From Pseudomonas paralcaligenes (GTDB lineage: Bacteria; Pseudomonadota; Gammaproteobacteria; Pseudomonadales; Pseudomonadaceae), in assembly GCF_019655855.1 (NCBI RefSeq), contig NZ_BPFX01000027.1, positions 1 through 64,000 on the forward strand: a stretch of DNA of 64,000 nt, in the 5' to 3' direction. Below the pieces are notes generated by a model. It was not told the DNA's origin and did not search any database. It worked only from the letters and a program-made list of their open reading frames with translations. Positions 1-64,000 of the stretch are shown here, one piece after another (the first letter of the stretch is position 1; each line of letters starts with the position of its first letter). The translations under genes and the position numbers were made by a program.

Positions 1-390
1 AGTGACGGTGAAGCTGGATATGCAATCAGGGCCGCGGCCTGGGGTCACTGGGGCGTAAACCACTCCTAGCACGGGCAGGTTCTTGTGCAGCAGTCCGACC
101 GAGATTGCGGAGCCCATACGCCCCTGGAGGAAATCACTGGTACCGTCATTGGGATCCACGACCCAGCAGTAATCATCTCCTGTCATATGGGCCCCTGTTT
201 CCTCACCCCAGAAGTCGCAGTCCAGAATTTTAAGTAACCCTTTCCTAAGCACCGACTCAATTTCAACATCGATATCCGCTTTGTCCCCGTGCCCTCTAGG
301 ACCACCTGATTGGGTCCACTCCATTGCCAGCATTTCGCCGGCCGAAAGGACCTGTTCAGTTACCGGCGTCAGCAGCGCTAAGACAAGCAT
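1..390 (-). CDS. Inositol monophosphatase / CysQ-like phosphatase family protein (5' part; gene runs off the left edge)
   Basis: Read leftwards from an ATG at 390, with GGAGG eight bases upstream. The product has the family signature WVVDPNDGTSDF (the usual form is DP-I/L-DGT-x-F), preceded by GEE. These provide the acidic metal ligands of Mg-dependent, lithium-sensitive phosphomonoesterases (inositol-1-phosphatase, 3'(2'),5'-bisphosphate nucleotidase). The next segment, GSAISVGLL followed by LPVLGVVYAP, also fits the family fold. The C-terminal half with the last metal ligand lies outside the window. Base composition and codon use are less G+C-rich than in every gene to the right, and the gene lies inside the presumed transposon ending at 786, so it looks like cargo. 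The substrate cannot be told from this part. Confidence 0.75.
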   Translation of the reverse strand, partial: MLVLALLTPVTEQVLSAGEMLAMEWTQSGGPRGHGDKADIDVEIESVLRKGLLKILDCDFWGEETGAHMTGDDYCWVVDPNDGTSDFLQGRMGSAISVGLLHKNLPVLGVVYAPVTPGRGPDCISSFTVT

Positions 391-635
391 CAGATGTGCC
401 TCCGGGATAAGCGTCTCGGCGTGGAGTGTCGACCTCTCAATCCAAGCTAGCAGTTGTATGGGGCACCTGTGGCAGGCCTGGCAAGAAAACCTGAGGCACC
501 TCGGGCTGAGCTGTTCCAAGGGGAAAGCCGACTATTGCCGTAATACCACCCCTCCAGAACGTGACTAATCCCAAAAATCGACCTCCTGCGCCAGAAGGGT
601 TAACAGGGGGCGGGGGGTATGGGATGTGGTGGGAG

Positions 636-786
636 GTTGTGACAGGCTTTATTTTTTGAGGTCAGCCCGATTTTCTAGAGATTTCAGGCTGTTGTGACAT
701 TTTTTTGTTGCCGAGGTCTTTTTACTCAGGCGCTGGAGGCCCCGGAAATCGTGGCGCGTTGTGACAAGCTTTATTCATTTTCGACA
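636..786. repeat. Three spaced terminal repeats (GTTGTGACA...GCTTTATT)
   Basis: Copies lie at about 636-656, 691-705 and 758-780 on the plus strand. The first and third share GTTGTGACA, one variable base, then GCTTTATT. The middle copy keeps GTTGTGACA followed by a T-run. All three point the same way and are spaced by 55 and 67 bases. Read from the outer boundary the consensus is AATAAAGCYTGTCACAAC, starting after the terminal TGTCGAAAATG at 786. They look like transposase binding sites at an element end. The remaining gene-free part (391-635) shows nothing else recognisable. Confidence 0.6.
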
Positions 787-829
787 GGAAGAGGCGAACC
801 CTGCAACCCCGGGCTTCATCCGCAGGCGG

Positions 830-2698
830 CTAGCCTAGCTCGATGCGGTTGCGACCTTCGCGCTTGGCCTTGTACATCGCCTGGTCGGCACGGCTGAAGG
901 TCGTTTCGCTGTTGTCCTCGCCGGCGAACGCGGTGAGCCCCGCCGAGAAGGTGATGGTCACGGGTTCACCGCGGAAGTGGAACGGACAGGCCTCGACGGC
1001 TCCGCGCAGGGTTTCCAGCAGTTGCTGCCCACCCTCCAGCGGGGTGCCGGGGATCAGCAACACGAATTCCTCGCCGCCGAAACGGGCGAGGAAATCGGTC
1101 TTGCGCAGGCGCTTGGCAAGCTCGCCGGCGATAATCTTCAGTACCTTGTCGCCGGCCAGGTGGCCATAGCTGTCGTTGATCCGCTTGAAGTGGTCGACGT
1201 CCAGCACCGCCAGCAGCAGATCGCCGCCGTACCGGCGCCAGCGTGCCATTTCCAGATCCAGGCGCTCGGCCCAGCCCGCGCGGTTGGCCAGGCCGGTCAG
1301 GGGATCGACGAGGGCCTTCTGCCGCTGTTCCTCCAGATGCTCGCGGAAGCCCTGGGCCTCCTGCTCCATCTCGGCGACCTTCTGCGTCAGCGCCTGCAGG
1401 CGCGCCGAGACTTCCTCCTCCCGCCCTTCACGCTGGTGCTGGTGCTCGCTGACGGTGCTCAGCAGTCCCTCGAGACGCTGCTCCAGGGCACGCTTCAGGC
1501 TGGGCAGGTCGATGGCGTCCTGCACGCTGGCCTGCAGGCCGCTGACCTGGTCGCGCAGCTCCTGGTTGAAATTGCGGGCGCTCTCCACCGATTCGCTGTA
1601 ACCCTCGTGGGCCTCGGTGAGGGTGTCGAGGAAGGCGGCCAGGCGTTCGTTGAGCTGCTTGAGGTAGCCGGCGAACTCGCGCTGCCCGTTGTCGGTGACG
1701 GCCAGCACCAGCACTGCCAGATCGTCCAGCAGGGGCACCAGTTCGTACCAGTTGAGCCCGCCTTGCAGGCGCTCGCGCAGGGCCTCGCCCTGGGGTTGGT
1801 GGTAGTCGGGAAGTTCGAGTTCGGCGAGCAGGCCGAGCAGGCTCTCGGCGATATGGGGCGCCACCGCGCTGTAGCCGGGCTCGGAGCGTTCGGGCAGCTC
1901 GTAGGCGGGATCGCCATCGCCGGTGATGATGCGGGCGTCCAGCGGCAGGCTGTCCAGATTGGGGGCGAGGCGCGGAGGCGTTGGCTGCGGGCCGGCGGCG
2001 GCTGGCGGAGGCGGAGATCCGGCAGCGCTCTCCCTTGCGGTCGCCGGGATGGTCGGTGCATCGGCTTCGGCAGGGGCCAGGGCGGTCGGGATGTCCTGCT
2101 CGTCTTCTTCGTCGATATCGATCCGGGGAGCGGGCTGGGGTGGCGGCGGGAGAGAGGCGTCCTCCGCCGGCATGTCCTCGCGCCCGCCGAACAGGCGCCG
2201 CAACAGCCCGGGACGTTCCACCGGCTCGCTGCCCAGCACGCTCAGTGCCTTGCCTTGCAGGCTGCCCAGCTCGGCCAGCAGGGCGGGCAGCTCGCGCGGC
2301 TGGCTGGCGCGCTCGTCGATGCGCTTGGCGAATTGCCTGAGCGCCTTGCGCACTTCGCGCGGTGGCTCCAGGGCCAGCAACTGCTGGGTCAGGCCGGTGA
2401 TGCCGGCGATATTCTGTTCGACGCGCTGCTGGCGGCGCTGCTCCGAATCCAGCACGGCCTTCTCCAGGCGTGGGATCAGCGCGGCGAGGCCGGCGTCCAT
2501 CTGCTCGCCGCGGATCAGTTCGCGCAGCTCCTGCATGCACTGGTCCACCGCCTTGTCGCTGCCCTCGGCCGCCAGGGAGCTGCGCACCAGGCCGCGCCGC
2601 AGCAGGTCGAGGCGTTCGTTCCAGCGCTTCTCTTCCAGCTCCTGCTGTTCGAGGCTTGCCAGATACTTGTCTTTCCAGCGCTGGGCGTCGTTGGTCAT
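830..2698 (-). CDS. dgcH: Diguanylate cyclase with long N-terminal coiled-coil region (DgcH-like)
   Basis: Makes the second messenger cyclic di-GMP from two GTP. The last ~160 residues are a GGDEF domain: DPLTGLANR opens it, the active-site loop is GGEEF near residue 542, and RKTD five residues before it is an RxxD inhibitory site, so product inhibition is expected. The N-terminal ~460 residues are mostly charged helix, interrupted by a proline/alanine-rich linker near 180-260. No transmembrane helix is seen, so it is probably cytoplasmic. Position next to the EEP-dsbA-cc4 genes matches PA5487 (DgcH) of P. aeruginosa, the basis for the symbol. The start is the ATG at 2698; a TTG nine bases upstream is a weaker alternative. 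The presumed transposon ends 44 bases beyond its stop. Confidence 0.85.
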
Positions 2699-2723
2699 TG
2701 GTGGCAATCCAGTGGCAAAGCCA

Positions 2724-3569
2724 CTACAGCATAGGCAGGTTGGAGCCGGTCGGCAGGCGGATATCCACTGCCACCGGCAGATGATCGGAAATCGGCTGGC
2801 TGAGCACCTCGACCCGTTCCAGCACCAGCTCGGGACTCAGCAGAATATGGTCCAGGCAGCGCTGTGGGCGCCAGCTGGGAAAGGTCGCCTCGATCTGTGG
2901 CGCCACCAGGCCGAGATCGCGCAGCGGCGAATGCTGCAGCAGGTCGACGGCGTGGGTGTTCATGTCGCCCATCAATACCACGTGGCGGTAATTCCCGATC
3001 AGCTCGCGCACATAGGCCAGCTGGCGGGTGCGGGTACGGGCACCGAGGGACAGGTGCATCATCACCACGGCCAGGGCATCGGCGCCTTCGCCGAAGCGCA
3101 GCAGGATGGCGCCACGGCCGGGAGGGCCGGGCAGGGGATGGTCTTCCAGTTGGTCGGGGCGCAACCGGCTGAGCACGCCGTTGCTGTGCTGGGCCAGGCG
3201 CCCGAGGTTGCGATTGAGCTGCTGGTACCAGTAGGGAAACGCGCCCAGTTCGGCGAGGCGCTCGACCTGGTTGACGTAGCTGGAGCGCAGGCTGCCGCCG
3301 TCCACTTCCTGCAGTGCGACCAGGTCGTAGTCGCCGAGCAGGGCGCCGATGCGCTGCAGGTTGCCTGCCCGGCCGGGATGCGGCAGCAGGTGCTGCCAGC
3401 CGCGGGTCAGGTAGTGGTGATAGCGCTCGGTGCTGATGCCGACCTGGATGTTGAAGCTGAGCAGGCGCAGGCGGCCATCGCCGCAGTGGCCGTTGGATTC
3501 CGTGCAGAAGCCGTTGACCTGCGCCTGGCGCAGGCCCGCGGAACGCCCGGAACTCCAGCGGCGCAGCAT
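2724..3569 (-). CDS. Endonuclease/exonuclease/phosphatase (EEP) family protein
   Basis: 281 residues with the ordered EEP motifs: LLSFNIQ (36-42), LQEVDGG (86-92), HLSLG (172-176), GDMNTH (201-206) and SDHLPV (261-266). These supply the metal-binding Asn/Glu and catalytic His/Asp residues of the DNase I-like fold, which cleaves phosphodiester or phosphomonoester bonds in nucleic acids, lipids or other phosphates. No signal peptide is obvious, and the N-terminal ~30 residues precede the domain, so the true start may be further in. It sits between dsbA and the diguanylate cyclase on the same strand, 11 bases after dsbA. This matches PA5488 by position. The substrate is unknown. Confidence 0.8.
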
Positions 3570-3579
3570 GGGCAGGGAC

Positions 3580-4209
3580 TCAGTTGGCGGTACGCTCTTT
3601 CTGGATCAGGAAGTTGGCAACTTCCAGAGCCTGGTTCTCACCGCCGGACGAGGAGATGTCGAAGCGGTACTTGCCGTTGACGATCAGGACTGGCACGCCG
3701 GTGATCTGGTACGACATGGCCAGCTTCTTGGCCTTGGCCATCTGTCCCTTCACGGCGAACGAGTTGAAGGTGCTCAGGAACTTGCCCTTGTCCACGCCAT
3801 GGGCGGCGAGGAACTCGGCCATTTCCTCGGGAGTGGCCAGCTTGCGCTTCTCCTTGTGGATGGCTTCGAACACGGCGTCATGCACCTGCCTTTCGACACC
3901 CATGGATTCGAGGGTGATGAACAGCTGGCCGTGCACGTCCCAGATACCGCCGAACATGGCCGGGACTCTCACGAAGTTGACGTCGCCCGGCAGCTTCTCG
4001 ACCCAGGGGTTGAGGGTCGGTTCGAACTGATAGCAGTGCGGGCAGCCATACCAGAACAGCTCGACCACTTCGATCTTGCCCGGTTGGGAAACCGGGACCG
4101 GGCTGCTCAGCTCGGTGTATTGGCGGCCGGCCTCGATACTGTCGGCCTGGACGCTCAGGCCGAACAAGCTGAGGCTGAAGAGGGCGGCACTGAGAATCAG
4201 GTTACGCAT
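3580..4209 (-). CDS. dsbA: Periplasmic thiol:disulfide oxidoreductase DsbA
   Basis: Introduces disulfide bonds into exported proteins and is itself re-oxidised by DsbB. The 209-residue product has a signal peptide ending near VQA-D (residue 22), the redox motif CPHC at 56-59 after FWYG, and the cis-proline loop TGVPVL with Pro173, all typical of the DsbA thioredoxin fold with inserted helical domain. AAGGAG lies seven bases before the ATG at 4209. It lies downstream of two exported c-type cytochrome genes but is separated from them by a strong terminator, so it is probably transcribed on its own or with the EEP gene. Confidence 0.95.
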   Translation of the reverse strand: MRNLILSAALFSLSLFGLSVQADSIEAGRQYTELSSPVPVSQPGKIEVVELFWYGCPHCYQFEPTLNPWVEKLPGDVNFVRVPAMFGGIWDVHGQLFITLESMGVERQVHDAVFEAIHKEKRKLATPEEMAEFLAAHGVDKGKFLSTFNSFAVKGQMAKAKKLAMSYQITGVPVLIVNGKYRFDISSSGGENQALEVANFLIQKERTAN

Positions 4210-4303
4210 GCGGAGCTCCTTGACGATGGGGCCGCGTGATGCGGCGGCTCGATTCGACCGGCGTCACGGCGACGGGTTCCGGCATTGTAGCGGCAGCACC
4301 CAA

Positions 4304-4335
4304 GAAAAAGGGTGGCCATGGCCACCCTTTTGTTT
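4304..4335 (-). terminator. Rho-independent terminator after cc4
   Basis: A perfect GGGTGGCC/GGCCACCC stem (4310-4327) is flanked by A- and T-runs. Read on the minus strand it follows the cc4 stop at 4353 and precedes dsbA. Confidence 0.8.
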
Positions 4336-4352
4336 CGGCTTGTCAGCACTGC

Positions 4353-4976
4353 TCAGTGCAGACCCTGGATGTAGCTGGACACGGCTTCGATGTCCTTGTT
4401 GCTCAGCTTGGCGGCGATGGCACGCATGATCATGGCATCGCCGTCGTTGGTGCGGTTGCCTTCGCGGAAATCGGTCAGCTGCTTGGTGACGTACTGGGCA
4501 TGCTGGCCGCCCAGTTTCGGGAAGCTGGCCGCGGCCAGGCCGGCGCCGTCGGGAGAGTGGCAGCCGGTGCAGGCGGGCATGCCTTCTTCCAGCTTGCCGC
4601 CGCGGAACAGTTCCTGGCCACGCTGGACCAGATTGGGGTCGGCGGCGCCCACGCTCATGTTCTGGCTGGCGAAATAGGCGGCGATATCGGCTAGGTCCTG
4701 CTCGCTGAGCGGGTCCAGCATGCCGGTCATTTCCAGCACGACGCGCTTGCCGCCCTTGATGTCATGCAGCTGCTTCAGCAGGTAGCGTTCGCCCTGGCCG
4801 GCCAGCTTGGGGAAGTTGGGTGCGGGGCTGTTGCCGTCGGCGCCGTGGCAGGCGCCGCAGACTGCGGTCTTGGCTTGGCCGGCCTCGGCATCGCCGACGA
4901 TTTTCCCAGCGTCGGCGGCGTGTGCTGCCACGGAGACACCCAGGCTCAACAGGAGACTCACGAGTACTTTGTTCAT
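4353..4976 (-). CDS. cc4: Di-heme cytochrome c4
   Basis: Periplasmic electron carrier of 207 residues. A signal peptide ends at AHA-A (residue 20). Two heme-attachment motifs follow, CGACH (40-44) and CTGCH (136-140), one in each half of an internally duplicated protein, each half with distal methionines as usual in c4. In Pseudomonas, c4 donates electrons from the bc1 complex to terminal oxidases, which fits the aa3 oxidase genes further right. It is co-directional with and just downstream of a c5-like cytochrome gene, and ends in its own terminator. Confidence 0.93.
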   Translation of the reverse strand: MNKVLVSLLLSLGVSVAAHAADAGKIVGDAEAGQAKTAVCGACHGADGNSPAPNFPKLAGQGERYLLKQLHDIKGGKRVVLEMTGMLDPLSEQDLADIAAYFASQNMSVGAADPNLVQRGQELFRGGKLEEGMPACTGCHSPDGAGLAAASFPKLGGQHAQYVTKQLTDFREGNRTNDGDAMIMRAIAAKLSNKDIEAVSSYIQGLH

Positions 4977-5022
4977 CAGCTAATCCAATAACGGCTAGAG
5001 GTAATAAGGTTTTCTTACGGGA

Positions 5023-5322
5023 CTACTCGCTCATCACCTTGATGACGGCCTGGTAGTCCTCGGCACTGCAATCCATGCACAGGCCACCGCGTGGCATGGC
5101 ATTCAAACCCTTGGTGACGCTCAGTACCATCGCGTCCATGCCCTTGGCCATTCTTGGCTCCCAGGCGGCCTTGTCGCCACGCTTGGGTGCCATCGGCAGC
5201 TGTCCATTGTGGCAGGCCGAACAGGCCTTGGCATAAACCGCTTCGGGATCCTGTACCGCATTGGCATTCGCGGCCGCCGACAACCACAACAACGCTGCGC
5301 CGGCGATCAGCATTTTCTCCAT
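5023..5322 (-). CDS. Small c5-type mono-heme cytochrome c
   Basis: 99 residues: signal peptide of about 20 residues (ends ANA-N), one CSACH heme motif at 34-38, MPRGG supplying the distal methionine, and a CMDC pair near the C-terminus. This compact layout with an extra cysteine pair is typical of cytochrome c5. It is likely a periplasmic electron shuttle. GAGG lies eight bases before the ATG at 5322; a second ATG three codons later is possible. It stands first in a minus-strand run with cc4 and is divergent from engB. Position matches PA5491. Confidence 0.85.
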
Positions 5323-5526
5323 TGGCCAGACCTCATCAGGGATGGGAACGGCCTGCGTCTGGTCGCGCAGCGGTTATGTCTCGCTCCCGGCGGAAGGACA
5401 AAGCGCACACAAAATCTGCGGCATTATATACTGGAGTCGCTGAAACGGAAGCGACACCATGCCGCGCCCCCGGGCTCTCCCGGCCGCTGGCGAGCGCTTC
5501 CGCTACCCCGCCCATACGGACTCCCC

Positions 5527-6165
5527 ATGTCATCCAAGAACCCCATTCTCGGCCTGTGCCAGCAGTCAACTTTCCTGATCAGCGCCGCCAAGGTCGACCA
5601 GTGCCCGGACGACAGCGGCCTGGAAGTGGCCTTCGCCGGACGCTCCAACGCCGGCAAGTCGAGCGCACTGAATACCCTGACCCACGCCAGCCTGGCTCGC
5701 ACCTCGAAGACGCCGGGGCGCACCCAGCTGCTCAACTTCTTCCGCCTAGACGACGAGCGCCGCCTGGTCGACCTGCCGGGCTACGGCTACGCCAAGGTGC
5801 CGATTCCACTCAAGCAGCACTGGCAGAAGCATCTGGAGGCCTACCTGGGCAGCCGCGAGAGCCTGTGCGGGCTGGTGCTGCTGATGGACATCCGCCATCC
5901 GCTGACCGAGTTCGACCGCATGATGCTGGACTGGTCCAAGGCCAGCGGCATGCCGCTGCACATCCTGCTGACCAAGGCCGACAAGCTGACCTTCGGTGCC
6001 GCCAAGAACGCCCTGCTCAAGGTGCGCCAGGAGATCCGCAAGGAGTGGGGCGACGATGTGGCCAGCATCCAGCTGTTCTCCGCGCCCAAGCGCATGGGCG
6101 TCGAGGAGGCGCAGCTGGTGCTGGCGCAGTGGCTGGGTCTGCTGGAAGACGACGAGGTCGAGTGA
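5527..6165 (+). CDS. engB: Ribosome biogenesis GTPase EngB (YihA/YsxC)
   Basis: Essential GTPase for late assembly of the 50S ribosomal subunit. 212 residues carrying G1 GRSNAGKSS (38-46), G3 DLPGYGYAK (82-90) and G4 TKAD (149-152). The start [10 protein letters not shown] is the normal beginning of Pseudomonas EngB. The reading frame stays open further upstream, but that stretch runs over the divergent cytochrome gene and is not conserved-looking. The gene is followed by the convergent terminator of a small RNA on the other strand, whose stem may also stop engB transcription. Confidence 0.95.
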
Positions 6166-6186
6166 GTTCGGGGCTGAATCGCAGGC

Positions 6187-6229
6187 AAAAAAAACCCCGG
6201 GCTTCGTATGGGGAGGGAGAAGTCCGGGG
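6187..6229 (-). terminator. Terminator of the ErsA-type sRNA
   Basis: CCCCGGACTTC pairs with GAAGCCCGGGG on the minus strand, followed by eight T residues (A-run at 6187-6194 on the plus strand). It lies 22 bases beyond the convergent engB stop and may act on both strands. Confidence 0.85.
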
Positions 6230-6315
6230 TTCAATTCTGAACCGCTAGGGCGGGGTTCAGAGATCTGCCAACACTAAAACACAGCTAGGAGCATCGAAGG
6301 GCTTGCGTGCCATTC
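6187..6315 (-). ncRNA. ersA: ErsA-type small regulatory RNA
   Basis: Between engB and polA, on the minus strand, a transcript of about 130 bases can be drawn from a clear promoter (6349-6322) to a strong terminator (6229-6187). P. aeruginosa ErsA lies at the same place, has a similar length and depends on the envelope-stress sigma factor AlgU; enterobacterial Spot 42 occupies the equivalent locus. An internal stem made by TGAACCCCGCC and GGCGGGGTTCA-like bases (about 6231-6262) is also visible. In P. aeruginosa, ErsA is an Hfq-bound regulator of envelope and exopolysaccharide genes. The identity rests on synteny, promoter and size, not on an alignment. Confidence 0.72.
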
Positions 6316-6321
6316 GTGTTC

Positions 6322-6349
6322 TCTGACCGGCCACTTTGACGGTTAGTTC
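6322..6349 (-). promoter_or_regulatory. AlgU (sigma-22/RpoE-type) promoter of the sRNA
   Basis: On the minus strand GAACTA (6349-6344), a 17-base spacer and TCAGA (6326-6322) match the AlgU consensus GAACTT-N16/17-TCTGA with one mismatch in each half. Transcription would start near 6315. Confidence 0.65.
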
Positions 6350-6433
6350 AGTTTTTTTTAAATCGCGTTGTCATAAGCAAATAACCAGAAGGCATAAAAT
6401 CGCATAAACGATGCGACCTTATGCCGCAGCGTT

Positions 6434-9205
6434 TCAGTGCGCCTCGTCCCAGTTGTCGCCCACGCCCGCCTCCACCACCAGGGGCACTGCCAGTTCGGCG
6501 GCGCCACTCATCAGCGGCAGCAGGCCGGCCTTCAGCACCTCGACCTGATCCTCGCGCACTTCCAGCACCAGTTCGTCGTGCACCTGCAGGATGACTTTCG
6601 CGTCCAGCCCGGACTCCGGCAGCCAGCGGTCCACGGCCACCATGGCGCGCTTCATGATGTCCGCCGCGGTGCCCTGCATCGGCGCGTTGATCGCGGTGCG
6701 CTCGGCGCCTTTGCGCAGCGCCGGGTTCTTCGCGTGGATGTCCGGCAGGTACAGGCGGCGGCCGAACAGGGTCTCGACGAAGCCCTGCTGGCTGGCCTGC
6801 TCGCGGGTGCGCTCCATGTAGGCGAGCACGCCGGGGTAGCGAGCGAAGTAGCGGTCGATGTAGGCCTGCGCCTGCTTGCGGTCGACGCCGATCTGCTTGG
6901 CCAGGCCGAAGGCGCTCATGCCGTAGATCAGGCCGAAGTTGATCGCCTTGGCGCTGCGGCGCTGGTCGGCGGTGACCTGCTCCAGCTCGACGCCGAACAC
7001 CTCCGCCGCGGTCGCTCTGTGCACGTCGCGGTCGTGGCGGAAGGCGTCCAGCAGGCCTTCGTCCCTGGCCAGGTGGGCCATGATGCGCAGCTCGATCTGC
7101 GAGTAGTCGGCCGACATCAGCTTGTAGCCGGCGGGCGCGACGAAGGCCTGGCGGATGCGTCGGCCCTCGGCGGTGCGGATCGGGATGTTCTGCAGGTTCG
7201 GGTCGGTGGAGGAGAGCCGCCCGGTGGCCGCCACCGCCTGGTGGTAGCTGGTGTGGATGCGCCCGGTGCGCGGGTTGATCTGCTCCGGCAGTCGGTCGGT
7301 GTAGGTGCTCTTGAGCTTGCTCAGTGTGCGGTACTGCAGGATCACCTTGGGCAGGGCGTAGTCCTGCTCGGCCAGTTCGGCCAGCACGTTTTCGGCGGTG
7401 GACGGCTGGCCGGTGGCGGTCTTGCTCAATACCGGCAGGCCGAGTTTCTCGTAGAGGATGGCGCCGAGCTGCTTGGGCGAGCCCAGGTTGAACTCCTGCT
7501 CGGCGATGGCGTACGCCTCGCGCTCCAGGGCGATCATCTTCTCGCCCAGCTCCAGGCTCTGCTGGCCGAGCAGCTTGGCGTCGACCAGCGCGCCGTTGCG
7601 CTCGATGCGCGCGAGCACCGGCACCAGCGGCATCTCGATGTCCTTGAGCACCTTGACCAGCGCCGGCGTGGCCGAGAGCTTGGCCCACAGGGCCTGGTGC
7701 AGGCGCAGGGTGACGTCGGCGTCCTCGGCGGCGTAGGGGCCGGCCTGTTCGAGGGCGATCTGGTCGAAGGTCAGCTGCTTGGCGCCCTTGCCGGCGATGT
7801 CCTCGAAGCGGATGGTGCTGTGCTCCAGGTACTTGAGCGCCAGGCTGTCCATGTCGTGGCGGGTGGCGGTCGAGTCCAGCACGTAGGATTCGAGCATGGT
7901 GTCGAAGGCCAGGCCCTGCATGTCGATGGGCGTGGTGGCGTTGGCCAGCACGTTCATGTCGTACTTGGCGTGCTGCCCCACCTTGGCCTTGGCCGAGTCC
8001 TCGAGGATCGGCTTGAGCGCGCGCAGCACGGCGTCGCGGTCGAGCTGCTCGGGCACGCCCATGTAGGAGTGGGCCAGCGGCACGTAGGCCGCCTCGCCGG
8101 CGGTGACCGCGAAGGACACGCCGACCACCTGGGCCTGCTGGGCGTCGAGGCTGGTGGTCTCGGTGTCGAAGGCGATCAGCTCGGCCTGTTCCAGCTTCTT
8201 CAGCCAGGCGTCGAACTGCGCCTGTTCCAGCACCGTCTCGTAGCTGGAGGCCACCTCCGGCTCCTCGCTCAGCGGACCCTCGTCGAACAGGCCGCCGCTG
8301 ATCGGAGGCGCCGGCGGGTTCTTGGCCTTCTCGCGCATCAGCTCGTCCTGCCAGCTCTTGAACTCCAGCTCGGTGTAGAGCCGCAGCAGGGCCTCGCGGT
8401 CCGGCTCGCCGGGGTAGAGGTCCTCGACCCGGACGTCCAGCTCAACGTCGGTCTTGATCGTGGCCAGCAGGTAGGACAGGAACGCCATCTCGCGGTGTTC
8501 CTCGAGCTTGGCCGGCAGCGTCTTGGCGCCGCGGATGGGCAGCTCGGGCACCTTATCCAGGTTGGCGTAGAGCACCTCCAGGCCGCCACCGACGCCCACC
8601 AGCAGGCCCAGCGCGGTCTTCTCGCCGACGCCCGGCACGCCAGGGATGTTGTCCACCTTGTCGCCCATCAGAGCCAGGTAGTCGATGATCAGCTCGGGGC
8701 CGACGCCGAACTTGGCCTTCACGCCCTCGATGTCGTACACGCTGCCGGTCATGGTGTTGACCAGGGTGACGTGCGGGCACACCAGCTGGGCCATGTCCTT
8801 GTCGCCGGTGGAGATCACCACGTCGCGCCCGAGCGCCGCGCACTGGCGGGCGAGAGTGCCGATCACGTCGTCGGCCTCCACCCCGTCCACGCACAGCAGC
8901 GGGTAGCCGAGGGCGCGCACGCTGGCGTGCAGCGGCTCGACCTGGCCGCGCAGGTCTTCCGGCATCGGCGGGCGGTTGGCCTTGTACTCGGCGAAGATCT
9001 CGTCGCGGAAGGTGCCGCCCTTGGCGTCGAACACCACCGCGAAGGGGCTGTCCGGATACTGCTTGCGCAGGCTCTTGAGCATGTTCAGCACGCCCTTCAC
9101 CGCGCCGGTCTGCTGCCCCTTGGAGGTGGCCAGCGGGGGCAGGGCATGGAAGGCGCGGTACAGATAGGAGGAGCCGTCGACCAGGACCAAGGGGGCGTTA
9201 GACAT
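6434..9205 (-). CDS. polA: DNA polymerase I
   Basis: Fills gaps and removes primers in replication and repair. About 923 residues with three domains: N-terminal 5'-3' flap exonuclease (opens with [15 protein letters not shown]), a 3'-5' proofreading domain that keeps its catalytic acidic pair (FDTETTSL), and the polymerase domain with motif [10 protein letters not shown] and motif C VHDEL. All catalytic signatures are intact, so this is an active proofreading enzyme. The preferred start is the ATG at 9205 ([11 protein letters not shown]); a TTG 12 bases upstream is in frame. It is transcribed divergently from the DUF2782 gene. Confidence 0.96.
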
Positions 9206-9279
9206 GCGAGGGATCAACCTTTTCCATGGGGCCGGCGCTAGAATGGACCGACCATTGACGAGAAAAGGACAAGGTTATC

Positions 9280-9564
9280 ATGCGCGCATTCAACCGCCTG
9301 ATGCTGGCCGCCGTGCTGGCCGCGAGCCCGCTGGTGGCGATGGCCGAGGACGCGGTCACCGGCGATCCGGACGTCACCATCCGCCAGGACGGCGACAAGA
9401 CCATCACCGAATACCGGCAGAACGGCTTCCTCTACGCCATCAAGGTCACGCCGAAGAACGGCAAGCCGTACTTCCTGGTGCGTGCCGACGGCAGCGAGGG
9501 CAACTTCGTCCGTTCCGACCAGCCGGACATGCTCATTCCCGCCTGGGAAATCTTCAAGTGGTAA
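9280..9564 (+). CDS. DUF2782 family periplasmic protein
   Basis: 94 residues with a signal peptide (cut near AMA-E, residue 22) and a short mature domain containing DVTIRQDGDKTITEYRQNG and FLVRADG. This is the pattern of DUF2782, a small family that sits between polA and thrB in Pseudomonas (PA5494). Its function is unknown. It is followed 49 bases later by thrB on the same strand, so the two may be co-transcribed. Confidence 0.8.
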   Translation: MRAFNRLMLAAVLAASPLVAMAEDAVTGDPDVTIRQDGDKTITEYRQNGFLYAIKVTPKNGKPYFLVRADGSEGNFVRSDQPDMLIPAWEIFKW

Positions 9565-9612
9565 CCCGCGTGGCGGCCCCGGCCGCCGCGCCCACACTAC
9601 GGACCTCCCGCC

Positions 9613-10563
9613 ATGTCGGTCTTCACGCCTCTCGAACGCCATGAACTGGAAGTCTTCCTGGAGCCCTACGGCCTCGGCCGCCTGAAGGACTTCCAGGGCA
9701 TCGCCGCGGGCACCGAGAACAGCAACTTCTTCGTCAGCCTTGAAGGTGGCGAATTCGTCCTGACCCTGGTCGAGCGCGGCCCGCGGGCGGACATGCCGTT
9801 CTTTGTCGCCCTGCTCGAACGCCTGCACCGGGCCGGCCTGCCGGTGCCCTACGCGGTGCCGACCGCGGGCGGCGAGGCACTGCGCGAACTGGCCGGGAAG
9901 CCGGCCATCCTGCAGCCGCGCCTGGCCGGCCGCCACGTCGCCTCGCCCAACGCCCACCACTGCGCGGAGATCGGCGGCTGGCTGGCGCGTCTGCACGTGG
10001 CGACCCGTGACGACATCCTCGAACGGCGCAGCGACCGGGGCCTGGACTGGATGCTGGAAGAGGGCACGGTGCTGGCCCTGGAGCTGCACGATGAGCAGCT
10101 GCCGCTGCTGCGCGACAGCCTCAACGAAGTGGCCGAGTTGAAGGCGGACATCCTCGCCCTGCCGCGCGCCAACCTGCACGCCGACCTGTTCCGCGACAAC
10201 GCCCTGTTCGACGGCAACCACCTGGCCGGCGTGATCGATTTCTACAACGCCTGCTCGGGGCCGATGCTCTACGACCTGGCGATCACCCTCAACGACTGGT
10301 GCTCCGGCGCCGACGACGATCTGGACCCGGCGCTGGCCCGCGCCCTGCTGGGCGCCTACGCCGCGCTGCGTCCGTTCACCCGCGTCGAGGCCGAGCTGTG
10401 GCCGGCGATGCTGCGCGTCGCCTGCCTGCGCTTCTGGCTGTCCCGGCTGATCGCCGCGCGCCGCTTCCAGGACCGCGACGTGCTGGTCAAGGACCCCGCC
10501 GAATTCCAGCGCCGCCTGGCCCGCCGTCAGCGGGTGGCGTTGCCGTTGCCCTTCGCTCTGTAG
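9613..10563 (+). CDS. thrB: Homoserine kinase (aminoglycoside-phosphotransferase-fold type)
   Basis: Phosphorylates homoserine on the way to threonine. 316 residues of the choline/aminoglycoside kinase fold used by Pseudomonas instead of the GHMP-type enzyme. Visible are [17 protein letters not shown] (nucleotide-binding strand region), the catalytic loop [12 protein letters not shown] near residue 180 (HxDxxxxN), and the metal-binding GVIDFYNAC. The start [16 protein letters not shown] is standard for the family. In P. aeruginosa the nrdJ ribonucleotide reductase genes lie next; here the zinc-uptake locus follows directly. Confidence 0.92.
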
Positions 10564-10600
10564 CGCGGAGCCGCCTAGGCCACGCGCACCGGCGTGCGCC

Positions 10601-11509
10601 CTACAGACCTTCCAGGCAGCCGGCGAGCTGGCCCGCCAGTTCGCCCAGCAGCTGTTCGTAGCTCTTCGCGCCGGCGCCCAGGGCGTCCAGCTCCGCCAGC
10701 TTTACCGGCAGGCCGGCGGACAGGGTCTCGGCCAGGCGCGGGCGCAGCGGCGGTTCGCTGAACACGCAGGATGGGCCGGCCGCCGCCAGGCGCTCGCGCA
10801 TCGCCGCCACATGGCGGGCGCCCGGCTGGACCTCGCTGGCGGCGGTGAACACCCCGGCGTGCTGCAGGCCGTAGGCGGCCTCGAAGTAGTCGAACGCCTG
10901 ATGGAAGACGAAGAAGGGCTTGTCGGCCAGGGGAGCCAGACGGGCCTTCAGCTCGCCGTCCAGGGCGTCCAGGCGCTGCTCGAAGGCGGCCAGGTTGGTC
11001 TGGTAGCGCGCGGCATTGGTCGGGTCGGCGGCGGCCAGGTCGGCGGCCATCTTCGCGGCGATCACCCGGGCGTTGGCGGGCAGCAGCCAGAGGTGCGCGT
11101 CCAGGCTGCCGGGCCGGTGATCGTGGTCGTGCTCGTCGGCATCGTGGTGGTGATGCTCGTCTTCACCGCTTGCCTCCTCGCCGAAGTGGCGCAGGGTCAG
11201 CCCCGGCAGGGACTGTACGGCCACGCTGGGTTTGCCGCGGCCTTCCAGCACGCGCGGCAGGAAGTTCTCCATGTCCGGGCCGATCCAGTACAGCAGGTCG
11301 GCGGACTGCACGCGGCGCACGTCGGAAGGACGCAGGGCGAAGTGGTGCGGCGAGGCGCCGGGCGGCAGCAGCACCTCGGGCCGGCCTGTCTCGCCCTGCA
11401 CGGCGGCGGCGATCAGTTGCAGCGGCTTGATACTGGTGAGGACCCGCACTTCGGCCTGGGCGGCCAGGCTGAGCAGGAACAGGGCGATAACGGCGAACGG
11501 GCGCGACAC
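10601..11509 (-). CDS. znuA: Zinc ABC transporter, periplasmic zinc-binding protein
   Basis: Captures Zn(II) for the ZnuBC importer. After the signal peptide ([15 protein letters not shown]) it has [16 protein letters not shown] with the first metal histidine, a charged histidine-rich loop ([18 protein letters not shown]), AHLWLLP, and [10 protein letters not shown], the A-1 family zinc ligands. The start used is a GTG at 11509, giving 302 residues. The frame stays open to 11599, but that would run across the predicted Zur operator and the start of divergent zur. No strong ribosome site is seen, so the exact start is unsure. Confidence 0.9.
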
Positions 11510-11534
11510 GACGGCAAGACTCTGAGGCAAAAGA

Positions 11535-11547
11535 GTAATAGAATAAC
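11535..11547. promoter_or_regulatory. Zur operator between znuA and zur
   Basis: GTAATAGAATAAC is one base from the perfect palindrome GTTAT-AGA-ATAAC, a form of the gammaproteobacterial Zur box. It lies 26 bases before the zur start and upstream of the likely znuA start, so one site can control both directions in response to zinc. Confidence 0.7.
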
Positions 11548-11573
11548 GTCTCTTCACCCGGACGTCCCTCGTC

Positions 11574-12071
11574 ATGTTCAAGCCGCTGACCGACAACACG
11601 CCGCTGGCCTGCCTGCCGCACGATCATTCCCGCTGCGTGGCCGACGCCCTCGCCGAGGCCGAGACGCTGTGCGCCCGCCAGGGCACGCGCCTGACCGCGC
11701 TGCGCAAGCGCGTGCTGGAGCTGGTGTGGGCCAGCCACAAGCCGCTAGGGGCCTACGACATCCTCGGCGTGCTGAGCGACGAGGACGGCCGCCGCGCCGC
11801 GCCGCCGACCGTCTACCGCGCCCTCGACTTCCTGCTGGAGAACGGGCTGGTGCATCGCATCGCCTCGCTCAACGCCTTCATCGGCTGCGTCCACCCGGGC
11901 GAGCTGCACCAGGGCCAGTTCCTCATCTGCCGTACCTGCCACACCGCCATCGAGCTGGAGCAGCCCGCCATCAGCGCGGCCATCGTCGCCGGCGCCAGCC
12001 AGGTGGGCTTCGCCGTGGAGAACCAGACCGTCGAAGTGGTCGGCCTCTGCGCTGGTTGCCAGGGCGCGTGA
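11574..12071 (+). CDS. zur: Zinc uptake regulator Zur (Np20), Fur family
   Basis: 165 residues. The DNA-binding half contains [14 protein letters not shown] and [19 protein letters not shown] (the recognition helix region of Fur proteins). The metal half contains [22 protein letters not shown] and a final CAGC. The two CxxC pairs (CRTC and CAGC) form the structural zinc site expected of Zur. It represses zinc-uptake genes when zinc is plentiful. The stop codon overlaps the znuC start by one base, so zur, znuC and znuB form one operon, divergent from znuA. Confidence 0.93.
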
Positions 12072-12862
12072 TGAGCGATGCGCTGATCCGCCTCGACGGC
12101 GTGGGCGTCGGCTTCGCCGGCCAGGCGGTGCTGCAGGACGTGCAACTGACCGTGCGCCCCGGCGAGATCGTCACCCTGATCGGCCCCAACGGCGCCGGCA
12201 AGACCACCCTGGTGCGCACCGTGCTCGGCCTGCTCCGGCCGGATCGCGGCAGCGTGCAGCGCAAGCCGCGCCTGCGCGTCGGCTACATGCCGCAGAAGTT
12301 GCACGTGGACCCGACCCTGCCGCTGTCGGTGCTGCGCTTCCTGCGCCTGGTGCCGGGGGTCGACCGCGCCGCGGCCATCGCGGCGCTGGACGAGGTGGGC
12401 GCTGGGCAGGTGCTCGACAGCCCGCTGCAGAGCATTTCCGGCGGCGAGCTGCAGCGCGTGCTGCTGGCCCGCGCCCTGCTGCGCCAGCCGGAACTGCTGG
12501 TGCTCGACGAGCCGGTCCAGGGCGTCGATGTGGCCGGCCAGGCGGAGCTGTACCGCCTGATCACCCGCCTGCGCGACCGCTACGGCTGCGGCGTGCTGAT
12601 GGTCTCCCACGACCTGCACCTGGTGATGAGCACCACCGACCAGGTGGTCTGCCTCAACCGCCACGTGTGCTGCTCGGGCCACCCGGAACAGGTCAGCAAC
12701 GACCCGGTGTTCTTCGAGATGTTCGGCCAGGATGCCAAGAGCCTGGCCGTCTACCACCACCATCACGACCATAGCCACGACCTGCACGGCGAGGTGGTCG
12801 AAGGCGCTGGCCTGACCATCCACGGTCCGGTCCATGTGCACGGTCCCGGATGCAAGCACTGA
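12071..12862 (+). CDS. znuC: Zinc ABC transporter, ATP-binding protein
   Basis: 263-residue ATPase that powers zinc import. Walker A is GPNGAGKTT, the signature is SGGELQR and Walker B is LLVLDEP followed by the H-loop VSHDLH. The C-terminus is histidine-rich ([10 protein letters not shown] and a final HVHGPGCKH), as often seen in zinc-importer ATPases, possibly for metal sensing. The start is the ATG at 12071, overlapping the zur stop. The end overlaps znuB by 13 bases, so expression is probably coupled. Confidence 0.94.
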
Positions 12863-13650
12863 TGCCCGATTTCCTGCTCAACGCGCTGCTCGCCGGCCTG
12901 GCCCTGGCCCTGGTGGCCGGCCCGCTCGGTTCCTTCGTGGTGTGGCGGCGCATGGCCTATTTCGGCGACACCCTGTCCCACGCCGCCCTGCTCGGTGTGG
13001 CCCTGGGCTTCCTGCTCGACCTCAGCCCGACCCTGGCGGTGACTGCCGGCTGTCTGCTGCTGGCGGTGCTGCTGGTGACCCTGCAGCAGCGCCAGGCACT
13101 GGCCTCGGACACCCTGCTGGGCATCCTGGCGCCGACCACCCTGTCGCTGGGCCTGGTGGTCCTCAGCTTCATGGACGAGGTGCGCATCGACCTGATGGGC
13201 TACCTGTTCGGCGACCTGCTGGCGGTGAGCGCCAACGACCTGGCGTGGATCCTCGGCGGCTGCGCCCTGGTCCTGGCCCTGCTGCTGCCGCTGTGGCGCC
13301 GCCTGCTGGCGATCACCGTGCACGAGGAGCTGGCGCGGGTCGAGGGCCTGCCGGTGGCCGGCCTGCGCCTGGCGCTGATGCTGCTGATCGCCGTGGTCAT
13401 CGCGGTGGCCATGAAGATCGTCGGCGTGCTGCTGATCACCTCGCTGCTGATCATCCCGGCCGCAGCCGCCCAGCGCCACGCGCGCACCCCGGAACAGATG
13501 GCGATCGGCGCCAGCTTCCTGGGCATGCTCGCGGTAGCCGCGGGCTTGAGCCTTTCCTGGTTCCAGGACACGCCCGCCGGCCCCTCCATCGTGGTCTGCG
13601 CCGCCGCGATTTTCCTGATTGGCTTTGCTCTGCCCCGCCAGGCCCGGTAG
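12850..13650 (+). CDS. znuB: Zinc ABC transporter, permease
   Basis: 266 residues of the ABC-3 permease family. Multiple hydrophobic helices and the family segment [21 protein letters not shown] near residues 27-47, which contacts the ATPase, are visible. The transporter would be a ZnuB dimer in the inner membrane working with ZnuC and ZnuA. The first ATG (12850) lies inside the znuC end; a second at 12862 ([10 protein letters not shown]) is equally plausible as the start. Confidence 0.93.
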
Positions 13651-13691
13651 CATTGAGCGTTTTTTGCTCAGATCAAAACCAAGCGGAACCC

Positions 13692-14654
13692 ATGGGTCAC
13701 ATGATGAACAAAGGAGCGTATCGCTATATCGCCGCGCTCGGCCTCGGCTTGCTGTTGGGCGAAGCCCATGCCGAATACTGGACGGTGGACGAGCTGGTGA
13801 AGGAGTTCAACCAGGTCTCCGCGCAGATATCCCAGGGCGACCTGCAGGCCGCGGAAGCCAAGCTGGAAGCCCTGCGTCAGCGGGCCCCCGGCAACGACGT
13901 GCGCCTTGGCCAGTACCAGCGCGAACTGGCGAATGCCTACCTGCAACGCAGTCGCCAGCAATTGCAGGCCGGCGACACGGCGGCTGCCAGCGCCACCCTG
14001 ACCAAGGGCGAGCGCCACCTGGGCGCGGCCTCGCCGGCCCTGAAGCAGCAGTACAGCCAGGCCGCCTCCGCGGCTAGCCCGGCCCCCCAGGTCGCGGCCA
14101 AGGCACCGCCGGCCCAGCCGAAGGCCAGCGAGTCGACGGACGCCGAGGCACGCCGCCAGGAGACCGAACGCCGCCTGCGCGAAGCCGAGGCCGCCCTCGC
14201 CAGGAAGGAAGCCGAGCGGGTCCGTCAGCAGCAACTGGCGGAAGAGAAGGCCGCCGCCGAGCGCGAGGCGCGCGCCCAGCAGGCCACCGCCAAGCGCCCG
14301 GAGCCCGTGGCACCGCCGCCGCCAGTAGTCGCGGCCAAGGTGGCCGAACCAGTGGCGCCGCGCGCCCAGCTGATCGACCCCGCCGCGCCCAGCAGCACCG
14401 TGCCGCTGCCGATGCTTGATGCCGGCGACCGCGAGGCGCTGCGCGACCTGCTCGACCGGGTCGCCGCCGACGTGGTGGCCTTCGGCTGCGCGGTGAGCCT
14501 GGAAGTGCGCGAGGCCAAGGACTACCCCTTCGTCGCCGCGCTGCTCTCGGCACGGATCAAGAAGCTCGACCCGGGCTTCGCGCCGCGCCTGTCGCCGGTG
14601 TACAAGCCCGACCAGGAACCGCGCCTGGTGCTCAGCCCGCAGCGCAACGGCTGA
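13692..14654 (+). CDS. Exported coiled-coil protein of unknown function (PA5502-like)
   Basis: About 320 residues. The N-terminus has a short hydrophobic leader (YIAALGLGLLLGEAHA) that looks like a signal peptide. A helical repeat-like region (residues ~30-130, many Gln/Ala/Leu) follows, then a long Ala/Glu/Lys/Arg coiled coil (~150-200), a proline-rich linker and a compact C-terminal domain (~240-320). This TolA-like layout suggests an elongated periplasmic protein. Three in-frame ATGs (13692, 13701, 13704) compete as start. It lies between znuB and metNIQ, as in P. aeruginosa. No function can be assigned. Confidence 0.7.
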   Translation: MGHMMNKGAYRYIAALGLGLLLGEAHAEYWTVDELVKEFNQVSAQISQGDLQAAEAKLEALRQRAPGNDVRLGQYQRELANAYLQRSRQQLQAGDTAAASATLTKGERHLGAASPALKQQYSQAASAASPAPQVAAKAPPAQPKASESTDAEARRQETERRLREAEAALARKEAERVRQQQLAEEKAAAEREARAQQATAKRPEPVAPPPPVVAAKVAEPVAPRAQLIDPAAPSSTVPLPMLDAGDREALRDLLDRVAADVVAFGCAVSLEVREAKDYPFVAALLSARIKKLDPGFAPRLSPVYKPDQEPRLVLSPQRNG

Positions 14655-14857
14655 GGCCATGGAAGCGCCGCGTGGCGGGTCGCATACGCCCTGCGGCTTA
14701 TGCCTTTATGAAGGAAAACCAGGCCAACAAAGACTAAGAGCGCATAAACAAAACGGCTAGAATGCGCGGCTTTCGGCTAACCGCCTAGGCTAGAGGGGAG
14801 TCGTCGCACCTCACCGGATCGCGACCAGCATTCCCACGTACCCACAAGGTTCGCTCA

Positions 14858-15865
14858 GTGATCGAGTTCCACCACGTCCAGAAGACCTATCGGGTCTCCG
14901 GGCGGGACGTACCCGCCCTGCAGTCCACCGACCTGCGCATCGAGCAGGGCCAGGTGTTCGGCCTGATCGGCCATTCCGGCGCCGGCAAGAGCACCCTGCT
15001 GCGCCTGATCAACCGCCTGGAGGAACCCTCCGGCGGGCGCATCGTGATCGACGGCGAGGACATCACCGCCCTCGACGCCGACGGCCTGCGCCGCTTCCGC
15101 CGCCAGGTCGGGATGATCTTCCAGCATTTCAACCTGCTGTCGTCCAAGACTGTGGCGGCCAACGTCGCCATGCCGCTGGAGCTGGCTGGCGAGTTGGGCC
15201 GCACGGAAATCCGCCAGCGTGTGGATGAATTGCTGGCTCGGGTCGGCCTCAGCGGCCATGCCGACAAGTACCCCGCGCAACTCTCCGGCGGCCAGAAGCA
15301 GCGCGTCGGCATCGCCCGCGCCCTGGCCACCCGGCCGAAGATCCTGCTGTGCGACGAGGCCACCAGCGCGCTGGACCCGCAGACCACCGCCCAGGTGCTG
15401 CAGCTGCTGGCCGAGATCAACCGCGAGCTGGGTCTGACCATCGTCCTGATCACCCACGAGATGGATGTGATCCGCCGGGTCTGCGACCAGGTGGCGGTGA
15501 TGGACGACGGCCGCATCGTCGAGCAGGGCCCAGTGGCCCGGGTGTTCCTCCACCCGCAGCACGGCACCACCCGCCGCTTCGTGCTGGAGGACGAGCACAT
15601 CGACGAGAGCGAGCAGCGCGACGACTTCGCCAACGTCAGCGGCCGCATCCTGCGCCTGACCTTCCAAGGCGAGGCCACCTACGCGCCGCTGCTCGGCACC
15701 GTGGCCCGCGAGACGGGCGTCGATTACAGCATCCTCGCCGGGCGCATCGACCGCATCAAGGACACCCCCTACGGCCAGCTCACCCTGGCCCTGACCGGCG
15801 GCGACGTGGAGAGCGCCATCGGCCGCTTCCGGGCCGCCGACGTGCATCTGGAGGTACTGCGCTGA
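14858..15865 (+). CDS. metN: Methionine ABC transporter, ATP-binding protein
   Basis: 335 residues. Walker [10 protein letters not shown], signature LSGGQKQRV, Walker [14 protein letters not shown] and H-loop THEMDV are all present. The ~90-residue C-terminal extension matches the MetN C2/NIL regulatory domain, which binds methionine and inhibits transport in characterised homologues. The start is a GTG at 14858 with AAGG upstream. The stop overlaps the metI ATG by one base. The 203 bases before it carry a plausible TAGAAT -10 near 14757-14762 but no recognised operator. Confidence 0.93.
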
Positions 15866-16533
15866 TGCTCGAGCAACTGTTGCCCAACGTCGATTGGCAG
15901 GAAATCGGCTACGCCAGCCTCGACACCCTCAACATGCTCGGTGGCGCCACCCTGTTCACCGTGCTGCTCGGCCTGCCGCTGGGCGTGTTGCTGTTCCTCA
16001 CCGGTCCGCGCCAGATGTTCGAGCAGCGCGGGCTGTACGCCGTGCTGTCGCTGGTGGTGAACATCCTGCGCTCGGTGCCGTTCGTGATCCTGCTGATCCT
16101 GATGATTCCGCTGACCGTGCTGATCACCGGCACCTCGCTGGGCGTGGCCGGCGCCATCCCGCCGCTGGTGGTGGGCGCCACGCCGTTCTTCGCGCGCCTG
16201 GTGGAGACCGCCCTGCGCGAAGTAGACCGGGGCATCATCGAGGCGACCCAGGCGATGGGCGCCAGTACCCTGCAGATCATCTTCCGCGCGCTGCTGCCGG
16301 AGGCCCTGCCGGGACTGATCGCGGCCACCACCGTCACCGCCATCACCCTGGTCTCCTATACCGCCATGAGCGGCCTGATCGGCGGCGGCGGCCTCGGCGA
16401 CCTGGCCGTGCGCTACGGCTACCAGCGCTACCAGCCGGACGTGATGGCGGTGACCGTCATCCTGCTGCTGGTGCTGGTGCAGGTGCTGCAGATGGTCGGC
16501 GACAGGCTGGTCATCCATTTCTCACGCAAGTAA
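15865..16533 (+). CDS. metI: Methionine ABC transporter, permease
   Basis: 222 residues starting [15 protein letters not shown], directly overlapping metN. It has about five membrane helices and the cytoplasmic EAA-loop region (EATQAMGASTLQIIFRALLPEALPG, residues ~125-150) that docks on the ATPase. It forms the inner-membrane channel for D/L-methionine with MetN and MetQ. The frame is open further upstream but only inside metN. Confidence 0.94.
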   Translation: MLEQLLPNVDWQEIGYASLDTLNMLGGATLFTVLLGLPLGVLLFLTGPRQMFEQRGLYAVLSLVVNILRSVPFVILLILMIPLTVLITGTSLGVAGAIPPLVVGATPFFARLVETALREVDRGIIEATQAMGASTLQIIFRALLPEALPGLIAATTVTAITLVSYTAMSGLIGGGGLGDLAVRYGYQRYQPDVMAVTVILLLVLVQVLQMVGDRLVIHFSRK

Positions 16534-16601
16534 ATCCACCTAGAACAGCGGGCGACCGGCCACCCGCCGGACCCCGCGCCACGTCCCACAAGGAGTTGAA
16601 C

Positions 16602-17384
16602 ATGAAGAAACTGCTGACTGCCCTGGCCGCCGCCGCGGCCCTCACTTCCGCCGCCGCCCAGGCCGCCGACTCGATCAGCGTCGCCGCCACCGCCGTGCCG
16701 CACGCGGAGCTTCTCGAATTCGTCAAGCCGGCCCTGGCCAAGGAAGGCGTCGACCTCAAGGTCAAGGTCTTCACCGACTACGTGCAGCCCAACGTGCAGG
16801 TCGCCGAAGGCCGCCTGGACGCCAACTTCTTCCAGCACCAGCCGTACCTGGACGAGTTCAACGCCTCCCGTGGCACCCAGCTGGTGAGCATCGCCGGCGT
16901 CCACGTCGAGCCCTTCGGCGCCTACTCCAGCAAGATCAAGAAGCTCGACGAGCTGAGCGAAGGCGCCCAGGTGGTGATCCCCAACGACGCCACCAACGGC
17001 GGCCGTGCCCTGCTGCTGCTGCAGAAGGCCGGCGTGATCAAGCTGAAGGACGGTGCCGGCATCACCGCTACCGTCAAGGACATCGCCGAGAACCCGAAGT
17101 CCATCAAGGTGCGTGAGCTGGAAGCGGCCACCCTGCCGCGCGTGCTGGGTCAGGTCGACCTGGCCCTGATCAACACCAACTACGCCCTGGAAGCCGGCCT
17201 GAACCCGACCAAGGACGCTCTGGTGATCGAAGGCGCCGACTCGCCGTACGTCAACATCCTGGTGACCACCGCCGCGAAGAAGGACAGCCCCGCCCTGCAG
17301 AAACTGGCCGCGGCCCTGCATACCCCGGAAGTGAAGAAGTTCATCGAGGACAAGTACAAGGGCGCCGTGGTGTCGGCGTTCTGA
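16602..17384 (+). CDS. metQ: Methionine ABC transporter, periplasmic binding protein
   Basis: 260 residues of the NlpA/MetQ family. A cleavable signal peptide (LTALAAAAALTSAAAQA) is followed by SISVAATAVPHAELLEFVKPAL. The ligand-binding lobe contains VFTDYVQPNVQVAEGRLDANFFQHQPYLDEFN. No lipobox cysteine is present, so the mature protein is predicted to be soluble rather than a lipoprotein as in E. coli. AAGGAG lies upstream of the ATG. It is followed by repeats and a terminator (17495-17520) that ends the metNIQ operon. Confidence 0.93.
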   Translation: MKKLLTALAAAAALTSAAAQAADSISVAATAVPHAELLEFVKPALAKEGVDLKVKVFTDYVQPNVQVAEGRLDANFFQHQPYLDEFNASRGTQLVSIAGVHVEPFGAYSSKIKKLDELSEGAQVVIPNDATNGGRALLLLQKAGVIKLKDGAGITATVKDIAENPKSIKVRELEAATLPRVLGQVDLALINTNYALEAGLNPTKDALVIEGADSPYVNILVTTAAKKDSPALQKLAAALHTPEVKKFIEDKYKGAVVSAF

Positions 17385-17404
17385 TCGCCAGCCAGCTGTT
17401 CCCG

Positions 17405-17464
17405 TGTAGGGGACTTGCGCACGGGAGTCGTGTACGGCTTACCGGTGCGCACGGCGCGCCCTAC
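17405..17464. repeat. Dispersed hairpin repeat (GTAGG...CCTAC type)
   Basis: An imperfect inverted repeat beginning GTAGGGGACTTGCGCAC and ending GGTGCGCACGGCGCGCCCTAC. It resembles the hairpins at 62907-62969 and 60171-60222, so it belongs to a dispersed Pseudomonas family of non-coding palindromes. Confidence 0.6.
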
Positions 17465-17494
17465 ATGCCGTGCCCGTACGAGACGTAGCCAACA

Positions 17495-17520
17495 AAAAGC
17501 CCGCTCTTGAGCGGGCTTTT
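17495..17520 (+). terminator. Terminator of the metNIQ operon
   Basis: AAAAGCCCGCTC / GAGCGGGCTTTT stem with a two-base loop, then TCGTTT, 110 bases after the metQ stop. Confidence 0.85.
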
Positions 17521-17536
17521 TCGTTTCGGCTTCCCC

Positions 17537-17591
17537 GTAGGGCGGGTGCAACCCGCGCCATTGAGGATTACGCGGGTTGCACCCGCCCTAC
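17537..17591. repeat. Dispersed hairpin (GTAGGGCGGGTGCAACCCGCG and its complement)
   Basis: A perfect 21-base inverted repeat around a 13-base loop. The right arm contains the stop codon of the sco gene (17588-17590). A second copy of the family is at 60171-60222. Confidence 0.8.
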
Positions 17592-18223
17592 CTTGATCCG
17601 AGCAGCCCCGGCAGCTGGGCGGCCAGCTTGTCGACGTTCACCGGTGCGCGGATGAAGCCGCGCTGGCTGCCGTCCGGGCCGATGATCACCAGGTTGCCGC
17701 TGTGGTCGACGGTGTAGTTTTCCTTGCTGGTGTCGGCCGGGATGAACGGAATGCTCACCGCGCTGGCCAGCTTCTGGATGTCCTCCTGGCTGCCGGTCAG
17801 GCCCTGGAAGCCCGGGTCGAAGTAGGCGAGGTACTTCTTCAGCTGTTCGGGGGTGTCGCGGTGCGGGTCCACCGTCACCAGCACCACGCGCAGGCGTTCC
17901 TTGGCCTCGGCCGGCAGCATGCCCTGCAGCTGGCGCATCTGCGCCAGGGTGGCCGGGCAGATGTCCGGGCAGAAGGTGTAGCCGAAGAACAGCAGGCTCC
18001 ATTTGCCCTCGAGCTGGTTCGCCGTCACCGCCTGGCCTTCCTGGTTGGTCAGGGTCAGGTCCGGCAGGCTGCGGCTCTGTGGCAGCAGGACGATGCCGGC
18101 GTCGAGCAGCGCCACCTTGTCGGTGCCGTCGCCCTTGCTGTTGAGCACCTTGTTGACGGTGAGGCCCACCACCAGGGCGACGACGGCGGCGAGGACGAGG
18201 ACAGTCTTCTGGGTACGGCTCAT
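17588..18223 (-). CDS. senC: SCO1/SenC family copper chaperone for cytochrome c oxidase
   Basis: 211 residues with one N-terminal membrane helix (VLVLAAVVALVVGLTV) and a periplasmic thioredoxin fold. The copper ligands are CPDIC (CxxxC, near residue 87) and a later histidine in VTVDPHRDTPEQ or its surroundings. SCO proteins deliver or reduce copper for the CuA site of oxidase subunit II. It is last in the minus-strand oxidase block, after ctaB, matching PA0114. Its stop codon lies in a dispersed hairpin. Confidence 0.92.
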   Translation of the reverse strand: MSRTQKTVLVLAAVVALVVGLTVNKVLNSKGDGTDKVALLDAGIVLLPQSRSLPDLTLTNQEGQAVTANQLEGKWSLLFFGYTFCPDICPATLAQMRQLQGMLPAEAKERLRVVLVTVDPHRDTPEQLKKYLAYFDPGFQGLTGSQEDIQKLASAVSIPFIPADTSKENYTVDHSGNLVIIGPDGSQRGFIRAPVNVDKLAAQLPGLLGSR

Positions 18224-18282
18224 GGAATCTCTCTTCGGTTCGGCGGGCAGTGTGGCGTGCCCGCCGGTATCGCGCGGGCCGC

Positions 18283-19182
18283 TCAGAGGTTGAGCAACAG
18301 GTAGTGGTCCGCCAGCAGGGCGATGAACAGCAGGAACAGGTACCAGATACTGTACTTGAAGGTGTTGATCGCGGCGTGCGGCCGGCTGTCACGGTACAGC
18401 ACCCAGGCCCAGAACATGAAGCGCCCGCCGAGCACCAGCGCGGCCGCGAGGTAGAGCGGCCCGCTCATGTGGATGGCGTAGGGCAGCAGGGTCACGGCGA
18501 ACATCACGGCGGTGTACAGCAGGATGTGCACCTTGGTGTAGTGCTCGCCGTGGGTCACCGGCAGCATGGGGATGTCGGCTTTCGCGTACTCCTCCTTGCG
18601 GTGGATGGCCAGGGCCCAGAAGTGCGGCGGCGTCCAGGCGAAGATGATCAGCACCAGCAGCAGCGGCTCGGCGCTGAGATGGCCGGTGGTGGCGACCCAG
18701 CCGAGCAGCGGCGGCGCGGCGCCGGCCAGGCCGCCGATCACGATGTTCTGCGGCGTGGCGCGCTTGAGGAAGCCGGTGTAGAGCACTGCGTAGCCGAGCA
18801 GCGAGGCCAGGGTCAGCCAGGCGGTCAGCTCGTTGGTGAAGGCCAGCAGCAGGCCCTGCCCGACCACGGCCAGGAGCAGGGCGAAGCCCAGCGCCGCCGG
18901 CACCGAGACGCGCCCGGCGGTGACCGGGCGCTTGTGGGTGCGCGCCATGATCGAGTCGATGCGTCGGTCGACCACGTGGTTCACCGCCGCCGCGGCGCCG
19001 GCGCACAGGCCGATGCCGAGGTTGCCGAACACCAGCACGGTCCACGGCACGCCGGCGCGGGTGGCGAGGAACATGCCGACCAGCGAGGTGATCAGCATCA
19101 ACAGGACCACCCTGGGCTTGGTCAGCTCCAGGTAGTCGCGCCAGGTGGCGTGTTCGGAGTGGGCTCGCAGCACTGTAGCCAT
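18283..19182 (-). CDS. ctaB: Protoheme IX farnesyltransferase (heme O synthase)
   Basis: 299-residue polytopic membrane protein of the UbiA prenyltransferase family. It adds a farnesyl group to heme b to make heme O, the precursor of heme A. The prenyl-diphosphate/Mg motif NHVVDRRIDSIMARTHKRP (around residues 67-85) is present, with many transmembrane segments after it. It stands 14 bases downstream of ctaA on the same strand, so the two heme-A steps are co-expressed. Confidence 0.94.
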   Translation of the reverse strand: MATVLRAHSEHATWRDYLELTKPRVVLLMLITSLVGMFLATRAGVPWTVLVFGNLGIGLCAGAAAAVNHVVDRRIDSIMARTHKRPVTAGRVSVPAALGFALLLAVVGQGLLLAFTNELTAWLTLASLLGYAVLYTGFLKRATPQNIVIGGLAGAAPPLLGWVATTGHLSAEPLLLVLIIFAWTPPHFWALAIHRKEEYAKADIPMLPVTHGEHYTKVHILLYTAVMFAVTLLPYAIHMSGPLYLAAALVLGGRFMFWAWVLYRDSRPHAAINTFKYSIWYLFLLFIALLADHYLLLNL

Positions 19183-19196
19183 GGCGTTTCTCCTTT

Positions 19197-20267
19197 CTAG
19201 TTATGCTGGGGAAGCGGTTGGGCGGCATCCCGCCTTGGCCGTGAAGGCCGGGCCATCGCGGCCAAGGCCGCTCCCGCAGGGGCACGCAGTCGGTAGTTGA
19301 TCAGCACCAGCACCAGCAGCAGCGCGGCGCCGCCGCCGTTGTGCGCCACCGCCACGGCCAGCGGCAGGTGCAGCAGCACGTTGCTCACGCCGAGGCTGAC
19401 CTGTACGGCCAGGGCCAGCAGCAGCAGGCCGGCCAGGCGGCCGAGGCCGGCGGCGCGCAGGCGCCAGGCCAGCAGCAGGAGGATCAGGCTGAGCGCCACC
19501 GCGCCGAGGCGGTGGGTCATGTGGATGGCGGTGCGGGCGTCGCTGTCGAGCTGGCCGCCCAGGTAGTTGGGGCCGATGTGCTGGGTCAGGTGGAAGCCGT
19601 TGGCGAAGTCCATCGCCGGCCACCATTCGCCGTGACAGGTCGGCAGGTCGACGCAGGCGACCGCCGCGTAGTTGGAGCTGACCCAGCCGCCCAGGGCGAT
19701 CTGCCCGACGGCCAGGCACAGCGCCGCGATGGCGAGCAGGCGCAGGCGCGCCGATACGTTTGCCAGCACCGGCAGCCGGCCGGACAGGCGCAGGGTCAGC
19801 AGGAACAGCAGCGCCAGGGTGGTGAAGCCGCCGAGCAGGTGCGCGGTGACCACCTGGGGCCACAGCTGCAGGGTCACCGTCCACATGCCGAAGGCGGCCT
19901 GGGCGACCACCACGCCGAGCAGCAGCAGGGGCAGCTTCAGCGGCCTGCCGGGTTCGTCGCGGCGGCGCAGCGCCTGCACGGCGAGGCCGAGGATGACCAG
20001 GCCGAGGGTGCCGGCGAAGTAGCGGTGGACCATCTCGTTCCAGCCCTTTTCCACCTCCACCGGCGCCTCGGGGAAGCGCGCCTCGGCCAGGGCCTGCTTG
20101 TGCTCGCTCATCGGCACGCCGAGGAAGCCGTAGCAGCCCGGCCAGTCCGGGCAGCCGAGCCCGGCGTGGGTCAGGCGGGTGTAGGCGCCGAGCAGTACCA
20201 CCACCACCGTCAGCAGGGTGGCGAACAGGGCCAGGCGGTAGCCGGGCAGGGTCTTGCGTTCACTCAT
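19197..20267 (-). CDS. ctaA: Heme A synthase (COX15/CtaA)
   Basis: 356 residues with eight predicted membrane helices. It oxidises heme O to heme A for the aa3 oxidase. The N-terminal YTRLTHAGLGCPDWPGCYG holds the family cysteines, and conserved histidines occur in MVHRYFAGTLG, VTAHLLGGF, LTQHIGPN and MTHRLGAVAL. The last ~27 residues, after INYRLRAP, are Ala/Arg/Pro-rich and are encoded by a REP palindrome (19214-19279), so the natural C-terminus was probably replaced. The membrane core appears complete. Confidence 0.92.
   Translation of the reverse strand: MSERKTLPGYRLALFATLLTVVVVLLGAYTRLTHAGLGCPDWPGCYGFLGVPMSEHKQALAEARFPEAPVEVEKGWNEMVHRYFAGTLGLVILGLAVQALRRRDEPGRPLKLPLLLLGVVVAQAAFGMWTVTLQLWPQVVTAHLLGGFTTLALLFLLTLRLSGRLPVLANVSARLRLLAIAALCLAVGQIALGGWVSSNYAAVACVDLPTCHGEWWPAMDFANGFHLTQHIGPNYLGGQLDSDARTAIHMTHRLGAVALSLILLLLAWRLRAAGLGRLAGLLLLALAVQVSLGVSNVLLHLPLAVAVAHNGGGAALLLVLVLINYRLRAPAGAALAAMARPSRPRRDAAQPLPQHN
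19214..19279. repeat. REP palindrome inside the 3' end of ctaA
   Basis: Inverted arms ending GCGGCCAAGGCCGCTCCCGCAG, the same family as the REPINs at 44-60 kb, here within coding sequence and slightly degenerate. Confidence 0.75.
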
Positions 20268-20350
20268 CCGGGGCCTCTCTTGTTCTTATAGGGGGTACCA
20301 GCATCTGCTCATGATCCTGCGAGCCAGGGACGCTGAAAAAGTCCTCTTCA

Positions 20351-20414
20351 CTCCCGCGCAAGCGGGAGCCGAGATGTCGCGGGGCTTCTGGACTCCCGCT
20401 TGCGCGGGAATGAC
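20351..20414. repeat. Inverted pair of CTCCCGCGCAAGCGGGAG-type repeats
   Basis: CTCCCGCGCAAGCGGGAG (20351-20368) and ACTCCCGCTTGCGCGGGAATGAC (20392-20414) face each other. The reverse complement of the second starts GTCATTCCCGCGCAAGCGGGA, a widespread proteobacterial dispersed repeat. A related pair is at 63365-63434. The rest of the 283-base gap between ctaA and the next gene shows no coding signal. Confidence 0.7.
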
Positions 20415-20550
20415 GACCCTGTCAGTACCGTCTCTGGAGCCAGGCAAGGCGGAGGCGGGCGAAGCAACGCAGCTCAGGAGCGGTAAATGGGCATGCCGAG
20501 CCCGCTTCCAACGCGGGCTGGCCGACGCGCAGCCGATCATGGGCAGGCTC

Positions 20551-21138
20551 TCAGCCGATCTGCGACAGCTTCAGCAGCAGCCGCAGATCGTTGAGGATGT
20601 CCTTGCCCTTGCTGGTGGCGTCGTAGCGCAGCACCAGGTTGCCCTTGGGATCGACGATCCACAGCAGGGCGCCCTGGCCGGCCGGCACCGCCTTGTCGTA
20701 GCGCAGGTTGTCGAGGTGGTAGCGGCCCAGCTGGGGGTATTCGCGCCTGAGTTGCTCGTCGTAGTCGGCGGCCAGCGGCCGGCTCACCGCCAGTCCGTGG
20801 ACGGCACGGGTGGCGTCGCGGTTGAGGCCGATGTGGATCTGCCGGGCGGCGTAGACCAGTTGGCGGCAGTCCTCGGCGCAGTCGCCGGGGGCGGTGACCA
20901 GCAGTTGCCAGCGTTCCTCGCTCGCGCCCTGTACGCCGATGTCGGCGATCTGGGTGCCATCGCCGACCAGGGCGCCGTGATAGTTGCGTCCTTCCGGCAC
21001 CCAGAAGCGCCACTGGTACATGGCGGTGGCCAGGATCATCGGGCCGACCGCCACCAGCAGCAGCAGGATCAGCTGCAGGCGCCCGCGCGCCCTGGGCGCT
21101 TCAGGAGTGGAAAGGGCCGGATTCATGGCTGGGCTCAT
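20551..21138 (-). CDS. Membrane-anchored SCO-like protein in the oxidase cluster (PA0111-like)
   Basis: 195 residues beginning MSPAMNPALSTPEA, start chosen because GGGAG lies eight bases upstream. One membrane helix (LILLLLVAVGPMILATAMY, residues ~23-41) is followed by a periplasmic domain with DCAEDC (a CxxxC pair at 87 and 91) and a final LLWIVDPKGNLVLRYD strand pair. The spacing and order recall SCO/thioredoxin-like copper chaperones. It is usually annotated as hypothetical. It overlaps surf1 by 38 bases and precedes ctaA, so a role in oxidase assembly is likely but inferred. Confidence 0.7.
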   Translation of the reverse strand: MSPAMNPALSTPEAPRARGRLQLILLLLVAVGPMILATAMYQWRFWVPEGRNYHGALVGDGTQIADIGVQGASEERWQLLVTAPGDCAEDCRQLVYAARQIHIGLNRDATRAVHGLAVSRPLAADYDEQLRREYPQLGRYHLDNLRYDKAVPAGQGALLWIVDPKGNLVLRYDATSKGKDILNDLRLLLKLSQIG

Positions 21139-21856
21139 GCTGTTTCTCCCGCGCGGTCTGGCGCGCTGTGTGGATGCCGAGATAGAGGTAGAGGCCGACC
21201 AGGGCGACGGCCATGGCGAACCATTGCACGGCGTAGCCGGTGTGTTTTTCCGGGGCCATGGCCACCAGTGGCCATTCGGCCTGGTAGGCGGCCGGGCCGG
21301 GTTCGAGGCGCACTTCGTAGGCCATGCCGCCGCGCCCGAGCTGGCGCCACAGGCGTTCCGGCTCGACGGCCGTGACCAGGCGCGGCCAGTCGCCGCCGGC
21401 CGGGTCATCCTGCAGCTGGAAGGTCTTGCCGACCGGCACGTAGACCCGCGCCACCAGGTCCAGCGGCTGCTCGGGGGTGTCGAAGCGCGGCGGCGTGCGC
21501 CGGTCCGGCCAGGGCAGCCAGCCGCGGTTGACCAGCAGCCAGAGGCCGGAGGCCTGGTCGTAGAAGGGTTGCAGCAGCTCGACGCCGACCTGGCCGCCGC
21601 GCTGGCGGTTGTCCAGCAGCAGGCTATGGCGTTCGTCGAACTGGCCGTGCAGGCGGATGCGCAGGTGGGAGAGGTCGGCGCGCGGTTCGAGGTCGGTGAC
21701 GCCCATGGGTTCGGCGTGCTCGCGGGCGGCGAAGTCGGCGAGCAGCAGGCGCTTCTCCCCGGCGCGGGCGAGTTGCCAGAAGCCCAGGCCGACCAGCAGC
21801 GGCAACAGCAGCGCGACCACGATGCTGGGCAGCAGCCCCGGACGGAAACCGATCAT
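21101..21856 (-). CDS. SURF1 family cytochrome oxidase assembly protein
   Basis: 251 residues, starting MIGFRPGLLPSIVVAL. It has the two-helix SURF1 layout: a helix at the N-terminus ending LGFWQLARAGEKR (the conserved FWQLxRxxEK motif), a large periplasmic domain containing VNRGWLP, and a C-terminal helix (GYAVQWFAMAVALVGLYLYLG). It helps insert heme A into subunit I. The frame is open for 25 codons upstream, but this would overlap the divergent small gene's promoter and lacks family character. Confidence 0.88.
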   Translation of the reverse strand: MIGFRPGLLPSIVVALLLPLLVGLGFWQLARAGEKRLLLADFAAREHAEPMGVTDLEPRADLSHLRIRLHGQFDERHSLLLDNRQRGGQVGVELLQPFYDQASGLWLLVNRGWLPWPDRRTPPRFDTPEQPLDLVARVYVPVGKTFQLQDDPAGGDWPRLVTAVEPERLWRQLGRGGMAYEVRLEPGPAAYQAEWPLVAMAPEKHTGYAVQWFAMAVALVGLYLYLGIHTARQTAREKQHEPSHESGPFHS

Positions 21857-21933
21857 GCCCCTGTGCCCGGGGCCGGAATGCGGCTGGCTATACTGGAACT
21901 GCACACCGTCTTCCCCCATTTCCGGAGTCACGC

Positions 21934-22137
21934 ATGCTCAAGGCCGCGATCATCCTCCTGCTGCTGGCCACCCTGGCCAGCCTGTTCAGTGGCCTGTTCT
22001 TCCTGGTCAGGGACGAGGGCCGCGGCTCGCGCCTGGTCAACGCCCTGACGCTCCGCGTGATCCTCGCCTCCGTCACCCTGGCGCTCATCGCCTGGGGCTT
22101 CTACAGCGGCCAACTGGTCTCCCACGTTACCTGGTAG
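21934..22137 (+). CDS. Twin transmembrane protein (DUF2909-type, PA0109-like)
   Basis: 67 residues with two hydrophobic helices (KAAIILLLLATLASLFSGLFFLV and ILASVTLALIAWGFYSG) separated by a charged loop with RDEGRGSR. Small proteins like this lie inside aa3 oxidase clusters of many Pseudomonas, on the strand opposite to the oxidase genes. Function unknown; an accessory role in oxidase assembly is inferred only from position. Confidence 0.8.
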   Translation: MLKAAIILLLLATLASLFSGLFFLVRDEGRGSRLVNALTLRVILASVTLALIAWGFYSGQLVSHVTW

Positions 22138-22146
22138 CGACTGGCT

Positions 22147-23034
22147 TCAAAGCACGTAGACGAAGATGAACAGGCCGATCCAGACCACGTCGACGAAGTG
22201 CCAGTACCAGCTGGCGGCCTCGAAGCCGAAGTGTTTCTCCGAGTCGAAGTGGCCCTTCATGATGCGCACCAGCATCACCGTCAGGATCAGCGCGCCCATG
22301 GTCACGTGCGCGCCGTGGAAGCCGGTGAGCATGAAGAAGGTCGCGCCGTAGATGCCCGAGCCGAGGGTCAGGCCCAGTTCGGTGTAGGCCTCGTAGTATT
22401 CGTAGGCCTGCAGCACGACGAAGACCACGCCGAGCAGCACGGTCAGCGCCAGCCACATCTTCAGCGGGCCGCGCTTGTCCTTCTTCAGGGCGTGGTGGGC
22501 GAAGGTGACGGTGAAGCTGGAGGTGATCAGCAAGATGGTGTTGATCAGCGGCAGGTGCCACGGGCTGATCACTTCGGTCGGCCCCGGGAACAGCTTGGGA
22601 TCGGGGTTGTTCAGCAGCGGCCAGGTGTATTCGAAGTTCGGCCACAGCATGTTGGTGACGCCCTTGTCGCCTTCGCCGCCGAGCCAGGGGCCGGCCCACA
22701 TGCGGATGTAGAACAGCGCGCCGAAGAAGGCGGCGAAGAACATCACTTCGGAGAAGATGAACCAGCTCATGCCCCAGCGGAACGAGCGGTCCATCTGCGC
22801 GCTGTAGAGGCCGCCGCGGCTTTCCTTGACGACGTTGCCGAACCAGCCGAACAGCATGTAGGCGAGGATCAGGCCGCCGACGAAGAAGATCAGCGGGCCG
22901 TTGGATTCCGCGCGGTCGGCCTTGAGGTCGTTGAACCAGCTGCCGATACCGTAGACGGTGGTGAGCATGCCGATGGTGGCGATGATCGGCCACTTGCTCT
23001 GGGCGGGAACGTAGTAGTTCTCGTGACTCGACAT
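22147..23034 (-). CDS. coIII: Cytochrome c oxidase subunit III
   Basis: 295 residues with seven predicted helices. It starts MSSHENYYVPAQSKWP behind a strong TAAGGAG. HFVDVVWIGLFIFVY at the C-terminus, WPLLNNPDP and GFHGAHVTMGALILT are characteristic of subunit III of heme-copper oxidases. It stabilises the proton uptake path of subunit I. It follows ctaG on the same strand in the usual coxB-coxA-ctaG-coIII order. Confidence 0.95.
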   Translation of the reverse strand: MSSHENYYVPAQSKWPIIATIGMLTTVYGIGSWFNDLKADRAESNGPLIFFVGGLILAYMLFGWFGNVVKESRGGLYSAQMDRSFRWGMSWFIFSEVMFFAAFFGALFYIRMWAGPWLGGEGDKGVTNMLWPNFEYTWPLLNNPDPKLFPGPTEVISPWHLPLINTILLITSSFTVTFAHHALKKDKRGPLKMWLALTVLLGVVFVVLQAYEYYEAYTELGLTLGSGIYGATFFMLTGFHGAHVTMGALILTVMLVRIMKGHFDSEKHFGFEAASWYWHFVDVVWIGLFIFVYVL

Positions 23035-23047
23035 TTTCTTGTTCTCC

Positions 23048-23626
23048 TTATGGAGCCGCCCCGGCAGGGGCTGTCTGGGCAAGAGTCGCCTGCGCGACGG
23101 GTGGTTTGCGCGCAGTGATATCGAACAGGGTGTAGGCCAGGGTCAGGTGCCTCACGTCCTTCGGCAGATCCCGGTCGACGATGAAGCGCACCGGCATCTC
23201 GATGCGCTCGCCCGGCTGCAGCACCTGCTGGGTGAAACAGAAGCACTCGGTCTTGTGGAAGAAGGCGGCGGCCTTCGACGGCGCCACGCTGGGAATGGCC
23301 TGGGCGGTCATCGGCCTGCTGGTGGGGTTGTGGGCGATGAACACCATCTCGTTGCTCGAGCCGGCCGACACCGTCAGCTCGTCCGTGGTCGGATGGAATT
23401 CCCAGGACATGCCGGCGGCGTTGGTGGCGAGGAACTGCACCCGTACCTGGCGCTGCTCGTCCACCGACTGCTCGCCCTGGTAGGCCCCGGCGGTCTTGCC
23501 GTTGATGCCGAAGGCCTGGCACATCACGTCGTAGATCGGCACCAGGGCGAAGCCGAAGGCGAACATGCAGGCCACCACCAGCAGCAGGCGAGTGACCAGG
23601 CGACGGTTGTCCAGGGCTTCGCTCAC
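23048..23626 (-). CDS. ctaG: Cytochrome c oxidase assembly protein CtaG (Cox11)
   Basis: 192 residues. An N-terminal membrane helix (LVTRLLLVVACMFAFGFALVPIYDVMC) is followed by a periplasmic immunoglobulin-like domain with the copper-binding motif ECFCF. It inserts copper into the CuB site of subunit I. It sits 13 bases after coxA and 13 before subunit III, so it is expressed in one unit with them. Confidence 0.94.
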   Translation of the reverse strand: MSEALDNRRLVTRLLLVVACMFAFGFALVPIYDVMCQAFGINGKTAGAYQGEQSVDEQRQVRVQFLATNAAGMSWEFHPTTDELTVSAGSSNEMVFIAHNPTSRPMTAQAIPSVAPSKAAAFFHKTECFCFTQQVLQPGERIEMPVRFIVDRDLPKDVRHLTLAYTLFDITARKPPVAQATLAQTAPAGAAP

Positions 23627-23639
23627 GACCGCGCGCCTC

Positions 23640-25232
23640 CTACTTCACTTCCGGCGGCGTGCTGAAGGTGTGGTAGGGCGCCGGCGAGGGCACGCTCCAC
23701 TCCAGCCCGTCGGCGCCGTCCCAGGGCTTGGCCGGGGCGGGTTTGCCGCCACGGATGCACTTGATGACGATGAACAGGAAGAGGAACTGGGTGGCGCCGA
23801 AGGTGAAGGCGCCGATCGACGAGATCATGTTGAAGTCGGCGAACTGCAGGTTGTAGTCCGGAATCCGCCGCGGCATGCCGGCCAGGCCGACGAAGTGCAT
23901 CGGGAAGAACGCCAGGTTCATGCCGATGAAGCTCATCCAGAAGTGCAGCTTGGCCAGGGTCTCGTCGTACATGTGGCCGGTCCACTTGGGCAGCCAGTAA
24001 TAGGCCGAGGCGAAGATGCCGAAGATCGCGCCCGGCACCAGCACGTAGTGGAAGTGCGCCACCACGAAGTAGGTGTCGTGGTACTGGAAGTCCGCCGGGG
24101 CGATGGCCAGCATCAGCCCGGAGAAGCCGCCGATGGTGAACAGGATGACGAAGGCGACGGCGAACAGCATCGGCGCCTCGAAGGTCATCGAACCGCGCCA
24201 CATGGTGCTCACCCAGTTGAACACTTTCACCCCGGTGGGCACGGCGATCAGCATGGTGGCGTACATGAAGAACAGTTCGCCGGTCAGCGGGATGCCGACG
24301 GTGAACATGTGGTGGGCCCAGACGATGAACGAGAGGAAGGCGATGGCGCCGGTGGCGTAGACCATCGAGGTGTAGCCGAACAGCGGCTTGCGGGCGAAGG
24401 CGGGGATGATCGAGCTGACGGCGCCGAACGCCGGCAGGATCATGATGTACACCTCGGGGTGACCGAAGAACCAGAACACGTGCTGGAACAGCACCGGGTC
24501 GCCGCCGCCGGCCGCGCTGAAGAAGCTGGTGCCGAAGTGAATGTCCATCAGCATCATGGTCACCACCCCGGCCAGTACTGGCATCACCGCGATCAGCAGG
24601 AAGGCGGTTATCAGCCAGGTCCAGACGAACAGCGGCATCTTCATCAGGGTCATGCCGGGGGCGCGCAGGTTGAGGATGGTGGCGATCACGTTGATCGCGC
24701 CCATGATCGAGCTGATGCCCATCAGGTGGATGGCGAAGATGAAGAAGGTCACCGACTCCGGCGCGTAGGTGGTTGATAGCGGCGCGTAGAAGGTCCAGCC
24801 GAAGTTCGGCCCGCCGCCCTCCATGAACAGGGTCGACACCAGCAGGCCGAAGGCCGCCGGCAGCAGCCAGAAGCTGAAGTTGTTCATCCTCGGCAGAGCC
24901 ATGTCGGGCGCCCCGACCATCAGCGGGATCATCCAGTTGGCCAGGCCGACGAAGGCCGGCATCACCGCGCCGAACACCATGATCAGGCCGTGCATGGTGG
25001 TCATCTGGTTGAAGAAGGCCGGCTCGACGATCTGCAGGCCGGGCTGGAACAGCTCGGCGCGGATGACCATGGCCATGGACCCGCCCAGCAGGAACATGGC
25101 GAAGCTGAACCACAGGTACATGCTGCCGATGTCCTTGTGGTTGGTGGTCAGCACCCAGCGCATCAGCCCCTTGGCCGGGCCGTGGTGATGGTCATGTCCG
25201 GCATGACCGTTGTGATCGATCACTGCACTCAT
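23640..25232 (-). CDS. coxA: Cytochrome c oxidase subunit I (aa3 type)
   Basis: 530-residue, 12-helix catalytic subunit. It carries heme a, the heme a3-CuB site and the D/K proton channels. Visible signatures: WFFGHPEVYIMILPAFG with the His-Tyr cross-linked pair, IVWAHHMFTVG with the two CuB histidines, and FVVAHFHYVLVPG with the heme histidines. The N-terminal MSAVIDHNGHAGHDHHHG is histidine-rich. It is transcribed after coxB with a 4-base gap. Confidence 0.96.
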   Translation of the reverse strand: MSAVIDHNGHAGHDHHHGPAKGLMRWVLTTNHKDIGSMYLWFSFAMFLLGGSMAMVIRAELFQPGLQIVEPAFFNQMTTMHGLIMVFGAVMPAFVGLANWMIPLMVGAPDMALPRMNNFSFWLLPAAFGLLVSTLFMEGGGPNFGWTFYAPLSTTYAPESVTFFIFAIHLMGISSIMGAINVIATILNLRAPGMTLMKMPLFVWTWLITAFLLIAVMPVLAGVVTMMLMDIHFGTSFFSAAGGGDPVLFQHVFWFFGHPEVYIMILPAFGAVSSIIPAFARKPLFGYTSMVYATGAIAFLSFIVWAHHMFTVGIPLTGELFFMYATMLIAVPTGVKVFNWVSTMWRGSMTFEAPMLFAVAFVILFTIGGFSGLMLAIAPADFQYHDTYFVVAHFHYVLVPGAIFGIFASAYYWLPKWTGHMYDETLAKLHFWMSFIGMNLAFFPMHFVGLAGMPRRIPDYNLQFADFNMISSIGAFTFGATQFLFLFIVIKCIRGGKPAPAKPWDGADGLEWSVPSPAPYHTFSTPPEVK

Positions 25233-25236
25233 GTCC

Positions 25237-26361
25237 TTACTCCTGAGCCTGTTTGAACGCGAGGATGTCCTTCGGCGTAACCATGTCGTTCACGGCGTTG
25301 CCCCAGGCGTTGCGCTCGTAGGTGATGATGGCGGCGAGGTCGACTTCCGACAGCTGCTTGCCGAACGCGGCCATGGCGGTGCCCGGCTTGCCCTCGACCA
25401 CGATGTGGATGTGGTCCTGGACCGGGCCGGTGGCGATCTTCGAGCCCTTCAGCGCCGGGAACATGGGCGGCAGGCCCTCGCCGTTGGCCTGGTGGCAGGA
25501 GGCGCAGTTGGTCTGGTAGGCCTTCTCGCCACGGGCCATCAGCTCCTCGCGGGTCCATTCCTTGCTGGTCAGCTCCTTGAGCTTGGCGGCCTCTTCCTTG
25601 CGGGTGGCCAGCCACGCGGCGAAGTCTTCCTTGCTCTTGGCCTCGACCACCACGGGCATGAAGCCGTGGTCCTTGCCGCACAGCTCGGTGCACTGGCCAC
25701 GGTAGATGCCGGGCTCTTCGATGCGCGTCCAGGATTCGTTGATGAAGCCGGGGATGGCGTCCTTCTTCACCGCCAGGGCCGGTACCCACCAGGAGTGGAT
25801 CACGTCGGCGGCGGTGATCAGGAAGCGCACCTTGGTGCCCACCGGCACCACCAGCGGCTCGTCGACCTCCAGCAGGTAGTGCTCGTCCTTGTTCGCCCGG
25901 TTGTAGATCTGGTCGGACGGGGTGGCCAGGTTGCTGAAGAACTCCACGTCCTGGCCCAGGTACTTGTAGTGCCACTTCCACTGGTAGCCGGTGACCTGGA
26001 TGTCCAGCTCGGACTCGGACGTGTCGTAGATGTCGATCAGGGTCTTGGTGGCGGGCACGGCCATGACCACCAGGATGACGAGGGGCACGATGGTCCAGAG
26101 GATTTCTACCGTCGTGCTCTCGTGGAAGTGCGCGGGTTGCTGGCCGGTGGAGCGGCGGTGGATCAGCATCGACCAGAACATCACGCCGAATACCACCACG
26201 CCGATCACGACGCAGATCCAGAAGATGATCATGTGCAGATCGAAGACTGAACGGCTGACCTCGGTGACACCCGGCAGCATGTTCACTGCCCACTCGGCGT
26301 GCGCCGAGCCAAATGTCAACCACAGCAGGAGGCCCATCCAGACTCGTGGATGTCGCATCAT
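25237..26361 (-). CDS. coxB: Cytochrome c oxidase subunit II with fused cytochrome c domain
   Basis: 374 residues. A signal peptide (LLLWLTFGSAHA), two helices, a cupredoxin domain with the CuA cluster (GQCTELCGKDHGFM) and HSWWVPAL, then a C-terminal cytochrome c domain with CASCH (near residue 296). The fused heme domain identifies a caa3-like oxidase that can take electrons from c4/c5-type carriers. Its gene is first in the oxidase operon, and the 374-base upstream gap holds a sigma-S-like promoter. Confidence 0.95.
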   Translation of the reverse strand: MMRHPRVWMGLLLWLTFGSAHAEWAVNMLPGVTEVSRSVFDLHMIIFWICVVIGVVVFGVMFWSMLIHRRSTGQQPAHFHESTTVEILWTIVPLVILVVMAVPATKTLIDIYDTSESELDIQVTGYQWKWHYKYLGQDVEFFSNLATPSDQIYNRANKDEHYLLEVDEPLVVPVGTKVRFLITAADVIHSWWVPALAVKKDAIPGFINESWTRIEEPGIYRGQCTELCGKDHGFMPVVVEAKSKEDFAAWLATRKEEAAKLKELTSKEWTREELMARGEKAYQTNCASCHQANGEGLPPMFPALKGSKIATGPVQDHIHIVVEGKPGTAMAAFGKQLSEVDLAAIITYERNAWGNAVNDMVTPKDILAFKQAQE

Positions 26362-26508
26362 TGCGGGTTCCCCTCGTTGTTCTTGTTATCCCGCCGGCTA
26401 AGCCTGCGGCTAAGGGATCGACTGCCGATACTGCTGGCTTATCACTTGTCGAAACCTCTCCGTGCCGAAGCCCGTCCGGTTCCATCAGGTTCACGCCTTG
26501 CGAGTTCG

Positions 26509-26536
26509 AGTATAGACAGGGAGTGCGACATCACAA
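26509..26536 (-). promoter_or_regulatory. Candidate RpoS/sigma-70-type promoter of the cox operon
   Basis: On the minus strand, TTGTGA (26536-26531), 16 bases, then CTATACT with TATACT at 26514-26509. The C before TATACT is a sigma-S feature, in keeping with the known RpoS dependence of the P. aeruginosa aa3 oxidase. It would leave a leader of about 140 bases. No other feature is recognised in 26362-26735. Confidence 0.45.
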
Positions 26537-26735
26537 CGCAGCCAGAAAAATAACGCCCGATTTTTGTCCAGGCCGCGCCGGCTGCGGGATGGCGTCCAGC
26601 GAAGCGGCACCGGGCGGAGCGGTTTATAGCTCCAGCTACTAACCATGAAATAATTATGACAATCCGTTCTTAGTCCCAGCCCGTCGCCAGCTAAGGTGAG
26701 TTTTCGTTTCTATCTCATGTCCATCCGGAGCCGTC

Positions 26736-27383
26736 ATGAATACCCCCGCCCTGCGCGAACAGATCCAGCGCGCCCTCTCTCATGAAGCCAGCAGCGGTGA
26801 CCTGGCCCGCCAGCTCGAAGGCCGCTTCGACCGGCTGCATCCGATCATCCAGTTGCCCGAGCGCGATGCCCGGGGTGTGCTCGAACGCTTCGTCGCCGCC
26901 TATGTGGAGCAGGTGCCGGATGTGCTCGATGCGGCCAATGCCGTCGCCCGCGAGGCCGGCATCGAGGCGCAGGTGAAACCGGTGCTGAAGCTGGCCGAAC
27001 AGTTCTTCCTCAGCCCGCCGAGCATCATGGAAGGCCATCAGGGCCTGGATGCGCTGCTGGACGAGGCCTACCTGGCCCATCGCCTGGTCGAGGAAGTGAA
27101 CGACCGCTACATCGCCCACCTGGGGCAGCCGCTGATCCCGCTGGATACCACCGTCGCCAACGTGATCGCCCATCAGCTGATCGGCGAGCCGTTCGCCAAC
27201 CAGCTGGATGAAGCGGTGCATCACGCGGTCGAGGAAATGCTGGACGAGCAGGTGTTCCACCAGGATTCGGTGCAGGAATACCGCGCCCGCCTGAGCAACC
27301 CGCAGACCGTGGCGGCCTGGCAGAACTGGCCGTGCCTGTCGCGCCAGCTGGGTGTGGAGCTGGGCCTGCCGGTCAGCGCCTGA
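26736..27383 (+). CDS. Conserved hypothetical protein (PA0104-like)
   Basis: 215 residues, no signal peptide or membrane helix, rich in acidic and leucine residues and probably all-helical. Begins MNTPALREQIQRALSHEAS. The family is not recognised beyond its conserved position beside the Pseudomonas cox cluster. It is divergent from coxB and convergent with the carbonic anhydrase gene, with a terminator between them. No function can be proposed. Confidence 0.75.
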   Translation: MNTPALREQIQRALSHEASSGDLARQLEGRFDRLHPIIQLPERDARGVLERFVAAYVEQVPDVLDAANAVAREAGIEAQVKPVLKLAEQFFLSPPSIMEGHQGLDALLDEAYLAHRLVEEVNDRYIAHLGQPLIPLDTTVANVIAHQLIGEPFANQLDEAVHHAVEEMLDEQVFHQDSVQEYRARLSNPQTVAAWQNWPCLSRQLGVELGLPVSA

Positions 27384-27431
27384 CTTCGCCGCCGCTGGTC
27401 CCGGACTGCGTCCGGGCTACCGGCCCACAGT

Positions 27432-27457
27432 AAAAGGCCCGCATCCGCGGGCCTTTT
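27432..27457. terminator. Bidirectional terminator between convergent genes
   Basis: AAAAGGCCCGC / GCGGGCCTTTT stem with a four-base loop. T-runs on both strands allow it to stop both the gene ending at 27383 and the carbonic anhydrase gene ending at 27462. Confidence 0.85.
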
Positions 27458-27461
27458 CGTT

Positions 27462-28187
27462 TCATTGCGCCTGGTAGCGCGCCTTGGGCGTAGCCATCGG
27501 CACCACGTCGCCATCCAGCGGCAGGAAGCGGCCGCTCTCGGCGTCGTAGGCGCGGATCGCGCTGGTCTCGATGTCGTAGACCCAGCCGTGGATGAACAGT
27601 TGACCGCTGGCTACCCGCGCCGCTACCGAGGGGTGGGTGCACAGGTGGTTGAGCTGGGCCACCACGTTCTCCTCGGTGAGGATGCCCAGGGTGTCATGAC
27701 CGTCGCAGCCGCAGTTTGCCTCGACCACCCGCAGCGCCACTTCGCTGTGGCGCAGCCAGGCCTTCACCGTCGGCATGCTCTCCAGGGTCTCGGGCGCCAG
27801 CACCGCCTTCATTGCGCCGCAGTCGGAGTGGCCGCAGACGATGATGTGCTGCACGCCCAGGGCCAGCACCGCGTACTCGATGGCGGTGGAGACCCCGCCC
27901 ATCATCTGCCCGTAGGCCGGCACTACGTTGCCGACGTTGCGGGTGACGAACAGGTCGCCCGGCGCGCTCTGGGTGATCAGCTCGGGAACGATGCGCGAGT
28001 CGGCGCAGGTGATGAACATGGCGCGCGGGTTCTGCGCGCTGGCCAGGGCCTTGAACAATTCTTCCTGCTGCGGGAAGACTTCGTTGCGGAAGCGCTTGAA
28101 GCCTCCGACGATGGCGCCCAGCGCCTCGTCGGCGCTTTCCGGCGCGGTGCGCGCCTGCAGGGGAATGGCGTTGTGCTTGTAGGGCAT
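27462..28187 (-). CDS. Beta-class carbonic anhydrase
   Basis: Interconverts CO2 and bicarbonate. 241 residues with the zinc ligands Cys61 and the Asp63/Arg65 dyad in ITCADSR, and His120/Cys123 in CGHSDCG; VTRNVGNVV is the conserved segment between. The order and spacing are those of beta carbonic anhydrases. It is cytoplasmic with no leader. Position next to the cox cluster matches PA0102, although the SulP transporter gene found between them in P. aeruginosa is absent here. Confidence 0.93.
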   Translation of the reverse strand: MPYKHNAIPLQARTAPESADEALGAIVGGFKRFRNEVFPQQEELFKALASAQNPRAMFITCADSRIVPELITQSAPGDLFVTRNVGNVVPAYGQMMGGVSTAIEYAVLALGVQHIIVCGHSDCGAMKAVLAPETLESMPTVKAWLRHSEVALRVVEANCGCDGHDTLGILTEENVVAQLNHLCTHPSVAARVASGQLFIHGWVYDIETSAIRAYDAESGRFLPLDGDVVPMATPKARYQAQ

Positions 28188-28284
28188 GGCGTCTCACCTC
28201 GTGCTGGACCGTCGCGCTGGCGCGCGCGGCGGATTATCGACCTGGCATGCGGACAGTTGCCAGCTCCGGTGAGTCACATTTCAT

Positions 28285-29346
28285 TTACAGCAGTGCCATC
28301 TGCCGGCCTGGCGGGGCGAACTGGCTGCAGTCCAGGTCGAAGCCGTCCCGGTGGTTCAGGCCCAAGCGCTTGCGCGCCAGGGCGAAGCGCTGCGCCAGCA
28401 GGTCGGCGAAGGCGCCCTCGCCGCGCATGCGGCTGCCGAAGCGGCCGTCGTAGTTCTTGCCGCCGCGTGACTGGCGCACCAGGCTCATCACGTGCTCGGC
28501 CCGTTCGGGAAAGTGGCTGCGCAGCCATTCCTCGAACAGCTCGGCGATCTCCAGCGGCAGACGCAGCAGCACGTAGCCGGCCGAACGGGCGCCGGCGTCG
28601 CGGGCCGCTTCGAGGATGCGCTCCATTTCCATGTCGTTGATCATTGGGATGATCGGCGCCACCAGCGCGGTCACCGGCACGCCGGCCTCGTGCAGGCGGC
28701 GCATGGCGCGCAGGCGGGCGCCGGGCGAGGCGGTGCGTGGCTCCATGATGCGTTTCAGCTCGTCGTCCAGGCTGGTCAGGCTGAAGGCCACGCTGACCAG
28801 CCTGCGGCTGGCCAGCTCCTGCAGCAGGTCGAGGTCGCGCAGGATCAGCGAGCTCTTGGTGACGATGTGCAGCGGGTGGCGGAAGCGCAGCAGGATTTCC
28901 AGGGCCTGGCGGGTCAGGCGCTGCTCGCGCTCGATCGGCTGGTAGGCGTCGGTGTTGATGCCCAGGGCCAGCGGCTGCGGGGTGTAGCCGGGCCTGCTCA
29001 GCTCCTCTTCCAGGCGCTCGGCCAGGTTGGTCTTGGCGATCAGCCGGGTCTCGAAGTCGATGCCCGGCGACAGGTCCCAGTAGGCGTGGGTCGGCCGGGC
29101 GAAGCAATAGATGCAGCCATGCTCGCAGCCGCGGTAGGGGTTCACCGAGCGGTCGAAGCCGACGTCCGGCGACTGGTTGCGGGTGATCACCGTCTTGGCC
29201 CGCTCGACGCGCACCTCGGTGGCGCGGCAGGGCGGCGTCTCGTCCTGGAACCAGCCGTCGTCCTCGTTCTCGCTGCGGGTGGGGGCGAAACGGTTGTGCG
29301 GATTGCTGGCGGTGCCGCGGCCACGGGGCGGCAAGGTGACGGACAT
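28285..29346 (-). CDS. Radical SAM protein of the SplB-like/PA0069 family, SOS-controlled
   Basis: 353 residues. The [4Fe-4S]-SAM motif is C74-EHG-C78-IY-C81 (CxxxCxxC), preceded by NPYRGCEHG, and is followed by TIM-barrel-like segments. Members of this family resemble spore photoproduct lyase-like radical enzymes and are annotated as PA0069 family proteins. The reaction is unknown, but a DNA-damage role is suggested by the perfect LexA box 18 bases upstream of the start. Start ATG at 29346 with GGAG eight bases before it; the frame extends upstream only without coding character. Confidence 0.85.
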   Translation of the reverse strand: MSVTLPPRGRGTASNPHNRFAPTRSENEDDGWFQDETPPCRATEVRVERAKTVITRNQSPDVGFDRSVNPYRGCEHGCIYCFARPTHAYWDLSPGIDFETRLIAKTNLAERLEEELSRPGYTPQPLALGINTDAYQPIEREQRLTRQALEILLRFRHPLHIVTKSSLILRDLDLLQELASRRLVSVAFSLTSLDDELKRIMEPRTASPGARLRAMRRLHEAGVPVTALVAPIIPMINDMEMERILEAARDAGARSAGYVLLRLPLEIAELFEEWLRSHFPERAEHVMSLVRQSRGGKNYDGRFGSRMRGEGAFADLLAQRFALARKRLGLNHRDGFDLDCSQFAPPGRQMALL

Positions 29347-29363
29347 GGAAAACGCTCCGAATA

Positions 29364-29379
29364 CTGTATACATGAACAG
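29364..29379. promoter_or_regulatory. LexA (SOS) box upstream of the radical SAM gene
   Basis: CTGTATACATGAACAG fits CTG-N10-CAG and extends to a near-perfect dyad (ATACTG ... CAGTAT). It lies 18 bases upstream of the start at 29346, so repression by LexA and induction by DNA damage are expected. Confidence 0.8.
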
Positions 29380-29411
29380 TATTCGGATTTGCCCCCGTAC
29401 GCCAGCGGCGG

Positions 29412-29915
29412 TTACTCCTCTTCGACCGGCGGCGGAGGCGTGAAGGGCCCGATCACGTATTCGCGGCCGTGGCGGCGGCAGTCCTCGAGCGTGCCTTCGG
29501 CGCCGCGCTTGGTGACCAGGAAGGTGCTGCCACCGACATCGTCGGCGTCGATCACGCCAGTTTCCAGGTCGATGCCCTGGCCCACCACCGACACCAGGAG
29601 GTCCTCGGCCCAGTCCGTACCGCCATGCCAGCGCAGGATCATCCGCCCCTCGCGCCAGTGCACCGAGACGAACTCGAGGCCGTGGGGCCAGCGGTAGCCC
29701 AGCAGGCAGAAGTGGTTGGTCCGGGTGTTTGCGCCCTGGTGCGCCAGCAGCAGGCGCAGTTCCGCCTCGGGCTGGCGGTAGCGCGCCTCCGTGGCGGGGT
29801 CGAAGCGCGCGTTCATGCCGGCGTAGATCGACGGGCCGAAGTCCTCGGCGGCGGCGCCCAGTGATGCCGCGAGCAACATCGCGCCGCCCAGGCCGTGCCA
29901 TGAATATCCCTTCAT
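29412..29915 (-). CDS. Exported protein of unknown function
   Basis: 167 residues starting MKGYSWHGLGG. The N-terminus (LGGAMLLAASLGAAAEDFG) is a probable signal peptide, cut near AAA-E. The mature part has a single cysteine pair (FCLLGYRW and LEDCRRH), many charged residues and an acidic tail (PPPPVEEE). No family is recognised. It lies between the radical SAM gene and the BASS transporter on the same strand, with about 54 bases to the transporter. Confidence 0.55.
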   Translation of the reverse strand: MKGYSWHGLGGAMLLAASLGAAAEDFGPSIYAGMNARFDPATEARYRQPEAELRLLLAHQGANTRTNHFCLLGYRWPHGLEFVSVHWREGRMILRWHGGTDWAEDLLVSVVGQGIDLETGVIDADDVGGSTFLVTKRGAEGTLEDCRRHGREYVIGPFTPPPPVEEE

Positions 29916-29969
29916 CGTCCCTGACTCCTCGATAGCCGCCGGCACGGTAGCGCAGAGGCGTCCTGCGGG

Positions 29970-31016
29970 CTAGGGGTCGACCCGGCCCATCAGCTCGGTG
30001 ATCGACTCCGGTCGCCGGGCGTAGCGCTGGGCCAGCACGGCGCAGACCATCAGCTGGATCTGGTGGAACAGCATCAGCGGCAGGATCAGCAGGCCGAGGC
30101 TGCTGCCGGCGAACAGCACCTGGGCCATCGGCACGCCGGTGGCGAGGCTCTTCTTCGAGCCGCAGAACAGGATGGTGATGCGGTCTTCCAGGTCGAAGCC
30201 GAACAGCCGGGCCGCGCCATGGGCGATGAGCAGCGCCAGGGCCAGCAGCGCGCAGCAGGCCACCACCAGACCGGCCAGGGCTGGCAGCGGCACTTGGTGC
30301 CAGAGCCCTTCGACCACCGCGGCGCTGAAGGCCACGTAGACCACCAGCAGGATCGAACCCTGGTCGACGAAACGCAGCCATTGCCGGTTGCGCTCGACCC
30401 AGGCGCCGATCCAGCGCCGCGCGACCTGGCCGGCGACGAATGGGATCAGCAGTTGCACGGTGATCTTGCCGATGGCGTCGAGAGTCGAGCCGCCGTCGCC
30501 GTGCACGTCCATCAGCAGCGCCACCAGCAGCGGGGTGAGGAAGATGCCGAACAGGCTGGATGCCGCGGCGCTGCAGATCGCCGCCGGCACGTTGCCGCGC
30601 GCCAGCGAGGTGAAGGCGATGGCCGATTGCACGGTGGCCGGCAGGGCGCACAGGTAGAGCATGCCGAGATACAGCTCGGGGCCGACCAGCGGCGTCAGCA
30701 GCGGCCGCAGCGCCAGGCCGAGCAGGGGAAAGGCGACGAAGGTGCAGGCGAACACCAGCAGGTGCAGCCGCCAGTGCCCGGCGCCGGCGATGATCGCCTG
30801 GCGCGACAGCTTGGCGCCGTGGAGGAAGAACAGCAGGGCGATGGCCAGGTTGGTGATCCAGTCGAACGCCAGCGCTACCTGGCCCCGAGCCGGCAGCAGG
30901 CTGGCGGCCAGGACCACGGCGAGCAGGGCCTGGGTGAACGGGTCGGGGAGGAAGCGGCGCAGCATGGCGGACTCGGCTTGCGGTACGGGGAGGGCCAACT
31001 TATCGTGACCGGACAT
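29970..31016 (-). CDS. Bile acid:sodium symporter (BASS/YfeH-like) family transporter
   Basis: 348 residues with about ten membrane helices. Segments such as FFLHGAKLS, LCALPATVQSAIAFTSLARGN and FCGSKKSLATGVPMAQVLF are the hallmark of the SBF-like/YfeH (RCH1) branch, whose substrates are mostly unknown. There are two start candidates, 31016 (MSGHDKLAL) and 30965 (MLRRFLPDP); neither has a strong ribosome site. The gene is divergent from an AraC regulator with a 27-base gap, so the pair may form a regulated unit. Confidence 0.85.
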   Translation of the reverse strand: MSGHDKLALPVPQAESAMLRRFLPDPFTQALLAVVLAASLLPARGQVALAFDWITNLAIALLFFLHGAKLSRQAIIAGAGHWRLHLLVFACTFVAFPLLGLALRPLLTPLVGPELYLGMLYLCALPATVQSAIAFTSLARGNVPAAICSAAASSLFGIFLTPLLVALLMDVHGDGGSTLDAIGKITVQLLIPFVAGQVARRWIGAWVERNRQWLRFVDQGSILLVVYVAFSAAVVEGLWHQVPLPALAGLVVACCALLALALLIAHGAARLFGFDLEDRITILFCGSKKSLATGVPMAQVLFAGSSLGLLILPLMLFHQIQLMVCAVLAQRYARRPESITELMGRVDP

Positions 31017-31043
31017 TGCCGACTAACGCCAAAGAGCCAGCCA

Positions 31044-31844
31044 ATGTCGCCAAACGGACAAGACGATGTGGTGCAGCGCGAAGTGCCCGGCCTGCGCAGC
31101 CTGCCCCGGCCGCTGTACGGGCGGGTGGAGTCGCTGCCCAACCGGGCGCTGACCTTCGTCCACAGCCATCCCTGGGTGCAGCTGTCCTACGCCATCGCCG
31201 GGGTGCTGGAGGTGCAGACCGCCAGCGCCCGCTTCCTCGCCCCGCCGCAACGGGCGGTGTGGGTGCCGGCCGGTGTCGAGCACCGGGTGTTCAGCTCGCC
31301 CGGCACCGAGATGCGCAGCCTGTACATCGCCTGTGCCGTGGTGCCCTGGGGCCCGGAGGATTGCCGGGTGCTGGCGGTCAGCCCGCTGCTGCGCGAGCTG
31401 ATCGACGGCTTCAGCGCCCTGCCGGCGGAATATGACGAGGCCGGCGCCCCCGGTCGCCTGGCCGCCGTGCTGCTGGATCAGCTGCGCGTCGCGCCGCCGG
31501 TCGACCTGTCCCTGCCGTTGCCGCGCGACGAACGCCTGCGCGCCGTGTGCGCCGGCCTGGCCGACCCGGACCACCAGCACCTGGGGTTGGGTGAGTGGAG
31601 CGCGCGCCTGGGCGTGTCCGAGCGGACCCTGAGCCGGCTGTTCCTGCGCGACACCGGCCTGAGCTTCCGCCTGTGGCGCCAGCGGCAGCGCCTGCTCGAT
31701 GCCCTGGCCCCGCTGGAGCGCGGCGAGCGGGTCACCGACGTGGCTCTGGCCTGCGGCTACGACTCCCTGTCGGCCTTCATCGCCGCCTTCCGCCAGCAGT
31801 TCGGCGCGACGCCCGGCGAGTTCTTCCGCAGGCAGGCGCGGTGA
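31044..31844 (+). CDS. AraC family transcriptional regulator
   Basis: 266 residues. An N-terminal cupin-like sensing domain (HSHPWVQLSYAIAGVLEV ... RAVWVPAGVEHRV) precedes two C-terminal helix-turn-helix motifs; the second includes DVALACGYDSLSAFIAAFRQQFGATPGEFFR, the classic AraC signature. It probably regulates itself and the divergent BASS transporter through their shared 27-base interval, but the effector is unknown. Confidence 0.88.
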   Translation: MSPNGQDDVVQREVPGLRSLPRPLYGRVESLPNRALTFVHSHPWVQLSYAIAGVLEVQTASARFLAPPQRAVWVPAGVEHRVFSSPGTEMRSLYIACAVVPWGPEDCRVLAVSPLLRELIDGFSALPAEYDEAGAPGRLAAVLLDQLRVAPPVDLSLPLPRDERLRAVCAGLADPDHQHLGLGEWSARLGVSERTLSRLFLRDTGLSFRLWRQRQRLLDALAPLERGERVTDVALACGYDSLSAFIAAFRQQFGATPGEFFRRQAR

Positions 31845-31850
31845 AGCCGA

Positions 31851-32111
31851 TCAGTCCTTCTTCAGTTTGGGATTGGGGAAGAACTGCACCGTCTGCCCCT
31901 TGTTCGCCGCCGGCTTGGGCGCGCCCTGGTTGACCCGGGTGCCGAGTTCCTTCGGCACCGACTGGCCCTGGGCGTTGAGGGTGTCGGCATAGCCGCAGGC
32001 CACGCATTCGCGGTGTGGCGTGCCATCTTCGTCCCACATCTTGATGGTGTCCATGGCGCTGCACGCCGGGCACACGGCGCCGGCGATGAAGCGCTTCTTC
32101 GGCTCGCTCAT
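31851..32111 (-). CDS. yheV: YheV family small zinc-ribbon protein
   Basis: 86 residues starting MSEPKKRFIAGAVCPACS. Two CxxC pairs (CPAC and CVAC) make a single zinc ribbon; the C-terminus is basic (PNPKLKKD). The function is unknown. Its ATG overlaps the prlC stop as ATGA, so the two are translationally coupled, the same pairing seen in E. coli-like genomes. Confidence 0.85.
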   Translation of the reverse strand: MSEPKKRFIAGAVCPACSAMDTIKMWDEDGTPHRECVACGYADTLNAQGQSVPKELGTRVNQGAPKPAANKGQTVQFFPNPKLKKD

Positions 32112-34156
32112 GCCGCCTCCCGGCTCAGGCCGAGGTGGCGCAGCAGGGCGTCGATGGACGGCTCGCGGCCGCGGAAGTCGACGAACAGCACCATCGGCTC
32201 CTGGGAGCCGCCGCGGGCCAGGATGGCCTCGCGGAAGGCGCGGCCGGTGGCCGGGTTGAGCACGCCTTCCTCCTCGAACCTGGAGAAGGCGTCGGCGGAC
32301 AGTACTTCCGCCCACTTGTAGCTGTAGTAACCGGCTGCGTAACCGCCGGCGAAGATGTGCGCGAAGCTGTTGGCGAAGCGGTTGAAGGCTGGCGGACGGA
32401 TCACCGCCACCTCGTCGCGCACGCCCTCCAGCACCTCCAGCACGCTACGGCCGTCGCCGTGGGTGGCGTGCAGTTCGAAGTCGAACAGGCTGAATTCCAG
32501 CTGGCGCACCATCATCAGGCCGGACTGGAAGTTCTTCGCCGCCAGCATCTTGTCCAGCAGCGCCTGGGGCAGCGGCTCGCCGGTCTCGTAGTGGCCGGAG
32601 ATCAGCGCCAGGCCCTCGGGCTCCCAGCACCAGTTCTCCATAAACTGGCTCGGCAGTTCGACCGCATCCCAGGCCACGCCATTGATGCCGGAGGCGCCGG
32701 CGTGCTCGACCCGGGTCAGCAGGTGGTGCAGGCCGTGGCCGAATTCGTGGAACAGGGTGGTGACCTCGTCGTGGGTCAGCAGCGCCGGCTTGCCGCCGAC
32801 GGCAGGGGTGAAGTTGCACACCAGGTTGGCCACCGGGCTGATCAGTTCACCTTGCGCCGATTTGCGTTTGTCGCGGGCGCCGTCCATCCAGGCGCCGCCG
32901 CGCTTGTTGGCGCGGGCGTAGAGGTCGAAGAAGAAGCGGCCGACGTGCTGGCCGTTCTCGCGGATTTCGAACAGGCGCACGTCCGGGTGCCAGGTGTCGA
33001 AGTCCTTCAGCTCGGCGATCTCGATGCCGTAGAGCTTCTGCACGATGGCGAACAGGCCGGACAGCACCTTGTCGATCGGGAACCAGGCGCGCACTTCCTC
33101 CTGGGAGATGCTGTAGCGCTGCTGGCGCAGCTTCTCGCTGTAGTAGCCGACGTCCCAGCTCTGCAGGTCGCTGACGCCCTGCTCGGCGGCGAAGGCCTTG
33201 AGTTCGTCCAGGTCCCGGGCGGCGAAGGGCTTGCTGCGCACGGCCAGGTCGCGCAGGAAGTGCAGCACCTGGTCGGTGCTCTCGGCCATCTTGCTGGCCA
33301 GGCTCAGCTCGCTGTAGTGGGCGAAGCCGAGCAGCCGGGCCAGTTCCTGGCGCAGGTCGAGTATCTGCTCCATCACTGGGCCGTTGTCGTTCTGCCCGGC
33401 GTTCGGGCCCTGGTCGGAGGCACGGGTGCAGTAGGCGGTGTAGACCTCTTCGCGCAGGGCGCGGTCGTCGGCGTAGGTCATCACCGCGTAGTAGCTGGGG
33501 AACTCCAGGGTGATCAGCCAGCCGTCCAGCTCCTTGGCCTGCGCCGCCTGGGCCATCTGCGCCTTGGCCGAGTCGGTGAGGCCGGCCAGGGCCGCCTCAT
33601 CGGTAATGTGCTTGGTCCAGGCCTGGGTGGCGTCGAGCAGCTGGTTGGAGAAGCGGCTGCCCAGCTCGGAGAGCTTCATCTGGATCTCGCCGTAGCGCTT
33701 CTGCTGCTCGGCCGGCAGGTCGATCCCGCTCAGGCGGAAGTCGCGCAGGGCGTGTTCGAGGATGGTCTGCTGCGCCACGTCGAAGCCTGCGGCGGCCGGG
33801 CTCTTGGCCAGCGCGTCGTAGGCCTCGAACAGCGGCTTGTTCTGGCCCATCTCGGTCCAGTATTCGGACAGCTTGGGCAGGCAGGCCTCGTAGGCGTTGC
33901 GCAGCTCGGCGTTGTTGCATACCGCATTGAGGTGGCTGACCGGGCTCCAGGCACGGCCGAGGCGCGCACCCAGCTCGTCCAGGGCGAGCACCAGACCGTC
34001 CCAGCTCGGGCTGCCGGCCTGAGTCTTGAGCAGCTCGGCGATGGCCGCGCGGCTGTCGGCGAGGATCTGGTCGACGGCCGGCTCGACGTGTTCGGGCTTG
34101 ATCAGCGAGTAGGGCGGCAGGTCGAAGTCCTGCAGGAGGGGGTTGGCTGCGGTCAC
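32108..34156 (-). CDS. prlC: Oligopeptidase A
   Basis: 682-residue cytoplasmic zinc metallopeptidase of family M3. It degrades peptides, including cleaved signal peptides. The zinc motif HEFGHGLHH lies near residue 471, and the C-terminal FAGGYAAGYYSYKWAEVLSADAF with substrate-binding His/Tyr residues is intact. Length is typical of the family. It is divergent from the gamma-carbonic anhydrase-like gene and coupled to yheV. Confidence 0.95.
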   Translation of the reverse strand: MTAANPLLQDFDLPPYSLIKPEHVEPAVDQILADSRAAIAELLKTQAGSPSWDGLVLALDELGARLGRAWSPVSHLNAVCNNAELRNAYEACLPKLSEYWTEMGQNKPLFEAYDALAKSPAAAGFDVAQQTILEHALRDFRLSGIDLPAEQQKRYGEIQMKLSELGSRFSNQLLDATQAWTKHITDEAALAGLTDSAKAQMAQAAQAKELDGWLITLEFPSYYAVMTYADDRALREEVYTAYCTRASDQGPNAGQNDNGPVMEQILDLRQELARLLGFAHYSELSLASKMAESTDQVLHFLRDLAVRSKPFAARDLDELKAFAAEQGVSDLQSWDVGYYSEKLRQQRYSISQEEVRAWFPIDKVLSGLFAIVQKLYGIEIAELKDFDTWHPDVRLFEIRENGQHVGRFFFDLYARANKRGGAWMDGARDKRKSAQGELISPVANLVCNFTPAVGGKPALLTHDEVTTLFHEFGHGLHHLLTRVEHAGASGINGVAWDAVELPSQFMENWCWEPEGLALISGHYETGEPLPQALLDKMLAAKNFQSGLMMVRQLEFSLFDFELHATHGDGRSVLEVLEGVRDEVAVIRPPAFNRFANSFAHIFAGGYAAGYYSYKWAEVLSADAFSRFEEEGVLNPATGRAFREAILARGGSQEPMVLFVDFRGREPSIDALLRHLGLSREAA

Positions 34157-34278
34157 GGCAAGGCACCTTTGGACGCGGATTCGAAGAGAGGTTATGGGGT
34201 CGCGAGCGACCTTTCACAACCGGAATGATCCGAATGTTAATTACAATCCCGGCAAACCGCAGCCTGAAGGAGACTATC

Positions 34279-34842
34279 GTGGCGATTCGCAGTTACCAGG
34301 GCAAAGTCCCGCAACTGGGCGCACGGGCGTTCGTCGACGCCAGCGCCGTGGTCCTCGGCGACGTGGAACTGGGTGAGGATGCCTCGGTCTGGCCGATGGC
34401 CGTGGTGCGTGGCGACATGCACCGCATCCGCATCGGCGCCCGCACCAGCGTGCAGGACGGCAGCGTGCTGCACATCACCCACGCCGGCCCGTTCAACCCG
34501 GACGGCTACCCGCTGATCGTCGGAGAAGACGTGACCGTCGGTCACAACGTCACCCTGCACGGCTGCACGCTCGGCAGCCGCATCCTGGTCGGCATGGGCA
34601 GCATCGTGATGGACGGCGCGGTGGTCGAGGACGAGGTGGTGATCGGCGCCGGCAGCCTGGTGCCGCCGGGCAAAGTGCTGGAGAGCGGCTACCTGTACGT
34701 CGGCAGCCCGGTGAAACAGGCCCGCCCGCTGACCGACAAGGAGCGCGCCTTCTTCGCCTACAGCGCGGCGAACTACGTGAAACTCAAGGAGTTGCACAGG
34801 GCCGAGGCCGGTGACGCGCTCCAGACAGGCATCCGTTTGTGA
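34279..34842 (+). CDS. Gamma-class carbonic anhydrase family protein (YrdA/PaaY-like)
   Basis: 187 residues of left-handed parallel beta-helix hexapeptide repeats. Metal-binding histidines of the family occur at about 68 (HITHAG), 89 and 94 (VTVGHNVTLHGC). Homologues are trimeric, sometimes active as carbonic anhydrases or thioesterases and often of unknown substrate. Start is a GTG at 34279, with AAGGAG seven bases before it. Confidence 0.85.
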   Translation: MAIRSYQGKVPQLGARAFVDASAVVLGDVELGEDASVWPMAVVRGDMHRIRIGARTSVQDGSVLHITHAGPFNPDGYPLIVGEDVTVGHNVTLHGCTLGSRILVGMGSIVMDGAVVEDEVVIGAGSLVPPGKVLESGYLYVGSPVKQARPLTDKERAFFAYSAANYVKLKELHRAEAGDALQTGIRL

Positions 34843-35058
34843 CTGACCGGGAGGTCACCCGCCATTGGCGTGCCGCGCAGCTTGCAGCTATTCGCAAATG
34901 CTGATGCTATGCACGCCGACATTGCAGGCGAATACGCTGGTGCCTTTACCGCAGGCGGCTTGCAATGACGATTACAATGCGCGTCTTGATAGCGGCCTGC
35001 GGCCTTGTGGAGGGCCAGGTCATCATCGTGCGTGAGCCCGTGGCCTGAGTCAGAGCGA

Positions 35059-36222
35059 ATGAGCAAGGGACGCATCCTCGACATCGAAATCCTGCGCGCC
35101 GTGGCCGTAATGGCCGTGGTGGTGCATCACGCCGTGGGCAACCTGCTGCCCTGGAGTTCGCCCGGCCTGGAGCGGCTGACGGTGTACTTCGGCGGCTGGG
35201 TGGGCGTCGATCTGTTCTTCGCCATATCCGGCTTCGTGATCGCGCGCAGCCTGCTGCCGCAATTGCAGGCCAGTCGCGACGGCATCGATGCCTTCCGCAT
35301 CACGCTGGCGTTCTGGCTGCGCCGTGCCTGGCGCCTCCTGCCCTCGGCCTGGTTGTGGCTGGCCCTGATCCTGGTCGCGGCGGTGGTGTTTCGGGAGTCG
35401 GGATTGTTCGGCAGCGTCCGGGCCAACATCGAGGCGACGGTGGCCGGGGTGCTGCAGGTCGCCAACCTGCGCTTTCTGGAGACGTTCGGGCGCAGCGAGT
35501 ACGGTGCGAGCTTCGTCTACTGGACCCTGTCGCTCGAGGAGCAGTTCTACCTGCTGCTGCCCCTGGCGGTCCTGCTGCTGCGCCGCTGGCTGGTGCCGGT
35601 CCTGCTGCTGATCGTGGTCTGGCAGCTGGTGACCGAGCGTACCCTGGCCATGATGGTGTTCCGCTGCGATGGCCTGTTGCTCGGCGTGCTGCTGGCGATC
35701 TGGAGCCGCCATCCGACCTATGCCCTGGCGCGCCCCGTCTTCCTCCAGCGGCTACCGGCGAAGGGAACCCTGCTCCTGCTGGTCGTCGTCCCGTTCATGG
35801 GCCTGCTGGGCTCGGACGTGCTGAAGATCGCATCGCACCGCATGAGCCTGGTGGCCTTGCTCAGCATATTGCTGGTCTGGGTGGCGTCCTATGACGACGA
35901 CCTGTTCCTGTTCTCGCCGCTGCGGGGGATATTCGCCTGGTTGGGTTCGCGATCCTATGCGATCTATCTGATCCACATCCCGGCCTTCTCCCTGACCCGG
36001 CAGATCTGGAGGTGGCTGGCGCCGGGGCAGACGGTGGACGAGACCTTCTTCTATCCCTACGTCCTGACGGCCGGCCTGTTGATCCTGCTGCTCAGCGAGC
36101 TGAACTATCGCCTGGTGGAAACCCCGTTGCGTCGGCGCGGCGCGCGAATCGCTGCCCGATTCGCCCGGCAGGAACCGAGCGACACCGATGCGGACAGGCG
36201 CCGGCGCGAGCTTTCCGTCTGA
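35059..36222 (+). CDS. Acyltransferase family (OafA/YrhL-type) membrane protein
   Basis: 387 residues, about ten membrane helices. The N-terminus ILDIEILRAVAVMAVVVHHA carries the catalytic-type histidine near residue 23, followed by GGWVGVDLFFAISGFVIA, both characteristic of acyltransferase-3 proteins that O-acetylate surface polysaccharides or similar acceptors. No SGNH domain is fused. The substrate is unknown, and no glycan gene is adjacent. The 216-base upstream gap has a TACAAT -10-like site near 34973. Confidence 0.88.
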   Translation: MSKGRILDIEILRAVAVMAVVVHHAVGNLLPWSSPGLERLTVYFGGWVGVDLFFAISGFVIARSLLPQLQASRDGIDAFRITLAFWLRRAWRLLPSAWLWLALILVAAVVFRESGLFGSVRANIEATVAGVLQVANLRFLETFGRSEYGASFVYWTLSLEEQFYLLLPLAVLLLRRWLVPVLLLIVVWQLVTERTLAMMVFRCDGLLLGVLLAIWSRHPTYALARPVFLQRLPAKGTLLLLVVVPFMGLLGSDVLKIASHRMSLVALLSILLVWVASYDDDLFLFSPLRGIFAWLGSRSYAIYLIHIPAFSLTRQIWRWLAPGQTVDETFFYPYVLTAGLLILLLSELNYRLVETPLRRRGARIAARFARQEPSDTDADRRRRELSV

Positions 36223-36280
36223 CGAGACGATCCAGGCGGGAAACCATTTCCGCAGCCATCTCCGGCCTCGTCAACGTCCC

Positions 36281-37273
36281 TCAGTCCGCCATTTCCCCAC
36301 AAAGATCATGAGCGAACAGCCGCTCGACCTCTGATCGGGGCAGGCCGGCGCCGAGCAGGCTGAACAGCTTGCCCAGCGCGGCCTCACGGGTCATGCCGCC
36401 GCCGCTGACCAGGCCGGCCTCGGCCAGGGCGCTGCCGGCGGCGTAGACCTCGAAGTCCACGTGGCCCAGCGGGCACTGGCTGATGGCGGCCAGCACCACG
36501 CCTCGTTCGCGGGCCTCGCGCAGGGCGGCGAGTATCGCCGGGTCGTCCGAGGGGCCGGTGCCGCTTCCGTAGCATTCCAGTAGCAGGGCTTCGACGCCGT
36601 TCGCCAGGGCGGCTTGCAACTGGGTGGCGGTGAGGCCGGGGAACAGCGGTTGCACGGCCAGCGTCACTTCGCGGCGTGGCTGGCGGTAGTGCAGGGCGGT
36701 GGGGAGCGTCTCTTCGTGCACGCCGTGGCGTGGCCTGGCCATGGTGACGAAGGCGTCGAAGGCCTCGCTCTTCATCTTGCTGGCGCGGGCGCTGTGCAGC
36801 AGGTGGCCGTCGAAATACAGGTGCACGCCCGGCAGGCAGCCCTGGTCGAGCGCGGCCAGGGCGCCGAACAGGTTGGGCCAGGCGTCGCTGCCGGCGGCGC
36901 CGGCCGGCAGCATGGAGCCGGTCAGCACGATTGGCACCTGGATGCCCAGCAGCAGGAAGCTCAGCGCCGCGGCGCTGTAGGCCAGGGTGTCGGTGCCGTG
37001 CAGCAGCAGCACGGCGTCGAAGCCTTCCTCGTCCACCGCCTGGACGATGGCATTGCGCATCGCCAGCCAGTTGGCCTGGCGCATGTTGGCGCTGTCGATG
37101 GGCGGCGACAGCTCGCGGAAGCGCCAGGCCGGCGCGGGGCGCTCCGGGTGCAGGGCCTGTTCGGCCTTCAACCGCGCCTCGAAGCCGGACGCCGGAGCGA
37201 GGCCCGACTCGCTCATTTCCATGCCGATGGTGCCGCCGGTGTAGAGCACCAGCAGGTTCTGCGAAGGAGTCAT
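36281..37273 (-). CDS. ansA: L-asparaginase (type I-like)
   Basis: 330 residues. The two active-site signatures are YTGGTIGM (catalytic Thr near residue 14) and LLHGTDTLAYSAAAL (Thr/Asp near 94-95). It hydrolyses asparagine to aspartate and ammonia. There is no signal peptide, so a cytoplasmic enzyme is likely. It stands downstream of the AGCS transporter on the same strand but is separated by a terminator. It fits thematically with glutaminase nearby. Confidence 0.88.
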   Translation of the reverse strand: MTPSQNLLVLYTGGTIGMEMSESGLAPASGFEARLKAEQALHPERPAPAWRFRELSPPIDSANMRQANWLAMRNAIVQAVDEEGFDAVLLLHGTDTLAYSAAALSFLLLGIQVPIVLTGSMLPAGAAGSDAWPNLFGALAALDQGCLPGVHLYFDGHLLHSARASKMKSEAFDAFVTMARPRHGVHEETLPTALHYRQPRREVTLAVQPLFPGLTATQLQAALANGVEALLLECYGSGTGPSDDPAILAALREARERGVVLAAISQCPLGHVDFEVYAAGSALAEAGLVSGGGMTREAALGKLFSLLGAGLPRSEVERLFAHDLCGEMAD

Positions 37274-37348
37274 GCGCTTATTCCAACAGTAGCGGTACGG
37301 GTCTGGATAGCCCGAGTGTAACGGCGTGGGCGCCGAGGCGGGGCAAAC

Positions 37349-37375
37349 AAAAAGGGGGCTGCGCGCCCCCTTTTT
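37349..37375 (-). terminator. Terminator of the AGCS symporter gene
   Basis: AAAAAGGGGGC / GCCCCCTTTTT stem just after the symporter stop at 37391 on the minus strand, 76 bases before the asparaginase start. Confidence 0.85.
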
Positions 37376-37390
37376 ATTACACCGGATGAC

Positions 37391-38839
37391 TCAGCGCTGG
37401 TGCAGGCTGTGGCTCAGGGCGACGTGCTCGTCGGCGCTGGCTGGCTGCGGGTTGGCCGGCCAGGCGACGGGGTCGAGGTCCAGGTCGGCGAAGTCCTTCG
37501 GATCGAACACCGGGGTGGCGATGCCGGCGGCGCGCTGGCGGTCGTAGTCGCGCATCAGGCGCAGGCCGACCTTGATCAGCATGGCCAGGGCGGCCAGGTT
37601 GACGAAGGCCAGGCAGGTCATGGTGATGTCGGCGAAGGCGAACACGGTGCCCAGGTTCTGCATCGAGCCCCAGAAGATCAGCGCCAGCACCAGGCCGCGA
37701 TACACCAGCAGCGGGGTGCGGCCACGGCCGACGAGGAACTGCAGGGCGTTCTCGCCGAGGTAGTAGTTGTAGAGGATGCAGGTGAACACGAACAGGCTCA
37801 GCGCCACGCTGACGAAGATCCGGCCCCAGTCGCCGACCACGGCGGCCAGCGAGTTCTGGGTGAGGACGATGCCGTCGCCCTCGAAGCCCGGGGTGTAGAA
37901 GCCGGACAGCAGGATCAGCAGGGCGGTGCAGGTGCAGATCACGAAGGTGTCGAGGAACACGCTGAACGCCTGGACCACGCCCTGCGCGACCGGGTGTTTC
38001 ACGGCGGCCACGGCGGCCACGTTCGGGGCGCTGCCGAGGCCCGCCTCGTTGGCGAACACGCCGCGCTTCACACCCATCACGATGGCGCTGCCGAGCAGGC
38101 CGGCGAAGGCCGGCTCCAGGCCGAAGGCGCTCTTGACGATGGTCACCAGCATGTCCGGCACCAGTTCGATCTGGCTGACGATCACGTACAGGGTCACGGC
38201 GATGTAGGCCAGGGTCTTGACCGGCACCAGCAGGTCGGAGACAGCGGCGATGCGCTTGATCCCGCCGATGAACACCAGGCCCAGCAGCACGGCCAGGGCC
38301 AGGCCGGTGTAGTGCACCGGGAAGCCGAAGGCGTTCTCCAGCGAGTGGGTCACGGTGAAGGACTGCAGGCCGTTGAAGGCGAAGCCGTAGGTGACCAGCA
38401 GGAGCACGGCGAAGGTCAGCGCCATCCAGCGCAGCTTCAGGCCGTGCTGGATGTAGTAGGCCGGGCCGCCGCGGTACAGGCCGTCGCCGTCGGCGCGCTT
38501 GTAGGCCTGGGCCAGGGTGCACTCGAAGAAGCTGCTGGACATGCCGACCAGGGCGGTCACCCACATCCAGAACACCGCGCCCGGGCCGCCGAGGGTCACG
38601 GCGACGCCCACACCGGCGATGTTGCCGGCGCCGACGCGGCCGGCGAGGCTCAGCATCAGGGCCTGGAACGAACTCAACTGGCCGGCGCTGCCACGGATCG
38701 AGTCCTTGAACACGCTGAACATGTGGCCGAAGTGGCGGAACTGGACGAAGCGCGAGCGGAGGGTGAAGTAGCTGCCCAGACCCACGATCAGCACGATCAG
38801 CAGTTTTCCGGACAGGAAATCGTTGAGCATTTCCAGCAT
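37391..38839 (-). CDS. Sodium:alanine/glycine (AGCS) family symporter
   Basis: 482 residues with about eleven membrane helices. The family signatures GAGNIAGVGVAVTLGGPGAVFWMWV and GLGSAPNVAAVAAVKHPV are intact. It takes up small neutral amino acids (alanine, glycine or glutamine-type) with Na+. The start MLEMLNDFLSGKL has GAGG eight bases upstream. It is divergent from glsA across 278 bases, and possible glutamine uptake next to glutaminase is a reasonable inference. Confidence 0.9.
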   Translation of the reverse strand: MLEMLNDFLSGKLLIVLIVGLGSYFTLRSRFVQFRHFGHMFSVFKDSIRGSAGQLSSFQALMLSLAGRVGAGNIAGVGVAVTLGGPGAVFWMWVTALVGMSSSFFECTLAQAYKRADGDGLYRGGPAYYIQHGLKLRWMALTFAVLLLVTYGFAFNGLQSFTVTHSLENAFGFPVHYTGLALAVLLGLVFIGGIKRIAAVSDLLVPVKTLAYIAVTLYVIVSQIELVPDMLVTIVKSAFGLEPAFAGLLGSAIVMGVKRGVFANEAGLGSAPNVAAVAAVKHPVAQGVVQAFSVFLDTFVICTCTALLILLSGFYTPGFEGDGIVLTQNSLAAVVGDWGRIFVSVALSLFVFTCILYNYYLGENALQFLVGRGRTPLLVYRGLVLALIFWGSMQNLGTVFAFADITMTCLAFVNLAALAMLIKVGLRLMRDYDRQRAAGIATPVFDPKDFADLDLDPVAWPANPQPASADEHVALSHSLHQR

Positions 38840-39117
38840 GGCGAGGACCTCGATTCTTATTGTTCGACTGGACGGAAGAACACGGCGCTGCCGTGGACGG
38901 GCATGGTCGACCCGGCGTCCACCCCGGGCAATTTCGCGGACTGTGGCGATATGACGCGAGTTGGCGCTCAAAAAGCGTCTCTAGCGTCACAATAGGGCAC
39001 TCACCCGCACAGGCACCGAGCCGTCTGTCATGCGTGTTTCGAGCTGGCCCGACACAACTGTGATGATGCGCCGCACGTGTGCGTCTATGTCGGCACCCAC
39101 CTATGGAGAAGCCGAGC

Positions 39118-40038
39118 ATGCAGGCACTGCTGAACGAAATCCTGGACCAGGTGCGCCCGCTGCTGGGCCAGGGCGAGCTGGCCGACTACATCCCCGCGCT
39201 GGCCGAGGTGCCGGCCGATCGCCTGGGCATCGCCGTGCAGGGCGTGGATGGCAGTCTGTGGCAGGCCGGCGATGCCGCCGAAGCGTTCTCGATCCAGAGT
39301 ATTTCCAAGGTGTTCAGCCTGGTGCAGGCCATCCAGCGTTGCGGCGAAGACATCTGGCTGCGCCTGGGGCACGAGCCGTCCGGCCAGCCGTTCAACTCGC
39401 TGGTGCAACTGGAGTTCGAGCGCGGCCGCCCGCGCAACCCGTTCATCAACGCCGGCGCCCTGGTGATCTGCGACATCAACCAGTCGCGCTTCGCCGCGCC
39501 GACACTGTCCATGCGCGATCTCGTGCGCCGCCTGTCCGGCAACCCGCTGCTGGTGTCGGACGAGCGGGTCGCCGAGTCGGAATACCAGCACCGTGCGCGC
39601 AACGCCGCGGCGGCCTACCTGATGCAGGCCTTCGGCAATTTCCACAACGAGGTCGAAACGGTGCTGCGCAGCTACTTCCACCATTGCGCCCTGGCCATGA
39701 ACTGCGTGGACCTGGCCCGCGCCTGCGCCTTCCTGGCCAACCAGGGCATCTGCCCGCGCAGCGGCGAGCGGGTGCTGACGGCCCGGCAGACCCAGCAGGT
39801 CAACGCCATCATGGCGACCAGTGGCCTGTACGACGAAGCCGGCAACTTCGCCTACCGGGTCGGCCTGCCAGGCAAGAGCGGTGTCGGTGGCGGTATCGTC
39901 GCGGTGGTGCCGGGGCGTTTCAGCCTGTGCGTGTGGTCGCCGGAGCTGAACGCCGCCGGCAATTCCCTGGCCGGCATGGCGACCCTGGAGGCCCTCAGCG
40001 CGCGGATCGGCTGGTCGGTGTTCGCCCCGCTTGGCTGA
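39118..40038 (+). CDS. glsA: Glutaminase (serine-dependent)
   Basis: 306 residues. The beta-lactamase-like catalytic motif [10 protein letters not shown] (Ser61-x-x-Lys64), followed by NPFINAGAL and GKSGVGGGI, identifies serine-dependent glutaminase, which hydrolyses glutamine to glutamate and ammonia. The start is the ATG at 39118, with GGAG nine bases before; an ATG at 39103 is in frame but less typical. The next gene, a DNA-binding regulator, follows in the same direction after 48 bases. Confidence 0.93.
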
Positions 40039-40086
40039 CCGGTGTCGATGCTAGACTCGCGCCGCGCGCATCATCAGGAGAGGCCC

Positions 40087-40899
40087 GTGTCGCAAGCCCT
40101 CGGCAACAACCTCAAGCTGCTCTGCAGCCACTACCGGTCCATCGCGGAGGTATGCCGCAAGCTGGCGATCAACCGGGCCCAGTTCAACAAGTACCTCGGC
40201 GGCCAGAGCCGCCCCACGCCGTACAACCTCAAGCGCATCTGCGACTTCTTCGGCGTCGAGGACTACGAGCTGATGCTGCCGCCGGAGCAGTTCGCCCGGC
40301 TGCTCGGCGTGCGCGCCGACCGCGCCCAGGCGCAGGCCGCCAGCGATCCCCTGCTGGAACTGTTCGCCCCGCTGCGCGAGCACTCCAGTTCGCTGGCGCG
40401 CTACTGCGGCTACTACTTCGAGTATTCCAACTGCATGTCGGTACCCGGCCAGGTGCTGCTGTCGCTGGTGCATCTGCGCGAGGAACGCGGCAACTACGTG
40501 TTCGAGCGCCAGGAGAGGCAGGAGCGCGCGCGGGGCGGCGACGCCGAGGACTGGGTGCGCTGCCGCTATCTGGGCGCGGCCTTCTACCTGCAGGACCGGC
40601 TGTTCCTCATCGACTACGAGTCGCTCACCGGCAACGAGATGAGCCAGACCATCCTCATCCCCAGCTTCAAGAGCCGCATCACTCGCCTCAACGGCCTGAA
40701 GACCGGCGTTTCCAGCGGCGACCGGCGCACCCCGGCCTGCACCCGGGTGGTCTGGCACTACCTCGGCGAGGAGATCAACCGGGTCAACGCCTATCGCCAG
40801 GTGATGCTCTACCCGCCAGAGGATGCGCGCATCGACGACGACATCCGCCAGCGTCTGTCCGGCGCGCATATCCGCGACGGTCTGTTCGAGATCGAATAG
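40087..40899 (+). CDS. XRE-type helix-turn-helix regulator with unknown C-terminal domain
   Basis: 270 residues from a GTG with AGGAG seven bases upstream. The N-terminal ~65 residues (SIAEVCRKLAINRAQFNKYLGGQSRPTPYNLKRICDFFGV) form a Cro/C1-type DNA-binding domain. The C-terminal ~190 residues contain YYFEYSNCMSVPGQVLLSLVHLRE and match no domain that I recognise by sight. It follows glsA and could regulate glsA and the AGCS transporter; this is inferred from adjacency only. Confidence 0.75.
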   Translation: MSQALGNNLKLLCSHYRSIAEVCRKLAINRAQFNKYLGGQSRPTPYNLKRICDFFGVEDYELMLPPEQFARLLGVRADRAQAQAASDPLLELFAPLREHSSSLARYCGYYFEYSNCMSVPGQVLLSLVHLREERGNYVFERQERQERARGGDAEDWVRCRYLGAAFYLQDRLFLIDYESLTGNEMSQTILIPSFKSRITRLNGLKTGVSSGDRRTPACTRVVWHYLGEEINRVNAYRQVMLYPPEDARIDDDIRQRLSGAHIRDGLFEIE

Positions 40900-40927
40900 C
40901 CCAGGACAGGTGGCAGGCCGCCGCGGC

Positions 40928-41116
40928 TTACAGGCTGCGCGGCAGCCACACGATCATCGCCAGGCAGAACACCGAGAGCGCGATGCAGAACCAGAGGAAG
41001 CGCCGCTGCCGGCGCTGCTGGGGACGGTCGGTGGGCAGGGGCATGCCGCAACCGTCGCAGGCGACGGCCTGCTCCGGTTGCGAGCGCTGGCAGTACAGGC
41101 AGGTGCGCGTGGCCAT
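40928..41116 (-). CDS. dnrP: DnrP-type small zinc-ribbon membrane protein
   Basis: 62 residues: a double CxxC zinc ribbon (CLYC ... CDGC) followed by a basic linker (RRQRR) and one C-terminal membrane helix (FCIALSVFCLAMIVWL). It lies four bases after dnr, as does DnrP in P. stutzeri, the basis of the symbol. Its function is unknown, but it belongs to the operon of the two regulators. Confidence 0.75.
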   Translation of the reverse strand: MATRTCLYCQRSQPEQAVACDGCGMPLPTDRPQQRRQRRFLWFCIALSVFCLAMIVWLPRSL

Positions 41117-41120
41117 GGCG

Positions 41121-41864
41121 CTACTCGAACTGCTCGAGACGCTGGCGATCGAGGATGCGGATGACCTTCGCCTGCTGGGTGATGATGCCTTCGTCGATCA
41201 GGCGGCGGATGATCCGCGAGAAGGTTTCCGGCTGGATCGACAGGTGCCCGGCGATCAGCTGCCGGGCCATCGGCAGCTCCAGCTCCGGTTCCTCGCTCTG
41301 GCTGCGCGCCAGCTGGGTGAGCAGGTAGCGCACCACGCGGTGGGTGGCGTTCTTCAGCGACAGCGTCTCGATCTCGTTGATGCGCTGGTGCAGGCGGATG
41401 CACAGCTTGCCGAGCAGGGCGAAGGTCAGCCGCGAGTTGCCCTGCAGCAGGCGCATGTAGGTGGTGTTGGAGAAGCGGTACAGCTGCACCGGGCCGAGCG
41501 CCTGGGCCGAGGCCACGTAGTCGGGGGTGTCCATCAGCATCATCGCTTCGGCGAAGGTCTGCCGCTCGCCGATGACCTCGAACACCTTCTCCTGGCCGTC
41601 CGGCGTCAGGCGGTAGATTTTCACCGCGCCGGCGATGACGAAGAAGAACGCGTGCGCCGGCTCGCCCTGCATGAACAGGATGTCGCCCCTGTCCAGGTTG
41701 AGCAGCTGGCTGTCGGCGAGCAGTTCGTCCAGCTGCTCGTCGGACATCGGCTCGAACAGGTGGTGGCTGCGCAGGATCTGGTGGTGCACGCGGTGCAGCC
41801 CCATGGTCGGGTCCTGGCCGCCCGAGGTGGCGATCATCCGGGTCGGGATGGTGTTATCGAGCAT
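41121..41864 (-). CDS. dnr: Crp/Fnr family regulator Dnr-like (NO-responsive)
   Basis: 247 residues. A cyclic nucleotide-like effector domain (DRGDILFMQGEPAHAFFFVIAGAVKIYRL) is followed by a helix-turn-helix with QPETFSR, the ExxSR signature that reads TTGAT half-sites. No N-terminal cysteine cluster is present, so it is not an iron-sulfur Fnr/Anr but fits Dnr, which senses NO through heme and activates denitrification genes. It would bind the TTGAY-N4-ATCAA boxes upstream of nosR, norC and norQ. Its start overlaps the second regulator's end. Confidence 0.85.
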   Translation of the reverse strand: MLDNTIPTRMIATSGGQDPTMGLHRVHHQILRSHHLFEPMSDEQLDELLADSQLLNLDRGDILFMQGEPAHAFFFVIAGAVKIYRLTPDGQEKVFEVIGERQTFAEAMMLMDTPDYVASAQALGPVQLYRFSNTTYMRLLQGNSRLTFALLGKLCIRLHQRINEIETLSLKNATHRVVRYLLTQLARSQSEEPELELPMARQLIAGHLSIQPETFSRIIRRLIDEGIITQQAKVIRILDRQRLEQFE

Positions 41865-42561
41865 GGTCGGTCTCCGGTGGTTCGGCGTAGCGGGCGATGC
41901 CGTCCAGGTCGAGCAGCGCCACGTGCTGGCGCCCCAGTTCGAGCAGTCCGCGTTCCTTCCAGGCGCTGAGCAGGCGGCTGACGGTGTGCAGAGTGGTGCC
42001 GGTCATCTCCGCGAGGTTCTGTCGCGACAGCGGGAAATCGATGCTGACGCCGGTGGCCGTGCTGCGCCCGAACTGCTGCGCCAGGCGTAGCAGGGCATGC
42101 GCCAGGCGCTGCTCGACGCGCTCGGTGGACAGCTCGCGGATGCGCTGGTGGGCATCCTGCAGGCGCTTGCCGACGGCCTGCACCACGTGTTCGGTCAGGT
42201 GCGTGCAGACCCGGCTCAGCGGCTCCCACTGGGCCGAGGGCCAGCGCAGCGCGCAGCTGTCCTCCACGGCGACGGCGGACGCCGGGAAATGGCTCATCGC
42301 CATGGCTCGGGCGATGCCGAACAGCTCGCCGCTGCATACGTAGCGCACCACCACGCGCTCGCCGGCCGGGGTCAGCTGGGAGATCTGCAGGTGGCCGCCG
42401 AGCAGGAAGAAGAAATGCCGGGCGGGCTCGCCCTGCTGGAAGACGAATTCGCCCTTGAGGAAGTGGCATTCCTGCGCGTGCGCCAGCGCTTCCCTGAGCT
42501 CGCTGTCGCTCAGTGGCGAGAACAGAGGCAGGCGTGCTATCAGCTCGAGCTCGGGTGGCAT
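41854..42561 (-). CDS. Second Crp/Fnr family regulator, divergent from nirK
   Basis: 235 residues. The effector domain (KGEFVFQQGEPARHFFFLLGGHLQISQL) is followed by a recognition helix with TLHTVSRLLSAW. The normal ExxSR glutamate is replaced by His192 (HTVSR), which should change DNA specificity away from TTGAT. It is transcribed away from nirK, with a TTGTC-N4-GACAA palindrome between them, and it overlaps dnr by 11 bases. The start ATG at 42561 (MPPELELIARLPLF) is preferred. Its signal is not known. Confidence 0.85.
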   Translation of the reverse strand: MPPELELIARLPLFSPLSDSELREALAHAQECHFLKGEFVFQQGEPARHFFFLLGGHLQISQLTPAGERVVVRYVCSGELFGIARAMAMSHFPASAVAVEDSCALRWPSAQWEPLSRVCTHLTEHVVQAVGKRLQDAHQRIRELSTERVEQRLAHALLRLAQQFGRSTATGVSIDFPLSRQNLAEMTGTTLHTVSRLLSAWKERGLLELGRQHVALLDLDGIARYAEPPETDHAR

Positions 42562-42650
42562 AGGGCACCAGATTGGGGCAGTGCGGCGGATGAGCTGATC
42601 GTAGCGCGCCGCTCGACTGCACCGGTGCGGTATGTTGTCGCTGCCCACCC

Positions 42651-42674
42651 CTTCTTTGTCCCAGGACAAAGAAG
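42651..42674. promoter_or_regulatory. Palindromic operator between the Crp/Fnr gene and nirK (TTGTC-N4-GACAA)
   Basis: An 11-base arm CTTCTTTGTCC is repeated exactly inverted after a two-base centre. In Crp/Fnr terms it is TTGTC-CCAG-GACAA (42656-42669), 55 bases before the nirK start. No TTGAT-type box was seen in this 167-base interval. Confidence 0.7.
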
Positions 42675-42728
42675 CCGGCGTCGCGATGCCCTGCAATGGT
42701 GTCAGCCAACCTAAAAAGGGAAGACGCC

Positions 42729-43814
42729 ATGAAAGCTTTCAAACCCCTGCTGATCGCCAGCGCCATCGCCCTGTGCTTTTCCAGCACCTCGCTGCTTGCG
42801 GACACCACCGACGGCCTGCAGCGGGTCAAGGTCGATCTGGTCGCGCCGCCGCAGGTGCATGCCCATGAGCAGGCCACCACCAGCAAGCCCAAGGTCGTGC
42901 AGTTCCGCATGGTCATCCAGGAGAAGAAGGTGGTGATCGACAACCAGGGCACCACCCTGCAGGCGATGACCTTCGACGGCTCCATGCCCGGCCCGACCAT
43001 GGTGGTGCACGAGGGCGACTACGTGGAGCTGACCCTGGTCAACCCCGCCACCAACGCCATGCCGCACAACATCGACTTCCACGCCGCCACCGGTGCCCTC
43101 GGCGGCGCCAAGCTGACCCAGGTGGCCCCGGGCGAGGAGGCGGTGCTGCGCTTCAAGGCCGACCGCAGCGGCACCTTCGTCTACCACTGTGCGCCGGAAG
43201 GCATGGTCGCCTGGCACGTGGTCGCCGGCATGAGCGGCACCCTGATGGTGCTGCCGCGCGAAGGCCTGAAGGACCCGGACGGCAAGCCGCTGCACTACGA
43301 CCGCGCCTACACCATCGGCGAGTTCGACCTGTACATCCCGAAGGACGCCGACGGCAAGTACAAGGACTACCCGGACCTCGCCTCCAGCTACGCGGACACC
43401 CGCGATGTGATGCGCACCCTGACCCCGACCCATGTGGTGTTCAACGGCAAGGTGGGTTCGCTGACCGGCGAGAACGCCATGACCGCCAAGGTCGGTGAGA
43501 CCGTGCTGTTCATCCACTCCCAGGCCAACCGCGACACCCGTCCGCACCTGATCGGCGGCCACGGCGACTGGGTCTGGGAGACCGGCAAGTTCGCCAACGC
43601 GCCGGAGAAGAACCTGGAGACCTGGTTCATCCGTGGCGGCTCGGCGGGCGCGGCGCTGTACACCTTCAAGCAGCCCGGGGTGTACGCCTACGTCAACCAC
43701 AACCTGATCGAGGCGATGGAGCTGGGCGCCGCCGGCCACGTCAAGGTCGAGGGCGAGTGGAACGACGACCTGATGAAGCAGATCAAGGCTCCCGGCCCGA
43801 TCACTTCCAAGTAA
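42729..43814 (+). CDS. nirK: Copper-containing nitrite reductase
   Basis: 361 residues reducing nitrite to NO in the periplasm. Signal peptide ([16 protein letters not shown]) then two cupredoxin domains. Type 1 copper ligands are His113, Cys154, His163 and Met168; type 2 ligands are His118, His153 and His324. The catalytic Asp116 (in HNIDFH) and His273 (in RPHLIGGH) are present, so it should be active. The start chosen, MKAFKPL, has AGGGA upstream. It is followed by nirV. nirS-type genes are absent from the window. Confidence 0.95.
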
Positions 43815-43824
43815 GGGCGTGGCG

Positions 43825-44547
43825 ATGAGAGCACTGCTGGCAGGCGGGTTGCTGGTGCTCGGCGGCTGTATGCCGGCCACCGGCATCGACGAGAGCGAAT
43901 GGGTGCGGATCGCCGCCGGCACCGCCCATTACCAGGCCGTCGACGCCAGCGGCGCCGCCATCGAGGAGCGCAGCGACGGCTTCGCCATCATGCGCCGCCA
44001 GGTCAGCCAGGCGGAGTACGCGGCGTGCGTCGTGGCGCAGGCCTGCATGCCCCTGGACGGCGCGCTGCGCCAGGCCGAGGCGCCCGACCTGCCGGCGGTG
44101 GGCATCAGCTGGCTGGACGCCAGCGCCTACGCCCAATGGATGACCCGGCGCACGGGTGTGGAGCATCGCCTGCCCCGCTACGCCGAGTGGGTGCTGGCCG
44201 CCGGCGAGGCTTTCGAGGACGAGCCGCCGCAGGTCTTCGACGATGCCCGCAACCCGGCGCAGCGCTGGCTGGCGGAATACGACCGCGAGTCCCGGCGCAA
44301 GCCGCTGGACCCGCGCCCGCTGGCGTTCGGCAGCCAGGGCCACAACGGCAACGGTCTGCTCGACGTGGCCGGCAACGTCTGGGAATGGACCGACAGCTGC
44401 TTCGGCCAGGGCGAGTTCTGCGGCATCCGCGTCGCCGCCGGGCAACATCCCAGCGGCCTGTCCGACTTCGTGCGCGATCCCGTCAGTGGCGCCTGCTCGG
44501 TGGGGGTGCCGCCGAGCAATCTGGGCTTCAGATTGGTACGCGATTAA
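43825..44547 (+). CDS. nirV: NirV-type lipoprotein (formylglycine-generating enzyme/SUMF1 fold)
   Basis: 240 residues. The lipobox LGGC (Cys15) follows a short hydrophobic leader. The rest has the SUMF1 fold: VSQAEYAAC, PAVGISWLDASAYAQWM, RLPRYAEWVLAA, GNVWEWTDS and LGFRLVRD. NirV follows nirK in many denitrifiers and probably supports maturation or function of the reductase, but its activity is unproven. A GTG six bases upstream is an alternative start. The gene begins 11 bases after nirK. Confidence 0.9.
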   Translation: MRALLAGGLLVLGGCMPATGIDESEWVRIAAGTAHYQAVDASGAAIEERSDGFAIMRRQVSQAEYAACVVAQACMPLDGALRQAEAPDLPAVGISWLDASAYAQWMTRRTGVEHRLPRYAEWVLAAGEAFEDEPPQVFDDARNPAQRWLAEYDRESRRKPLDPRPLAFGSQGHNGNGLLDVAGNVWEWTDSCFGQGEFCGIRVAAGQHPSGLSDFVRDPVSGACSVGVPPSNLGFRLVRD

Positions 44548-44548
44548 G

Positions 44549-44630
44549 TTCGCGGCCAAGGCCGCTCCCACAAAGGCCGCCCCTACAGAGGATGGTGTTT
44601 GTAATTGTGGGAGCGGACTTGTCCGCGAAG
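44549..44630. repeat. REPIN pair between nirV and the RAYT gene
   Basis: Inward-facing REP arms TTCGCGGCCAAGGCCGCTCC and GTGGGAGCGGACTTGTCCGC flank about 35 bases. It directly follows the nirV stop. Confidence 0.85.
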
Positions 44631-44648
44631 CTCTTCCAGCCTATGGCC

Positions 44649-45101
44649 TCAGAGCCAACAGGCATCCCAAAGCGGATAATCGCCAATACGCTCTACCAGA
44701 CCTGCTCGCAATGGATTGGCAATGATGTAGCGGGCAACAGCTCGAAGGTCTTCCTCCCGGCGCAAAGCCCGGTCATGAAAGCCCTGCTGCCACAGCACAC
44801 CCGAGCATCCGATGCTCCGGTTGATGTGTCGCGAGCTGTTGTTCTTGATCCGCCGCATGAGTCTGTCCAGCGGGCGGTCGCGCAGTTCGACCAGCCAGTG
44901 CAGGTGATCGGGCATCACCACCCAGGCCAGCGAAGTGACCCAACCGTCATCGTTGGCGGCGCGTAATTCCGTTACGAGCAGGCGACCCAGATGGAAGTCG
45001 CTGAAGAATGGCTGGCGCTGATAGGTGGTGGTGGTCAGCAGGTAGGGGCGGCCGGGCTCCGAATGGCGGCCAAGGAGCAGGCGGTGGGATTCGGCGGGCA
45101 T
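44649..45101 (-). CDS. REP-associated tyrosine transposase (RAYT)
   Basis: 150 residues of the Y1/IS200-like HUH nuclease fold. VVMPDHLHWLVEL carries the His66-x-His68 metal motif, WQQGFHDRALR is the RAYT-specific segment, and Tyr125 in VARYIIANPL is the likely nucleophile. RAYTs mobilise REP/REPIN sequences in trans. It is bracketed by REPINs at 44549-44630 and 45185-45250, sits between nirV and tatE, and is probably functional since no motif is broken. Confidence 0.9.
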   Translation of the reverse strand: MPAESHRLLLGRHSEPGRPYLLTTTTYQRQPFFSDFHLGRLLVTELRAANDDGWVTSLAWVVMPDHLHWLVELRDRPLDRLMRRIKNNSSRHINRSIGCSGVLWQQGFHDRALRREEDLRAVARYIIANPLRAGLVERIGDYPLWDACWL

Positions 45102-45184
45102 TCCTTTGCCTCAGGGGAAAGCGGGTTTTTCGGTATAGCACAGAGGGGGGCTTGTTCGCGGACAAGCCAGCAAGAGTTTCAATT

Positions 45185-45250
45185 GTGGGAGCGGCCTTGG
45201 CCGCGAATAGGACCAGCAGAAAAGCATCGCGGCCAAGGCCGCTCCCACAA
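45185..45250. repeat. REPIN between RAYT gene and tatE
   Basis: GTGGGAGCGGCCTTGGCCGCG and its inverted complement separated by ~22 bases. A degenerate half-copy (TTCGCGGACAAGCC) lies just to the left at 45154-45168. Confidence 0.85.
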
Positions 45251-45268
45251 GGGGTGGGGGGTGCGCTC

Positions 45269-45433
45269 CTACTTCATCCGCTTCGTATCTTCCTCTCCCT
45301 CACGCATCGACTTGCGGAAGCCGCTGATCGCGCTGCCCAGGTCCGAGCCCAGGCTGCGCAGGCGGCTGGTGCCGAACAGCATGGCGACCAGCAGGGCGAT
45401 GATCAGGATTTTCCAGACGCTGAGACCCATCAT
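45269..45433 (-). CDS. tatE: TatA/E-type small subunit at the end of the nos operon
   Basis: 54 residues starting MMGLSVWKILIIALLVAMLFGT (first ATG at 45433, second at 45430). One membrane helix, a short amphipathic helix and a charged tail (GFRKSMREGEEDTKRMK) are the TatA/E pattern. A dedicated Tat component here fits NosZ, a Tat substrate, and P. stutzeri has tatE at the same place after nosL. GAGG lies eight bases before the ATG. It is short and easily overlooked. Confidence 0.8.
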   Translation of the reverse strand: MMGLSVWKILIIALLVAMLFGTSRLRSLGSDLGSAISGFRKSMREGEEDTKRMK

Positions 45434-45463
45434 TTCGCGTACCTCGTTGGGTTGAACGGCGGG

Positions 45464-46018
45464 TCAGTGACCCGCGTTACCGTGGCCATGCGCCGGGGCG
45501 CCGCCATGTTGCAGGTTGGCTGCCTCCTGCAGCAGCGCCTGGTCGATCTCCGCGAAGCGCAGCACGCGGCCGCCATGCTCGGCGGCCAGTTGCTGCGCCT
45601 GCTGCTCGCTGGCGAAGCTGGCCAGCGACGCGCCCATGGCGCCCTTGAGCGAGGTGCCGATCACGTAGTAGGCGCCGGTCGCGTCGATCAGGTGCTCGTC
45701 GTCCGGGTGTTCCCAGACGCTGCGGCCCATGTCGTGCACGTACAGTTTGGCGTCGAGGTGCCGGTTCTCCGGTTGCAGCCACCAGCCGAGCATCTCGGCG
45801 GTGGAGCAGAACTTCTTCACCCCGTTCTTTGCCACGGCCTGGCCCTTGGGCCCGGGGAAGTCGGCGATGACCATGCCGCAGACGTGGCATTCGTCGCTGG
45901 CGTGGAAGGCCACCGGCTCCAGCGACTGCTGGATTTCCTCCTCGCCGCAACCGCCCAGGCCGAAGGCGAGGACGGTGGCGAGCAGCGCCGTTGCGCCGGT
46001 GCGGTACAGGTGGTTCAT
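45464..46018 (-). CDS. nosL: NosL copper chaperone lipoprotein
   Basis: 184 residues. Lipobox LGGC (Cys24). Copper-binding segment CHVCGM at 44-49 with conserved methionines. NosL supplies Cu(I) to NosD/NosZ assembly in the periplasm. The C-terminus is histidine-rich (HGGAPAHGHGNAGH). It is preceded by GAGGAG and separated from nosY by a REPIN. Confidence 0.92.
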   Translation of the reverse strand: MNHLYRTGATALLATVLAFGLGGCGEEEIQQSLEPVAFHASDECHVCGMVIADFPGPKGQAVAKNGVKKFCSTAEMLGWWLQPENRHLDAKLYVHDMGRSVWEHPDDEHLIDATGAYYVIGTSLKGAMGASLASFASEQQAQQLAAEHGGRVLRFAEIDQALLQEAANLQHGGAPAHGHGNAGH

Positions 46019-46071
46019 CGGTTGAGGCTCCTCAAGTCGTTGCAAATGGCGATAGCTGGCGGTGTGGTCTT

Positions 46072-46136
46072 GTGGGAGCGGCCTTGGCCGCGAACGGGGC
46101 TGGCAGAAAAGCTTCGCGGCCAAGGCCGCTCCCACA
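46072..46136. repeat. REPIN between nosY and nosL
   Basis: GTGGGAGCGGCCTTGGCCGCG and the inverted complement, about 22 bases apart. It divides nosDFY from nosL-tatE. Confidence 0.88.
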
Positions 46137-46162
46137 ATTTTCCCCACAGCTCCCACACGTTC

Positions 46163-46987
46163 TCAGGCCGGGCGGCGGCGGAACACGGCGTAGGCCAGCA
46201 GCAGCAAGGCGCCGGCCCAGGCCAGCAGGCACAGCCAGAGCACCGCGCCGGGCACCGGCAGGTCGCTGCCCAGCGCCAGCACGCCCATGGCGCTGCCGTC
46301 GAAGCCGGCCAGGTTGATCAGGCGGTAGATGTCGGTGGGGTTGAGCAGCAGCAACCAGGGCAGCAGCTCGGGGCTGAACTTGCCCTCGCTGAACACCAGC
46401 AGCGCGAGCAGCGCCAGGTCGAACACCAGCACGAAGAGGAACCACACACCCAGGGCCAGGCCGGCGGCGCTGGATTTCTCGCCGACCTTGCCGCTGAGCA
46501 CGTAGGCCAGCGCCAGGAACACCCAGCCGAGCAGGGTCGAGGACAGCATGAAGCGGCCGAAGGCCCAGGCCAGCAGGCCCAGCTCGACGTCGTCGACCAG
46601 CAGGGCGATGGCCAGCGCCGCGCAGCCGAAGCCGAGCAGCACCGCCAGGGCGAGGATCAGGCCGTGGCCGACGAACTTGCCGAGGAGGATCTGCCCGCGC
46701 CCCAGCGGGTAGGTCAGCAGCAGCATCAGGGTGCCGCCCTCGTCCTCGCCGACGATCGCGTCGTAGGCCAGCAGCAGGGCGATCAGTGGCATCAGGAAGG
46801 TGGCCAGGCTGGCCAGGCTGGCGATGGTCGCCGGGATCGAGGTGAAGCCCAGCTGGCCGGACGCCGCCGCGCCGAGCCAGGCGATGCCCACCGCGAGCAC
46901 GGCGAACAGCAGGCTGATGGCCAGCAGCCAGCGGTTGCGCAGGCCATCGGCGAGTTCCTTGCGGGCGATGTTCCACACCTGGTTCAT
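46163..46987 (-). CDS. nosY: NosY, membrane permease of the Nos ABC transporter
   Basis: 274 residues with six membrane helices. ABC-2 permease. [16 protein letters not shown] and [21 protein letters not shown] are family hallmarks. NosDFY drives sulfur delivery and copper-cluster (CuZ) assembly in NosZ. Its ATG overlaps the nosF stop by four bases. Confidence 0.93.
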
Positions 46988-47910
46988 GCTCTGCCCTCCT
47001 GTGTGCGCACGTCGCCGGCGCGCTCCATGTAGTAGCGGTACAGGTCTTCCAGCGAGGGCTGGTGGATCTCGACGTCTTCCGGCGAGCCCTCGCCGAGCAG
47101 TTGGCGCAGCAGCGGCAGCTTGTGGCCGTTGACCGCCTCCACCTCGACGCTGCGCTCGCCGAGGCTGCGCGCGCTGTGGCCGGCGGCGCTCCAGCGCTGC
47201 AGCCACTGTTCGCTGGCGCCGATGCCGCTGGCGCGGATGCGCACCGGCAGGCCGGCTTCGCGGCGCAGCTCGCCGAGGCTGCCCGCCGCCTGCAGGCGGC
47301 CCCGGGCGAGGATCGCCGCCCGATTGATGTGCGCCTCCACGCCCGGTAGCACGTGGGAGCAGAGGATGATGCTGGCGCCACGTTGGCGCAGGCGGTCGAT
47401 CAACTGGTAGAGGTCCTGGGTGGCGATGGGGTCGAGGCCCACCGTCGGTTCGTCGAGCAGCAGCAGGCGCGGTTCGCCGAGCAGCGCCTGGGCCAGGCCG
47501 AGGCGCTGGCGCATGCCCTTGGAATAGGTCTTCACCCGGCGGTCGACGGCGTGGGCCAGGCCGACCTGTTCCAGCAGTTCGTCCACCTGGCCCGGCGCCG
47601 CGCCCTTGAGCCGGGCGAAGTGGCGGAGGGTCTCGCGGCCGCTGAGCTGCGGGTAGAAGGTGACGTTCTCCGGCAGGTAGCCGAGCTGGCGGCGTACCTG
47701 TGGGTCGTCCGGCGCGTGGCCGAGCACCCGCACCTGCCCCGCGCTGGGCGCGAGCAGGCCGAGGATCAGTTTCATGCTGGTGGTCTTGCCGGCGCCGTTG
47801 TGGCCGAACAGGCCCAGCACCTCGCCTTCGCCGAGGCACAGATGCAGGTCGTGCAGCACGGTCATGCTGCCGTAGCGCTGGCTGACGCCCTGGATTTCGA
47901 CGGCGTTCAT
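46984..47910 (-). CDS. nosF: NosF, ATPase of the Nos ABC transporter
   Basis: 308 residues. Walker [10 protein letters not shown], signature YSKGMRQRL, Walker [14 protein letters not shown] and H-loop SHVLPG are present. It powers NosD/NosY conformational changes that load the N2O reductase CuZ site. It overlaps nosD and nosY by four bases at each end, so the three are translated as one unit. Confidence 0.94.
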
Positions 47911-49208
47911 GGGGTTGGCTCCTGGTCGGTGGTCGACGGATGCGCAGTGGGCGGGCGCATCAGCGGGTGGCTGTCCTGCACTCCCGGCGCCTTGACCACC
48001 GGGAAGGCGCGCTGCACCCAGCGCAGCACTTCGATGCTCGGGCTGTTCATCAGCAGGCGCACCTGCGGGTAGAGCCAGAGCAGGCGGTCGACGTTGTCGT
48101 TGGGTTCGTAGGCGACGTCGCCCAGGCCGTCGTCGTTGCGGTCCCAGCCCAGGTAGTCGCTCCAGTAGTTGCCGCGGCCGTCCGCCGACCACTCCTGGGT
48201 GCGGCTGGCGACGTACTTGACCTGCTGCCGGTTGCCGACGAAGGCGTTGCCGGCGATGCGGTTGTCCTCCGAGCCGGCGGTCAGGTGGATGCCCAGGGCA
48301 CTGCGCTCGAAGCGGTTGTTCTCGATGCGGTTGAACAGCGAGTTGTAGATGAACAGGGCCTTGCCCTCGCCACCCTGGATCATCGCGTCGCCGCCGGTGT
48401 CGCCGCTCTGCACGTCGCTGACGACGTTGTCGGTGATGGTCGAGTAGGTGATGTAGTTCATCAGGATGCCGTAGTTGCGGTCCTGCTCGGAGCGGTTGCC
48501 GACCACGGTCAGCTTGCGGCTCTGCATCAGGGCGAAGCCGGTGCGGGTGCGGCGGGTGACGTTGCCGATCACGCTGTTGTCGTTGGCGAACATGTAGTGC
48601 ACGCCGTAGCGCAGGTCTTCGAGGACGTTGCCTTCCAGGTGGTTGCCGTGGGAGGTGTCGATGTAGATGCCGTCGCGGCTGTCGCGCACATGGTTGCCGA
48701 CCACCCGCGCGCCCTTGACGGCATAGAGGTGGATGCCGTTGCCGCGGTCCTGCGAGCGCACGCCGGTGTCGCCGACGATGCGGTTGCCGATCAGGCTGAC
48801 GTCCCGGGTGCCATCGACCCAGATGCCGAAGCCGGGGCCTGCGAGGCGGTTGTCGCGGATCGTCGCGCCGCTGGCGCCGGTCTCGACGAACACCGCCGAG
48901 TTCATCTCGGTCAGGTTGCGTCCCCAGTCGAGCACGGTGCAGCCTTCGACGGTCACGCCGGGGGCGCCGATGGTCAGCGCGTTGCCGGCGCCCTGGGCGT
49001 CGAGGGTCGCGCCCGCTTCGCAATGCAGGTGCATGGGGCGGTCGATACGGAAGTTGCCGCGATGCTCGCCGGCGGGCAGTGTCCAGCGCTCGCCGCCGTC
49101 GTGGCGCAGCGGCAGCGCATCGAGCGGCTGCACCTGCGCCATGGCGCTGCCGGCGCCGAGCAGCAGCACGATGCAGGCTTTGGGGGCGTATCTGGGGTGT
49201 CGGATCAC
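47907..49208 (-). CDS. nosD: NosD, periplasmic copper-cluster assembly protein
   Basis: 433 residues. A signal peptide ([14 protein letters not shown]) is followed by a right-handed beta-helix with CASH/parallel beta repeats (segments such as [31 protein letters not shown]). It receives copper from NosL and works with NosFY. The start is a GTG at 49208, with AAGG nine bases upstream; the longer frame upstream runs into REP DNA and is not coding. Confidence 0.9.
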
Positions 49209-49274
49209 TGCACTTACCTTCAGTCTGGGAGGCCGCAGGAGCCGCCACTCTGTCCGTAACGGTGTGTTGCTTTC

Positions 49275-49336
49275 GTGGGAGCGGACTTGTCCGCGAATGC
49301 TTGCGGATAAACGTTCGCGGACAAGTCCGCTCCCAC
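49275..49336. repeat. REPIN between nosZ and nosD
   Basis: GTGGGAGCGGACTTGTCCGCG and its inverted complement. It breaks up the 199-base interval, so nosD may have its own promoter or be attenuated. Confidence 0.88.
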
Positions 49337-49407
49337 AGCGATGGGGTCGGCCACTATCGGTTGTGTAGAAACGAGGCCGGGGAAGGCTGGCTCCCCCGGC
49401 CATCGAC

Positions 49408-51312
49408 TCAGGCCGGCTCGACCATCATCCGGCCGACCATTTCCATGTGCAGGGCATGGCAGAACCAGCTGCAGTAGTACCAGTGCAGCCCCGGCTTGTC
49501 GGCGACGAAGGTGATCGACGAGGTTTGCTGCGGGCTGATCTCCATGCTCACGCCGTGGTTGACCATGACGAAGCCGTGGGTCACGTCCTCGATCTGGTCC
49601 ATGTTGGTGATGGTCACGGTGACTTCGTCGCCTTGCTTCACCTTGAACTCGGTGAGGCCGAAGGCTGGCGCCATCGAGGTCATGTAGACGCGCACCTTGT
49701 TGCCTTCGCGGATGACCTTGTTGTCGGTCTCCAGGTTGATGCCGTCCTTCTTCGCCCTGGCTACGGTCGGCGCGAAGAACGGGTCGTTGCGTTCCCAGAT
49801 CTTCTTGGTTTTGATCTGGTCGCGGCGGGCCATGATGCAGTCGTGCGGCTCGGCGTAGGTCGGGCCGTCGTGGACCAGCTTCATCTCGTCGCCGGAGATG
49901 TCGATCAGCTGGTCGTTCTCCGGGTGCAGCGGGCCGGTGGGCAGGAAGCGGTCCTTGGAGAACTTGGACAGCGCCACCAGCCACTTGCCGTCGGCCTCGC
50001 TGGTCTCGCACAGGGTGGCGTGCAGGTGGCCCGGCTGGTAGTGCACGTCGAGCTTCTGCTTGATGTAGTTGACCTTCTCGCCCTTGTAGGCGCGCACCGC
50101 CTCTTCCATGTTCCACTTGACCACCTGGCTGTCGATGAACAGCGTGGTGTAGGCGTTGCCGCGGCCGTCGAAGGTGGTATGCAGCGGGCCGAGGCCCAGC
50201 TCCGGCTCGCCGACCACCACGTCGCGCGGGTCCCCGAGCTTGCCGGCGAACAGGTCGGGCAGCATGTCGATGGCGATCATCGAGCAGGTCGGCGACAGCT
50301 TGCCGTTGGCGATGAAGTACTTGCCGTCCGAGGAGGTGTTGAGGCCGTGGGGGTTCTTCGGCACCGGGATGTAGCGGGTGACCTTGCTGTCCTTGCCGTC
50401 CTTCTTGCGGCCGTCGACCACCGGCACCTTGGAGTCGCCCAGGGTGATGAAGCGGCCGGCCTTGATTTCCGCCTCCACGGCGGGGATGTCGAACACCACC
50501 ACCCAGTCGCGCTCGTTGCGCATCATGCCGCCGAGGTCGAAGGCCTTCTCCGAGTTGTAGCAGGTGGCGGCGGTGAAGCGGCCGGTGTAGTCCATGTCGG
50601 TGTTGTCGAGGTTGCCGTCGACGATGACCTGGAACGCGACTTCCATGGTCTCGGCGTCCACCGCGTTGTACAGGGTGTAGCTGTTCTCGTCCTGCAGGTC
50701 GAAGACCTTGCCGTCATTCGGGTGCGGGATGACGAACTCAGCGTTGCAGAACACGTACTTGGTGTGCGGCACCTTCTGCAGGCGCAGGCCGTGGATGGCC
50801 TGGACGTTGGGGATGGTGACCATCTTGTCGCACTTCATGATGTCCAGGCGGATGCGCGCGACCCGGGTGTTGGCCTTGTCGTTGATGAACAGGTACTTGC
50901 CGTCGTACTTGCCGTCGGTCATGGAGATGTGCGGGTGGTGGCAGTCGCCGTTGTGGAAGCGGGCGCTGTCGCCGAGGATGTGCCTGCTCTCGTTGGTCAG
51001 GCCCCAGCCGCTGGCGGAGTCGACGTTGAACACCGGGATGCGCATCAGCTCGCGCATCGACGGGATGCCCATCACCCGCACCTCGCCCTGGTGGCCGCCG
51101 CTCCAGAAACCGTAGTACTCATCCAGCTCGCCGGGGGCGACGTGGACCTTGTTGGCGCTGTCCTTGACCGCCGCCGCCCAGCTCTCGCGGGTCATCACGC
51201 CGCCGCTCAGGGCGGTGGCCGCGGCCACGGCGCCGGTCACCGCGCTGGCGCCGAGGAAGCCGCGCCGGCTCAGGCCGGCCTTGTCGTCCTTATCCGAATT
51301 CTTGTCGTTCAT
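49408..51312 (-). CDS. nosZ: Nitrous-oxide reductase
   Basis: 634 residues reducing N2O to N2 in the periplasm. A Tat signal (SRRGFLGASAVTGA) begins the precursor. Seven-bladed propeller histidines occur in the N-terminal domain (e.g. HNGDCHHPHISMTDG). The C-terminal CuA site has Cys614, Cys618, His622 and Met625 in CSWFCHALHMEM. This is a complete clade I (Tat-exported) enzyme. nosR precedes it by 54 bases. Confidence 0.96.
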   Translation of the reverse strand: MNDKNSDKDDKAGLSRRGFLGASAVTGAVAAATALSGGVMTRESWAAAVKDSANKVHVAPGELDEYYGFWSGGHQGEVRVMGIPSMRELMRIPVFNVDSASGWGLTNESRHILGDSARFHNGDCHHPHISMTDGKYDGKYLFINDKANTRVARIRLDIMKCDKMVTIPNVQAIHGLRLQKVPHTKYVFCNAEFVIPHPNDGKVFDLQDENSYTLYNAVDAETMEVAFQVIVDGNLDNTDMDYTGRFTAATCYNSEKAFDLGGMMRNERDWVVVFDIPAVEAEIKAGRFITLGDSKVPVVDGRKKDGKDSKVTRYIPVPKNPHGLNTSSDGKYFIANGKLSPTCSMIAIDMLPDLFAGKLGDPRDVVVGEPELGLGPLHTTFDGRGNAYTTLFIDSQVVKWNMEEAVRAYKGEKVNYIKQKLDVHYQPGHLHATLCETSEADGKWLVALSKFSKDRFLPTGPLHPENDQLIDISGDEMKLVHDGPTYAEPHDCIMARRDQIKTKKIWERNDPFFAPTVARAKKDGINLETDNKVIREGNKVRVYMTSMAPAFGLTEFKVKQGDEVTVTITNMDQIEDVTHGFVMVNHGVSMEISPQQTSSITFVADKPGLHWYYCSWFCHALHMEMVGRMMVEPA

Positions 51313-51366
51313 GGGGTTGCTCCTGTTTGGGAAAACACGCCTGCCCGGCGCCTCGCGGCGCCCGGC

Positions 51367-53532
51367 TCAGGTCTCGTTCACCTCGACGGCGGGGATCAGT
51401 TGCGGCTCGGGGGCCCACTTGTTGCGCTTCTTGCGCTTGTTGATCAGCGGCGGGCACTTGTCGTCGTTGTGGTAGGTCATCTGGCAGTCGAGGCAGTAGT
51501 GGCACTCGTTGCCGTTGATCCGCCCGTCCGGGTGGATCGCCTGGATCTCGCACTCCACCGCGCAGAGCTGGCAGGGGTTGCCGCACTCCTTGCGCCGCTT
51601 GAGCCAGTCGAACAGGCGGAACTTGCTGGGGATCGCCAGGGCGGCGCCGAGCGGGCAGATGTAGCGGCAGTACACCTTGCGGGTGAAGACGTTGACCGCC
51701 AGCAGCACCACCACGTAGAGGACGAACCACCACTGGCGGTCGAACCGCAGGGTGATGGCGGTCTTGAACGGCTCCACCTCGGCGGCCCGCTCGGCCAGCA
51801 TCATCGATTCCAGGGACAGGCCGAACAGTGCCAGCAGGATGATGTACTTGATCGCCCACAGCCGCTCGTGCACGGCGAAGGGCAGCTCGTACTGGGGAAT
51901 CCTGATCTTGCGCGCCAGCTCGTTGATCAGCTCCTGCAGCGCGCCGAACGGGCACAGCCAGCCGCAGAACACGCCACGGCCCCAGAGCAGGATGCTGGCG
52001 GCGGTGAACACCCAGAGCACGAAGATGATCGGGTCGGTCAGGAACAGCTCCCAGCGGAAGTCCTGGAACACCGCATGGACGAAGGTCAGCACGTTGACCA
52101 CCGACAGCTGGCCCAGCGCGTACCAGCCGATGAACAGCACGGTGAACAGCAGGTAGCCGCGGCGCAGCCAGTGCAGGAAGCGCGGCCGGCGGGCGAAGCT
52201 GTCCTGCAGGAACAGGATCACCGTGAGCAGGCCGAGGGCGACCAGCAGCACGCCGATCTGGAAGCTCTTCTGGTACCAGATGTTGACCCACACGGGCCGG
52301 TTGGCTTCCTCGATGGCGGCCAGCTCGGCGGCGGTCGGCTGCGGCCGCTCGATGTAGTCCTCGGGAATCTGGTAGGGCAGCTCGAAGCTGGTGAAGATGC
52401 CGGAGACCGGGCCGGTCTGGCGGCGCACCAGCAGCTCCAGGGTCCATGGCGAGCCGGGGTCGAAGGCATGCTGCTGGCGGGCGATGAAGATCGCCATCTC
52501 GAAGAACTCGGGCATGCCCTCGGCGTGCACGTCGGAGAGGCGGATGAAGTCGAGGTCGCGGAAGCTGATGACGTCGCCGAACTGGCGCAGCTGCACCCGA
52601 TCGAAGATGCCGCCGCGCACGTAGCCCGAGCCCTTGAACGAATACTCGCCGTTGCCCAGCACGGCGAAGGCCTGCTCGCCCGGTTCGAGGCCGGCCATCA
52701 GTTCGTCGTACTGGCGCGCGCCGAGCAGGTTGCGGCCGATGGTCGGCGGGTTCAGCGGCGCGACATGGAGGTCGATGAAGGTCTCCTCGCGCCGGTCCGC
52801 CGCCGCCACGTCGATGCCCTCGGCCTCGGTGCCCTTGAAGGCGTCGTCGACCTGGCCGCGGGTCAGGTGCAGGCGGCGGATCGCGCCGTTGCCGGTCAGC
52901 TCGTTCCAGCCCGCCTCGTCGAACAGCTCGTCGCGCACCCGCGACGGGCGCGGGCGTATGCTGGCGCCCGCCTCGATCAGCCCCAGGTCGACCGCCACCG
53001 CGTGTGCCGCGCGCATGATGATCTCGTTGATCACCATGACCGTCACGGTTGCGCCGGTCACCGCGTCCACGGTCACCGCGTCGGGGTCGTTGGAACGCCC
53101 GACCACCACCCGCTGGCTGGCCTTGACGCCGCTGTAGTTGGCGTTGAAGGCGTGGATCTTCTGTTCGGGAATGCCGATCAGCACGATCGGCTCGTGGTGT
53201 TCGAGCATGTAGGCGTCGCGGATCACACCCTGCGGGTCGAGGAGCACCAGCATGTTGATCGGCTTGCCGGAGTAGGCGGGGATGTCGGTGACGTGGATGC
53301 TCTGGAAGGCGTAGCCGAGAACCTCGTCGCCGTGGCGCAGCGTGCGCACCTGGTACTGGCCCTCCGGCTCGGAGACGCTGTCGGCGGCGGGGAAGACCTG
53401 CTCGATGCGCTGCCGTTCGACCTCGTAGTCCCTGGCCTGCGCGGGTGGCACGGCCGCCATCAGGGCCAGCAGCACGACGAGCCCTTGCCCCCAGGAGCGC
53501 AACGCGCCGGCGATGGAAAACTGGGGCTTCAT
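51367..53532 (-). CDS. nosR: NosR, membrane iron-sulfur flavoprotein
   Basis: 721 residues. Signal sequence, periplasmic FMN-binding domain with the flavinylation threonine in VTGATVTVM, six membrane helices with the CxxxCP motifs FCGWLCPFG and CRYICPLG, and a C-terminal domain with CQLCAVEC and CHYCLDCQ [4Fe-4S] clusters. It provides electrons for NosZ and promotes nosZ expression. Start MKPQFSIAGALRS; the longer upstream frame crosses REP sequence. A Dnr box is 64 bases upstream. Confidence 0.94.
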   Translation of the reverse strand: MKPQFSIAGALRSWGQGLVVLLALMAAVPPAQARDYEVERQRIEQVFPAADSVSEPEGQYQVRTLRHGDEVLGYAFQSIHVTDIPAYSGKPINMLVLLDPQGVIRDAYMLEHHEPIVLIGIPEQKIHAFNANYSGVKASQRVVVGRSNDPDAVTVDAVTGATVTVMVINEIIMRAAHAVAVDLGLIEAGASIRPRPSRVRDELFDEAGWNELTGNGAIRRLHLTRGQVDDAFKGTEAEGIDVAAADRREETFIDLHVAPLNPPTIGRNLLGARQYDELMAGLEPGEQAFAVLGNGEYSFKGSGYVRGGIFDRVQLRQFGDVISFRDLDFIRLSDVHAEGMPEFFEMAIFIARQQHAFDPGSPWTLELLVRRQTGPVSGIFTSFELPYQIPEDYIERPQPTAAELAAIEEANRPVWVNIWYQKSFQIGVLLVALGLLTVILFLQDSFARRPRFLHWLRRGYLLFTVLFIGWYALGQLSVVNVLTFVHAVFQDFRWELFLTDPIIFVLWVFTAASILLWGRGVFCGWLCPFGALQELINELARKIRIPQYELPFAVHERLWAIKYIILLALFGLSLESMMLAERAAEVEPFKTAITLRFDRQWWFVLYVVVLLAVNVFTRKVYCRYICPLGAALAIPSKFRLFDWLKRRKECGNPCQLCAVECEIQAIHPDGRINGNECHYCLDCQMTYHNDDKCPPLINKRKKRNKWAPEPQLIPAVEVNET

Positions 53533-53595
53533 CAGGCTACCTGCTCGCACTGCTCTATTGCGGTGCATGGTAGGTAAGGCGCTCTGCCGGTCTCC

Positions 53596-53609
53596 TTGAC
53601 CGCAATCAA
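53596..53609. promoter_or_regulatory. Dnr/Anr-type box upstream of nosR
   Basis: TTGAC-CGCA-ATCAA on the plus strand, equal to TTGAT-N4-GTCAA on the nosR strand, 64 bases before the nosR start. It fits the TTGAT-N4-ATCAA consensus with one base difference. It lies in the 321-base gap 53533-53853, which otherwise holds only a REPIN. Confidence 0.75.
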
Positions 53610-53676
53610 GTTCGCCCTGTCCCGACTGGGTGCCGGGCTCCGCAGACTCCTGCCTGTGTAAGAGTGGCTTTACTTT

Positions 53677-53757
53677 GTGGGAGCGGCCTTGGCCGCGATG
53701 CTTTTCTGCTAGCCCTATTCGCGGCCAAGGCCGCTCCCACAAGGGCCGCTCCCACAA
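53677..53757. repeat. REPIN plus extra half-copy upstream of nosR
   Basis: GTGGGAGCGGCCTTGGCCGCG and inverted complement, followed by a second CCGCTCCCACAAGGG tail duplicated in tandem at 53746-53757. Confidence 0.85.
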
Positions 53758-53853
53758 GGGTTGTTCCTACGCAAACGGGGCAACCGACCCTGCGGCCGGT
53801 TGCCCCGTTCGTTCACAGGCGGGCCGGTTCGCCACCGGCCCGCGTCGTCGTCC

Positions 53854-54168
53854 TTACTGCAGGGTCAGCACCCACTCGGCGAGGATCCTGGCCTCTTCGT
53901 CGCTCACCGGGTTTGGCGGCATCGGCATCGCGCCCCAGACCCCGGTGCTGCCGTTCTTGATGTGTCCGGCCAGGGTCTCCACCGCGCCTTCGACGCCGGC
54001 GTTCTTCGCCGCCACGTCCTTCAGGGCTGGGCCGACCAGCTTGGTCTGCACGCTGTGGCAGGCGCCGCAGGGCTTGCTCTTGAACAGCTCCTCACCGGAG
54101 GCGGCGTGGGCAGCGGGCAGGCTCGCCATCGCCACCAGGGCGACCAGCGGAATCAGCGCTTTCTTCAT
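53854..54168 (-). CDS. nirM: Cytochrome c551 (NirM-like)
   Basis: 104 residues. Signal peptide ([17 protein letters not shown]), one heme motif CGACH and the distal methionine in [10 protein letters not shown]. Sequence and length are close to c551 of Pseudomonas nirM. It is a donor to nitrite and NO reductases. It is unusual that this nirS-linked carrier sits in a nirK cluster. The start MKKALIPL has GAGGA eight bases upstream. A Dnr box lies between it and norQ. Confidence 0.9.
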
Positions 54169-54251
54169 GATCATTTCCTCATCGTATGTGGCCCGCCGGG
54201 GCTGGCGCGTTGTTTGGGATCGATCATATACAGGGGCATCTGCTGATCCGC

Positions 54252-54265
54252 TTGACCGCAATCAA
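54252..54265. promoter_or_regulatory. Dnr/Anr-type box between the c551 gene and norQ
   Basis: TTGAC-CGCA-ATCAA. It is identical in its core and N4 spacer to the box at 53596-53609. It could serve both the divergent c551 gene (start at 54168) and norQ (start at 54348). Confidence 0.75.
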
Positions 54266-54347
54266 GTCCGCCGCGCGTAGCGCTTGAGAGCCCGCGTCGC
54301 GGGCCGTTAGCGTGCATCCCAGGCCATAACGGAAAACTGGAGGAGTC

Positions 54348-55127
54348 ATGCAGAGCGCGCCGTTCTATCAGGTACAGGGCGACGAACAGTTGCTGTTCGA
54401 GCAGGCCTGGCAGCAGCGCATGCCGGTGCTGATCAAGGGCCCCACCGGCTGCGGCAAGACCCGTTTCGTCCAGCACATGGCGCAGCGCCTGCAGCTGCCG
54501 CTGTACACCGTGGCCTGCCACGACGACCTCAGCGCCGCCGACCTGGTCGGCCGCCACCTGATCGGCAGCGAGGGCACCTGGTGGCAGGACGGCCCGCTGA
54601 CCCGCGCGGTGCGCGAGGGCGGCATCTGCTACCTCGACGAGGTGGTCGAGGCGCGCCAGGACACCGTGGTGGTGCTCCACCCGCTGGCCGACGACCGCCG
54701 CGAGCTGTACCTGGAGCGCACCGGCGAGACCCTGCGCGCGCCGCCGGGCTTCATGCTGGTGGTGTCCTACAACCCCGGCTACAAGAACCTGCTCAAGGGC
54801 ATGAAGCCGAGCACCCGCCAGCGCTTCGTGGCGCTGCGCTTCGACTACCCGGGCGCGGAGGAGGAATGCCGCATCGTCGCCCGCGAGGCGCAGGTGGGCG
54901 AAGCGCTGGCGCGGCGCCTGGTCGCCCTCGGCCAGGACATCCGCCGCCTGGAACAGCACGACCTGGAAGAGGTGGCCTCGACCCGCCTGCTGATCTACGC
55001 CGCGCGCCTGATCCACGCCGGCATGGCGCCGCGCGCGGCCTGCCGCGCCTGCCTGGCCGAGCCGCTGTCGGACGACGCGCAGACCGTCGCCGCGCTGATG
55101 GACCTGGTCGATGTCCATCTCGGTTGA
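54348..55127 (+). CDS. norQ: NorQ/NirQ AAA+ ATPase (MoxR family)
   Basis: 259 residues. Walker A GPTGCGKT (31-38), Walker B CYLDEVVEA and sensor residues in PPGFMLVVSYNPGYKN. MoxR-type chaperone that works with the VWA protein NorD to assemble/activate the NO reductase NorCB. It starts a norQEF run, overlapping norE by 17 bases. Confidence 0.93.
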   Translation: MQSAPFYQVQGDEQLLFEQAWQQRMPVLIKGPTGCGKTRFVQHMAQRLQLPLYTVACHDDLSAADLVGRHLIGSEGTWWQDGPLTRAVREGGICYLDEVVEARQDTVVVLHPLADDRRELYLERTGETLRAPPGFMLVVSYNPGYKNLLKGMKPSTRQRFVALRFDYPGAEEECRIVAREAQVGEALARRLVALGQDIRRLEQHDLEEVASTRLLIYAARLIHAGMAPRAACRACLAEPLSDDAQTVAALMDLVDVHLG

Positions 55128-55692
55128 ACACCCGGCCGCCCGACTGCCGGGCGACCTGGCCATGTGGCTGTTCATCCTCGCCGAGCTGACGGTGTTCGCC
55201 CTGCTGATCCTCACCTTCGTCGTCGCCCAGGTGCTGTCCGGCCCGCAGTTCGCTGCCAGCCGGGCGCTGCTCGACGGCTCCATCGGCCTGGCGCTGACCC
55301 TCAGCCTGCTCACCGCCGGCCTTTTCGCCGCGCTCGCCGTGCAGCGGACGCGCGCTGGCGAAGGCCGGAAGGCGGCGCCGCTGCTGCTGGCGGCGCTGGC
55401 CAGCGGCGGCGTCTATGTGGTGCTCAAGGGCGGCGAGTACGCGCACCTGCTCGAGATGGGGCTGGGCCTGGAGTACGACCGCTTCTTCACCCTGTACTGG
55501 ATTCTCGGCGGCTTCCACTTCCTCCACGTGCTGCCCGGCCTGCTGCTGTTCGCCTGGCTGGCGCTGCGCTGCCGGCGTGGGGTGTACGACGCGCCGGGCA
55601 GGCGCAGCGAGCTGGAGTCGTGCGTCCTGTACTGGCACATGGTCGACCTGATCTGGGTGCTGCTGCTGCCCTTGCTCTATTTGCAGCGGTGA
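55111..55692 (+). CDS. norE: NorE/NirO, oxidase subunit III-like membrane protein
   Basis: 193 residues with five helices, similar to cytochrome c oxidase subunit III (GDLAMWLFILAELTVF, GGFHFLHVLPGLL, WHMVDLIWVLLLPLLYL). Accessory to NO reductase; its loss lowers activity in related species. It overlaps norQ and ends overlapping norF by four bases. Confidence 0.88.
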   Translation: MSISVEHPAARLPGDLAMWLFILAELTVFALLILTFVVAQVLSGPQFAASRALLDGSIGLALTLSLLTAGLFAALAVQRTRAGEGRKAAPLLLAALASGGVYVVLKGGEYAHLLEMGLGLEYDRFFTLYWILGGFHFLHVLPGLLLFAWLALRCRRGVYDAPGRRSELESCVLYWHMVDLIWVLLLPLLYLQR

Positions 55693-55934
55693 ACGGGGTG
55701 AACGCATTCGCCTGCTGGCTGGGCCTGTTGCTGCTGTCGCTGGCGAGCCTGTGGCTGGTCGCCGCGCCGGTGCCGTCCTGGGCGACCATGGGCCTGTCGC
55801 TGGCGGCGCTGGGCAAGGCCTGGCTGATCGTCGACGGCTTCATGGAGCTGCGCCACGGGCCACGCCTGTGGCGCGCCCTGCTGCTGGGCTGGGCGGCGTG
55901 CATGGCGCTGGCGCTGTATCTCGGTACGCCCTGA
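55689..55934 (+). CDS. norF: NorF/NirP small membrane protein (subunit IV-like)
   Basis: 81 residues beginning with a GTG (55689) overlapping the norE stop, or with a second GTG at 55698. Three hydrophobic helices (LGLLLLSLASLWLVAA and others) resemble the cytochrome oxidase subunit IV-like NorF. Accessory to NO reductase. Function is not settled. Confidence 0.75.
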   Translation: MNGVNAFACWLGLLLLSLASLWLVAAPVPSWATMGLSLAALGKAWLIVDGFMELRHGPRLWRALLLGWAACMALALYLGTP

Positions 55935-55952
55935 ACGAGCCGGAGTAGCCCA

Positions 55953-56098
55953 TTCGCGGACAAGGCTAGGCGCCCCCGGCGCTCCCACAGATCAAGCAGC
56001 GCGCCCCGCTTTTGTGGGAGCGGACTTGTCCGCGAGCTTTTCCGGGTGCCGCGCAAGAGCCAAAAGCCAAAAGCTCGGGGCCAAGGCCCCTCCCACAC
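55953..56098. repeat. REP elements between norF and norC
   Basis: A degenerate half/whole copy at 55953-55989 (TTCGCGGACAAGGC ... GCTCCCACAG) and a fuller REPIN at 56013-56098 with GTGGGAGCGGACTTGTCCGCG and an inverted, drifted arm (CGGGGCCAAGGCCCCTCCCAC). Confidence 0.75.
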
Positions 56099-56129
56099 GT
56101 TCCGCCCTCGCCCGTCCATTTCCGGCTTC

Positions 56130-56143
56130 TTGATTGCCATCAA
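56130..56143 (+). promoter_or_regulatory. Dnr/Anr box upstream of norC
   Basis: Perfect TTGAT-TGCC-ATCAA, 58 bases before the norC start. It is the best match of the three boxes and fits Dnr activation of norCB. Confidence 0.85.
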
Positions 56144-56201
56144 GCGGTTTTCGCCGACCGCCGTCCGAGAATGGCTGCGCCAAGCCTTTGAGGACATCAC
56201 C

Positions 56202-56642
56202 ATGTCGGAGACCTTCACCAAGGGGATGGCCAGGAATATCTACTTCGGGGGAAGCGTGTTCTTCATCCTGATATTCCTGGCCCTGACCTTCCATACCGAA
56301 AAGACCATACCCGAGCGCACCAACGAACACCTGATGAACGAGGCGGTGGTGCGCGGCAAGCTGGTCTGGGAGCAGAACAACTGCATCGGCTGCCACACCT
56401 TGCTCGGCGAGGGCGCCTACTTCGCGCCGGAACTGGGCAACGTGTTCGTCCGTCGCGGCGGCGAGGAGCAGTTCAACGGCTTCCTGCATGCCTGGATGGC
56501 GGCCCAGCCGCTGGGCGTCCCCGGCCGCCGGGCGATGCCGCAATTCAACCTGAGCGACAGGGAAGTGGACGATCTCGCCGAGTTCCTCAAGTGGACCTCG
56601 AAGATCGATACCAACGACTGGCCGCCAAACAGGGAGGGCTGA
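56202..56642 (+). CDS. norC: Nitric oxide reductase subunit C
   Basis: 146 residues. N-terminal membrane anchor (IYFGGSVFFILIFLALTF) and a periplasmic cytochrome c with CIGCH. Axial methionine in RAMPQFNLSD. It passes electrons to NorB. It is followed by norB after 3 bases. Confidence 0.95.
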   Translation: MSETFTKGMARNIYFGGSVFFILIFLALTFHTEKTIPERTNEHLMNEAVVRGKLVWEQNNCIGCHTLLGEGAYFAPELGNVFVRRGGEEQFNGFLHAWMAAQPLGVPGRRAMPQFNLSDREVDDLAEFLKWTSKIDTNDWPPNREG

Positions 56643-58055
<1,413 letters not shown>

Positions 58056-58068
58056 TAAGGCACTGACT

Positions 58069-58166
58069 GTGGGAGCAGCCTTTGTGGGAGCGGCTGGGCG
58101 GCATTCCGATTGGCCGCGAATGAAGTTGTATCGGCCTCGAATTTCGCGGCCAAGGCCGCTCCCACA
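58069..58166. repeat. REP cluster between norB and norD
   Basis: GTGGGAGCAGCCTTTGTGGG followed by the GCGGCATTCC variant arm and then the inverted GCGGCCAAGGCCGCTCCCAC. It breaks the norB-norD interval (136 bases). Confidence 0.8.
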
Positions 58167-58191
58167 GAACGAAAGGGCAGAGATAGGACAG

Positions 58192-60033
58192 ATGGCCTTC
58201 AGCATCGAAGTCGAGGAGTGGGTCGGCGGCGCCTGGCACCGATTCATCACCCGTCGCGCCGACCCGGACTTCAGCCACGCCCAGGTGCAGCTGAGCGACC
58301 TGCAACGCGCCCTGGCCCTGCTCTACCACGCCCTGGGCGGCGCCAGCGCCGTGCACATCCAGGCCGCGCAGCCGCGCGAGCTGCTGCTGCGGCGCAACTT
58401 GCTGCAACAGGTCGCCGGCACCTGCAAGCAGATGCCGGTGGCCTGGTGCGACGCGCAGAATCTGCGCCTGCCGCCGAGCCTGGCGGTGTTCCCCCACGCC
58501 GAACTCAACCGCGAGCTGTACCGCTGGCTGGCCATGCTGGCGGCCGTCGCCGACGGCATGCGCCACTGGGGGCGGGACAACCAGCGCTGGGTGGGCGAGC
58601 TGCTGCGACGCTATCCGGCCTTGCGGCCGCGTTACCAACGCCTGGTCGAGGCGCACCTGCGCCTGCGGCCGGAGCCTGACAGCCTGCCGCCGGCCAGCGC
58701 CGCGCTGGAGCGCGACCTGCGCCAGGCGCTGCGCGAGCCCGGCAGCGTCACCGATTTCGCCCACGACGAGCGCGCGCCCTGGCCGCTGCCGTTGTGGCTC
58801 TACCCGCCACAGGCCCAGACCCTCGGCGCCTGCAGCGAGCTGCCCGAGGAAGGCGAGGGCAGCGCCGCCAGCCCCAACCCGGCGCAACGCAAGCTGCGCA
58901 AGCGCGCCTCGCGCATCGACGACGGTGGCGGCAAGGGCGGGCTGCTGCTGTTCCGCCTGGAGAACCTGTTCAGCTGGTCCGAGCACGTCCAGCTGGACCG
59001 CTGCAACGACGACAGCGAGGACCTCGACGCCGCCCGCGTGGCCGAGGACCTCGACGAACTGAGCCTGTCGCGCCAGCGCACGCACAAGGGCGGCGGCCTG
59101 CGCCTCGACCTCGACCTGCCCGGCGCGGATCAGGACGACCTGCCACTGGGCGAGGGCCTGCGCCTGCCGGAGTGGGACTACCGCAGTGCCAGCCTGCACG
59201 AGGACCACGTCTGCGTGCAGCTGTACCATCCGCGCGCGGCCGAGGCGCAGGCACTGCCGGCGCGCCTGGCCTTGCCGGCGAGAAAGCTGCGCCGGCAGTT
59301 CGAGACCCTGCGCAACGACCGCCAGTGGCTGCGCCAGCAGCCGCAGGGCAGCGAAGCGGACCTGGCCGCCTGGATCGACTTCCAGGTGCAGCGCCGCCAG
59401 GGCGGCGCCTGTGAGAAGGGCCTGTTCCTCGAACAGCACAGCGTGCGCAACGAACTGGCCTGCCTGCTGCTGGCCGACCTGTCGATGTCCACCGAGGCGC
59501 ACCTGAACGACGAGCAGCGGGTCATCGACGTGATCGTCGACAGCCTGCTGCTGTTCGCCGAAGCCCTGGCGGCGGCCGGCGACGACTTCGCCCTGTACGG
59601 CTTCTCCTCGCTGCGCCGCCAGCAGGTGCGCATGCAGGAGCTCAAACGCTTCGGCCAGCGCTACGACGAGCAGGCGCGCGGGCGCATCCTCGCCCTGCGT
59701 CCCGGCTACTACACGCGCATGGGCGCGGCGATCCGCCAGGCCACCCGTCTGCTCGGCGAGCGTCCGCAGCACCAGCGCCTGCTGTTGCTGGTCACCGACG
59801 GCAAACCCAACGACCTCGACCTCTACGAGGGCCGCTATGGCGTGGAAGACACCCGCGAGGCGGTACTGGAGGCGCGCCGCGCCGGGGTGCTGCCGTTCTG
59901 CATCACCATCGACCAAGAAGCCGGCGACTACCTGCCCTACATGTTCGGCGCCGCCGGCTACACCCTGATCGACAAGCCGCAGCACCTGCCGCTGTACCTG
60001 CCCCAGCTCTACCGGCAGCTGACCCGGCGTTGA
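58192..60033 (+). CDS. norD: NorD, von Willebrand factor A domain protein
   Basis: 613 residues. The C-terminal ~200 residues are a VWA domain with the metal-ion-dependent adhesion motif DLSMS (D429) and LLLVTDGKPND. With the MoxR ATPase NorQ it forms the activator of NorCB. The start MAFSIEVEEWVGGAW has an AGGACAG upstream. In many genomes it immediately follows norB; here a REP cluster is inserted between them. Confidence 0.92.
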   Translation: MAFSIEVEEWVGGAWHRFITRRADPDFSHAQVQLSDLQRALALLYHALGGASAVHIQAAQPRELLLRRNLLQQVAGTCKQMPVAWCDAQNLRLPPSLAVFPHAELNRELYRWLAMLAAVADGMRHWGRDNQRWVGELLRRYPALRPRYQRLVEAHLRLRPEPDSLPPASAALERDLRQALREPGSVTDFAHDERAPWPLPLWLYPPQAQTLGACSELPEEGEGSAASPNPAQRKLRKRASRIDDGGGKGGLLLFRLENLFSWSEHVQLDRCNDDSEDLDAARVAEDLDELSLSRQRTHKGGGLRLDLDLPGADQDDLPLGEGLRLPEWDYRSASLHEDHVCVQLYHPRAAEAQALPARLALPARKLRRQFETLRNDRQWLRQQPQGSEADLAAWIDFQVQRRQGGACEKGLFLEQHSVRNELACLLLADLSMSTEAHLNDEQRVIDVIVDSLLLFAEALAAAGDDFALYGFSSLRRQQVRMQELKRFGQRYDEQARGRILALRPGYYTRMGAAIRQATRLLGERPQHQRLLLLVTDGKPNDLDLYEGRYGVEDTREAVLEARRAGVLPFCITIDQEAGDYLPYMFGAAGYTLIDKPQHLPLYLPQLYRQLTRR

Positions 60034-60102
60034 AGGACCTGTGCAGGAGCAGGTCTACGAGGCTGGCACCTGTATGGGAGGGCCTGCGTGGAAGGGCTTT
60101 GT

Positions 60103-60165
60103 GTGGGAGCGGACTTGTCCGCGAATGCCTTCGGCTAAAAAGCTCGCGGACAAGTCCGCTCCCAC
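60103..60165. repeat. REPIN after norD
   Basis: GTGGGAGCGGACTTGTCCGCG and its inverted complement; last of the cluster in the denitrification region. Confidence 0.88.
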
Positions 60166-60170
60166 GGTTC

Positions 60171-60222
60171 GTAGGGCGGGTGAAACCCGCGTGACGCCAG
60201 CCGCGGGTTGCACCCGCCCTAC
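60171..60222. repeat. Dispersed GTAGGGCGGGTG hairpin
   Basis: Inverted arms GTAGGGCGGGTGAAACCCGCG and CGCGGGTTGCACCCGCCCTAC with one mismatch, the same family as 17537-17591. It abuts the REPIN and precedes the GNAT gene end at 60243. Confidence 0.8.
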
Positions 60223-60242
60223 ATCGATCCGTTTGGCGAGCT

Positions 60243-60698
60243 TCAGAACAGCTTGCGGTACTGGATGAAGCCGGAGCGGTCGCCGATGCGGTCGTAGAGC
60301 ATGCGGCCCTGGTAGTTGGTTTCCTGGGTCAGCCAGTGCACGCGCGAGGCGCCGGCCCTGTGGGCCTCGGCGTAGACGTGCTCGATCAGCGCGCGGCCGA
60401 TGCCACCGCCGCGCACGCCCTCGGCGACGTAGAGGTCCTGCAGGTAGCAGTAGTCGCCGCTGGTCCAGCAGCTGCGGTGATAGATGAAGTGCACCAGGCC
60501 CACGGCCTCGCCGTCGCGCCAGGCCAGGGCCGCGTGCATCGGCTCGGCCGGGTCGAGGAAGCGCCGCCAGGTGAGGGCGCTGGTCTCGGCGGCGATGCTG
60601 GCCTGGTAGAAGCGCTGGTAGCCCTCCCACAGCGGCAGCCAGGTGGCGTGGTCGGCGGCGCCGACCGGACGGATGGTGAGCGGCGAAGCGGGGGACAT
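60243..60698 (-). CDS. GNAT family N-acetyltransferase
   Basis: 151 residues. Acetyl-CoA motif GVRGGGIGRALIEHVY and a C-terminal GFIQYRKLF tail. Start MSPASPLTIRPVG with AGGA upstream; an ATG at 60722 overlapping the upstream gene's stop (ATGA) is an alternative. The substrate is unknown. It is likely co-transcribed with paiB, since these two with MocR form a recurrent group. Confidence 0.85.
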   Translation of the reverse strand: MSPASPLTIRPVGAADHATWLPLWEGYQRFYQASIAAETSALTWRRFLDPAEPMHAALAWRDGEAVGLVHFIYHRSCWTSGDYCYLQDLYVAEGVRGGGIGRALIEHVYAEAHRAGASRVHWLTQETNYQGRMLYDRIGDRSGFIQYRKLF

Positions 60699-60718
60699 GG
60701 GCATTTCCTTTTGCGGGG

Positions 60719-61351
60719 TCATGGGCTGAGGGTCATGCGTGCGGCCAGCTCCCGGTCGCGGGGCGCGGCGGAGTCGTTCAGGCCCGCGTGGACGCCGGCC
60801 TGGTCGGCGGCAGAGCGGTTCTGGCCGAGCTTCCACTTGCCCTCCAAACGGCGGATCGGCAGGGCGAAGCCGACGATGGCGCGCAGCATGGCGTCGAGGT
60901 ACTCGCGCGGCGCGTCGTCGATCGCCCAGGGCTGCGGCCGGCCGGCTTCGTGGCGGTCGCTGAGGCGGCCGACGATCCCCAGCAAGCGCTGCGGGTCGTC
61001 GATCAGCTCGACCGGGCCGCGGGCGTGCACGGCGATGTAGTTCCAGGTCGGCACCACCTTGCCGTGCTCGGCCTTGGCCGGGTACCAGGCGGGGCTGATG
61101 TAGGCGTCCGGCCCGGAGAACACGGCCAGGGCCTCGGCGCCGTCCCGCAGCTCGCGCCAGTGCGGGTTGGCCCTGGCGAAGTGGCCGTAGAGGGTGCCGA
61201 ACTCGCCTTCTTCGGGCTCCAGCAGCAGCGGCAGGTGGCTGGCCTGGACGCCCTCGCCGCCGGCGCTGGCGAGCAGGGCGAAGGGGTTGGCCCGGATCTG
61301 CGCGTGCAGCTCGGCGAGGTCGTCCTGGCGGAAGGCGTTGGGCACGTACAT
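60719..61351 (-). CDS. PaiB family FMN-binding regulator
   Basis: 210 residues. YVPNAFRQDDLAELHA and the central PAWYPAKAEHGKVVPTWNYIAVHA are typical of PaiB-type FMN-binding split-barrel proteins linked to polyamine/protease control in Bacillus. It lies divergent from the MocR regulator across 90 bases and overlaps or abuts the GNAT gene, an arrangement like paiA-paiB. Confidence 0.88.
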   Translation of the reverse strand: MYVPNAFRQDDLAELHAQIRANPFALLASAGGEGVQASHLPLLLEPEEGEFGTLYGHFARANPHWRELRDGAEALAVFSGPDAYISPAWYPAKAEHGKVVPTWNYIAVHARGPVELIDDPQRLLGIVGRLSDRHEAGRPQPWAIDDAPREYLDAMLRAIVGFALPIRRLEGKWKLGQNRSAADQAGVHAGLNDSAAPRDRELAARMTLSP

Positions 61352-61441
61352 GGTGGCGACTCCTGGCGGAATGGCACCATGCTAGGCAGGATATTGGCCT
61401 GTTGTAAGAGCCATTCAATGCCTGTTCGATGGAGCCAATCC

Positions 61442-62905
61442 ATGTCCGCCACACCGCCGTTGCCCGTCGATCTCTCCGGCATCCGCCTGGACCCCGGCCA
61501 GGGCCTGGCACGCCAGCTCTACCAGGCCCTGCGCGAGCGTATTCTCGATGGCCGCCTGGCCGGGCGCGCACGGCTGCCGGCCAGCCGCGACCTGGCGGCG
61601 CTGCTGGGCATCTCGCGCAATACCGTGACCCGGGCGTTCGACCAGCTCTATGCCGAGGGCTACGTGGAAGGGCGGGTGGGCGACGGCACCTACGTGGCGG
61701 ACCTGGCCACCGAGCGCCCGGCGCCGCAGCCACTCGCCAGCGTGTCGGCGCCGAGCGCGGCGCTGCGACGGTTGCAGGCACACCACCTGCCAGCGCCGCT
61801 GAGCGGACCGCCCAGGGCCTTCCGCATCGGCGTGCCGGCCTTCGACCTGTTCCCCTTCGAGACCTGGGCGCGCCTGCAAGCACGCTTCTGGCGGCGGCCC
61901 TCGGCGGCGCGCCTGGGCTATGGCGACCCGGCGGGCGACCCCGCGCTGCGCGAACTGGTGGCCGCCTACCTGCGCAGCAGCCGCGGGCTGAATTGCGACC
62001 CGGCCCAGGTGGTGATCACCTGCGGCGCCCAGCAGGCCATCAGCCTGTGCGCCCAGCTGCTGGTGCAGCCCGGCGAGCGGGTGGCGGTCGAGAACCCCGG
62101 CTACCGCGCCGCCGGCCATGCCTTCGCCGTGGCCGGCGCCGAGCTGTGCGGCGTGGCGGTGGATGACGACGGGCTGGATACCGCCGAACTGGCCGCCATC
62201 GCGGACTGCCGGCTGGCCTACGTCACGCCTTCGCACCAGTACCCCACTGGCGTCACCCTGTCGCTGGCGCGGCGCCTGGAGCTGCTGGAGTGGGCCGAGC
62301 GCCGGGACGGCTGGATCGTCGAGGACGACTACGACGGCGAGTACCGTTACAGCGGTGTTCCGCTGGCGCCCCTGGCGGCGCTGGATCGCCAGGGGCGGGT
62401 GCTGTACGTCGGCACCTTCTGCAAGATCGCCTTCCCGGCCCTGCGCCTCGGCTACCTGGTGCTGCCGCCGGCCCTGGCCGAAGCCTTCGCCCGCCGCCAG
62501 GCGCTGGACATGCGCCACTCGGAGATCGGCACCCAGGCGGTGATGGCCGAGTTCATCGCCGCCGGCCACTTCCAGCGCCACGTGCGGCGCATGCGCCAGG
62601 CCGCGCGGGCGCGCCGCGATGCGTTGCTGCGGGGCTGGCCGGAGGTGCCGGGGTGCGCGCCGCTGCCAGCGGTGGAGGCCGGCCTGCACCTGTGCGTGCC
62701 GGTGGCCAGCCGGGCGCGGGAGCGCGAGTTGGTGGCCGCCGCGAGGGGCGCCGGGGTGGAGATGAACGGCCTGGGCGAATACTGGCTGCAAGGCGAGGCG
62801 ACGCCCGAAACGGCGCGCGCCGGGCTGGTGCTGGGCTTCGCCGCCGTGCCTGAGGCGCAGATCGCCGAGGCGCTGCGGACCCTGCGCCGCGCCTGGAAGC
62901 TCTGA
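61442..62905 (+). CDS. MocR-type regulator (GntR DNA-binding domain fused to aminotransferase fold)
   Basis: 487 residues. The N-terminal winged helix (RLPASRDLAALLGISRNTVTRAFDQLYAEGYV, ~45-76) is followed by a type I PLP fold; the PLP lysine is K328 in VGTFCKIAFPALRLGY. MocR proteins use PLP or PLP-amine adducts as signals. It probably controls the divergent paiB-GNAT pair. GGAG lies eight bases before the ATG at 61442. Confidence 0.88.
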   Translation: MSATPPLPVDLSGIRLDPGQGLARQLYQALRERILDGRLAGRARLPASRDLAALLGISRNTVTRAFDQLYAEGYVEGRVGDGTYVADLATERPAPQPLASVSAPSAALRRLQAHHLPAPLSGPPRAFRIGVPAFDLFPFETWARLQARFWRRPSAARLGYGDPAGDPALRELVAAYLRSSRGLNCDPAQVVITCGAQQAISLCAQLLVQPGERVAVENPGYRAAGHAFAVAGAELCGVAVDDDGLDTAELAAIADCRLAYVTPSHQYPTGVTLSLARRLELLEWAERRDGWIVEDDYDGEYRYSGVPLAPLAALDRQGRVLYVGTFCKIAFPALRLGYLVLPPALAEAFARRQALDMRHSEIGTQAVMAEFIAAGHFQRHVRRMRQAARARRDALLRGWPEVPGCAPLPAVEAGLHLCVPVASRARERELVAAARGAGVEMNGLGEYWLQGEATPETARAGLVLGFAAVPEAQIAEALRTLRRAWKL

Positions 62906-62906
62906 C

Positions 62907-62969
62907 GTAGGGTGCGCCATGCGCACCGGGGCAATGTGCGGGTCTGCTGGTGCGCACGGCGCACCCTAC
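62907..62969. repeat. Dispersed hairpin (GTAGGGTGCGCC type)
   Basis: GTAGGGTGCGCCATGCGCACC and a matching arm GGTGCGCACGGCGCACCCTAC. It directly follows the MocR stop. Confidence 0.8.
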
Positions 62970-62980
62970 GGGCCGGCGCA

Positions 62981-63127
62981 AAAAAGGCTATGTCCCCGTT
63001 AGTTGCTGCATACCTTGTGGGGATTTATCCGCGAAATTCGCGGCTGAAGCCGCTCCCACAAAAAGCAGGATTGCGCCACAAACACATAACGGGGACATAG
63101 CGAAAAAGGCTATGCCCCCGTTGCGTG
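62981..63127. repeat. GGCTATGTCCCCGTT inverted/direct repeat set with nested REPIN
   Basis: Copy A (plus) at 62981-63005, copy B (inverted) at 63085-63101, and copy C (plus, one base changed) at 63102-63127. A and B enclose a compact REPIN at 63017-63060 (TTATCCGCGAAATTCGCGGC ... GCCGCTCCCACA). It resembles a small MITE-like unit of about 115 bases. Confidence 0.6.
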
Positions 63128-63174
63128 TTGCAGACGCTACAGCTGCCCTGCGGAGGCAGCCCGCCGGGGAGCCG

Positions 63175-63267
63175 GTAGGGTGGTTGGGCCACAGGCCGTA
63201 ACCCACCGGCGCAATCGACCGCGCCACCGCCGGTGGGTTACGTCGGCAAGCGGCTAACCCACCCTAC
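63175..63267. repeat. Nested hairpin (GTAGGGTGGTT...AACCCACCCTAC)
   Basis: Outer arms GTAGGGTGG and CCACCCTAC enclose an inner inverted repeat TAACCCACCGGCG / CGCCGGTGGGTTA-like. Part of the 608-base gene-free interval 62906-63513. Confidence 0.65.
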
Positions 63268-63364
63268 GCGTTCCGCAGCCTAGCCCTGACTGAACGCTGC
63301 AGCTGCCTGCCGCTGGATTATTCCTCTTCGGGCCAGCGCAAGCGCTGTTCAGCGATACAGCCGC

Positions 63365-63434
63365 TGTCCCGCCCGCGCGGGAATGACTGTTTCGGAAGCA
63401 CCTCGTCATCCCCGCGCAGGCGGGGACCCAGAAT
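63365..63434. repeat. GTCATCCCCGCGCAGGCGGGG repeat pair
   Basis: GCCCGCGCGGGAATGAC (63371-63387) faces GTCATCCCCGCGCAGGCGGGG (63404-63424), the dispersed family also seen at 20351-20414. Confidence 0.65.
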
Positions 63435-63458
63435 GGGTCAGGGCGCTACAACCCGGCC

Positions 63459-63487
63459 AAAAAAAGGGATGGCCGAGGCCATCCCTG
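63459..63487 (-). terminator. Terminator downstream of the fumC region
   Basis: GGGATGGCC / GGCCATCCC stem with a two-base loop followed by a T-run on the minus strand (A-run 63459-63465). Confidence 0.85.
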
Positions 63488-63513
63488 AGAGGTGAGGCTG
63501 GTGAGGGCCTCTT

Positions 63514-63657
63514 CTATGAAGCGGTTTTCGCTCGCCGGGCCGGGGCCTTCGCCTGGCTCGGGGAGACGTAGAAGCCGGCGAGGCCGGGCCAGCAGCGGCG
63601 CGGCGGGTGCAGGGCGAGGAACAGGGCCTTGGTGACCGGGGTCGCGGACGTTTGCAT
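63514..63657 (-). CDS. Small protein of unknown function after fumC (tentative)
   Basis: 47 residues starting MQTSATPVTKALFLALHPPR, Arg/Pro/Ala-rich. GGAG lies ten bases before the ATG, and the ORF sits between the fumC stop (63673) and the terminator at 63459-63487, so it is in the transcript. It has no recognised family; codon use is compatible with coding but weak. Confidence 0.35.
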   Translation of the reverse strand: MQTSATPVTKALFLALHPPRRCWPGLAGFYVSPSQAKAPARRAKTAS

Positions 63658-63672
63658 GGGGGCGTTCTCCAA

Positions 63673-64000
63673 TCAGTGCTGCAGCGGCACGAGGCGCGGG
63701 GCGATCATGTTCTCGGGGCGCAGGATGTCGGCCAGGGTGGCGTCGTCCAGCAGCTTCTCTTCGCGGACCAGTTCGAGTACGCCACGGCCGGTTTCCAGCG
63801 CGGTCTTGGCGATGCGGGTGGCGTTCTCGTAGCCGATGTACGGGTTGAGCGCGGTGACCAGGCCGATGGAGCTTTCCATCAGCTCGCGGCAGCGCTGCTC
63901 GTTGGCGGTGATGCCGTCGATGCACAGCTCGCGGAGCATGTCCATGGCGCGGGTCAGCAGGCGGATCGAGTCGAGGATCTTGTAGGCGATCAGCGGCTCC
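63673..64000 (-). CDS. fumC: Class II fumarate hydratase, C-terminal part (gene continues past the right edge)
   Basis: About 108 C-terminal residues are seen: LIAYKILDSIRLL (edge), ELCIDGITANEQRCRELMESSIGLVTALNPYIGYENATRIAKTAL and the end ENMIAPRLVPLQH. This ending is typical of the stable, iron-free fumarase C of the TCA cycle (fumarate to malate). The catalytic SSxMPxKxN signature lies outside the window. Which of the Pseudomonas fumC paralogues it is cannot be told here. Confidence 0.88.
   Translation of the reverse strand, partial: EPLIAYKILDSIRLLTRAMDMLRELCIDGITANEQRCRELMESSIGLVTALNPYIGYENATRIAKTALETGRGVLELVREEKLLDDATLADILRPENMIAPRLVPLQH

Follow-up and report, generated by a model that had tools for sequence, protein, structure and literature searches.

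A putative NnrR-type box upstream of nirK in the Dnr-type denitrification network of Pseudomonas paralcaligenes

Results

Organization of the nirK locus

In the window (the whole 64,000-nucleotide stretch of P. paralcaligenes DNA analysed here), the interval 42562-42728 is the gap between a Crp/Fnr regulator gene on the minus strand and nirK on the plus strand (Table 1). The gene 3' of nirK is called nirV-like below. The ATG of dnr overlaps the end of the regulator gene, designated nnrR in this study (stop codon, 41854-41856), by 11 nt; the two genes thus probably form one operon.

Table 1. Features of the window considered in this study
Feature	Position	Strand	Basis
dnr	41121..41864	-	PDB 3dkw 'DNR protein', 320.7 bits, residues 23-247
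nnrR (Crp/Fnr regulator with HTVSR helix; diverges from nirK)	41854..42561	-	Pfam cNMP_binding + HTH_Crp_2; NnrR clade in tree
11-bp perfect dyad with NnrR-type core (TTTG-N8-CAAA, 42655-42670; TTG-N8-CAA, 42656-42669)	42651..42674	.	Inverted-repeat search
Putative -10 TGCAAT of nirK	42692..42697	+	Spacing kept in window-type promoters
nirK, copper nitrite reductase	42729..43814	+	TIGR02376, 541.5 bits (cut-off, 296.3)
nirV-like (formylglycine-generating-enzyme domain), 3' of nirK	43819..44547	+	PF03781, 114.7 bits
Dnr-type box before nosR, TTGATTGCGGTCAA on minus strand	53596..53609	-	Motif search
Dnr-type box before small cytochrome gene upstream of nosR	54252..54265	-	Motif search; CGACH haem motif in gene
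Dnr-type box TTGATTGCCATCAA before norC	56130..56143	+	Motif search

The gap holds an 11-bp inverted repeat, CTTCTTTGTCC-CA-GGACAAAGAAG, whose arms (42651-42661 and 42664-42674) are 100% complementary; it is the longest of the six inverted repeats listed for 42500-42800, in agreement with the initial annotation, which had singled it out as the strong dyad of the interval. Perfect 11-bp arms with a spacer of 0-8 occur at six places in the window versus 0-2 per shuffle (12 first-order Markov shuffles of the window); with the letters read by eye, four of the six places are terminator-like (A-run/T-run) and one is LexA-like. Mismatch-free TTTGTC-N4-GACAAA was found at one place in the whole genome (5.47 Mb), and the box is the sole TTG-N8-CAA site in 42500-42760.

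The centre of the box (42662.5) is 29.5 bp upstream of the first base of TGCAAT (42692), and TGCAAT or TGAAAT with identical spacing is present in all five window-type promoters. In a second lineage of the family (see below), 15 of the 17 promoters have a hexamer starting with TAT at a distance of 28.5-29.5 bp from the centre of the box (exceptions, L034 and L042). Class II Crp/Fnr activators are centred at -41.5, which matches the 29.5-bp distance from box to -10. A sigma-70 scan found no full promoter for nirK; this fits activator dependence but is no proof of it. Just 5' of the box, GTTGTCGC (42634-42641) is invariant across the five aligned window-type promoters and is perhaps part of the nnrR promoter.

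Elsewhere in the window, a LexA-like palindrome, CCGAATACTGTATACATGAACAGTATTCGG (29357-29386), lies between two minus-strand frames; inspection of the cysteine motif by eye suggests that the frame downstream is a radical-SAM gene. An open reading frame at 44649-45101 presumably resembles REP-associated transposases, and 53680-53770 holds GC-rich repeats of the GTGGGAGCGGCCTTGGCCGCG type.

Identity of the divergent regulator

The recognition helix of the divergent regulator reads GTTLHTVSR, and that of the dnr product reads QPETFSR. In a tree of 60 rows, the window protein was placed inside a 35-row NnrR clade (support, 96/95) that includes members from Sinorhizobium, Bradyrhizobium and Alcaligenaceae, with the DNR rows and the LAVETVSR or Anr-like proteins outside. 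For the rows from S. meliloti and B. diazoefficiens, the NnrR label was taken from linkage to nirK, from PMC6710368 (papers are cited here by PMC number, as excerpts) and from general background; the records themselves do not carry such a name. Among the 120 relatives listed, identity was 50-58% except for seven close proteins, and the named ones were mostly from Alcaligenaceae and alphaproteobacteria.

The initial annotation had read HTVSR correctly, and regarded it as a changed Dnr-type helix. That interpretation was not borne out: a plasmid tblastn search performed without the helix pattern yielded three translated regulators (Sinorhizobium meliloti, Chelatococcus and Aminobacter), all with HTVSR and all in the one NnrR clade. 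HTVSR was also invariant across 30 aligned relatives, and the 22 regulators of the family have HTVSR (21/22) or HSVSR (1/22, L023). Note that HTVSR is a feature seen here and no published criterion for NnrR, and that the helix count around the scanned regulator loci (see below) was excluded as evidence, being circular (the scan pattern was GTTLHTVSR; YTVSR in L098 and L100). R. sphaeroides NnrR was not among the plasmid matches listed (60 of 242 records), and no NCBIfam family reached its cut-off for the nnrR or dnr product.

The first cysteine of the window regulator is residue 32 (by eye), so it has no FNR-type N-terminal cysteine cluster; such a cluster is described as absent from HcpR, DNR and NnrR in the excerpted text of PMC1274295. 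Tyr93 is important for the activity of R. sphaeroides NnrR (PMC8510549, excerpt), and the position of Phe92 in the window regulator, where the NnrR rows have Tyr (28/35) or Phe (7/35), may be the equivalent one. As judged from its sequence, the regulator belongs to NnrR and is no Dnr whose specificity has changed. The dnr product gave a full-length match to a DNR of known structure (3dkw_A, 320.7 bits), presumably that of P. aeruginosa.

The conserved box upstream of nirK

For the family of the window, 398 genomes were evenly drawn and searched for the regulator (E <= 1e-30) and nirK (E <= 1e-80). The regulator was found in 22/398 and nirK in 44/398, all 22 being within the 44 (regulator in 0 of the 354 genomes without nirK); norC was also present in all 22, with a Dnr nearby in 22/22. 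DNA upstream of nirK was taken from 45 loci, one for each of the 44 genomes plus the additional nirK of G348. TTTG-N8-CAAA was present within 420 nt of the nirK match in 22/22 loci with the adjacent regulator versus 3/23 without it (at the usual place in L208, elsewhere in L195 and L197); the shuffled rate was 0.0016. The outer pair is T.A in all 22 boxes with NnrR, and TTGAY-N4-RTCAA occurs in 0/22 of these nirK promoters. Exact TTGTC-N4-GACAA, proposed by the initial annotation as the recognition sequence, was found in one of the 22, the window itself, and is therefore a single case of a looser site. What stood of the proposal is that the box type differs from that of norC and is kept with the regulator. 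The annotation had named loss of the palindrome from nirK promoters bearing this regulator as a refutation; within the family, the proposal passed this check when the box is read as TTTG-N8-CAAA, present in every such promoter, instead of as the exact TTGTC-N4-GACAA.

A second set was collected around related regulators with the scan pattern GTTLHTVSR; of 573 loci, 80 were retained, covering 1.25 Mb. TTTG-N8-CAAA gave 129 matches versus 6 for the reversed control, and was present at 66/80 loci. TTGTC-N4-GACAA showed no enrichment over the 1.25 Mb (5 matches versus 11 for the control), and was found within 600 bp of nirK at 3/80 loci (L077, L080 and L097). The commonest inner dinucleotide was CG (99 of 238 half-sites, from 119 distinct sites), with TC in 20/238; thus, the inner bases of the window are a minor variant. 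In 44 named-record loci with regulator and nirK (L076 was left out, its upstream DNA being too short), TTG-N8-CAA was upstream in 43/44 and the full TTTG-N8-CAAA in only 22/44.

The published consensus is ctTTGcgnnnncgCAAag for NnrR and CTTGATnnnnATCAAG for DNR (PMC1274295, excerpt). The window sequence at 42654-42671, CTTTGTCCCAGGACAAAG, fits the ctTTG-N8-CAAag frame of the NnrR box, with inner bases tc/ga that do not match the published cg/cg. Across the conserved boxes, the inner bases appear to follow the published NnrR consensus (CG being commonest near related regulators), and the outer T versus C of the two consensuses is what distinguishes nirK from norC here.

For other targets in the same genome, three further exact TTTGYN6RCAAA sites were found versus 6 for the reversed control, two of the three being inside open frames, 3' of their first ATG. 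The third, a TTTGCG..AGCAAA-type palindrome (L324, C14:147618-147633), is directly 5' of the ATG of a 111-residue frame. This placement is odd for an activator; the site is possibly a further NnrR site or a chance match.

Dnr-type boxes and the second lineage

The mismatch-free TTGAY-N4-RTCAA sites of the window (53596, 54252 and 56130) precede nosR, the small cytochrome gene and norC, as the initial annotation had described for the nos and nor genes. Among close norC promoters of the family, CTTGAT-N4-ATCAAG was present in 27/27 (22 of those genomes with NnrR), a count that omits four distant norC-like matches (36-41%). A nosR match was found in 17/44 genomes, 16 of them close (matches at ~40% were left out of the box reading); a TTGA-type box was 74-100 nt 5' of the match in 7/16, and the nearest was ~510-590 nt 5' in 9/16. 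Dnr-type control of nosR is less clear in the second lineage.

The 17 clusters of this lineage have nirK, nirV-like, nnrR, ytfE-like and dnr genes in this order; nirK, nnrR and dnr were found in 17/17, and the nirV-like and ytfE-like genes are given from L027 and L028 only. TTTG-N8-CAAA precedes nirK in 17/17 clusters, and only nirK has an NnrR-type box. CTTGA[TC]-N4-CTCAAG was found 5' of nnrR, and CTTGAC-N4-[AG]TCAAG between nnrR and dnr, each in 17/17 and each with a C.G outer pair; L033 has an additional site within nnrR. The site before nnrR combines one TTGAT-type and one TTGAG half, and is therefore less purely Dnr-like than that between nnrR and dnr. On its right side, the nirK box often reads CTCAA, like the boxes of nnrR, so that what differs in this lineage is the left half together with the outer pair. 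L266-L269 have an additional Dnr-like gene of lower similarity (~43% to the window Dnr), with TCTTGTC-N4-[AG]TCAAGG (a TTGTC half and a Dnr-type half) upstream in 4/4.

nirK loci without NnrR

Each of the 23 nirK loci that lack a neighbouring nnrR (L190-L212) still carries a TTG-N8-CAA site, with the left half TTG[TC][TC] in 21/23; the inner bases are therefore no diagnostic for NnrR. L211 and L212 have a true TTGAT-type site. In the 22 nirK genomes without NnrR, the NnrR query gave no further match above 30% identity (best E, 2.8e-22), and norC is absent from 17/22. The outer pair is C.G in 5/5 NnrR-less genomes that have both norC and a close Dnr, as would be seen if the nirK site there had passed to Dnr; it is mixed in the remaining 18 loci without an adjacent nnrR (C.G in two). 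L210, the second nirK of the NnrR genome G348 (90%), lies away from nnrR and has a box ATTG..CAAG without the outer T.A. A class-wide nirK survey gave 18/369 genomes above the cut-off, mostly relatives of 31-38%, which are poor promoter controls.

Phylogenetic analysis

In the NirK tree (55 rows; no roots were inferred for any tree), the window group, which also contains loci without NnrR, was placed beside Alcaligenaceae and was separate from the second lineage. For NnrR, the tree grouped the second lineage with Rhizobiaceae (99/97). Forcing both Pseudomonad NnrR groups together was weakly rejected (p-AU, 0.032, for groups picked after inspection of the tree). These results suggest that nirK and nnrR reached the family at least twice. 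When corrected for kinship, the link between NnrR and the box is suggestive only: among five independent pairs, about four agree, none opposes and one shows no difference (p = 0.125).

Discussion

We consider it likely that the palindrome is an NnrR site, that nirK arrived at least twice together with nnrR and this box, and that norCB (here also nosR) stayed on Dnr. From the sequences, their conservation, co-occurrence and relationships, we infer that an NnrR homodimer would bind the box near -41.5 and activate nirK(-nirV). nirK would have come from NnrR-using bacteria in company with nnrR and the box of NnrR type, and norCB, and here nosR, would remain on the resident Dnr via CTTGAT-N4-ATCAAG boxes. 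With nirK on NnrR and norCB on Dnr, nitrite and NO reduction would thus use separate transcription factors, an assignment that is well supported. The annotation had suggested a different regulator and a different signal for nitrite reduction; the former is supported, and the latter is unsupported because NnrR (PMC8510549) and DNR (PMC1274295) are both NO-responsive in the excerpted accounts, so that NnrR and Dnr probably both report NO.

Control of nirK by Dnr (or Anr) alone via a degenerate box, with NnrR acting elsewhere, is improbable. TTG-N8-CAA is kept in all loci without nnrR, the C.G outer pair of the five NnrR-less genomes with close Dnr and norC is that of Dnr boxes, so that Dnr may read such nirK sites, and other NnrR targets are possible since L324 touches an ATG. 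However, nnrR is confined to nirK genomes, the nirK outer pair with NnrR is always T.A, and TTGAY-N4-RTCAA is missing from the 22 nirK promoters with NnrR yet present at norC in the same 22 genomes. The evolution of a new Crp/Fnr specificity for TTGTC-N4-GACAA in the window lineage, as the initial annotation proposed, is far less probable: the dyad of the window is perfect and the exact palindrome recurs near nirK at three of the 80 related loci, but it is found in one of the 22 promoters with the regulator and below the control level around related regulators, and HTVSR is common to the alphaproteobacterial regulators retrieved without the helix pattern. Least probable, and nearly negligible, is a terminator or RNA hairpin instead of an operator; 11-bp arms with a 2-nt gap could make a cruciform or hairpin, but the dyad sits between divergent starts, no terminator-like site was found in 42520-42760, and conservation tracks TTTG-N8-CAAA at a fixed spacing to the -10, not the pairing of the arms.

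The NnrR reading places the locus close to the alphaproteobacterial NnrR regulons (Rhodobacter sphaeroides and Bradyrhizobium), which share the regulator clade, the HTVSR helix and the TTTG-N8-CAAA box, and in which nirK and a nirV-like gene are likewise linked to the regulator (in Rhizobium records, a nirV-like gene overlaps the regulator match). Here, in contrast, the host is a gammaproteobacterium, the inner bases are TC/GA instead of CG, and norC and nosR have boxes of the Dnr type, whereas in alphaproteobacteria nor, too, is served by NnrR (PMC1274295 and PMC6710368, excerpts). The Pseudomonas DNR regulon (CTTGATnnnnATCAAG, PMC1274295) is similar in that Dnr is present, the norC box matches and the nosR box nearly does; it differs in that nirK here lacks a DNR box, whereas the DNR species described in the excerpt have nir in the regulon. 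In B. diazoefficiens, FixK2, not NnrR, is reported to activate nirK directly, and NnrR serves nor (PMC6710368, excerpt). The FixLJ-FixK2-NnrR cascade of that species likewise combines a pair of Crp/Fnr regulators within a single denitrification network, but their nirK and nor roles look exchanged here. In the second lineage, nnrR stands behind a CTTGA..TCAAG box, and a cascade is therefore likely. That, in the window lineage, NO-bound NnrR turns on both nirK and nnrR-dnr, so that Dnr, nor and nos wait for NnrR, is a rather doubtful extension; if true, this NnrR-first order would be the reverse of that in the second lineage.

The locus appears to combine known parts in a new way, as an NnrR module within a Dnr-type network, with no new DNA specificity and nothing pointing to a new signal. 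Among titles and abstract openings of the open-licence literature, we found no paper on a split between nirK on NnrR and nor on Dnr in Pseudomonas. Whether NO or N2O escapes from cells is decided by the choice of regulator that turns on nitrite reduction, relative to the reduction of NO and N2O. Here the enzyme, its regulator and its box would form a module that moved with its wiring intact, apparently on two occasions in this family, and such a transferred module makes the assembly of a denitrification network testable by single-gene deletions. The outer T.A versus C.G pair suggests a simple mark by which NnrR and Dnr promoters may be sorted in the family.
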